Shown one piece after another: positions 1 to 42,431 of a stretch of 42,431 nt of DNA. The stretch is from Ectocarpus siliculosus (lineage: Eukaryota; Sar; Phaeophyceae; Ectocarpales; Ectocarpaceae), in assembly GCA_000310025.1 (NCBI GenBank), contig FN648564.1, positions 355,046-397,476 on the forward strand, given 5' to 3'. The translations under genes and the position numbers were made by a program. The first letter of the stretch is position 1. Every line of letters begins with the position of its first letter. Below the pieces are notes generated by a model. The model had not been told where the DNA came from and searched no databases. It saw nothing but the letters and a program-made list of their open reading frames with translations.

Positions 1-180
1 TCCCCTCCCCCGCCGAATGCCGGCGCGAGCGGCGCCAGTGGCATGAGAAGGTGTGTGTGGGTGAACCGCGGCAGCGGAATTTCACACAACTGCGTCCCCC
101 CCGGCCTTCGCCTGCTCCGCCAGCGCCCTCGCGGTTACCGCTGCGGTCCACTCCTCGAGGTCCGTGTTAAAGGCCTGCAT
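1..180 (-). CDS. Partial exon of an unidentified protein
   Basis: Reading the minus strand from the ATG at 180-178 gives 60 uninterrupted codons that run off the left edge. The composition looks protein-like: an acidic, helix-prone start (MQAFNTDLEEW), an Ala-rich helix, then a Pro/Leu/Gly-rich stretch. An in-frame TGA lies a few codons upstream of this ATG, so either translation starts here or this is an internal exon whose acceptor is the AG a little further upstream. I recognise no family. The opposite strand is also open but has poor composition. The 3' end is outside the window. Confidence 0.3.
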
Positions 181-187
181 GAATGCC

Positions 188-661
188 TCGCGGAACCGTC
201 ACCCCTGTGTCAGGAGCCCGTTCGCACTTGTTGTTTGTTTCTTGTTGTCTCTCTCTTGACTAATTCCAATACAGCAGCACACTTACTTGCTGACTCCTGC
301 TTCAGATAGACAGAACAGAAGGGGGCGCGGGCGCTCCTTGCTGAGAGGGGGGATGCCATGGCTATATCCGCTGTTTAGCAACACTCCAAAGGAGTTGCAG
401 TTCCCGCCAGATCTACATATATATCTTGCCTGGAACTATCGTGAAGATCCTTGTACTCCAATCCCATAAAAATATAATAATAGTTGTTGACCATGGCTGA
501 TATAAGTCCACATATGATATCTATCATCATCATGGTTCGCACGCACTTACTTTCTTTGGCGAGTGGTCCGACGAATAAACCAATTTATCACGCGGAGCGG
601 ACCCCAAAAATCAATTTATCACTAAAAAATAGTAGGAAACGGCGGAATGTCCTTGTTTTAA
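188..661. other. Stretch without a recognised gene
   Basis: The sequence is AT-rich toward its right end. Short open frames exist on both strands but none shows protein-like composition or splice sites. I see no RNA gene or repeat here. Confidence 0.4.
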
Positions 662-2165
662 GAAAATCCGATCCCGGGGCAAAACGTTATTATATGATTT
701 TTTGATTATCCCCCCTCCCTCCGCCGAGGGCATTGTTTTTGGGGCGGCATACAAACAAAGTGAGTGGTCTATACGCACACAACACCCAGGCTGCCTCCCA
801 GCTGCCTCGCCCCCTGAACTGCCGAATAAGATCGATGAAAGTGTTTTCCACAGGACACAGCGAACACAAGAAGAATATGACTATCTGTATGTTTTTGGTT
901 TGTGGGAAACAGAGCCGCCCGGAACCATTTGGAACCTCGGGGAGGACCAAATCCCCGATTTCCAGCGCGACTTTGCAACGCCAGCAGCTCCCCACCCGTC
1001 GCGCTGCGAGCCGGGAAACTCTCCTCGGTTCGTGCCCGGTACATTCATTCATTCTTCTGCCGGTGTGGGGGCCGAAGAAACGGCCGTCGGCTCGAAAAAG
1101 TTTAAACGTTCACGTCGAAACAAATTGGACTACTCACGAAAGGCCAGCGGCGGGAAGAAGAAAAAGCTACTATAATAAGATATATATATTATATGTGTCG
1201 GGGTGTTCATTATAATTAATTAATCATTTTTCAGGTTTGCTTGGTATTTTTCAAGTTTGTTTGGGGAGTACATATACATCTTCTTGGGTTTTTGTTGAAT
1301 AAATAGCCCAGGCTGTTCGAGCAATTTTTTTGGTGCGGCAAGTGGTCTATACTATACACCCAGCCAGCCAGGCGGCCTCCCAGCTGCCTCGCCCCCTGAA
1401 AGGCTGCTGAACAAGATCGATGAAAAATCTTTCCCACAGGACACAGCAAATAAACACAAGAAGGTTGATTGATTGGTGGTGGAGTATAAGAAGAACCAAG
1501 ATATGACGACGAGGAGTAGAGAGCGATCGATGAGCACAGAAAGAAGCAGCAGAAAAAACGACACAGAGGTAGTGTAGAAAAAGAGGGGGAGAAAGGAAAA
1601 AAAAAATGCGAGGCCGTGTTTAGTTTTTAATTAATTATTTAATGAATCGTTTTTCAGGTTTGTTTGGTATTTTTCAAGTTTGTTTGCGGAGTACCTGTCT
1701 TGGGTTTTTGTTGAATAAATAGGCAAGGCTGTTCGAGAAAAAAAAAAGTCGTTCGGGGAATAAAGGGTTGATTATCGTTTAAGAATATAATAAAAAATCC
1801 TTGTGCCCCGTTTTCCAGAACAACAAACAAAAATTGCATTAAAACCTTCAGCTCATCGGCTATCCAACGCAATTTGTATATATTATGAAAATCCGATCCC
1901 GGGGCAAAAAGTTATGATTTTTTGAAAATATCTCCCCCTCCCTCCGCCCAGAGTAATTTTTTTGGTGCGGCAAACGAAATAGTGGTCTATACACACACAC
2001 ACACACACCCAGGCTGCCTCCCAGCTGCCTGAATGAATAAGATCGATGAAAAATGTTTTCCACAGGACACAGCAAACAAACACAAGAAGATTGATTAAAT
2101 ATAGTGTGTGGTGGAGTAAAAGAACCAAGATATATTATACATACTCATACGACGACGAGGATTAT
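662..2165. repeat. Three-copy dispersed repeat, arranged in tandem
   Basis: Three diverged copies in the same orientation share a core that begins at AGTGGTCTATA and ends at CACAGGACACAGC: 763-871, 1341-1447 and 1981-2073. A second module (GAAAATCCGATCCCGGGGC) lies upstream of copies 1 (662) and 3 (1887). A third module (TTGGTATTTTTCAAGTTTG) lies upstream of copies 2 (about 1240) and 3 (about 1664). Copies 2 and 3 also share a downstream part ending in a GACGACGAGG motif. No open frame is conserved among the copies, so this is non-coding. It may be a fragment of a larger element whose ends I cannot place. Confidence 0.6.
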
Positions 2166-2816
2166 TATTTTTATTGTAGAGCGGGCAGAAAAAACCAGGA
2201 CGACACAACAACAGACAGGTTGTTGTTGTGTTGTTGTTGTCTTCACATTATTAAAAACCGTTCCGTTCTCTCTGCCTATCTATCTATCTATTATCTATTT
2301 AGTACCTTCTTCTTCTTCTGTCCGCATTTATTTATTTACTACAAATAACTACTTGACGGGGTCGGTTCCCGTGGTCACAGGCTAACTTACCCCCCAAAAG
2401 GTAAACGAAAATAAAATGGATCCCAAGGGTCTGCGAGCCAATAAAAATCAACGACAGATCAGACATAGTCTAGGCCACTCCGCCGCTCGCCTCTCTGCAC
2501 TCTATGCGACGTAACGCACCCTAGAGAGATTGGAAAAAGATAGAAAAAGTATAAAGAAAAAGAATAGAAAGAGAAAGAGAAAAAAAAAAAGCAAGGAAGA
2601 GAACAGATGGAGAGAAGCAAAGGGAAAGAGAAAGGCACGGACAGAGAAAGACTCAGACTGACAGAGAAAGACACAGACAGACAGAGAAAGACACACAAAC
2701 ACGCCGTAGCGACAAACAACAAACAAACAAACAGAACAACACAAACCAATATAAGACAACAATGAATGAATGCTGGTTGTAAAAGAAAAAAAAGGGGGGG
2801 GGAGCAACCGAAAGGG
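2166..2816. other. Low-complexity tracts, no gene
   Basis: There are TTG-rich and TCTA microsatellites at about 2217-2300. A long strand-asymmetric purine tract (GA/AAG, then GACAGA repeats) runs from about 2525 to 2700, with a G9 run near 2793. The open frames here are artefacts of the biased composition. Confidence 0.6.
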
Positions 2817-2823
2817 AAAAAAA
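2817..2823 (-). terminator. Pol III terminator of the tRNA gene
   Basis: On the minus strand a run of seven T residues lies four bases past the tRNA 3' end. This is the usual RNA polymerase III stop signal. Confidence 0.75.
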
Positions 2824-2826
2824 TAA

Positions 2827-2899
2827 CGAGTCCGGCCGGACTCGAACCGACAATATCTGCCTTCGAAGGGCAGCGGCTTATCCATTAGCCTACGGACCC
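2827..2899 (-). tRNA. tRNA-Arg (anticodon TCG)
   Basis: A complete 73-nt cloverleaf can be folded by eye. The acceptor stem is GGGTCCG/CGGACTC with one G-T pair. The D stem is GGCT/AGCC with an 8-nt loop. The anticodon stem is CTGCC/GGCAG with loop CTTCGAA. The variable loop has 5 nt. The T stem is GTCGG/CCGGC with loop TTCGAGT, and the discriminator base is G. The anticodon TCG (complement of 2864-2866) reads CGA arginine codons. There is no intron, CCA is not encoded, and a T7 terminator follows. Confidence 0.95.
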
Positions 2900-3491
2900 G
2901 TGGAGAAAGATCCGTCAGATGGGTTTCTGATGTTGTGGCGTTAGTGTCAAGTGTCTTTTCGAAGTCATTGCCGCTAGTTTTGAACGAGAAAACCGCCGGT
3001 AAAAGTCATAAATTCGAGTCAAGCCAAGGGCTCTTTCAGCATTTTCCCAACTTTTTCACCCGTGAGTCGCCGTGGGCCAAGGTCTTTTCCGGCATTTTTT
3101 CAACTTTTTTCTCACCCGTGGGTCACCCCGGGCACCCAACAACAAAATGTGGATGTTTTGTTTTGTCAGATATTAAGAGCTTTTTGGAGGGCGGGTAGGC
3201 ACTTCGTTATTTTCAACGGTTTTTTGTTTTTTTGGGGGCGCTCGTTTTCTTCAACAGTATGTAGCAGTACAAGTAACAACGTACAGCAGTAACAACCCCG
3301 CATGTCTGCTGTATCTGACCTGTCCGGACACATGCATAGCATCGACCGCGTCGACCGTCCAAATGCTTCAACCAACGCCCAGCCCTCATCACACCCAAAT
3401 GGTTTACATGGATGGGTTGCTCGATTGACACAGGTCGTTCACACGCATGCAAAATTATCGTGTTGAAAGAAATAATTTACTGTAAACCGTA
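2900..3491. other. Stretch without a recognised gene
   Basis: I see no convincing coding sequence, RNA or repeat beyond short T-rich runs. Confidence 0.4.
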
Positions 3492-3704
3492 GGTTGCACA
3501 AGATACCACACCCCCTTGACCAAGTTTCAAGCTATACTTGTAATGTTCCACGACGAAGACGATTCCGAAAATCAAACGATACATTTTCGAAAATCTCTCG
3601 ACGAGACAGTTCCAATGCAGCCATTTCCGGCCTCGCCACTCCTTCTGGTGTGGAATAATCAGGCTTTCGAAATTGGTCCAGGGGGCGTGGTATCTTATGC
3701 AACC
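3492..3704. mobile_element. MITE-like element, family M, copy 1
   Basis: The element is 213 bp. Its ends are inverted repeats: the left end reads GGTTGCACAAGATACCAC and the reverse complement of the right end reads GGTTGCATAAGATACCAC, with similarity continuing for about 35 bp. The interior, read on the minus strand, matches the interior of two further copies at 24246-24454 and 40441-40657 (shared CTGTCTCGTCG and TATCGTTT motifs). This copy is therefore inverted relative to the other two. It has no coding capacity. The superfamily is unknown and I cannot define a clear target-site duplication. Confidence 0.6.
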
Positions 3705-5046
3705 AACTGCTGTGCTGTGAGATCAGTGGATTCGATTCTCCTCTGCGCTATATTTTTTCTTCCCACCACCCTTTTCTCTTTCGTTTCCCTCCGGATTTTC
3801 GATGTACCCCTTTGAAAGCATTATTGGCGGTAGAACACAAAGTACCGAGTAAACCCCAGAGAAATATGGCGTGTCAGAGATCGGAAAGTTTTTTCTTTTC
3901 GATGTCAAGACAACAACAACTGAGAAAAGGCGGTCGCAGCGGGTCCCCTCATGCCGCGCCACTGATGATGCGAAACGAAGAGGGCACCAGTAGTATGCAT
4001 AGCAGAACGATGGGATATGCATGTGCGTCTCCATATATTGCGTCTCACCCACTCCCCCTCCCCCCCCGTGTATCGTACGTACTATGTAGTAGGCGGATAC
4101 CGCCGCCATGAGTGGGCTTCGTACCGTCATGTCCTGGAACGTTCTAGGGCCAGCCAACCACGGCATTCCCGTGTCAGAGGACGAGGCCATGCAGAGCGCG
4201 TGACCTTCAATCAGGTCCACCGATGCAAGCGCACCACCCCATAGCTCAGGTACGGTCGGGTTAAGTGAACTCTCCGCAGTAAATGCGAGATTTTGTTCAG
4301 AAATAGTGCCCGGTGATTTGAAAAACAAAGTATGATGGAAAGTTCATGTCCCGACCCGCGACACCTCTGTCCACCGAGAACCGATGAAGGTCTGCTGCGG
4401 CACCTGCTGTTAGAGTCGTGCATAACATCGTCGATCACTCCGGCATAGCTCCACGCATGTTTTGAGTAAATCGCTCCTATTTGAATTTGAGCGGAAGGAA
4501 CGATGGAATACCTTCTTTCGAGAGCTGTTCTTCGTTCATTTACTAGGCTCAACCAAAGTGTATGCATACAATAGAGGGAAGGAAGGGGGGGGCGTGCAGG
4601 CAACTATTCCTCGCGATGCATTGCTTGTGGAAGGAAGTAGAGAATTTTGACGCACGCGCACCGGTACTGCTGTTGGTTTGAGGGTCTCGCATGTTGTAGC
4701 GTTAGTCTATATATAGTGCAATACAGAAGGGCGTCGCAAGGTGAACCGATAGTGTGCAATTAGCCAACATCTCATGATGCCAAGCAACAGCGCCGAGGAC
4801 GAAGAGTTATTGTCCTTGAAATGTTAACGCCGATTCCCTGTGGTTATGACGCTTGAATTTTTTAATCCCCTAAGTACGTTTTTACAGCGAGGATAGCTGC
4901 TGCTGATGTCCTGTTCGCCCTCCTGCTTGCTGTTTCCGGCGCAAATTCCAGGCCATCTACTGTCACCCTTGCTCTGGTGCATCCATCCATCCATCCCGCC
5001 CCTTGCCCGCTAAGCACCACTCCCTCCCCCCCCTCACGTTATGTCC
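3705..5046. other. Intergenic, coding-like frame on minus strand not resolved
   Basis: The minus strand is open without a stop from 4328 to 3723 (201 codons). The part at 4328-4090 has plausible amino-acid composition, but no family, splice site or homologue inside the window supports it. The rest holds short homopolymers and CATC repeats (near 4979-4995) only. Confidence 0.3.
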
Positions 5047-5852
5047 TCACGGATATCAAGACGAAGATGGGCACTACAGGCTACACTTCGGTAACAAGAG
5101 CGACCCCGACCACGATCGTATTGCCGTACCTTCCCCAGGTGCGAGGCTTTTTTCGAAAAGAAAGGCGTTTGCTGCGAAGGGCGGCGGCCGTGAAAAAACT
5201 TGGACGTCATCAATCAGCGACATGTACGTTGCTTTTGTTGATATGTGAACTAAGCCCTATGGGGCTGAGGGTTTTTGTTGTCTTTAGCGTATTCTTCTAA
5301 CCCTGTCTCCCCTGGTGTACTGTCGGCAATTTGTCAGGCCGATAAGCTATCATTGGACTTGCAAGCTGTTGAACGTCCAACACTCTCGTTTGTTTTGTTC
5401 CTGACGCATTCCCAACCTTTTAAATCATTTCCCCACATTTGCAGCGTCCCCTGACGTTGCTCCCAGGCAGTCGACGCGCTAGTGGTTTGTCGCAAGCCAT
5501 TTATGTATGAACCCGTGACGTCAAATCAACTGGCATTAACATGGAACGCTATTTATTTGTTTATAGTTTCGTGTCTCAGGTTCTAGGAGAGCTTCATGCG
5601 GTTCGGCTTGGAATACGTTGGGCTGATCCTCTCCACCGAGAGTATTGATCGTCAGGACGATGCTACGCGCTACCTTAAGCCGTGCTTGTTCGCGGACGAG
5701 GGGGCAGGAGGTGGAGGAGGTGACCCAGGGGCGGATGGGGGTGGAGGGTAAACTAAAGATGGAGACGGGGATGTTCTTCGTCTCCGAGCGAGAAAAGCGA
5801 CGGTCCTGATGACTACGCTTGCTACAAAGCCTTGGCGGACACTGTTCACAAG
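5047..5852 (+). CDS. Candidate exons of an unidentified gene
   Basis: Three plus-strand pieces look coding. Piece 1 (about 5047-5141) encodes text such as YQDEDGHYRLHFGNKSDPDH and ends at a CCCAG|GTGCGA donor. Piece 2 (5587 to about 5700) follows a CTAG acceptor and begins ESFMRFGLEYVGLILSTES; it then enters a Gly-rich stretch and a stop. Piece 3 (about 5770-5852), in another frame, includes SEKSDGPDDYACYKALADT and ends at an AAG|GTATGT donor. The frame change between pieces 2 and 3 falls in a G-rich tract, which could be a sequencing error, a real frameshift or a missed intron. No family is recognised. A truncated LINE begins about 290 bp downstream. Confidence 0.3.
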
Positions 5853-6127
5853 GTATGTCATGTGTCTTGTCCTTTCCAAAATCGTGCCTCTCTTTCTGTC
5901 TCTTTCTCTCTGTGTTGGACGCTTGCGCGTTTCTTGTCGTGCATCCGTTATGCCCGCGGCTCCCTATAATGTACACCCTTCCTCATCCCAGCGTGTCTGT
6001 TGGCGACCCCTGATGTTTGAATGTACCTCGCCTCCCTTCAATTTAGTTCTGCGGGGGTGCGTAGCTTATCCTCGTCTCTGACGTATTTCACGACCTGCGG
6101 TTATGCTGTCGGCTTGTGCCCCCCCCT
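5853..6127. other. Possible intron sequence and C-rich LINE target
   Basis: This follows the candidate donor at 5853 and ends in a C8 tract interrupted by T. There is no coding signal. Confidence 0.4.
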
Positions 6128-6138
6128 CCCCCATGCCT
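6128..6138 (+). repeat. Target-site duplication, left side of LINE copy A
   Basis: CCCCCATGCCT immediately precedes the LINE body. The same 11 bases end the C15 tract right after it (7911-7921). Confidence 0.6.
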
Positions 6139-7673
6139 TAGTGAGGGCCAGGCAGGTTTCCGACAGAAGAGGGGGTGCGTAGACCACGCATTCACGGTAG
6201 GGAGAATCATCCAAGGTAGAAAGAGGGCGGGAAAGCCGACGTACTGCTTCTTCCTGGACGTGAACAAGGCATACGATACCGTATGGAGAAATGGGCTGTG
6301 GAAACAATTGTCCAAGTACGGGATCAAGGGGAAAATGTGGAGAGTGCTGAAGAAGATGACAGAGTGTACGAAAAGCGCGGTCATGCTAGACGGAGAACTG
6401 TCTAAGTTCTTCGACATTGAGCAGGGGGTCCCACAAGGTTGCACGCTGTCCCCAACATTGTTCCAGGTGTTCATCAACGATCTGTTGGAAGTCGTAGAGG
6501 CAGTCCGGAAGGGAGTAAAAGTAGGGGACACGGAAACTTCGGTGTCAGGAATGCTGTTTGCGGATGATTTTGTTGGTATGTCGGACACCCCTGAGGGACT
6601 GCAACTACAAATTGACGCGGCGAAGAAGTTTACTGATAAGTGGAGATTGTCTGCCAACGTTACGAAGGGTGCCGTCATGGTATGCAACGAGGACAGGGAG
6701 GAACCAGTAGAACATAGATGGAAGTGGGGGATCGAGGAGATTGCAGTAGTGGACCAGTACACATACCTCGGAGTAGAGATCGCAAACGACTGCTCGTGTA
6801 ATGCACACATGTCCAAGGTAGCGGAAAAGGGCAAAGCACGAGCAGGGAAGCTGCACCCAATACTCGCAAACCGGCACCTCGATACACGCATCAAATTGGC
6901 GGTTTTCAAGAGCGTAATCGTACCGCCGCTAGAGTACGCCGGAGAAGTATGGGAAGGAAATAACAAGGTAGTGAAAGAACTCGAGGCGGCGCAGATGAAC
7001 GCAGCGAAAATCATCCTAGGATGCTCCAAGCGCGCAAGTAATGCAGCCGTAAGGGCAGAATTGGGGATCCAATCCCTACGGTCGGGAAGAGACGCAAGGA
7101 AGCTGACATGGCAGTATCGCATGTATGTGCGGGATGGGAGAGGAGAGGTTGCCGAAAATAGCCTGGGAGGCGAAGTGGGCAAACAAAAAGAGGGGTAGAC
7201 AACCCACGGAATGGGTCAAGGTTGTAGAGGACGTATGGAAGGGGTTAGACATCGACGAAGATGAAACGCTGGAAACGGAGGGTCTACAGGGGTTCAAGGA
7301 GAAGATAACTATTGCATGTGCCGAGAGAGAAGAACGGAATCTAAGGAAAGAAACCGAGGATAAGGAGGGTCTAGAAGTATACGGAATGTTGAAAGAAGGA
7401 ATAGGGCTCAAGGACTACCTACATGGACCAATGGATGCAGGGACAAAGCTTAAGGTCAAATTCAGGACCGGGGACATAGGCCTTCGAGAACGTCGACGAT
7501 GACATAGGACGGTAGACGACGAAGACGACAAGTTCAAATGTGATTGCGGCTTCGAGTGCGAAGACCGTGTTCATGTAGTCGCGGAATGTCCGTGGTACGA
7601 AGAGGAAAGGGAAGTGTACATGACCGAGCTGGGAAAAATGCAAGGGAGGTACAGGGAGATGTTTGAGGCATGA
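6139..7673 (+). pseudogene. LINE reverse transcriptase, broken
   Basis: Frame 1 (6139-7198) encodes the RT fingers/palm remainder: KAYDTVW (RT domain 1-2 region), GVPQGCTLSP, and the catalytic FADD at 6557-6568. A frameshift near 7130-7190 moves the reading frame. The next frame (from about 7125) runs to a TGA at 7500-7502, where copy B keeps an Arg codon (CGA). The same frame then encodes a zinc-binding motif C-x-C-x3-C-x4-H-x4-C (CDCGFECEDRVHVVAEC), typical of LINE C-termini, before a TGA at 7671-7673 that copy B shares. The N-terminal half (endonuclease) is absent through 5' truncation. The element is not functional. Confidence 0.85.
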
Positions 7674-7900
7674 AATAGAGAGGAGAGGACGGTAGCTGTA
7701 CTGGGGAGTAGGAAGTGGTTTGAAAAGGCGGGAAGGGATATCGTTAGGATAGACAGACTCGGGAAGATATTTTTGAGCCACCTTTGGCAAAGTAGGAAGG
7801 AACGATTGGCCATCGATGACCGGTCCTGTGGGAACAATGCTCCGTCCTCTCGAGGACGCGTGGTCAATGGTCTAACCGCTAAGACATGCAAAAGAGTACG
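6139..7900 (+). mobile_element. 5'-truncated LINE retrotransposon, copy A
   Basis: This is the downstream half of a non-LTR retrotransposon. It begins abruptly inside the reverse-transcriptase domain at a point where copy B (17549-19574, minus) continues about 280 bp further upstream. The 3' end is ...GAGTACG followed by C15 (7901-7915) rather than poly-A, and copy B ends at the same base, also followed by a poly-C run. An 11-bp target-site duplication that includes part of the C tract flanks the element. The two copies align along their length with modest divergence, so both are fairly young. The coding sequence is broken (see separate entry). The clade is not resolved by eye. Confidence 0.85.
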
Positions 7901-7921
7901 CCCCCCCCCCCCCCCATGCCT
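7901..7921 (+). repeat. Poly-C tail and right target-site duplication of LINE A
   Basis: C15 followed by ATGCCT. The final CCCCCATGCCT repeats the left flank of the element. Confidence 0.6.
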
Positions 7922-9164
7922 GCTTGCAAATATTATCGTTGACAATGTACATCTGTCAGCTAGCCAAGAACTATGCTGCACAAAGGGGGAGAGCATGCCC
8001 TCCATTACTCGACGGCCCACTGTTACCCTCCTCTCACACTTCAATATTATTTCGCTGCTGATCGGTGACCTCCAGGTCGAGTCGCCGGGGCCTCGGCTGC
8101 AACATCGTTCAAAGCGTTTTCTCGGGTCCTCATGACGTTCACAACGGGTGGAAGCTTTGACGGAAGGAGGCGGCGAAATATCCCGCTCGCCATGTCTCAC
8201 AGTTTGTTTTTTTATCATATGGTGCTATGATACGCTTGTTGCTCTCGCTGGTGCATGAGGGCTCCTGGCGCGGGATGAGAGCCAGGTGTTTTCTTACTGT
8301 GCCTGCAAGGAAGGGCGTTTGGAATCTGTCGCTGCAGCCTCTTGGCTTCGTCCGCGCCGATTTTTGTCCGTGCGAATTGTGGCTTTTTTTGGGGAGGGGA
8401 GGGGGGAGTTGCTTCGAGGGTGTTGGGAAAGTAGAGAGGTCTATTTCTGCAGTCTCTGCATTGTTTTTGGAGGACACCGCTGTCGCAGCTGGCTCCGTCT
8501 CAGGCAGCGACGTTTTTTCTTGACTAGAGTTAGTTATAGAATTTGGGGCGGCCAGGGTGGGGGGAGGTTCTGTGTTTCGTGTCGGGAGAGACGGTCGTTT
8601 CTACCTGTCTGTGCGTTTGGACAACATTGCTGCTGCCGCTACGTGTAGCTGTTGCCTCCGGCTGAGTTGTGTTTCCTCACAACAAACAAAGGTAGTTTAT
8701 TGCGGGGATTGTGGGTCGTCTCCATGATCGACGTCGCTGACGGTCATGGGCGAGGGCATGCTGTTGTTGTGGTGGGGTATTCAATACACAGAACGACGTT
8801 CGAAAGGGTATGACAATGTATGTATGTATTGTTTCAATTTGAAGTACCTTTTATGGTTCTCGCTTATATGTACTCACTCGTGCAACTAGGGATGTTGACG
8901 ACCCTGGGTCGAGATGATGAGCCGCGGGCGGAGATGGGTTTGAGCTAGAGCTACTGGTAACTTGCGTATGATGCATGGGCACGGGATGTCGTTGTTTCAG
9001 GGGTTTGCTCGGGAATGAACCGACGGTAAAATTGTAGTGATTCGAATACAGGGGGCAAAGAAACAATCAAACATGAACAAATAAACGTAGTGCAGGGGAA
9101 TTGAACCCGCCACTACGTACGGTGCTGAGCACTGCTGTTTGTTGTAGACCGGCCGCATCGTGCG
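7922..9164. other. Intergenic, no firm gene
   Basis: A short plus-strand stretch at 8084-8158 encodes GLGCNIVQSVFSGPHDVHNG and ends in a stop (TGA 8156-8158) after a possible CCAG acceptor. It could be a terminal exon of the gene seen at 5047-5852, but the phase does not match the last donor there. The remainder contains a G-rich tract near 8392-8408 and no recognisable feature. Confidence 0.3.
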
Positions 9165-9705
9165 CAACCTCTATGAGAGGGTACGCGTTGCAATACGCAA
9201 TCTGCCCCCTTTCCGGCTTGTGCGCAACGCGCCAACCTGCAAGAAGGGGTATACCTTGCACTTTTACCGTCAACCTGCCCCCCAACCGGCTTGTGCGAAG
9301 CGCGCCAACCTGCAAAAAAGGGTACACCTTGTCATACCATAGGCAACCTACTCCCTAACCGACTTGTGCATGGCGCGCCAATCTCCAAGAAAGGGTACAC
9401 CTTGCGCTGCCATCGGCAGCCTGCCCGCTGTCCGGCTTGTAAGCAGTGCACCAACCACAAGAAAATGGTACACCTTGCGCCGCCATCGACAGCTTGACCC
9501 CGATCCGGCTTGTTAGCAGCGCACCAACCACCACGAAAGGGTACACCTTGTACTACCATCGGCAACCTGCCCCCTATCCGACTTGTAATAGCGAACCAAC
9601 CACCAAGAAAGGGTACACCTTGCACTACCATCGGCAACCTGCCCCCTATCCGGCTTGTAAACAACGCGCAACCTCCAAGAAAGGTATACCTTGCACAACC
9701 TGGCC
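9165..9705. repeat. 73-bp minisatellite, about 7-8 units
   Basis: The shared TACACCTTG motif occurs at about 9250, 9323, 9396, 9469, 9542, 9614 and 9685, so the spacing is 73, 73, 73, 73, 72 and 71 bp. A more degenerate unit precedes these near 9182. Each unit also carries a (C/T)CGGCTTGT motif and AACCACCAAGAAAGG. The period is not a multiple of three, so the open frames across it read different residues from unit to unit and are not a protein. It does not fold as tRNA and has no CRISPR-like repeat/spacer division. Confidence 0.9.
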
Positions 9706-10008
9706 ATCGTTGCATTGCAAGGATTACCCAAGGTGGGGAGGTTGCAACTCGTGCCAAAATATTTGAAGATGGAGGTTGGCAAAAGTGCTCCTACAACCTG
9801 GTGTGTTGGCCACCCATGTACCAGTATAGTCTATGTATTTTTCTCGCTTATGGGGAGAAAGAGCGACCAAGACGTCAGTCCACAGACAGAAGGGAATCGT
9901 ACTTTCGCAGGAGGATTGAATGGCTCACAGAAGCTGGATTCGCTTCAAGAGCCAGTTTCATGGGGGGGGGGGGGAACGGTGTGTGTGTGTCAACTCCTGG
10001 TTGCCTCT
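9706..10008. other. Intergenic before assembly gap
   Basis: No gene is recognised. A G13 run occurs at 9962-9974, followed by a short GT repeat. Confidence 0.5.
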
Positions 10009-10235
10009 NNNNNNNNNNNNNNNNNNNNNNNNNNNNNNNNNNNNNNNNNNNNNNNNNNNNNNNNNNNNNNNNNNNNNNNNNNNNNNNNNNNNNNNNNNNN
10101 NNNNNNNNNNNNNNNNNNNNNNNNNNNNNNNNNNNNNNNNNNNNNNNNNNNNNNNNNNNNNNNNNNNNNNNNNNNNNNNNNNNNNNNNNNNNNNNNNNNN
10201 NNNNNNNNNNNNNNNNNNNNNNNNNNNNNNNNNNN
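10009..10235. other. Assembly gap (227 N)
   Basis: Unsequenced bases. It follows a G13/(GT)n stretch, which probably stopped the reads. Confidence 1.
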
Positions 10236-11581
10236 GCCCTGCTTGGTCGCGGGGTTGCTCGGTTTCATTCTCTTCGTTGGCAAACGGAGTATGAGGGACT
10301 GTGGAGGACACCTGTCAGGAGTATAACCAACCATGTGTGCACATACAAAGTGTAGGAAGATATGGCTCCCTCGGGGTATCTTGTCACAAGGAGAGTGACA
10401 GGAAATGCACCGTCGGAGATGGATATCTTCCGAAGTCCCTGGCCACTTGCCGAAAGTGGAAGCGGAGAGTCTTCGACTCTCCTCTCCCTCTGCCGCTATG
10501 GCCACTCTCTCTTTCTACCCTCTTCTCCTCGTTTACACATCACGAGAGGAAATAGCCTTCCCCTGGCAGTGGGATAATACTGCCACGGCACCGGCATCTG
10601 TCTCCGACAATAGCCAGTGTCCTCATTGGCGTCGACGAAGAGATTGGTACATGATGTGCCGTTCGCTCTGGTTCCAGTGTCCTCAGGACAGCGTAAAAAG
10701 TTCTAGGGAAAGACAGAGAGGACGGGGAAATTCACCCACATCAGCTTGGTGAATGGCATCCGCAACAACTGCTGTAACCCTCTCTCGGGTAAACGACTGG
10801 CGAACACACTTGTTCAACACTACATGCTCCCATTTAGTGCTCCACCCTTACCCACACGGAAAGACCCTTGGTCATTCATTCATGTTCTGTTGGTGAACAT
10901 CCCAATCCTCCTGGAGCGCCCTCTAAGTAGGGCGTCATGCCACACAGGACCGGCGTCTCTTGATCACGACATTTTTGTGCTGGTTCGGGACAGCACGACA
11001 GAGGACGATTGTCTGCCGGGCTCGCACGTATGTACAGCATCCGCAATTTCGGGACGACGCGAATCATAGCACACTTCATTGATCGGCTAGAAGGGAGATC
11101 GTCCCAAAACATCAACGACGCCGTCAGTGAACATAGAGCACACTGCCCATAATAATACAGCAGCAGTTCATGACTGTTGCGACACGTTATTTTTTCCATT
11201 TGTTTTCCCATGTATCAACCACCGCTCGACCGAGGATTCTGCCTACAGTAGCACTGCCTCCCTAACTGAGAAGCTCACCAATCTGGGAAGTTCTGCTTCG
11301 AAACTACTATTACAACACACCGTGGAACAAACACAATAAAAACGCTAGGCTCTCTACCCCAACTGTACACCACCAGGACCACAACAAGCTGCTTGATGAT
11401 TCTCGCGAAGAGACGATTCTCGCGAAGACACGGACAATGCTTCCGAAACAAACATAAGTCGTGGTTCTTATTGCTTCCGCCATCAGCGTGATTGGGGGAG
11501 GCATAAGCCTGAGGTCTACTCACGCGGGTGCGGCAAGGCATATCTTCCTCCCCCTCAGCTTCACAAAACGCTCCACACCCG
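10236..11581. other. Downstream flank of the cyclin gene, no other gene seen
   Basis: Short frames on both strands lack protein-like composition. One perfect hairpin is present (8-bp stem 10464-10471 / 10475-10482, loop TTC). The cyclin 3' UTR (minus strand) should begin just below 11582, but I cannot place a poly-A site. Confidence 0.4.
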
Positions 11582-12243
11582 CTACGTAAATGACGACGAC
11601 GACGACGACGACGACTTTTGTCGCTTGGAATCAACCGCCCCCACCCCCGCCGCGCTTCCGCCTCTCCCCGCGTCTCCCAAATCCGCGTCGCCGTCCCCAC
11701 TCTTCCTCTTCGCGGAAGGCTTTACCGCTGCTTTCGACGGCGAGTTCCGCGGGTCCCGACGATTGTGGGTGTGGTGATGTCGCCTGCTGTCCTCCACAGG
11801 CCGACCTGCTACCCCCCTCCCTTGCCCACCATCGCTGCTACCACTCCCTCCGCCGATACCACCACCACTGCCCCTTTTGTCCACACCGCCACCGTCAACC
11901 AGACTGGCCGCGATGTTGGGGGTGTTGCTACTGCTGCTGTTGTTGGTGCCAAGCGGTAACGACGGCGACGACGCGTGATCTCTCGTGGCCCTGGAAGATG
12001 AGGAGGATGTCGTTGGCCGAGGTGAAGACGGCGGCGGTCGCGGTGAAGCCGTCGTAGTCGTTGCGCTCGCGGGCGGAGGGCTGACGGCCGTGGAGCCGGA
12101 GCCGGCGGCGCCAGCGCCGCCGGCGGCCGGGTCGTTCTTCATCATCATCCGCTGCTTGAGCTTGTCGCGAAGGTCGGTGACGACGACGGTGGCGTGCCCG
12201 GCGCCGCGCTCGTCGTAGAGGGACAGGATGATGTCGCAAATGT
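11582..12243 (-). CDS. Cyclin exon 6 (C-terminal, low-complexity tail)
   Basis: The exon begins after a TATGCAG acceptor with AC ATT TGC; the two bases complete an Asp codon with the last base of exon 5. It encodes the last helix of the second cyclin box (DICDIILSLYDE), then a Gly/Ala/Ser/Pro-rich tail with His-rich and basic patches and a Ser8 run written by a (CGA)n-like repeat at 11592-11614, ending at TAG 11584-11582. Its first about 26 bases and acceptor are tandemly repeated in the upstream intron (12286-12441). Confidence 0.8.
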
Positions 12244-15200
12244 CTGCATATTGGTTTGAAAGAGGTCATAGCGTAGAAAGGGGGAGAGGGACAGAACGCT
12301 GTCGCAAATGTCTGCATATTGTTTCGGGTTTGAAAGAGGTCATACATAGTGCAGAAAGGGGGAGAGGGACAGGACCATGTCGCAAATGTCTGCAGTTGTT
12401 TCGGGCTTCAAAGAGGAAAACATATTGTAGAAACGGGGAGAGGGGGGGGCACGAAGAGGAGCGGGTAGGGCGAAGTGAGTTCGAGACGGAACTTGTAAGA
12501 CCAATTCCTATGGAAGGTCTGCAGTTGCTGAGATTTGGGTTTGGAGTGAGGCCGACAGAATATAGTTATACGATTCAAATCGCGTTTCAATCCTACCCAC
12601 CCAGCAATATGGCGCGTTCATGTTTCAGCTACGAAAAAAAAAAACTATAAGAAAATTTGACCGGGAAAAAAGTGACCGGAAGCGATTTCTCTCGGCTCGC
12701 GAAAGCTACGAGCATGAGATCGCGGTGGTGCCTTCGCGAGACCTACCCCTTGAGGGCCCTGTCGAAGGAATTTCAATCGAAGCGACACCGGCGCCAAACC
12801 CAAGCATTTTGTCTCGCTCAAAATCCTTTAACTTGTTTTTAGTGGGGACACCTGTTTGCTCTGCTTCTCCGGGGCTGAGTTCTTTGAGCTCAACAACGCC
12901 CCAAAACCGCCACGACGACGACGTTCGCGGCCATGCCTGCCCACACCCCAGCCCTCGCCAGCACGGCGAGCGTTTCAACTCGCGTCGCACGCAGCGTAGA
13001 GCAACAGTACAATACCCCCCCAAATCAGAGGCGCTGAGGCCGCTTCTTGGGCAACCCCTTGCATTTTTTCGCTACGGCGCACTCCACAACCGAGCAAGAT
13101 ACAGCCCCATGCTGGCCGCGGCTCGATGCGCTAGGACGAGATAGGCGTGCTGCGCAAGTCTCGGCAAGGACGGCGGCGAGGGGAGCGAACAAGGCAATGA
13201 ACACCGTTTCCGCTGATTTGCGGGTCGAGTTGCCCGGCGCTGCCCAGCACACGAAATTATTGCCGCATCGATAACTCCGCATCCTGCTCACGAAAGTCCA
13301 CAAAACTCGGACAGCCAACGCAAACACTGTCCACACATGTGTGTGCCAAATTACAACTCCATCAGACCTGCACGCCGCCCATAATAGCATGTCGTCATCC
13401 CTACGCTGACCTCTCCCGGCACAAAACAATCACCCCGCAAGAATTCGCAATTTCTCAGCACATACTCAGCCCCTCGACAAAAATCTTACATCTATGTGGA
13501 GCTAGAACTACACTGCGTTCGATGCTCACCCCTTGGTACACCCCGTATCTCGGATCACGATGTACAAGCAAGGTTTGTGCAAGGGGGAGACGCTAAATGC
13601 AACGCATGGACCACGGGGGTACACATTTCCCGTCACATGCCCCCTCCGGCCTCGTGCTGCTTGTCCATCTGCTGCAACCCTGCATAGCTCCATCGCAAAA
13701 CGCTGCAACGGGCCTTTCGGCATCATTTCGCTGTCAATTCGCAAAGTTAGCATCTCCCGACAACGAGCATCGAAAGGGCTGCCTGCGAATCTCTTCAAGC
13801 GGGGCAGTTGATGCTTGTAGCCGACGAAACCATATGCGTCAAACTACACCTGATGACCAAGCTTGATTTTTAATTTTGGTGACTTTCTCTTTTCGCGTCC
13901 CTTTTTTTCCGCCACCTTTCACCCGCCAGAGGCATTTCTAACCCTTCTGCCCACCTCTTTCGCGAAACGCTGCAACTACCGTTGCACCCCCGTTCCGCTG
14001 CCAGCCGGCAAAGTAAGCAGCTCCCGAAAACGAGCATTGAAAGGTCGACCTGTGCATGCCCGCACCTTTGGCTATCGACGACTGTGGCGGTCAAAACCTT
14101 TGTTTCAAATGTACCTGTCAGCAGCCCTCTTTTTTGCCTCCTCTCTCTCTGCAACTTTTTTTCACATCAACCGCCCCTACGGAGGGGCAGCTTATGCCCA
14201 TGGCGCCACCCTCCCACAGCAATCTTCTTGTGATACAGCAGTGGTCCCTGTATCTAATTTTTACGTAGAGAGTCGGCCGTGCTTTATACAGCTCTAGCGT
14301 ACCTGTGTGTGTCACACTCTTTACTTTTGTTGCGTGCCGGGTATGTATGTAGTCTCCAATTGACTGTACTCTGTTCTCAAGTAATTGTATGCACAGCACA
14401 CCAAAGCTTTTTTTGGTCTCTCTGCTGTCGATGAACCTCCAAAAATCCAATATTTAAACCCATGGCATTCCTTCTCGACATGATGATGACCGCTCGCCGT
14501 TGTGCTGATGCATGCACGCATGAACTCGACTGCCGGTGTACTACTACGGTACTCACTACTACTGTGCTGTACTGTATGTACTGCTGCTGGACATCACCTA
14601 CATACATGTACGTATCATCATACATGTAATCTTCTATTACAGCAGCAGTAGTACCTGCCTCAACATCTATATACCAGCACCTGCATGCAGTAGACTATAC
14701 AGCCCCAACGCGGACATGCTGTTGTAATATGCATAGAAGAAGATAGATTGATCCGGTGTATGCATACTACTACTGCTGTAGACTACCATTCCTACTACTA
14801 CTGCTGCTGTATACAGGATGCACGCCTTTGCACAGTACACACGTCCGTCCAAGGAACATAGTACTCTATGTTTGTTCGATCCATAGTACTCTATGTTGGT
14901 TAGATCCATCCGCAGCTACATAGACTACTACTACAGCTCCTACGACACTAGACTACACTACTGCTGTAATGTAGGTATACTACAACTACGAATACTTTGT
15001 CCAAGGAACTTAATGGTGCGTCTCTCGCCAGCCTCCATAGAGAAAACGAGGCGATCACTTCTACAGCAGCAGCAGTGTGTAGTGTTGAAGTGTAGGCTAC
15101 ATATTATAGACTACTGCTGTGCTGCAACAGAGCTGCACAGCGGATAGATAGGCGCAGGCGAGTGTGTGAAGAAGAAGCACACCCAGACATCGCTCGCTCC

Positions 15201-18200
15201 AAAACGCACATTTTTGCAGGGAGGGCTGGCTGTCCTCGTTAACGGTTTTTCATGTCAGAATCATTTCCACGGAAAACCACGGTCGTACAGTTATTGGGCG
15301 GTAACTGGCCACCACGGCATGCTCCATGCGGTAACTGGCCACCACGCACGGTACATTCCGTACGGTAACTCGTCACCACGGTAATGTTATTGTACGGCAA
15401 CCAGCCACCACGGTAATGCACAGGAATGTGCATGTTTTTACGGTAACTGGTCACCACGGTAATTTCTTGTACGGTAACCAGTCCCCACAGTCACATGCAC
15501 AGAAATAATATGCTTTCTTTGTAACAGAAACTGGTCACCACGCACGGTATAACTTGTTTGTACAGTTAACCACACCACCATGGCACGTCGGGCCCTGTTT
15601 CGTTTGCTCGCTTTCAATTGTTCCTTAAGGGCGTGGTCACCGCACACCAAACGTGCGCGACACATTCATTCATTCACCGAGCATCATCACGTCCGCAACC
15701 AAACCGGTGCCATAAAAAGAAGGGTGACAACCAGACAGCATGTATGAAGTATGTATCTACGTATCTACTTCATTGCAGAGACACAGGCTCTCGTGGCCTC
15801 AAGACGACGTAATAAGTCCACCATGCGCCAAGGAATAATATGTCATCAACACGACAGGTAACAAAAGCAAGCGCCGCCTTCCTCATCCACAGAGAAACGG
15901 TGGAATTATTCAACCGTTCAACAAACAATGCAACTACCTGGTGTTTCTGTGCGGTACTACTTATACTGTAGATGAGATTGTGTTGCTCTTTCTTACGGTA
16001 ACATATACTCCGCGGTAACTCGAAAGCACGGGAATTCCGATTTTTCCGCGGTTATTTTTTGTACTGTAATAGGGGACTTCAACATTTGTTGGTCGTTAAC
16101 GGTAAAATCAGTTTATCACGGAAACGATTTGGATGGGAAAACGGTAATTCTTATTTTTCACGGGATCGCGGGAAACTAACTGTGATTACGGTGGTTTTAC
16201 TGCGTGCGGTAAAGTTACTGCGGAGAAATTAACGAGGACAGCCCTGCCTTTTTGTCATCCATAACCACCAGACAGACAGGCGCTAATCAGCGCACAACGA
16301 GATGAGAAGGAAGGCTATAGCACACTACTGACTGGCGTACAGTACGTAGTAGGCATACTGCACATCCATCCGCTGTGTGACATGATGTACAATAATACTA
16401 TTTTATTAATTTTTTGTAGAACAAGAGAGAGGACTCCGCGACAGAGAAAGAGAGACACCCTCGCTCCCGTTATTAGGATTTATTTGACGTCGTTTCGTCA
16501 CACCGTCACGCACGAAATCCAATCAATCCGTTCAAAGGAAGGATCAAAGGAAAGCGGACCACGGATTGGAGGCAGCCCTGCAAGAGCAGGGCAAATTATG
16601 TGATACAGGTGTATGTGTCGTGCAAATGCCCGCGCCACAAGTTGCGTGCTGGCGGGGGCGGGGGCGGGGAGGGTTCCCCAAGAATCCTGCCGGCTTGAAA
16701 ACCAACGTCTGGATTCAGAACGTATCCACAACGTCATACGCGGCTGAGGACATTGCGCCTCTTCTGTCTGCACACCAAACAACAACTGTTCCGTTCTTCA
16801 TGCTGCCGCGAGATGGACAAACATACAGAGAGAGACGTAGGACGACGGATTGATTGTCATCTCACCTGCGACCACCGTGACGTCAGCCTCCAGGAGCATC
16901 GTATCTACCCGGGGCAGGCCCATGTACAAGTACGACAGGTAGACAACCGCCGCTGCCACCTGCTTCGGCCGGTACTGGAGGCACAGCGTGGTCAACAGGC
17001 TGTCGTTCACGAAGCTGGTTGCCGCCTGCACCGGTGACAAGGGCGAAATAAAAAGGCGGCACACTCAAGCACCACAACAAAGAAAAATGTCCCGCAAAAA
17101 AACAAATGTTGAAAGTGGACGTGTAAAAAATGGGAGGGGGGAAGAGGAGGGGGGCGTAGGCAACGGCGGAACAGGGCCTTCGTGTACTGGACGCATGCCC
17201 CACCTTGAAAGCCACGCGTGCGAGAGCAGTAGTACACGTGAGGGATACGTCCCAGAAGAAGGCCACTAGAACGGGACGATAAGCTCCAGTACTTCACGGC
17301 ACGAAGGGCACCAAAAGCCGAACGACATGTCTGGAGAACAAATATCCCTGCACGGTCTATCCAGGGGAGCCATGCTCGGTACCGCCATCTTTCACCAGAA
17401 GGAGGAATGGGGGGTGGAAACTGGCCCTGGTGGAGCGGTGCCTTACATTTGCGCCCCCCCCGTACAACCCCTTGGAAGGGGGGCCGTGTAGGGGATTTCA
17501 GATGTCCTGCCCCAAACTGGACTGAGGGTTTTTTTGGGGGGGGGGGGGCGTACTCTTATGTTTTGCATGCCTTAGCGGTTAGACCATTGACCACGCGTCC
17601 TCGAGAGGACGGAGCATTGTTCCCACATGACCCATCACCTATGGCCAATCGTTCCTTCCTACTTTGCCAAAGGTGGCTCAAAAATGTCGTCCCTAGTCTA
17701 TCTATCCTAACGATATCCCTTCCCGCCTTTTCAAACCACTTCCTATTCCCCAGTACAGCTACCGTCTTCTCCTCTCTATTTCATGCCTCAAACATATCCC
17801 TGTACCTCCCTTGCATTTTTCCCAGCTCAGTCATGTACACTTCCCTCTCCTTTCGTACCACGGACATTCCGCGACTACATGAACACGGTCTTTGCATTCC
17901 AAGCCGCAATCACATTTGAACTTGTCGTCTTCGTCGTCTACCGTCCTATGTCTTCGTCGACGTTCTCGAAGGCCTATGTTCCCGGTCCTGAATTTGACTT
18001 TAAGCTTTGTCCCTGCATCCATTGTCCATGAAGGTAATCCTTGAACCCTATTCCTTCTTTCATAATTACGTACACTTCTAGACCCTCCTTATCCTCGGTT
18101 TCTTTCCTTAAATTCTGTTCTTCTCTGTCGGCACAAGCAATCTCCTTGAACCCCTGTAGACCCTCCGTTTCCAGCGTTTCATCTTCGTCGATTTCGAACC

Positions 18201-21200
18201 CCTTCCATACGTCCTCTACAACCTTGACCCATTCCGTGGGTTGTCTACCCATCTTTTTGTTTGCCCACTTCGCCTCCCATACTATTCTCGGCAACCTCTC
18301 CTCCCATCCCGCACATGCGATACTGCCATGTCAGCTTCCTTGCGTCTCTTCCCGACCGTAGGGATTGGATGCCCAATTCTGCCCTGACGGCTGCATTACT
18401 TGTGCGCTTGGAGCATCCTAGAATGATTTTCGCTGCTTTCATCTGCGCCGCCTCGAGTTCTTTCACTACCTTCTTATTTCCTTCCCATACTTCTCCGGCG
18501 TACTCTAGCGCCGTACTCTAGCGGCGGTACGATTACGCTCTTGAAAACCGTCAATTTGATGCGTGTATCGAGGTGCCAGTATTGGCTGCAGCTTCCCTGC
18601 TCGTGCTTTGCCCTTTTCCGCTACCTTGGACATGTGTGCTGCATTCCACGAGCACTCTTTTGTGATCTTTACTCCGAGGTATGTGTACTGGTCCACTACT
18701 GCAATCTCCTCGATCCCCCACTTCCATCCATATTCTACTGGTTCCCCCCTGTCCTCGTTGCAAACCATGACGGCACTCTTCTTGACGTTGGAAGACAATC
18801 TTTCACTTATCGGTAAACTTCTTCGCTGCGTCAATTTGCAGTTGCAGTCCCTCAGGGGTGTCCGACATACCAACAAAATCATCCGCGAACAGCATTCCCG
18901 ACACCGAAGTTTCCGTGTACTTTTACTCCCTTCCGGACTGCCTCTACGACTTCCAACAGATCGTTGATGAACACCTGGAATAATGTTGTGGACAGCGTGT
19001 AACCTTGTGGAACCCCCTGTTCAATGTCGAAGAACTTAGACAGTTCTCCGTCTAGCATGACCGCGCTTTTCGTACACTCTGTCACCTTCTTCAGCACTCT
19101 CCCATTTTCCCCTTGATCCCGTACTTGACAACTGTTTCCACAGCCCATTTCTCCATAGTGTATCGTATGCCTTTTTCACGTCCAGGAAGAAGCAGTACGT
19201 CGGCTGTCCCGCCCTCTTCTACCTTGGATGATTCTCCCTACCGTGCATGCGTGGTCTACGCACCCCCTCTTCTTTCGGAAACCTGCCTGGCCCTCACTAA
19301 TGCTATGTTCCTTCTCCAATACTCCCACTATCCCATCGTTCAGCAGCTTACAGGACACTTTTCCTACTGTGTTCAACACAGTGTGATCCCCCTGTAGTTT
19401 CCTGGGTCAGTCTTGTCTCCTTTCTTAAACAAGTTCACAACCACTTGTTTTTCAACACCCAGTTGTACAGCAGTACCATCAGCTGGGTCATCCCCTTCCC
19501 TCAAAACTTCATGAACTCGTTGACTATCCCATCCGCCCATGCTGCTTTGTGGCACTGCAGCTTGTTCACACACTGGGGGGGTGGGGTCTATTGGCATGTT
19601 TTATAGCATAGGATCAAGTATGGTGTACATAATGCTATACTAGTACAACGATCGTTGTATGGATTTACAATTTGACACTAGAGCAATCCTCGGGGCGAGA
19701 TCTGAGGCAGCGAAGGCAACAGGAAAACACGAGCTGTTCCTACCCGACAAAGCGTCCCGCACACCCACGCTTAACGCGAAGAAGAGAAGGCGTTGCATGT
19801 ACCGAAACTTGAGCAAGTCCCCCCCGTTTCTGCCGCACGTACGTACCTGGCTGAGTTGTCGGTTGAGCGCCTTGTCGGCCCCTTTCCCCCCGTCGGCGCC
19901 CTTGCCCATCGTAAAGAGCTTCTTCAGCAGAGACATCACAACCGAATACGGGTGCTCCACGGTGAGTTGAAAACCGAGCGTGTGGAGAACGCAGCGTTCC
20001 GCGATAAGAATCTGCGCGCGTAGGCGGGCGGGGGCGGATGGGTGGTCGAAAAAGCGGCAGTGAATATGCACACCACGGCCGGGACAAAACAAACACGCGT
20101 CATTTGGCATTCGGGCAAACCTACGTTCTTGACTGCTTGCGGCGGCTCCTCCATCAAGCTTCGTTGTTCGAGTGTTTTTCCCTGCGTTGTACGAGTTGAC
20201 AACTTAGGAAATAGTGCTAAACATCCTTAAGAACATAATCCGAGACCTCCTCACGCTACTACTTAAAGTACTGCCCCCTTGGGTCCGTCCGTACCGTTGT
20301 GATCAACACGCTGGTCACTGCGGGAACGGTCAAATATTGCGCAGCGGTAGCTCAAAAATCGCGATCAGCAATCAAATCCGCAGCCGCAGCACAGCATGGG
20401 CACTTTTGATACCCCCAAATACTGCACGTGGTCGTGCAGCATCAGGCGGGAAAAACCTCCACACAATCTACGAAAATAACGCCATAAACAACTCTCGAAG
20501 AAAGAGGCTAAATCTTGAGACGAAGCGCGGGCGGTGAGATACGTAGTCAGCAGGACAGGGCAATAAGGACCAGAAGAATGAAATACAAGTCGGAGATAAA
20601 GAGACCAAAAAAACGAAAAATACACAAAAACAAAGGACACAGAGAGTGAGAGAAGCGGCGTACCTTTTCCCTCAGTCTCTTAAAAGACTTCTCGTTTTCG
20701 GCGGGGGGATCTCTGCCGCCATTCCAAACCTTCCAGCTCTTGCTCATCACCTGCTCCACTCGTTTTGAGCTCTCCTGCAAACCAAACAAAGCGCACCACA
20801 CACAAAAAAATAAAATCCGCCAATCAGAAACGCCCAGAGTAGTGGGGAGAGAAACAAATTCTCGCGGTTCGGGAATACAAGACGAAGCGGTGCAACGGGC
20901 AGATGTGAGAATTAAGCTCGACGTCACGTCGACAACCTTATGGTTTACAACCAAGTAAATTGGCTGTGTGTGCGTGCCCGACCGTACGTGTCCAAACAGC
21001 AGGAGACGCGCCACGTGCTGAACAGCGTGAGTGTCTTGGGCAAAAAATTTCCCAAAGCGTTGTCCCGTTTGCACAATGTTTGGGCTGATGGACTGCTGTG
21101 GCCACGGCAAAACCGTTTCCCCGTCATGGGACCGGCACGGACGTTGTTGAGGTGTACATATCGGCTACGAGGGTGGGAGCTGATTCGCCATGTGCAAGAC

Positions 21201-22614
21201 GGCAACAACACCACCACCGCCACCACCAACACCACCACTTTGCAGCAAGTCGAACAACGCCAACATCATCAACATCGCCACACCACCACCATCAACAGCA
21301 ACTCCAATTCTTGCGGAACGAACGCACCTCCACCTTGGCGGCCAGGAAGAGGCACGCCGATCCCACGAAGAAGCGCTCGTGTTTCTGGAAAGAGTGCAGC
21401 ATGAAGAACTTGTGGAAGAAGACCAGCGCCGTCGCTACCGCGTCGACCGGCCTTCCCCCCCCCCCCCCCCCAAGCCCGGAAACGTTCGTCGCACGTAGAC
21501 AGAGACGAGCCAAGGGGTTGGCAATCACAGCGGTTAGTCCAACAAGGCGGGGCAGGGCTGTTGGTTGTTGTGAGGCGTCAGCACCGGGAAGGTGGGCGAG
21601 AACCGTCTGTCGAAAGAGCGGTGCAGCGGCGGCGGGGGTAGAACCATGTGCTGTATCCCTTCTCGGGCGACAGAAAGATACCCTCCACCCCACCGCCACC
21701 ACCACCGTAGAATAAACCTCTCTCGGGCTGCTTCGAAACAGCGCTATCCAAGCACGAGAGAGTACTTGCTATGCACGCGACTCACAAGCAGCACACCCGG
21801 AGCGCTACTGCTGTCGGCCTTACTACATGTAAGCATGTACGTGGTTACTACATGTAAGCATGTACGTGCGTGTAACTGTCAGTTCACGCCGAGGGGCTAC
21901 CTGGCCCGAAAAATGCGGGTATAATAGCATCTGCCGGCCAACAGACAATCATGGCGAGAGAAAACATGGAGGTGCAGCAGAGTACGGAAAATCTCGTTTA
22001 TAGGAGTGATGTATGTACCCATACATGTACACCGCGGTTTGCTGTGGAGATCGGGTTCGACCGCGTCTTGTTGGTTTTGTCTCATCGGGTTCGACCGCGT
22101 CTTGTTGGTTTTGTCTCATCACCACCTTCCACCCTACATTGTAGTTAACATCGAAGTATTTGCTTCTACCTGATTCTCGCAAAACATGCACGCATCGCTC
22201 CCCAGCTGTGTAACAAGCAGAGATACAGAGTAGCAGTTGAATACGACTGCTGTGCGGCTGCCGAGGTCGAATTCGTAGATTGTAGCCAACGGTGTCTTCA
22301 TGGTTCTCCGCAAATCGAGACGTACACTGCTGTGCTTGCAAGCAGACCCCGCGCCACTACACTTGCTGCAATGGATGGAAAACCGCCGCCACACATCGAC
22401 CAACACCCACTGGAGAACGCACAGGCCTCTACCAGGTATCTACAGTACATGTAGTCTATCCTCACAGCTCAAGCTCCTTCCCCGCCGCCTTGATAAAGAG
22501 CCCTGTCTTTCGCCGATAGTCATTCTCCAAGGCCTCGGAGACGCCGTCTTTTCTGGAGGGAGAATTCCGTATCTGATCCACCGTGTAAAGCTTCGTAGCA
22601 CGTAGGTTCGGCAT
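11582..22614 (-). CDS. Cyclin, K/T type (6 exons, 456 aa)
   Basis: Exons on the minus strand: 22614-22466, 21451-21328, 20774-20664, 20011-19847, 17025-16866 and 12243-11582. They sum to 1371 nt and every junction keeps phase. Cyclins of this family activate transcription-elongation kinases (CDK9/12/13 type) in the nucleus. Seen in the translation: SPSRKDG at residues 18-24 (N-terminal helix of transcription cyclins); first cyclin box from about 50, with FFHKFFMLHSF and LFLAAKVEES (84-93); LGFQLTVEHPY (140-150); second cyclin box with FVNDSLLTTLCLQY from 188; DICDIILSLYDE from 237. The tail after about 260 is Gly/Ser/Pro-rich with a basic KRK and a run of eight Ser. The start chosen is 22614; an in-frame ATG at 22662 is possible. 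Introns carry a LINE and a hAT-like element. The K versus T subtype is not decided. Confidence 0.88.
12218..12441. repeat. Tandem triplication of cyclin exon-6 splice acceptor
   Basis: Three head-to-tail units contain GTCGCAAATGTCTGCA at 12233, 12301 and 12379 (spacing 68 and 78 bp). The first unit is the true start of cyclin exon 6 with its 3' splice site. The two others, in the intron on the minus-strand upstream side, repeat the acceptor AG, the ACATTTGCGAC exon start and the CTGTCCCTCT that follows. After those bases the extra units go on into CCCCCTTTC instead of the exon. Confidence 0.8.
12442..15216. other. Cyclin intron 5, distal part
   Basis: No nested gene is supported. A diverged direct repeat of about 95 bp occurs at 13692-13790 and 13959-14056 (shared CGCTGCAAC, CAACGAGCAT/AACGAGCATTGAAAG). 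From about 14530 to 15130 the sequence is dominated by degenerate CTACTACTGCTGTA-type microsatellite. Open frames such as 13429-13025 (minus) show no family features. Confidence 0.5.
15209..15216 (+). repeat. 8-bp target-site duplication, left
   Basis: CATTTTTG; pairs with CCTTTTTG at 16247-16254, 7 of 8 identical. Confidence 0.65.
15217..16246. mobile_element. hAT-like non-autonomous DNA transposon
   Basis: The 1030-bp element sits inside cyclin intron 5. Its ends are inverted: the left end begins CAGGG and continues through CTGTCCTCGTTAA after an 8-bp insertion; the right end, reverse-complemented, reads CAGGGCTGTCCTCGTTAA. It is flanked by an 8-bp duplication with one mismatch, CATTTTTG (15209-15216) and CCTTTTTG (16247-16254). 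An 8-bp duplication and CAGGG termini fit the hAT superfamily. The interior is non-coding. It holds many short repeats of CGGTAACTGGTCACCACGG, especially in the left 350 bp, and CGGTAA motifs elsewhere, as expected of subterminal transposase-binding repeats (inferred). Confidence 0.75.
16247..16254 (+). repeat. 8-bp target-site duplication, right
   Basis: CCTTTTTG; pairs with the left copy at 15209-15216. Confidence 0.65.
16866..17025 (-). CDS. Cyclin exon 5 (second cyclin box)
   Basis: The exon begins after a TGCAG acceptor and ends at GCAG|GTGAGA in phase 1. It encodes AATSFVNDSLLTTLCLQYRP and a following Ala/Val-rich helix, the conserved core of cyclin box 2 in cyclin K/T proteins. It lies 2.8 kb from exon 4 because a LINE copy was inserted between them. 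Confidence 0.85.
17549..19574 (-). mobile_element. 5'-truncated LINE retrotransposon, copy B
   Basis: This second copy of the element at 6139-7900 lies in cyclin intron 4 in the same orientation as the gene. Read on the minus strand it starts further upstream than copy A (NLFKKGDKTDPGNYRGITL, RT domain 1), continues through SEGQAGFRKKRGCVDHA and VPQGYTLS, and ends ...GAGTACG. Several frameshifts break the frames; it is not functional. On the plus strand the element is bordered by G13 (17536-17548) on its 3' side and G7-T-G4 (19575-19586) on its 5' side, that is, poly-C on both sides in element orientation. It carries the TGA (17783-17781) shared with copy A. Confidence 0.85.
19847..20011 (-). 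CDS. Cyclin exon 4
   Basis: Phase 0 at both ends (GCGCAG acceptor; CAG|GTACGT donor). It encodes ILIAERCVLHTLGFQL and VEHPY, the signature end of cyclin box 1 in transcription cyclins, followed by a Lys/Gly-rich linker and NRQLSQ leading into box 2. Confidence 0.88.
20664..20774 (-). CDS. Cyclin exon 3
   Basis: 37 codons, phase 0 at both ends (TTGCAG acceptor; AAG|GTACGC donor). It begins ESSKRVEQVMSK, completing the KVEES motif of cyclin box 1, and carries the variable loop WNGGRDPPAENEKS. Confidence 0.85.
21328..21451 (-). CDS. Cyclin exon 2 (cyclin box 1 core)
   Basis: The exon begins GCCGGTCGAC after a GAAG acceptor and ends GTG GAG|GTGCGT. It encodes PVDAVATALVFFHKFF and GSACLFLAAKVE, the best-conserved helices of the cyclin box. 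The acceptor is directly preceded by a long run of G on the coding strand instead of a pyrimidine tract. Confidence 0.88.
21820..21867. repeat. 25-bp tandem duplication
   Basis: TTACTACATGTAAGCATGTA and its continuation occur twice in a row, starting at 21820 and 21845, within cyclin intron 1. Confidence 0.8.
22051..22118. repeat. Perfect 34-bp tandem duplication
   Basis: Two identical 34-bp units beginning TCGGGTTCGACCGCGTC start at 22051 and 22085. The paralogous site in copy 2 (about 39127-39160) has one diverged unit, so the duplication arose after the segments separated. Confidence 0.85.
22466..22614 (-). CDS. Cyclin exon 1 (start exon)
   Basis: It begins MPNLRATKLYTVDQIRNSPS, continues RKDGVSEALENDYRR, and ends at GAGCT|GTGAGG in phase 2, which joins exon 2 to give LELPVDAVA. 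SPSRKDG is the hallmark N-terminal motif of cyclin K/T/L proteins. A frame-open extension to an ATG at 22662 exists. This exon is duplicated, in a ruined form, at 39708-39856. Confidence 0.85.
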
Positions 22615-22834
22615 CGTCCCTTCCTTAGCCAGCAGCGGTGTTGGCAGACGCAGACAGCCCACAGCACTGACTGCTGACAGCGGCCGGGGTCATCGCAGAT
22701 ATTCTCCGCACTCGCCTACCCGGGGGTGGCTATAAGAATCCGCGAGCGGCCAACAGGCAAGAGCAAGCGAGCGAGCTGTGGCATAGACACCCGGAAAGAG
22801 GCACCGTGACAGAGAGGGAAGAGAGGAAACCACG
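22615..22834. promoter_or_regulatory. Divergent promoter between cyclin and DUF7918-like gene
   Basis: The two start codons are 220 bp apart and point away from each other, so both promoters must lie here or overlap the first exons. A TATAAGA at 22731-22737 is placed suitably for the plus-strand gene. It is not kept in the duplicated copy (about 39955), so its role is uncertain. No other element was recognised. Confidence 0.5.
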
Positions 22835-22873
22835 ATGCTCGACGAGAAGCAGGACAATGAGTTCCACATCATC
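22835..22873 (+). CDS. DUF7918-like gene, exon 1
   Basis: MLDEKQDNEFHII, phase 0, donor ATC|GTGAGT. The same exon with one conservative change is present at 40057-40095. Confidence 0.8.
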
Positions 22874-25800
22874 GTGAGTTTTCAGATGCTCATCCACAGT
22901 AGTGCAAGCACCGTGCTCTGATAATTTGATAATTTGTGTCTTTTTTCAAATTCGCGACTTTCAAAATTTCAGGGTACAGCAACTCCCGAGTAGAATCGCT
23001 CCGCGGAGCGGTTTTTTTCTTTTTCAAGTTCCACGGGCAGCAGGAACGGAGCGTTTTTCTTCACTTGAAAATCTCTCGGAATGGTGCGGAGCGGTTTATC
23101 CGGGGGCAAAAGTCCCACGGAGCGAAGCGTTTTTTTTTTTCATGTCACGGAGCGGAGCGTGGCGGTTTATCCGTGATGATAGTCCGTTTTTTTTCACGGA
23201 GCGGTTTTCTTTGCTCGGTAGCATAAACCACGCGAAACCGCGGCCTTGAGGACGGTTTTTCGTCAGAAACACCCGCCCGTCGAAACCGCACGGATACCCG
23301 TACACAATCGACGGAGTAATTGCAATTTCGTGAAAAACGTTGGGTTTGGTACACCGAACAGCGATTTTCCGCACGGTGTGCTGTGGTTGTAGGCCGCCGG
23401 TGACACCGTATGCGTCCTCGCCGCTAGGACAGCCCAAACAGCCCCAAAAGCTGCCAATTTATCAATTATTCTCAAGAGGGACCGTTCCCCGCATCGATAC
23501 CTCCTCGACTCCTATATTAACACGTAAAACAGCAGATGATTCCTCACTTGCCTCTCGTTGAAACTTGTCAGTACTAAACCTGATACCTCCTCGACTCGTA
23601 CGTTCCTGCAACACGTATAACAGCAAATGATTCCTCACTCGCCTCTCGTAAAACTTGTCAGTACTAATACCTGGTACCTCTTGCTGTGAAAGCAGAATAG
23701 AAAAACAGAAAAAATGAAAAAATACCGCGACTCCGTGGGAACACCGTGACCTTTTTGCGGTTTTACCCGTGTGATTTTTTTGCGGTTTTATCCGTGCTCG
23801 TGTGGCGGAGTAGCTCAAAACGCTCCGTGGAAAAACCGCTTGTTGTACGGGTTTCGGGGAAGCTCCACGGAGCGGAGCGGTTTACCCGAGGGCAAAATTC
23901 TCACGGAGCGGAGCGGTTTTTCCTATCATGTCACGGAGCGGTTTGAACCATTTCGCTATCCGCTCCGTGGAAAAAAACGGCTCCGTGAAATACCCTGAAT
24001 TTTTTCGAGGCCGTGTATGCTGGCACAAGTACAGCAGTATGCTGGGTGTACAGCTGTCCTCTGGACACATGATTGGTCCTCTCACCAGCACACACGCCTG
24101 TGGCGACAGCCGGGGCATATTTGAGGGATGCTGGGTGCATGTTTGCCGAGCCTTGACCTTTGGTTCTATTCACTGGCTGCTGCGGCCGCTTGTCCTCGTG
24201 TTTTACGAAACTCATGTATCTTGTGTCAGTCTCTGGATCGCCGCAGGTCACGTGAGATATCACACCCCCAAGCCCGATTGTCAACGCTCTATTTCTGCAC
24301 AGCGTAAAGAGTGGCAGCGCCGACAACTGGGGCGCTGAAGCTGTCTCGTCGCGAGCTGTTCAAAAACGTATCGTTTCATTTATTCATCCTCTTTTTCGTG
24401 GAGAAATCGAGTTTTGAAAATGGTCCAAGAGGTGTGATGGTATCTTGTGTTACCGACGGTAAGCTTCAAGACTCCTCGGAAATCGGGAGCCTCTCTGTGT
24501 AAACGTTTGAACATATGCCTATCGAAACATTTTGTTGATTGGTGGAGGATTGCCGTGGCTCCCCCCACGATGCTATTTGTATGTCCTCGTCACGGAATGT
24601 ACATGGAGTCTACATGTAGTGCGTCCTCCATAGACCCTTTACCCTTTCACCCGACAGCTGAGAACGGAACAACTGCGGTAGACTTGGACCATCAACTAAT
24701 ACAGAAGGGTGATCCCGCAAATCAATCTGGCCATATCATACCTCAAGTACGTCATACTCCATCAGATTTCCGTTTGCTCGGAGAAAGAGAAAATTTGTTC
24801 CATGAAGCACACACCCTACCTAGCGGGTGCAATCTGTAGCCAAACTTGGTAGCGTGTATGTGTATGATTGCGCTCGACGGTGCCTACGAACAACGAAGCT
24901 GAGCTTAGTCTTTCTTCGGCGCAAAACCAACGCTGGTTTTGTGTGGGCCCTAACCTGTAGGCTCCTCACGGAAGAAATGCGTTTGCTATGACATGGTCTG
25001 CATGGGATCCATTTTTCATGTTTGCGCCAGTATAAGATATTTCGTGCCCCGACGCCTGAACCACCCGTTGCGCTACGCTGGTTTATCCCGTGTTTTTTTT
25101 TTGCGATAACCATAATGGTGGTCGAGTAGACTGTTCTGTGCGGGATCGAGAACCCTCACTCTGCGCAAAGGGGATGGTCGCGCCACGTTGTGTTAAAATG
25201 GTCAAGCAACCCTCGAGGCAGTTACACAGTGCTTATAACTGTCTCTGGAAGTAAAAGCACCAGATAATAAAGTAAGTCATAGAAGTACGCAGCTGCCATC
25301 ATTACGCAAGGAGTAAGCACAAGACGCCGAACGCCCTCAGCAGGATGCAGCGCATCGTTCGTGCGACTCGCCGAATACCTCACGATGCTTCGCTCTTGGT
25401 GATGTGAGAGCCTGGTCCGGTAAGAACCCGGCGTGCTCCGTCCCGGCTTTGTAGGGATGCGAGGTCAATGGTCTTACGACTACGGCATGCACGACTATGA
25501 GTACGAGTACACCCCCCACCTCTTACAAGAAGATTGCCTTTGTGCCCTTTTCACCGGTGAAGGTTGGAGAGGAGTGAGTTTTTGTGCTGATGTGGAACCG
25601 GAAGCATGACTCCACCGAAAGATTAGCGTCTTACACAGGTCGCGCGGGTGAGATCTCTGTTCACGGCTACGCTGCTGTGCCCAGGGCATGTACACACGCG
25701 CCCTTGTTCCCTTCCGCATCAGCCACGCCGTCTTGAACAGCCCTGTAACTGAACAGCCCACCAGAGCTGAACAGCCTGCCGTAACTTAACAGCCTGCCGT

Positions 25801-28210
25801 ACCTGAACAGCCTGCCGTAACACGAGCATGGCAATCGAATGAGCGAACGACCGAAAACACTGACGACGCCAGGTCAACAACGAGAAGCTGGAGGAGATCA
25901 AAGCTAATGATGGGAACACGTACGTGGTCATGCCCCTCTTGTGAGTGTGTTGGCGAATGTTTCGTGAATTTGACATCGGTCCCCCTAGCCTGTGTGTATG
26001 TGTGCGTGTTTTATTTTCTTTTTGTCGACCGCGCTAGCCGGGAAGCCAGTGAAATTCGTCAGTCTGCAGCAGAATGTGTGCGTGTCATTCGTTTTTTCCC
26101 CCTTCTAGGATAGACCGCGTAACCGACCGACAAATGTGTACGTGTGTATTTTTCTCGATAGCATCGACAGGGCGAAACCGCTGACCAATGGGAGTGTGTC
26201 AGTGTGGGTCAGTAGGCATCAACGGCTAACCGGCTAACCGATCAACGTAAGCCTTCGTTTGCTTGAAGGTTTTGATCGTTTTTTTTATGCATAGTCTACG
26301 GGCTTCCCGGACAGGGTAAGCATGTTGTTGTTATCGTTGTTATTGCTCTTCTTCTTGTTCTTCTTCCTGTGCATTACGTATCCGTTCCGATCTCTGCTCA
26401 TTATCGTACCGGTCCAACTGGCGATGAACCGTGGGGCTTGCCGTAGCCTGACCACAAGCGGGGTTCCAAGCACACTCCCAAGTTTCCACTAGGTGTGACC
26501 AGCCGCCGTTTTCTTTTCGCTTCTCTTACTCCTGGTTGGGTGCCTCACCTGCGCCCAGCCAACTATCCTCACTCAAGTGATGGACCGCAAGCAAGGACAC
26601 AACGAGGGCACTCTGTGTACCCGACCCCCCCCACCCCCCTCTCTATTTCCGATTCCTGAACCCGCAAACCATCCTACCGTACCCTCTGCTACTGCGGTTT
26701 GTATTGCAGCTCCAAGGTCTCGTACGGCGTCGAGTTCGTGGAAGAGGTCAAAGGCCACGGTGCGGCAGAGAAGATCTCTCAAAAGTGGCCCGTGGTGAGA
26801 AGTTCCATTTTTTAATGACCTAAGCCTACAGCATGTTCACGCGTGTTCGTTTTTTTTCGCTACTACTACCACTGCTGTAGCGCCACTCAGAATCAAACCT
26901 TACGACACGGCCGAGTCGCCGGGTGTTGTAGCTGTTTTTCGCCCCGCCCCCGAGGGGGCGACTCGAACTGCATAAAATGAGTAGGTGTGTTGCGCGCCGA
27001 CAGCGACACGGCCCAAGTCGTCAAGTGTTTGCTCGAACCTACCTGCACGAATACAGTCCAGGAGATGCGCGTAGGGCGACGCGCACTGCAACAACTCCTG
27101 TCGAGGTACATTTAGGTGTGACGCACGCCGGCGGAGGAAAAAGCCTTATCTTCATTGGTCTGGAAACGTCTCTCATCTGAATACGTCTTGGCTTGCCGCC
27201 TACCCTTCCAGCATGAGGTGCCCGCCACTTCGGCCTGAAGATGAGAGTTTTCTTCTCTGCCAGGATGTTTGGGATTGCCGTGTCACTTTTTTTCTTTTTC
27301 TTTACCTCAGATGTGCTCCCTTCGCCCTTCTGCGGGCGCCTACCCCCAGCCTCCTTGTTCCCGCAGACGAGGCCGCAAGTGATAAAACATACACACACAC
27401 ACGCACACACATGCACGAAAATTGCAGATACATACAGACGTGTAGGCATCCGTGTGACTGCCTATATCTTGCTTTTCAGCTGCATGCGCTTCAGGTTTAC
27501 CCGTCACGTGTGCGTGATATCCAGAGTGCTCTCCGCAGCCGTTGCCAGCGCTGGAATACCCGTATTGCAATAAGATTTGTCCAGATGCATGGCTGTACGT
27601 TCATGTTGTGTTGACACCTTTGCCCATTCGATATTCGCCCCGTTTGCTCGCCCCTGCCGCCCGTTCGTGCGGCCTCATCGCGTCAACCGTATCACCACCA
27701 CGACCACCACAACGACACCACAACCCAACCAAAAGTGCCCGTACAAGGTGGTCGTGAGGAATTTGTCCGCCAAGATCCAAAAGACCACTCTCTACGTCGA
27801 CGGGCAGAAGGCGAGCAAGCTTCCCCTTCCCCTTGCCATTGTTGTGCTTTGGCTTGCTTCTCGATCATGATGATTTGTTTTGTGTACATACTCGCTGTTG
27901 TTGATATGTTGCGAACCATGAACGGTCTACGTCCAGACTGGCTTTTTTTCTTTTTTTTTGGATCGTGCGGTGTGTGTCGCGGTACAAGCTGTCCCTTGTT
28001 TTTGGTTTTGGTCGAAAACTTCCGCCTTCCCTCTTCCCCCAAGGTCGGAAGCGTTTTTTTTTTCGTGTCTACATTCGTCACAACCGCTTATTTAGATGAT
28101 ACTTGATTGGGCCCGCTGATCAAGTAGAAATCATCCACCGTTTCGTCTATTCCCGGAGTTTGTTGTGGCCTCTCTCTCTCTCTCTCTCTGTCTGTCTTTG
28201 TCTGTCTGTC

Positions 28211-28249
<39 letters not shown>

Positions 28250-31200
28250 CCATCCCTCTCGCCAAGCTCCTGCTGGGCAGCGGTCACCAAACCTATTGAT
28301 AGCCTATGGGTTTGGAGCAGTCGATTGTCGATCGCCACACCTGTGCGTTTGCCCGCACGTGTACGGTGCTAGTGGCCCGAGTACCTAACCTCCGTATTCC
28401 CTCGCAGCCTGAGTCGCTCGGGAACTCGGCGTACTTCCAAGTAAATATCGCACAACGGTAGCGTTCATTCTGTCCTCTTCATTTTTGGCCTGTCGTTTTA
28501 CCTCGGGGGCTTCGTTTCTCCATCTCTCTCTCTCTCTCTTCGCGCTTTTAAGTTCATTATTTCACAACGATCGCCCACTCTTCGCCACCCTCCAGATCCC
28601 CCCCCCCCCACCCCCCCCCCCCCCCCNNNNNNNNNNNNNNNNNNNNNNNNNNNNNNNNNNNNNNNNNNNNNNNNNNNNNNNNNNNNNNNNNNNNNNNNNN
28701 NNNNNNNNNNNNNNNNNNNNNNNNNNGGCAAATTTATTAATGCGGGGGCCACGACAGTTTTCCCGCCGGAAAAGGGGGCGGTGGGGCCAACGCAATTATT
28801 GGGGTTTGGTTCCTCCTTTGGCCCCCCCGGGTTTTAAATTTTTTTTTTCCGGTTTTTATTTTGGGGGAAATTGGGGGGGAAAAAAATTTCCCCCCAGAAA
28901 ACAGTTTTGCCATGTTTAGAAATTGGGGGCGGGTCCCGGGGGTTCCCTTAGAAAGGCCCCCCAGGGGGGGGAAAAAACCCCTTGGTTTTTCCCCCAAGGT
29001 TTAGGGTGTTGGGGCCCGGGGTCCCAACCCCCTTTTTTCCCTCCCCCCCGGGGTCGCTGGGAAATTGGGGGTTTTTCCAAAAAAATTTCCCCAAAGGGGG
29101 GGTTTCTTTTTTTCTTTTTTTTTTTGGCCCTGTCTTTTTCCCTGGGGGGTTTTTTTTTCCCTTTTTTTTTTTTTTTTTTTGGGGTTTTAAATTTCTTTTT
29201 TTCAAAAGGTTGGCCCATTTTTCCCCCCCCCCCAAACCCCCCCCCCCCCCCCCCCCCTCACCAACACGCAGGTGTGTCGAAAGCATGTGCGCGCGGGAGA
29301 AAACCAGGTGTTTGAGGGGATTCCCACTGCAAAAGGCATCCAGGAGCTCCTTTTCTCCCTGCCAAGGTGCGGTCTGACTTCCACGCCCGCTCCCTCCCTA
29401 CGTGCGCGCTGTCGGAACAACCGCGCTGGAGGCACGCAGACTGCCTATTGATGCATGGGGCTACGTTGAAGTGGTTTTTCAAGGATTTTCTCTGTCTCTC
29501 TCTCGCACACACACTGTCTTTCTCTCTGTCTCTTTCTCTCGCGCGCGTGCAAGTCTTTTTAGGTACCGTCGACCATGCTTTTCTGTCGACCAAGAAATAA
29601 GCGTTACAAGCTAGTCTAAGCCGGACAGAAACAACAACCGACAACGTTGTGAACGTGCGTGAGGGCGTGCGTGCGTGCGTGTGTGTGTGTGTGTCCTGTG
29701 CCCGTCTTGTGTGGGATGCAGGTTTACCACCTTGAAGGAACAGCAGGGCAACAGCGGCGGACGGGCGCTGAAGAAGTCACGCACGAGTGAGATTGGGGTG
29801 GTCAAGATTGTGTGGAACGACTGTGTCAAGACTGGCAAAAGGTGAGCGAGCCCTCCTTTGTCCGCGCGCAGACGGCAGATGTTGCTGTTGCTGGCGTCGT
29901 CGTTGCTGTTGTTGCTGTTGTTGTTGCTGTTGTTGGCTAGTTCTCTTTTTTCCCCGCACAAATATTGAAGGGGGCTTTTGGAGCATGTACGGGCAGAACA
30001 CGCTGATTTGGCGTAACACTTTCAACCCTGCGAATTATCGAGTCAGGTATCGGTAGCAGGAGTGCGGGCTTTCTAGGGTGGCGCTCGTTACCAAGGAACC
30101 GGTCCGAAAAGCGCTCCAGTTATGAACACGCCCCAAGCCCGCCCCGTGACTGTTAGCGGGGGTTTGTAACTCTTCAGGCAGAAGGAATGAATGCCTCATG
30201 GGCGCTTGGCGGCTGGTTCAACGCTGTGCGAGGTTTTTTGGCACATTCTCGGCGACTAATGCCTTGTGCATGAGTACACGCCCCCTCCGTCCCTTCTCTG
30301 TCTCGTGGCCGATTTTCTTTTCCTGCCCCCGGTCTTCCCCTCCCTGTCGCTCTCCTTGCACACCTACCGTTATTTTCGCTCTGCGCGTCTCTGTCCCCCC
30401 CCCTCCACTACACACACCGGTCCTGTTTTACTCACCCCGTCGTTGTGTCCCCCCTGCCTTTGTCTGTCTGCCTGTCTCTCCCTCTTGCCTTGCAGGTCCT
30501 CGTCCCGTCACCGGAAGTACTCAACGACCTCCTTCACGCAAGCGAACAAGTCGGACGCGAAAGCGACGGGCGCTGGTGCAGGAGGGGGCAGCAGCGAGAA
30601 GGCCTTCGCGTCTACAACCAGGCACGCGGCTACGGAGGCTGGCTTGTGTCTCTAGCTGTTGTCTATGAAACCTTGCTGGCAGGTTTTTGTCTGCTATGTG
30701 GCGGTACGCAGTATGTGCGGTTGATGGGATCGGGCGGGATGCCATTTGGTTGTCGTTTTTGGCATCTGATAAGCGTCCATTGACCGCACGCATCCCCGTT
30801 GGACACGGGGGTTCCGCCGCTAGCGTTGTGTAAGTTGTCCCCTGTCCCCTCCCACACCCAAGGTGAAGCATTCAGTTTCTCGCCGTTTTCCTTCAGTGCA
30901 CGTGAGCCGTGTAGGCATCGCACCGGTGGGTGCATCCACCACAATCAGCCCCACCACAATCCCCCCCCCCCCCCCCTCCCTGTGGCATTTGGCGATACAG
31001 CGATCGCAAACACGGGTGCGACCTCCCCGTGGCCTAATGGCAGCAAGCTTGGGGTATGAAAAGACATAGCCCCCACCCGCGCATTCCCCCAACATCCTCG
31101 CTGTGTTTGCTAGTTGTAGAGGGTGTCACGAACAGCAGTGCCGGTTGTTGCATCGACTGGGATGTATGTGTGCTCTTAGCTGCTTGACTTGTCGTGGTCT

Positions 31201-32767
31201 CGTTACTCTCCCCAGGGTAGGTCCTCTATCGAACACCCGTTCCGTTCGGTTATCCGAAGCTCGTTCCGTTCTTAGTATTGTTGCCGGTATGCACTCTCCC
31301 CAACTCGTTCTGTTTTGAATTATTGAAGTGTGTTCTCTGGTTGTCTGCAATAATCAATCCCGAGAGCGATTCTGTCTCCACCCCTTGGCCCCGTGTCACC
31401 CCCTCCTTCCCCCCTGCACCCCCGACCCACTCCCTTGTAACCACCGGCCGACCTTGTTCACCACCGCTGCTTTTTGTACCACACTGCTGCACTGCCTGAC
31501 CGTCCGTCCTCAGGGCAGGCAAGGTCATCCGGCTGAATGAGCCTAAATCCTGCACGGTTTCGACGTATCATAACGTCGGAAAGCCGTGGGAAGCGCGCTT
31601 GTTGTACCGCACAGAACACCACTTACAGGCAAGCAAGGGACAGGGTCCACGCAAACATTGTTTTTGCACCCCAGGTGGCGGGGAAGAGATGTAATTCATT
31701 TCGTGTTTGCCAAGCGGGAATGCGATTTCCGTCGAAAACTGAGGGAAAAAAACAACGGGAGCGATGTGTATGCGGACGGCTGTTGTCCGAGCAAGGGGGA
31801 CGGTGGTGACCATCCCTTTTTACGGGCTGAAGAAGTCGTAGGGTCGGCACCGAGTTACTCATCGACACGCCGGTGTTCAGTGAGAAGGGTAAATGTGGTA
31901 GCTATGTAGTTGCCAGCCGGCGGCACAGGCTGGTGGTTCTGATATGTAGGGTAAATATGCTCCGGAGTACAGTAACTTGACGGCAGGCGCATGTAGGTGG
32001 GTGTTAGGGGCGGCATGCTTCTGGTTGGCCAGCGTTGGGCGCTCTGCCTTTAGGCCTGAACCTAGCGGGGGTAGTTAGGTGAAAATAGCTCTCTTTTTAT
32101 TCTTTACCACGACCTTTGAGGCGCCGCGATGGAACAGAAACACCCCGCCACAGAAATGCCTCATACTCGATACGATCACCCCAAATCGCCGTGACTAGCA
32201 CGGCATTTTTTGTTGTGCTCGCTCCCGCGAACACCTGCTTGTGGCATCGGAATCGGTAAATCGTTGGTGGTTGCTGAGAGGGAATAGAGGCCGCGCGAGC
32301 AAGCAGCAATCGTACCTTGTCTCTGTACCGACCCTTCCCCTCCCCCCTGGCGCCCTCTCTCTGTGCGTGGCCTTCTTCTCATGCGGCCTCTGTGTATGTC
32401 TGTATGTGCTTTTGAGTTTCTGATTGATTCATTTGATTGGCATCGACCGCGTTAATCCGCTGACAGTGGAAGAAAAACTTGTTTTGAAAGAGGGACAGGG
32501 TAGGCCCAGCCATGCACAAACTGGAGAAGGTCTGTGTCTGCTTCCCCCCCTCCCCCCGGACTCTGATTTTCGCGAACGAAAAAACAGGACATCGGCGTCC
32601 TCGGAACAAGCGAAACTGCGGCACAGGAGATCGAGCGAAAGGCGAAGCGCGCGAGGCGCCGGAAGAAGGCCAAGCTCCAGGGCGGCCCCTCCTCTCCCCC
32701 CGTCCTTGTCATGGAAGACGACCCCCCGCCCCTGGTAGCCGCAACCGACGTAAAGCCTGTTTTGTGA
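22835..32767 (+). CDS. DUF7918-like protein (10 exons, 295 aa)
   Basis: Exons: 22835-22873, 25873-25940, 26710-26794, 27736-27810, 28408-28440, 29344-29366, 29722-29841, 30496-30645, 31514-31628 and 32588-32767; 888 nt in total. All phases agree, and the stop is TGA 32765-32767. The protein begins MLDEKQDNEFHII, has beta-rich segments (GNTYVVMPLF, YKVVVRN, TTLYVDGQK, ELLFSLPRF, IGVVKIVWNDC), a Ser/Lys/Gly linker, then WEARLLYRTEHHLQDIGVL and a basic KAKRARRRKKAK stretch (254-265) that could be a nuclear signal. The strand order, the VDG motif and the closing YR...L..IGVL resemble DUF7918 proteins, known mainly from fungi; this assignment is from memory of the family pattern and is tentative. 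Exons 4 and 9 appear to use GC donors; exons 5 and 6 are tiny and less certain. Confidence 0.72.
22970..23997. mobile_element. Second hAT-like element, in DUF7918-like intron 1
   Basis: The 1028-bp insertion has short inverted ends (TTCAGGGTA ... TACCCTGAA) and many interior repeats of CACGGAGCGGAGCGGTTT on both strands. The duplicated intron at 39002-42228 has no counterpart: there the flanking CTCAAATTTTGATTTC is continuous (about 40179-40194), giving an empty site. Left and right flanks are AT-rich (CAAAATTT / AATTTTTT), and an exact 8-bp duplication cannot be claimed. Size and CAGGG terminus resemble the element at 15217-16246. No coding capacity. Confidence 0.65.
24246..24454. mobile_element. 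MITE-like element, family M, copy 2
   Basis: 209 bp, in intron 1 of the DUF7918-like gene. The left end is GGTCACGTGAGATATCACAC; the right end, reverse-complemented, is GGTAACACAAGATACCATCA. The interior matches 40441-40657 directly and 3492-3704 in inverse orientation. It was present before the segmental duplication because copy 2 of the duplication holds it at the corresponding place. Confidence 0.6.
25740..25822. repeat. 17-bp tandem repeat
   Basis: Four to five diverged units of CTGAACAGCCTGCCGTAA. The duplicated locus has three to four units at 41583-41638. Confidence 0.75.
25873..25940 (+). CDS. DUF7918-like gene, exon 2
   Basis: Encodes VNNEKLEEIKAND then GNTYVVMPL, acceptor GCCAG, donor CTT|GTGAGT in phase 2. 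The duplicate at 41690-41757 differs by one residue. Confidence 0.8.
26710..26794 (+). CDS. DUF7918-like gene, exon 3
   Basis: The first base completes Phe with exon 2. Encodes SKVSYGVEFVEEVKG to QKWPV; donor GTG|GTGAGA. Confidence 0.75.
27736..27810 (+). CDS. DUF7918-like gene, exon 4 (GC donor)
   Basis: Encodes CPYKVVVRNLS to TTLYVDGQK. No GT donor follows; AAG|GCGAGC is the best fit and keeps phase 0 with exon 5. A slightly longer exon is possible. Confidence 0.6.
28165..28255. repeat. (TC)n and (TGTC)n microsatellite
   Basis: Pure CT dinucleotides pass into TGTC tetranucleotides within intron 4 of the DUF7918-like gene. Confidence 0.9.
28408..28440 (+). CDS. DUF7918-like gene, exon 5 (micro-exon, tentative)
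   Basis: 33 nt, PESLGNSAYFQ, between CTCGCAG and CAA|GTAAAT. Phase 0 at both ends. Called from splice signals and phase alone. Confidence 0.5.
28627..28726. other. Assembly gap (100 N)
   Basis: A 100-base gap, which looks like a default size, directly after a C-homopolymer tract. Confidence 1.
28727..29262. other. Low-quality sequence next to the gap
   Basis: Nearly every base is part of a homopolymer run of three or more. The texture differs sharply from all flanking sequence and normal texture returns after the poly-C ending near 29258. This is the signature of degraded base calls at a read end rather than biology. Nothing should be annotated within it. Confidence 0.75.
29344..29366 (+). 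CDS. DUF7918-like gene, exon 6 (micro-exon)
   Basis: 23 nt, ELLFSLP plus two bases that complete Arg with exon 7. Acceptor ATCCAG, donor AAG|GTGCGG. The phase match to exon 7 (FSLPRFTTLK) supports it. Confidence 0.6.
29722..29841 (+). CDS. DUF7918-like gene, exon 7
   Basis: Acceptor GATGCAG, donor AAAAG|GTGAGC. Encodes FTTLKEQQGN to SEIGVVKIVWNDCVKTGK, a beta-strand-rich stretch with a conserved-looking Trp. Confidence 0.75.
30496..30645 (+). CDS. DUF7918-like gene, exon 8 (Ser/Lys/Gly linker)
   Basis: Acceptor TTGCAG. Encodes SSSRHRKYSTTSFTQANKSD and a Gly/Ala-rich linker. Donor CTT|GTGTCT in phase 2 joins exon 9; reading on instead meets a stop within a few codons. Confidence 0.65.
31514..31628 (+). 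CDS. DUF7918-like gene, exon 9 (GC donor)
   Basis: Acceptor CCTCAG. Encodes AGKVIRLNEPKS to KPWEARLLYRTEHHLQ. Donor is CAG|GCAAGC, the classic GC-AG form, phase 0 with exon 10. Confidence 0.7.
32588..32767 (+). CDS. DUF7918-like gene, exon 10 (last)
   Basis: Acceptor AAACAG. Encodes DIGVLGTSETAAQEIE, then a Lys/Arg-rich stretch, an acidic-proline segment (VMEDDPPPL), and TGA at 32765-32767. Confidence 0.7.
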   Translation, partial: DIGVLGTSETAAQEIERKAKRARRRKKAKLQGGPSSPPVLVMEDDPPPLVAATDVKPVL

Positions 32768-33935
32768 AGGCGTGCGGCACCGATGGTCGGCAGGGCGGGA
32801 TGATGAGATGAAGGCTTGGTTGCCCTTTGGAAGGAGCTGAGCCAGATGGGGGAGAGACAGTCGCTCCGTTGTTGTGTGTCGTTGGGAACCGGGACGGGGG
32901 TTGCTGCTTGACATGGCAGGAGAGGGGAGGGGAGAGACTAGAGAAGGATCAAGGGGGCGGCGGTGCACTTATGTGAATCTCAAGGATAACACCTCCTCCT
33001 TGGCATCCGCATCTATCCAGCGCTCCGCGGCTTTGGATCTTGACTGTCACATTCACTGGTAACGGGAGATTCGCCTCCGGTATGCTCCGTTGGGTTATCG
33101 CCGCAAGGCCCATGAATCACTTAGAGCCCTTCCATCCACCCGTCTGCCCCACGCCCAATATTTGTTCGTTTTCGGAAAAAGCAAACAGAGCAGGAGGAGT
33201 TGGTTATAGAAGGGTGCGATTGGTTGCCGCTGCTTGGACAGCTTGCTCCTAGTTAGTGCGGAACAGTTAATAATGTCTGCGTTTGAAGCTATTCATCATG
33301 TGTGGAGAACGCGTTTCTTTCCGCACGATATGCAGAGCTGCTACATGCAAGCGTGTGTGTGAGGGCTGGTACTCTTTGCTAGAATTTGGAGAAGATAGAT
33401 TACTGATAGTTGAGTTCTAGAAGGAAAATACCAAGGTGTTCCCTGTTGTCTCAACCTCTAGAGTAATCCGCTTGTAGACGCTGAGCTTGCTCGGTTTAGA
33501 GGAAATAGAAAATATCTTTCGTAATAACGCGCACGAACGCCGCTTCACTCGCGACAGAGGGCCGTTGCACTGCACCTGCTACGCTCCGATGCGAAGCAAC
33601 ACAGTAGTAGTCGTTGCGGCACAATGCTGAATGTACCTACTACACAGCGGCTGGGTCGTGACCAAAAATGATTCCATAACTCAGTTTCAAGGCAACGCTT
33701 GGCATCTCTCAAGAAGAATACGAAACACTCGGACGCCAGGGAACCTTATGGTTGGTTGTGTTTTCAGCATGTTGCCCCACGACTACGAGACGCACCGCCC
33801 TGAAAGGATGGTCCCCACGCGAACGAAAACACTATGTTACGCCCGGTTCAACGCAAAGAAGCGAAAAAGCACCGTCGACGGACGATCATTTCGATCAACG
33901 AGAAATGCAGTAACTGTTCCACACCACAGTCACCG
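32768..33935. other. Intergenic, no gene seen
   Basis: Space between the DUF7918-like stop and the 3' end of the TPR gene on the other strand (convergent genes). Short frames only. Confidence 0.45.
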
Positions 33936-34256
33936 TCACACTTGACCCAATTTTCCTAAGGCTGCCCCCGTCTTGTTCACGCGTTTGCGGCGACCGACCG
34001 CTGTCGCAGGCAGTTGCTTCGATCTCGTCTTCACACCTGTAACAGGGACAAACTCATTTTGGGCAGTGTCAGGCCTTCGCGCAATGCGTGGTGCATGGAG
34101 CTTTCTTACACGACCGCCCAGCTTTGCACGAACCTTTTTTCGCACAGCTTCCAGATCTTTCCGAGTACTGACTGTGCGTGGGTGGATTTCCCCAAGCTTC
34201 TTCGTATGGATTACTAGGGCCTTCTCCAATAGTGCAATCGCCTCCATGTACTCCTC
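33936..34256 (-). CDS. TPR gene terminal exon
   Basis: Encodes a last TPR-like helix pair (EEYMEAIALLEKALVIHTKK, then LGEIHPRTVSTRKDLEAVR) and a basic, Arg/Lys-rich tail ending at TGA 33938-33936. The canonical GGCAAGTAC exon start is replaced by TTGGAGGAGTAC, so the acceptor position (about 34257) is approximate. Confidence 0.55.
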   Translation of the reverse strand, partial: EEYMEAIALLEKALVIHTKKLGEIHPRTVSTRKDLEAVRKKVRAKLGGRVRKLHAPRIARRPDTAQNEFVPVTGVKTRSKQLPATAVGRRKRVNKTGAALGKLGQV

Positions 34257-34503
34257 CAATGGACGTTCAGATGCAGGATAGAAAACTTGACCAGTGCGAA
34301 CACCGCATAACGGACGACGTGGGGGTAAAAAACCGTCTCGTTCACCAGGGAGCAGGTGATCTAGCAGGCAGTAAAAAAAACAGCGACACGAGGAAAACGC
34401 CACCAATGGGGCCTCACAATTGTGTCGTCGAACTCGCTGGCAGATGTTCTTTCGGCGTAAATTGCGGTATACACACAACTGTGCCACGCGGTGCATGCCC
34501 CAG

Positions 34504-34608
34504 GGCAAGTACGTTGAGGCCGAACAACTGTACTTGCGGTCACAGGCCATACGAGAGGGGGTGCTAGGTCTGGAGCATCCTGATGTGGCGGCAAGGCTCA
34601 ACAACCGG
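34504..34608 (+). CDS. Inverted TPR exon (plus strand)
   Basis: 105 nt encode one clean [19 protein letters not shown], then [19 protein letters not shown], preceded by a good acceptor (GCCCCAG). It lies opposite to all other TPR exons of the array and ends one base from the end of the minus-strand TPR at 34610-34714. The joint is a near-palindrome (CTCAACAACCGGGCCCTTTG followed by TTGAG). Reading on, the frame stops within three codons. It has no partner exons on the plus strand nearby. Confidence 0.65.
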
Positions 34609-34609
34609 G

Positions 34610-34714
34610 CCCTTTGTTGAGCAATGTGGCCACATCAGGACGCTCCGGACCCAACACTTTCTCTCGTATGGCTTGTGACCGCTCATAGAGCGGCTCGGCC
34701 TCAGTGTATTTGCC
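34610..34714 (-). pseudogene. TPR exon, acceptor damaged, tail-to-tail with inverted copy
   Basis: The frame is open: [16 protein letters not shown], then [17 protein letters not shown]. The usual CAG before GGCAAATAC has become CAA, leaving only a frame-shifting AG one base on. The last codons (AACAAAGGG) differ from the consensus AACAACCGG. Confidence 0.6.
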
Positions 34715-34815
34715 TTGGAATGCAGGAGTACACAGCGTAGCAAGAGTTGTTTTCATACAAGTCCAATCAAAGTGGGATCTACGCTGCGGGTACACGGTTC
34801 CTCAACCACGCTCAC

Positions 34816-34920
34816 CCGGTTTTCGAGTGCCTGGGCCACATCCAGGTGCCCCAGGTCTAGAACCGTCGCTTGTATGGCTGGTGACCGCTCACAGAGTGGT
34901 AGGGTCTCAGCACACTTGCC
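34816..34920 (-). pseudogene. TPR exon with lost acceptor
   Basis: 35 open codons (GKCAETLPLCERSPAI, then LDLGHLDVAQALENR) and a good donor (CCGG|GTGAGC), but the acceptor AG has become AT (ATCATGGCAAG). Several consensus residues are changed. Confidence 0.6.
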
Positions 34921-35048
34921 ATGATACGTGATAAACAACGTGGCAGCCAGTCGGACTTCAGCCAATTGACATCTGGAATTGCCGAGGAATACTTGCTTGA
35001 AGCATCTAGAAGCAACTATGTAGCATATTTTCATATTTTGGCTCTCAC

Positions 35049-35174
35049 CTGCCTATCGAACAATCTCGCCAAGTTGTTGAGGTTTGTAGCGACGTCAGGG
35101 GGGTCACGACCGTAAACTTTCTCGTCGATAGCCAGCGAGCGCCTGTACAGAGGCCCAGCCTCGTCATACTTGCC
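35049..35174 (-). CDS. Intact TPR exon
   Basis: 126 nt = 42 codons, phase 0 at both ends, acceptor TTCCAG and donor CAG|GTGAGA. GKYDEAGPLYRRSLAI, then DEKVYGRDPPDVATNLNNLA, RLFDRQ. This is the full-length exon type of the family. Confidence 0.7.
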
Positions 35175-35231
35175 CTGGAATGTGTCGGGAAAGGAATGAG
35201 AGAAGGTCATTTGGTGACGGCGCATGCGCTA

Positions 35232-35339
35232 CAGAACAAATGCCTGGGCAACATCCGGGCGCTCAAGGCCCAGGCCCTACCCTCGTATGACTTATACCCG
35301 TGCATAACGTGACCATGTCTCAGCGTACATAGCAAGATA
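35232..35339 (-). pseudogene. Degenerate TPR with stop codons
   Basis: Recognisable ends (MYAETWSRYARV; LGLERPDVAQA) but two in-frame stops and no clear splice sites. Confidence 0.5.
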
Positions 35340-35450
35340 CGTTGTGGCAGAAGGTTGGATTTTAGTCAATATCAGGTCTAAAGAACTGCGGGGGTATACA
35401 ATACAATTGTATTCCAGAAAAATCTTGCAGAAGCATCGGTTGGCTATCGC

Positions 35451-35591
35451 CTGCCTCTCCAACAACCTCGCCCGGTTGTTGAGCACCATGTACAACATCC
35501 ACAGGGCGCCAAGAGAGTGCTATTATTAGAAAGTTCTGACGGCTCTCACCTGCACTCTCAACAACGCCGCCCAGGTTTTCAGCATTGCAAC
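35451..35591 (-). pseudogene. Two TPR exon remnants
   Basis: Only the 3' parts survive: VAMLKTWAALLRVQ|GTGAGA (35591-35550) and MVLNNRARLLERQ|GCGATA (35507-35451, with a frame change just before). The first halves of both repeats are missing. Confidence 0.5.
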
Positions 35592-35646
35592 ACTCACGCG
35601 GCACCACAAGATATGTCTTGGAATATTGTGACAGCTACAGTATCAC

Positions 35647-35771
35647 CTGCTTTCTCAACAACACCGCCTGGTTGTTGAGCCACGTTGCAAGATCCGGGTG
35701 GTCGGGGCCAAGCTTCTTCTCCCCAACCTCAATAGCTCGAAGGTACAGAGGGTCGGCCTCGGTATCTTCCC
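35647..35771 (-). pseudogene. TPR exon with 1-nt deletion
   Basis: Acceptor CTCTAG and donor CAG|GTGATA are good, and the body reads EADPLYLRAIEVGEKKLGPD, HPDLATWLNNQAVLLRKQ. The exon is 125 nt instead of 126: a base is missing after GGGAAG, so the start is out of frame with the body. Confidence 0.65.
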
Positions 35772-35843
35772 CTAGAGCATGAGGCAAAAGCATGGCAGAC
35801 GTGAGGTCAAAGCAAGCGGAGCTAAATGCGGAGGAACATATAC

Positions 35844-35948
35844 CGGTTGTTGAGCGTTGTGGCAAAATCTTGGTCAGGCAGGACCTGGCATCTTCTCCTG
35901 AATCTCGATGACTCGAAGATAGGGAGAGTCAGCATCACAATACTTGCC
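35844..35948 (-). pseudogene. TPR exon with internal frameshift
   Basis: Starts GKYCDADSPYLRVIEIQEK after CTCCAG. The frame breaks within the LGPDHPD segment (reaching TGA) and resumes as DFATTLNNR in another frame before CCG|GTATAT. Confidence 0.6.
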
Positions 35949-36016
35949 CTGGAGTGTGGTCGACAAGTACGACCAGAGTGTGATCAAGGAAGCGGACGCT
36001 TTACGAGAGGGAACAA

Positions 36017-36130
36017 CTTGCAACAAGATTGGTTGTTGCGTCTTATGGCGAGGTCTATGTAACAAGGATCCTCGTCTTCTCCTGAATTTCTCAACATCTC
36101 CAAGAGAGGGTCGGCCTCTTCGCATGTACC
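36017..36130 (-). pseudogene. Degenerate TPR segment
   Basis: CEEADPLLEML and later DLAIRRNNQ mark the two halves of a repeat, open but strongly diverged and without a GT donor. Confidence 0.4.
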
Positions 36131-36186
36131 CCCCGAAACAAGCAACGGTCCACCGGGAAAGGTGGAAAGCTATCTTTGACGGTCAC

Positions 36187-36309
36187 CTGTTGCTGCAACC
36201 CGTCCGCCTGGTTGAGGAGGTTCTTGGCGACCTCCAGGTCGTCGGAATCGGACATCCTGCCAACAACCATTGGGGGCTCGTGTTCTCGCTCCTCTTCCGT
36301 GCGCTTGTC
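36187..36309 (-). CDS. TPR gene lead exon
   Basis: 41 codons, phase 0 at both ends (GTGTAG acceptor; CAACAG|GTGACC donor). It begins DKRTEEEREHEPPMVVG and ends DLEVAKNLLNQADGLQQQ, the second helix of a TPR, as expected before a string of GKY-starting TPR exons. It is the most upstream exon I can support. Confidence 0.55.
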
Positions 36310-36920
36310 CTACACGTACAGAGCAGTACACAAACAAGTTCCGATGGGGGGGGGGCGATGTGCTGTGGAAAGCGCGACAATTACATCTCGAGTGATGGGC
36401 GTCGAGGCATGTAGGTCGGGTGTTATTCGCCTCCCGTTGCCCCCGACCAGCCGGATGCCTTGGAATACGAAAGGAAAGTGCGAAGGTTACGGTCAAGGTT
36501 AGTCAAGCGAAAAATAAAGGAGAGATCAGAGAGATAACGAAACAAGAGTGAAGGTGCGTTTGAAGTCATTGTCCATACCAAGGTGAGACAGATATGAGAA
36601 GGCGATTTGGTGGGCTTCAAGTGCAAGACAGTCTCAAAAAGTGGGTCCTGTGAGTGAATCACTGTACCATCATGCAAGCTTACACCAACGCGATGATGGT
36701 TCTCACCCTTGCTCTGAGATTTTGACCTAACATCTTGGTGAGTTTCTTAAATTGACTCCTACCAGCTCCGCTCGGCGGAGGGAGGCCCTTGCTCCGCAGG
36801 CCCGCAAACGGCGCAGAAACCCTCTCTGAGTCCGGAGCCTTCTCCTTCACAGCACTCCGTGAAACTCCCCCTTTGAGCGCGCCAACATATCTGCAGCTAC
36901 CGAACATAGCAGACCGCAGC
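36310..36920. other. Between TPR array and kinase fragment
   Basis: No exon recognised and no NB-ARC motif (P-loop, GLPLA) found. A short inverted repeat, CTCCGCTCGGCGGAG, occurs at about 36767-36781. Confidence 0.4.
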
Positions 36921-37352
36921 TCATTTGTTAGATCGGAAATACTCCCGGAATTGACTCCGTCCGGACGAGACGAGGGGCCAGGCCAACTTCACAGCGCATC
37001 GACGTTGCCACCGCCAACAACCGTAGGTGCACCACCACGCTTTGCACTTAGTGAGGGTGGCATCCACGGAAGCTGCACTGTGAATACGAGGGTCTCCAAC
37101 ACGCGACACCACGTTCGCTCGCACCCGAACCACAGGCCCAAATCCGTAGGGGCGATCCGCAGGGTCTTGCTTCCAGCGTTGCTCCATCAGAGGCACGACA
37201 TCGGGCGAAGCAGACGCCCCTTGAGGATTTTCAGGGCGTTTTCCTTTGTCCGCGACCGCCCTGATCACCTGTGTTTGTTTGAATCCCTTGAACAGCTCCA
37301 TCAGGGTAGCCACCTCGAAGCAGACGACACCGAAACTGGCCGGGCACATCAA
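36921..37352 (-). pseudogene. C-terminal fragment of a protein kinase
   Basis: The minus strand encodes the end of a kinase C-lobe: SFGVVCFEVATLMELFKG (subdomain IX), VIRAVADKGKRPENPQ (X), then VPLMEQRWKQDPADRP (XI, with the conserved Arg before Pro). This matches tyrosine-kinase-like (TKL) kinases. About 70 further residues follow to a TAA/TGA-bounded end. Just upstream, TTTGATGTG (the usual DV before SFG) is in another frame, one extra G away, and a stop lies before it. ATP-binding and catalytic subdomains are absent in the window. It is therefore a truncated, frameshifted remnant. Confidence 0.7.
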
Positions 37353-37586
37353 ACGTGGGCAAAAGGGTGGTGCATCACGAGCTTTTGCGGCGAAGTGAAC
37401 GATTTAGTATTCACAGGTCATTTCTAAGTCTCAAGATAGCCAGGCCTTGGTTGTTGCCATATACAATGACTTATAAACCAAAAATGAAATCGGACACACC
37501 TCGGGTGGATCCGCTCCTCCCCAGACGGACAATAGCCCGGGCCGACTAGAAGTGGGTTCCGCGTGATGAGCGAAGACGTTCTTGAG
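37353..37586. other. Between kinase fragment and MITE
   Basis: No feature recognised. Confidence 0.4.
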
Positions 37587-37811
37587 ATACCGTAAGGTTG
37601 CGAGTCAGCGCACAGGGGTGCGAACGATTTCCAAAGTGTAATTTCTCCACAACCAGGAGGTTACCACTGTCGAAAAGGGAGGTTTTCGAAATATCTCATG
37701 GAGAGCTTTCCTGAGAAGTATCAGTTGGCGCTCGCACTCTCCTGGTTGCGGAGAAATTACGCTTTGAAAATCGATCGCACCCCTGTGCGCCGACTCGCAA
37801 CCTTACGGTAT
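37587..37811. mobile_element. MITE with 73-bp terminal inverted repeats
   Basis: The left arm (37587-37659) and right arm (37739-37811) are inverted copies over 73 bp with only a few differences; both outer ends read ATACCGTAAGGTTGCGAGTC, and both inner ends CAACCAGGAG. The 79-bp centre has no coding capacity. The outer bases allow a TA target duplication (TA|CCGTAAGG ... CCTTACGG|TA), which would fit Tc1/mariner-type elements; with a palindromic end this is suggestive only. Confidence 0.85.
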
Positions 37812-37861
37812 ACCCTGTTCCTCCTCCTCCCGTGGCGACGACGAGACGAGTTTTGCGACAA

Positions 37862-38900
37862 GTTACTCGACGCCGGCCACCCATGAAGTATCGATCGGCC
37901 TCGAGGCGAGTGGTTGGGGGTTCATCGTCACTGACTGCTTGCGTGCGGGCGTGATCGACGGCGAACAACAAGGAGGGGGCGGCAGCCGAGGAGGACGTGG
38001 CCACGAAGACGGCGGAAGTCATTGCAAAACCGTACGCGAGGGCGGACGCAATGGCGGCAGCGAAGCGCACCGCGCCAAACACGACCCGACTTGTTGGTCC
38101 AACCACAGACAGGTGGCTCCGGCGGCGGATTGATCTCGGCGAGGACCTGGTGAGGGGCTGCCAAGTGCCTCCGAAAAATCTGTTGACTCACGCCACGGTC
38201 TGTCCCGGCGCGATAGCGCCTGCCGCGCGCGAGTCCGCACCGGAGGGACACGTCCGGCAAGCGAATCGTGAAGCTCGTGTAGCTGTCCGTCGTGCCCATC
38301 ACGGAAGAAAGACTATCCACTCCCCATTCAACGCCATCCGCTGTCGCCTCCACGCCAACCTGTCAAGTCAATTTGCGCGTGATGAGGGAATACGAGAAAA
38401 AAGAGTTGACGCACGTTCGGAAGATGTGTTGACGGCGAGACACGGAGAGAGATGATACGAACGACGCCTATGATGCAGCTGGAGAATAGCCCCCATTCAC
38501 CACCATCCGCTGCCACCTCTACACGAACGTGTCAAGTCAACGTGCGTACGACGAGGTACGGACGAGCAAAGAAATGAACAAGTATTTTGGAAGATACCTA
38601 CGTAAGGAAGGCGATAGAGAGAGAAAAAATGTGCGCATGTACGAGGTTTACATTCAAGATTTGCCACCATGTGTGGCCAAACGACGTTTCCGATGTAGCG
38701 GGAGAACATGACGATTCGAAGCAACACCAGGATAGCACAGGCAAACAGGAGCGCTGATAGCGAAGAAGAGGCGTTTCCCCTGCCCCGCCCGCGGCATAGT
38801 CGATGGCATCGTCGAGCGGGACGGCGACACCTCCTCTACGCCGAGCGTGCTGGTTCGGGGCTCCCACCCCTCGACGGCGACATGTACGTCCTCGGTCATT
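37862..38900 (-). other. Unresolved coding-like fragments, membrane-like stretches
   Basis: Three minus-strand pieces look coding but do not join in one frame. About 38790-38660: SALLFACAILVLLRIVMFSR, a likely membrane helix, then YIGNVVWPHMV. About 38353-38184: VEATADGVEWGVDSLSSVMG, then TTDSYTSFTIRLPD, ending near a GGC|GTGAGT donor. About 38106-37880: VVFGAVRFAAAIASALAYGF and AMTSAVFVATS, hydrophobic. The middle piece has a diverged tandem copy at about 38520-38430 (VEVAADGGEWGLF). This could be a decayed membrane-protein gene. No family is recognised. Confidence 0.3.
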
Positions 38901-39001
38901 GGTCGACAAGTTGCTTGAAATAAACGGGTGCATGCATGTGAGGGAAAATGCCCGGGCTTGGTTCTTCCCTAAAACAAATAAACTTGTACACAAATACACA
39001 A
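38901..39001. other. Flank of the segmental duplication
   Basis: No feature; similarity to the other copy begins near 39002. Confidence 0.4.
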
Positions 39002-39707
39002 CATGTGGCGGGAATAACAGCGTCTGCCGGCCAGCAGACAATCATGGCGACAGCAAACACGCCGGTGGAGCAGAGTACGGAAAGTCTCTTGTACAGGAGT
39101 GATGACGCATACATACGACTGCTGTTGCTGTGGAGGTAGGATCGACCGCGTCCTTGGTCGGCCTTGTCTCAACACTTCCTTCCTCCCTAGTTAGCGATAT
39201 CGTCTATCCGTGGACGCAAGTCCCAGGATAAACTAACATCGAATTCTTTGCTTCTATCTACCTGATTCTCTCAAAACATGCGCGGATCGCTCCCCTGCTG
39301 TGGAATAAGCAAAGGGAATAAGTAAAAGTTACGATGACTTACAGTAAAACTAAATACACACACAGAAAGACTACCCATTGTTCGAGGTATACCCACAGTC
39401 GAACGGGATGTGGTGGAATCTTTTCAGTGAGTGGAGAGGAACACCGGCTGGGTACTGGACTTATTTCGGTCGATGACTAGTCTATGTAGTGCGGCTGCCG
39501 AGGTCGAACTCGTACATCGGTCGCCAACGGTCTCTTCATTGGATCTCCGCAAAATCGAAAACTGCTGTGCCTGCAAGCATACCCCGCGCCCCTACCCTAG
39601 CTGCAATGGATGGAAAACCGCGGCCACACTTTGACCAGCACCCGCAGGAGAACACACAGGCCTCTCCGTAGGTATCTACGTGTATGAACAGGTGTCCTCA
39701 TACAAAT

Positions 39708-39856
39708 AGCTCAAGCTCCTTTCCGGCCGCCTTGATAAAGCAAAGAGCTCCCAAGCCCCGCCTTTCGCCGATAGCCATTCTCCAAGGCCTCGGAGACACC
39801 GTCTTTCCTGGAGGGAGAGTTCCGGTGTACAGCTTCGTAGCATGTAGGTTCGGCAT
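39708..39856 (-). pseudogene. Duplicated cyclin exon 1, inactivated
   Basis: It matches 22466-22614 along its length and keeps the ATG (MPNLHATKLYT) and the end (FIKAAGKELEL). A 13-nt deletion removes the VDQIRN region and shifts the frame through the SPSRKDG motif; a 13-nt net insertion later restores frame and leaves the exon exactly 149 nt long. The splice donor (GTGAGG in the parent) is replaced by ATTTGT. No later cyclin exons follow on this side. It cannot make a cyclin. Confidence 0.85.
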
Positions 39857-39988
39857 TGTCCCTTCCTCAGCCAACAGCGGAGTTGGCAGACGAAGCAAGC
39901 GCTTGGAGTCATCGCAGACATAGTCTACTCCGCACTCGATTACCGAGGGGTGTCCACCGGAATCTGCGAGGTCCCCGGCAGAGCGCGA

Positions 39989-40010
39989 GCGACACACACA
40001 CACACACACA
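39989..40010. repeat. (AC)n microsatellite
   Basis: An AC run in the duplicated promoter region, absent from copy 1. Confidence 0.85.
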
Positions 40011-40056
40011 CCGGACGAAAGGCACCTGTGATAGAGAGGGAAGATAGGACACCACG

Positions 40057-41757
40057 ATGCTCGACGAGAAGCAGGACAACGAGTTCCACATCGTGGTGAG
40101 CTTTCAGATTATCATCCACGGTGCAAGCACCTTGCTGATAATTTTAGGAATCGACTTGTTGATTTTCAAATTCGCAACTCTCAAATTTTGATTTCAACTG
40201 TTTGCCGGTATGCGTACCGTATGTAGCTGTAGACTAGTCTACAGTATGTCCTCCCGGACACATGATTGGTTCTCTCACCAGCACACACGCCCGTGGCGAC
40301 AGCCGGGACATTGTCGAGGGACGTTGGGTGCATATTTGCCGAGCCTTGACCTGTGGTTCTATTCACTGGCTGCTGCGGTGTCTGTCTTCGTGTTTTACGA
40401 AACTCATGCAGTCTCTAGACTATAGCTGTAGATCGCCGCAGGTCACGTGAGATACCACACCCCCAAGACCGATTGTCAACGATCGATTTCTCCACAGCAT
40501 AAAGAGTGGCAGCGTCGACAATGGGGGCGTTGAAACCGTCTCGTCGGGAGCTTTCTGAAAACATATCGTTTCATTTATTCCATTTATTCATCCTCTTCGT
40601 CGTGGAGAAATCGAGCTTTGAAAATGGTCCACAGGGGGTGTGGTATCTTGTGTTACCGACGGTATGCTTTAGACTCCTCGGAAGTCGGGGGTCTCTCTGT
40701 GTGAACGTTTGAACATTGCCTATCGGAACATTTGTTGATTGGTGGGGGATTGTCATGGCTCCCCCCACGAGGGCAATTTCCAATCAACGCCCTCATCACC
40801 TCAGCAGGGATCAAGGGGTGCCATTTGTGTGTCCTCGTCAGGGAATGTACATGAAGTCTACATGGACGCTTTTCACCCGACAGCTGAGAACGGGAGAACT
40901 GCGGTAGACTTGGACCATCAATCAAGACAGACCGGTTTGGTCCCGCAATCAATCTGGCCATTTGGTCATACCTCAAGCACTACGCAATCTAGACTGCGAC
41001 GATCAGATTTCCGTTTGCCCGCAAAAAAGAGAATTTTTTGTCCGACGAAGGACACCCTACTTAGCGAGTGGATGGTGCACAAACATTCTCCAGCTTGGTA
41101 GCGTGAATGTGCATGATCGTGCTCGACGGTGCCTACGATTGACGAAGCTGAACTTCGACGTTCTTCGACGCAAAATCAACGCTGCTTTGCTGCGGGCCCC
41201 AACCTGTAGGCTCCTTACAGAAGACATGCGTCTGCTATTTCAGCCCGTAGTCTGCATGCGATCCGTTTTACATGCTTGCTCCAGATCCAGATACTTCGTG
41301 CGCCGACGCCTGAACCACCCGTTGCGCTACGCTGGTTTATCCCGCCCCCCACCTCTTACAAGAAGGTTGCCTTTTTGCCCTTTTTGCGGTTGGAGGTCGG
41401 AGAGGAGTGAGGTTTTTGTGCTTATGTGGAACCGGAAGCATGACTCCACCGAAATATTAGCTTTTTGCACAGGTCGCGCTGGTTGATTCTAGGTTCACGG
41501 CTACGCTGCTGTGCCCAGGGCATGTACACACGCGCCCTTGTTCCCTTCCGCATCAGCCATGCGGTTTGAACATCATGCTGAATCTGAACAGCCTGCCGTA
41601 ACGGAACAGCCTGCAGTACCTGAACAACCTGCCGTAACACTAGCATGGCAATCGAATGAACGAACGAATAAAAACATTAACGACGCCAGGTGAACAACGA
41701 GAAGCTGGAGGAGATCAAAGCTAGTGATGGGAACACGTACGTGGTCATGCCCCTCTT
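40057..41757 (+). CDS. DUF7918-like paralogue, exons 1 and 2 (partial)
   Basis: Exon 1 is 40057-40095 (MLDEKQDNEFHIV, donor GTG|GTGAGC) and exon 2 is 41690-41757 (VNNEKLEEIKASD, GNTYVVMPL, donor CTT|GTGAGT). Both keep start, frame and splice signals of the gene at 22835-32767, with only two residue changes (Ile to Val, Asn to Ser) against visibly greater intron divergence, suggesting constraint. Exon 3 is not found before the window ends at 42431, so whether the gene is complete is unknown. Confidence 0.7.
40441..40657. mobile_element. MITE-like element, family M, copy 3
   Basis: 217 bp in intron 1 of the paralogue, at the place corresponding to 24246-24454. Ends GGTCACGTGAGATACCACAC and, reverse-complemented, GGTAACACAAGATACCACAC. 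It is the cleanest copy: the inverted ends can be followed for about 50 bp to CGATTTCTCCAC on both arms. Confidence 0.65.
41583..41638. repeat. 17-bp tandem repeat in duplicate copy
   Basis: Three to four units of CTGAACAGCCTGCCGTAA, fewer than in copy 1 (25740-25822). Confidence 0.7.
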
Positions 41758-41941
41758 GTGAGTGTGTTTGCGAATGTTTCGTGAATTTAACATCGGCCGC
41801 CCTAGGCTGTGTGTGTGCGTGTTTTATTTCATATTTATCGACCGCGCTAGCGGGGAGGCAAGTGAAATTCTTCAGTCTTGTAGCAGAATGTGTGCGTGCG
41901 TCTTTTGTTTTTTCCCCCTTCTTTAGGATCGACCGCGTAAC

Positions 41942-41957
41942 CGTTGTTGTTGTTGTT

Positions 41958-41993
<36 letters not shown>

Positions 41994-41999
41994 ATTTTT
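41942..41999. repeat. (GTT)n microsatellite
   Basis: About 17 GTT units with one interruption; copy 1 has a much shorter run near 26323. Confidence 0.9.
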
Positions 42000-42228
42000 C
42001 TTCTTCTTGCTGTGCATTAAGAGCCGTTCCGATCTCTGCTCAGTATCGTAGTGGTCCAACTGGCGATGAACCGTAGTGTTGGCCCTTGCCTTACCACAAG
42101 CGGGGTTCCAAGCACACTCCAACTTTCCACGAGGGGTGACCAGCCGTCGTCTTCTTCTTCTCTCTTTCTCTCTCTCTCCTGGTTGGGTGCCTCACCTGTG
42201 CCCAGCCAAGTAGCCTCACCCAAGTAAC

Positions 42229-42431
42229 GAAGCGCCAGCTAGGGCTTGCCCCATTGTGCGGGCATAACGTTTGGCATAATTGGCCTATAGGAGCACAAGC
42301 AAAAGCATATTCCGGAAAGAGCATATATATGCTCGAGCATATCGTAGCAGAAAGGAGCATATGTGTCCACATTTCGAGCATATTCGTCCATTGAGGGCTT
42401 CAGGCCACAAACTACGGTGGATAAGACGTGA
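42229..42431. other. Right edge of window, no feature
   Basis: Contains several GAGCATAT repeats at about 42318-42372. Exon 3 of the paralogue may lie beyond. Confidence 0.4.

Follow-up and report, generated by a model that had tools for sequence, protein, structure and literature searches.

A tail-to-tail pair of TPR exons in Ectocarpus siliculosus is joined inside the exons, at a near-palindromic exon tail

Introduction

Programmed DNA inversion is known from shufflons and other recombinase-driven switches. In brown algae, arrays of TPR exons (in NB-TPR genes) and of LRR exons (in ROCO genes) are reportedly rearranged by exon shuffling. The sections of PMC11378527 drawn on here describe shuffled LRR exons of 72 bp and cite Zambounis 2012 for the idea of a somatic process in both of these gene groups; neither 'inversion' nor 'palindrom' occurs in the main text of PMC11378527. 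A different route to inverted DNA is outlined in Abraham and Hazkani-Covo 2021 (PMC8604942), which in the part used here treats template switching between short inverted repeats, with inversion of the spacer, in yeast genes. A human case in which a LINE-1 insertion inverted an exon also appears, in outline, among the literature matches listed; the titles and opening abstract lines of those matches, a set that leaves subscription papers mostly outside, hold no description of inverted TPR exons.

Here we analyse a stretch of 42,431 nucleotides (the window; C464:355046-397476, in a genome of 189 Mb and 492 contigs) in which two TPR exons meet tail to tail. We find that their joint is the genuine scar of a rearrangement, that three loci of the genome carry scars of this kind, and that it is not precise to the exon end.

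Results

The tail-to-tail pair is real: the head of a plus-strand TPR exon (34504-34609) meets the head of a minus-strand TPR exon (34714-34610), and 34504-34608 on the plus strand and 34610-34714 on the minus strand each translate to a TPR-like 35-mer. The two form an inverted repeat whose arms (34500-34604 and 34614-34718) are 78% complementary, with 81/105 identical bases by alignment. This likeness is far above chance (tblastn E 5e-12), and it continues for some 37-44 nt into the introns ahead of the two exons (73% between 34467-34604 and 34758-34614). The place where the heads meet, which we call joint 1 (34597-34621, no strand), is a near-palindrome by its sequence. Among the exon-model matches in the window, 10 of 11 are on the minus strand, the exception being the plus exon at the joint. 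The translations, the complementary arms and the model matches thus bear out what the original prediction had described: a tail-to-tail pair, a near-palindromic joint and an array whose other repeats are on the minus strand.

The inverted exon head on the plus strand covers roughly codons 1-35 of 42 and keeps its acceptor CCAG, with the in-frame tail and the donor missing; its model match spans 34496-34622 (profile 13-140, 103.3 bits). Its partner, the exon head of the main array at 34610-34714 (108.1 bits), likewise covers about codons 1-35 of 42 and is missing its in-frame tail and donor, and it has CCAA at the expected acceptor CCAG, the usual AG reading AA. Next to the plus exon, 34440-34503 is a piece of the preceding intron carried along in inverted orientation, as judged by its similarity to locus L018: 34440-34609 matches L018 5219-5386 at 74% over 170 nt, and 34475-34609 matches L018 4461-4593 at 85% over 135 nt. 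Between this inverted unit and the last intron lies a stretch (34347-34439, no strand) with short weak matches only (best E 6e-4), and the second breakpoint falls either here or at 34346.

Where an intact exon ends was read from 108 copies in the window and loci L001-L024 that match all 42 codons, contain no stop and score above 45 bits. The canonical exon is 126 nt, or 42 codons, long, with AG before it in 107/108 copies, GT after it in 105/108 and both in 104/108; in these selected full-length copies there is one repeat per exon, of constant length and in one phase. Compared with the consensus repeat, the reading frame at the joint holds as far as codon 36 in the plus copy and codon 33 in the minus copy, and both exons lack the in-frame tail LLxxQ and a GTGAG-type donor. 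Because the reading frame of both gives out near codon 35 of the 42 that make up a 126-nt exon, the window joint lies inside the exons, within the near-palindrome of the exon tail (CTCAACAACC...GGTTGTTG), and not at splice sites. The DNA model runs on past the in-frame ends, to 34622 for the plus match and to 34597 for the minus match, since the palindrome that the two arms share resembles the tail from either side. The equal lengths of 105 nt, which had been taken for the exon length, arise because both exons are cut at the same motif. An inversion exact to the exon ends is therefore rejected, and the ends that were thought to have been respected on both sides are in fact breaks at the tail palindrome. 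Breakpoints at random positions within exons had been named as evidence against the original prediction; the breakpoints are indeed within exons, but they are not random, falling in one motif at three loci.

These three loci emerged from a search of the genome for other tail-to-tail joints, as the original prediction had suggested, which found the same type of joint on contigs C6 and C10. The exact joint-1 pattern gave 17 hits. Judging by their centre (GGGC(G)CCC), we read 14 of these as ordinary exons seen from the other strand and the remaining three, at C6:3474198, at C10:2587097 and in the window, as real joints, a count that is a lower bound because an exact pattern misses mutated joints. 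The pattern for the mirrored second joint, in which tail plus donor faces tail plus donor, matches only at C6:3474423 and C10:2587324 (2 places, 4 hits), about 235 nt from the respective first joint, centre to centre. The inverted piece at each of these loci is one repeat unit, running from one exon-tail palindrome to the next. Flipping the piece back by script restores full exons with donors and raises the score from 108.4 to 128.9 bits on C6 and from 113.9 to 128.8 on C10, each the best of 81 breakpoint pairs for its locus. Beyond the inverted unit the array on C6 continues in its original direction; on C10 the matches beyond are weak (18-22 bits).

Both joints, and the restoration of full exons by the flip-back, are what would be predicted if recombination between neighbouring palindromic tails had flipped one unit in place by two breaks, with no copying. 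This explanation also gains from L015, where a direct B-type unit is followed by the same intron as follows joint 2 on C6 (93%). Set against it, a direct unit like the inverted one still stands upstream on C6 (L016 5676-5934; 93% over 261 nt, with 105/108 in the exon part), and the flanks of the inverted unit are adjacent to one another in L013, where 74 nt match at 93.2% and 80 nt at 91.3% with 4 nt in common, and in L012 (93.2% and 80.5%). In nine further cases of flank adjacency, making 11 in total, one or both of the matches are shorter. Moreover, of five direct B-type units compared, L020 has no model match at that place and the other four come after full exons, so that none comes after a mini-exon. 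In favour of the flip, on the other hand, the right flank on C6 is 96% like the introns after full exons, against 91% for the copy at the empty site. Because the direct unit remains upstream and the flanks are adjacent in paralogues, an inverted duplication and insertion fits C6 better than an inversion does, and we regard the two-break flip as unlikely, albeit with an appreciable share of the probability. Comparison of these sequences favours a history in which a copied inverted unit would have been placed into the palindrome of a tail-only mini-exon. On C10, the inverted unit is 94% alike over 255 nt to L014 and 92% over 269 nt to L013, and the evidence for an empty site is weak, the left flank matching at 71-76%. 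The description of the locus as a single-exon inversion in a TPR array consequently holds in part: one exon is inverted, and on C6 and C10 the rearrangement goes by whole units, but inversion as such is doubtful, since the C6 unit looks inserted.

Palindromic joints such as these are typical of fold-back chimeras. Fold-back artefacts give nearly identical arms, against 77-78% likeness between the arms in the window. The inverted unit on C6 shares 93% of its bases with the direct one; it has a boundary on either side, and past it the array resumes its original direction. An error of assembly or library construction is thus a very improbable source of these joints.

The motif at which the exons break lies in the tail of the repeat exon. 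The consensus tail CTCAACAACCGGGCGGGGTTGTTG is nearly its own reverse complement; codons 32-40 typically read CTC AAC AAC CGG GCG GGG TTG TTG and can fold back. As DNA hairpins, two consensus tails reach -7.9 and -9.3 kcal/mol (z -4.4 and -5.4). Joint 1 on C6 folds modestly (z -2.09), and the window joint is a weak hairpin (z -1.32) that 23/200 shuffles match. Leucine codons 38 and 39 are TTG in 173/200 cases, and the other leucines in 58/409. With codons redrawn from the rest of the exon, such synonymous resampling fills a mean of 3.89 of the 10 stem pairs (500 draws, maximum 4.16), against 6.74/10 in the exons themselves. Strong palindrome centres (9/10) number 24 in the 108 exons and their flanks, 22 of them in the tail, and the strong 9-of-10 tail palindrome is carried by 22/108 exons only.

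Selection for tail pairing as such was considered and dropped for want of convincing covariation between stem positions (Fisher p 0.31, 1.0 and 0.045 for three pairs). The low synonymous variation spans the whole tail and not the paired positions alone, for which reason some of it could be owed to splicing or gene conversion. Tail-only matches to the model begin at profile positions 107-113 in 27/32 cases, of which many share one origin and three are the second joints of C6 and C10. Five tandem tail-only mini-exons, of about 11 codons plus donor and spaced 89-94 nt apart, lie in L013 2742-3158 (C2:8312741-8313157), and L008 has a long near-perfect palindrome beside a TPR exon at about 2014-2118.

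In the window, no second palindromic joint is recognisable. The plus segment was flipped back in 375 combinations, none of which exceeded 105.3 bits, whereas the best of 400 random joins used as a control reached 110.8 bits (mean 101.5), and a second joint of this kind was accordingly dropped. Homology to L008, the neighbouring paralogue, breaks off at 34346 and is found again from 35412 onwards, and the intervening block of about 1 kb (34347-35411) is either extra in the window or lost in L008. The closest relatives of the plus arm are L018 (85% over 135 nt) and L002 (86% over 110 nt), and those of the minus arm are L019 and L006 (83-88%). A recent local fold-back duplication of the minus exon is rejected on these grounds, the arms sharing 81/105 bases and the plus arm being closer to other loci. 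Because the best relatives of the arms are 83-88% alike, the event in the window appears to be old or to have drawn on distant copies.

An alternative history for the window is that a fragment with an inverted exon was inserted in an unrelated event, the tail joint having come about by chance or through microhomology during end-joining. The absence of a second joint would fit such an event, as would the difference from L008 over the 1-kb block, which points to a local history more complex than one event; the recurrence of the same type of joint at two other loci speaks against it, and we find this account quite unlikely. We hold instead, with moderate confidence, that the window joint is a decayed relative, or fossil, of the events on C6 and C10: its decayed look comes from the lack of a recognisable second joint together with a minus exon that has no usual acceptor. 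We infer that its origin was like theirs and that its second joint has since been lost or altered, and the exon pair is probably non-functional.

Arrays of mixed orientation also occur outside the three loci. In 45 sequences scanned with the exon model (the window and 44 loci), 524 matches remained after removal of echoes, 470 of them long; L007 has no model matches. Six of the 45 sequences are of mixed orientation, namely the window, L016 (C6), L020 (C10), L001 (C16), L002 (C14) and L003 (C24), and none (0/20) of the later-added L025-L044, picked by exon matches, is among them. The first 24 loci are a biased sample: L001-L006 and L013-L024 were picked by matches to the joint region, and L007-L012 by last-exon matches or nearness to the window, some of them having joint-region matches as well. 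Candidates scored were 40/79 for the joint region and 150/616 and 40/78 for exon matches, and further arrays are possible.

The array on C16 (L001 3378-6066; C16:824877-827565) alternates, its 19 TPR exon matches following the order --+-+-+--+-+-+-+-++. Heads face each other across a short spacer, about 28 nt from acceptor to acceptor, and tails face each other too. L002 4172-4430 (C14) and L003 3337-4371 (C24) hold head-to-head pairs with the same spacing of about 28 nt between acceptors; the exact head-to-head pattern is found at one place on C14 and five on C16 (9 hits), the copies on C24 being variant. At the C16 joints whose letters were read, CTCAA is the last of the plus exon, and what it runs into is the start of the minus exon's intron in mirror orientation. 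By their sequence, the tail-to-tail joints of this type make up what appears to be a second class, with its breaks placed elsewhere than in the type seen in the window. Inverted degenerate exons flank L001 (147 nt at 87%) and L003 (within 291 nt at 89%), and arrays of the C16 and C24 type may represent a dispersed fold-back element. A run of N interrupts L003. The letters next to the C16 array had suggested an SMC-like gene there, which was dropped after neither Pfam nor PDB gave a match.

The minus-strand array in the window extends from the joint towards higher coordinates. It includes a degenerate TPR exon without the usual acceptor, CAT preceding it (34798-34920, 58.9 bits); a full 126-nt exon with a CAG acceptor and a GTGAG donor (35049-35174, 123.0 bits); two tail-only mini-exons that both start at profile position 108 (35440-35489 and 35540-35588); and a TPR exon with TA in place of AG at the usual acceptor position (35647-35772, 106.4 bits). 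On the other side of the joint lies the probable last exon of the minus-strand gene (33936-34290, upper end approximate), which encodes a basic C-terminus and a partial TPR at 34179-34253 (TPR_12, E 0.0019; 18.8 bits, where the curated cut-off is 30.1). This last exon has a paralogue at C464:407061, some 18 kb further along the contig.

Upstream of the array in the direction of the gene, a minus-strand open frame at 36921-37403 encodes the C-terminal part of a protein kinase (PF07714, 28 bits, cut-off 23.1). This fragment presumably belongs to the same gene as the array, which would make a kinase-TPR gene possible; the rest of the kinase domain was not found in the window frames scanned against Pfam. 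An NB-ARC domain upstream of the array was considered and dropped, as none occurs in the 20/56 listed open frames compared with Pfam (16/27 on the minus strand; frames of at least 75 aa), and the gene may pass the end of the window. At 37587-37811 the window also contains an inverted repeat with 73-nt arms that are 93% complementary and 79 nt apart.

Discussion

Our analysis of joints, flanks and paralogues sheds light on how one exon of a TPR array could come to lie backwards. We think it rather likely that an error of replication or repair at the quasi-palindrome of the exon tail left the joint as its scar, with template switching between palindromic exon tails as the favoured form of that error. 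Because the motif reads nearly alike on either strand, each pair of tails in an array of direct tandem units would at the same time form an inverted repeat. A nascent strand stalled at one tail could then pair with the opposite strand at another tail, a step at which the polymerase would presumably change template; one unit, consisting of an exon head and the preceding intron, would be copied backwards until a switch back at the previous tail. The outcome would be an inverted insertion of one unit, bounded by two palindromic joints.

Template switching of this kind explains the length of the unit, both joints, the persistence of the source unit on C6 and the loss of the exon tails. Weighing against it are the weak hairpin of the window joint and the modest one on C6, the small share of exons with a strong tail palindrome, the lack of convincing covariation, the weak empty-site evidence on C10, the right flank on C6 and the different placement of the C16-type joints. 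The three loci share a first joint in a quasi-palindrome, the window hairpin being weak (z -1.32); a second bounding joint is present on C6 and C10 and missing in the window; and retention of the template together with an empty site in paralogues is supported on C6 and weakly so on C10. We have not filed the window joint as a member of the template-switch class because its second joint is missing.

A broader reading is that the near-palindrome of the tail is kept at the DNA level and, through its likeness on the two strands, serves as a built-in exchange signal, at which single exon units are duplicated, deleted, reduced to mini-exons or inserted in reverse, so driving the turnover of receptor-like arrays. 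We put this forward as a speculation that is probably wrong as it stands. If template switching at tails is right, it offers a concrete and testable account of how tandem arrays of repeat exons turn over, in which the breakpoint is a mirror motif inside the exon and not the splice site; it would explain inverted exons of this kind as dead ends, and it would supply a simple alternative to programmed or somatic exon shuffling. The part most worth following is the mirror motif itself, in a repeat exon, as the place where units break and rejoin.

The recurrence of the rearrangement and its unit-wise nature might also be expected of a programmed or somatic system that inverts exons to diversify TPR receptors, and a somatic process has been suggested for the TPR and LRR arrays of brown algae (Zambounis 2012, as cited in the sections of PMC11378527 used here). 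What argues against such a system is that the break removes the in-frame tail and the GTGAG-type donor, and neither exon at the window joint looks usable; that the exact pattern finds only three such joints; and that the window copy is diverged, its minus exon being without the usual acceptor. Somatically recombined ROCO loci and site-specific recombinases are, moreover, unreported according to the same sections of PMC11378527. A programmed or somatic origin therefore seems far-fetched to us, and the diversity-generating process to which the pair had originally been linked finds no support in the tests run.

The joint can be compared with several known systems. As in shufflons, a coding segment bounded by inverted repeats lies in reverse orientation; unlike in shufflons, the exons in the window are broken at the joint. 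With the shuffled arrays of brown algae, in so far as the sections of PMC11378527 used here describe them, the locus shares a tandem arrangement, one exon for one repeat and rearrangement by units. It differs from those arrays in that the window joint lies inside exons and in that the frames scanned show a kinase fragment and no NB-ARC. The likeness to quasi-palindrome switching as set out in the part of PMC8604942 drawn on here is that short imperfect inverted repeats guide a switch of strand, homogenise the arms and invert the spacer, in protein-coding genes as well. The spacer in that account, however, lies between the arms of one inverted repeat, whereas here units of about 235 nt, each an exon plus an intron, are inverted between the palindromes of two exons in a direct tandem array, on C6 apparently as an added copy.
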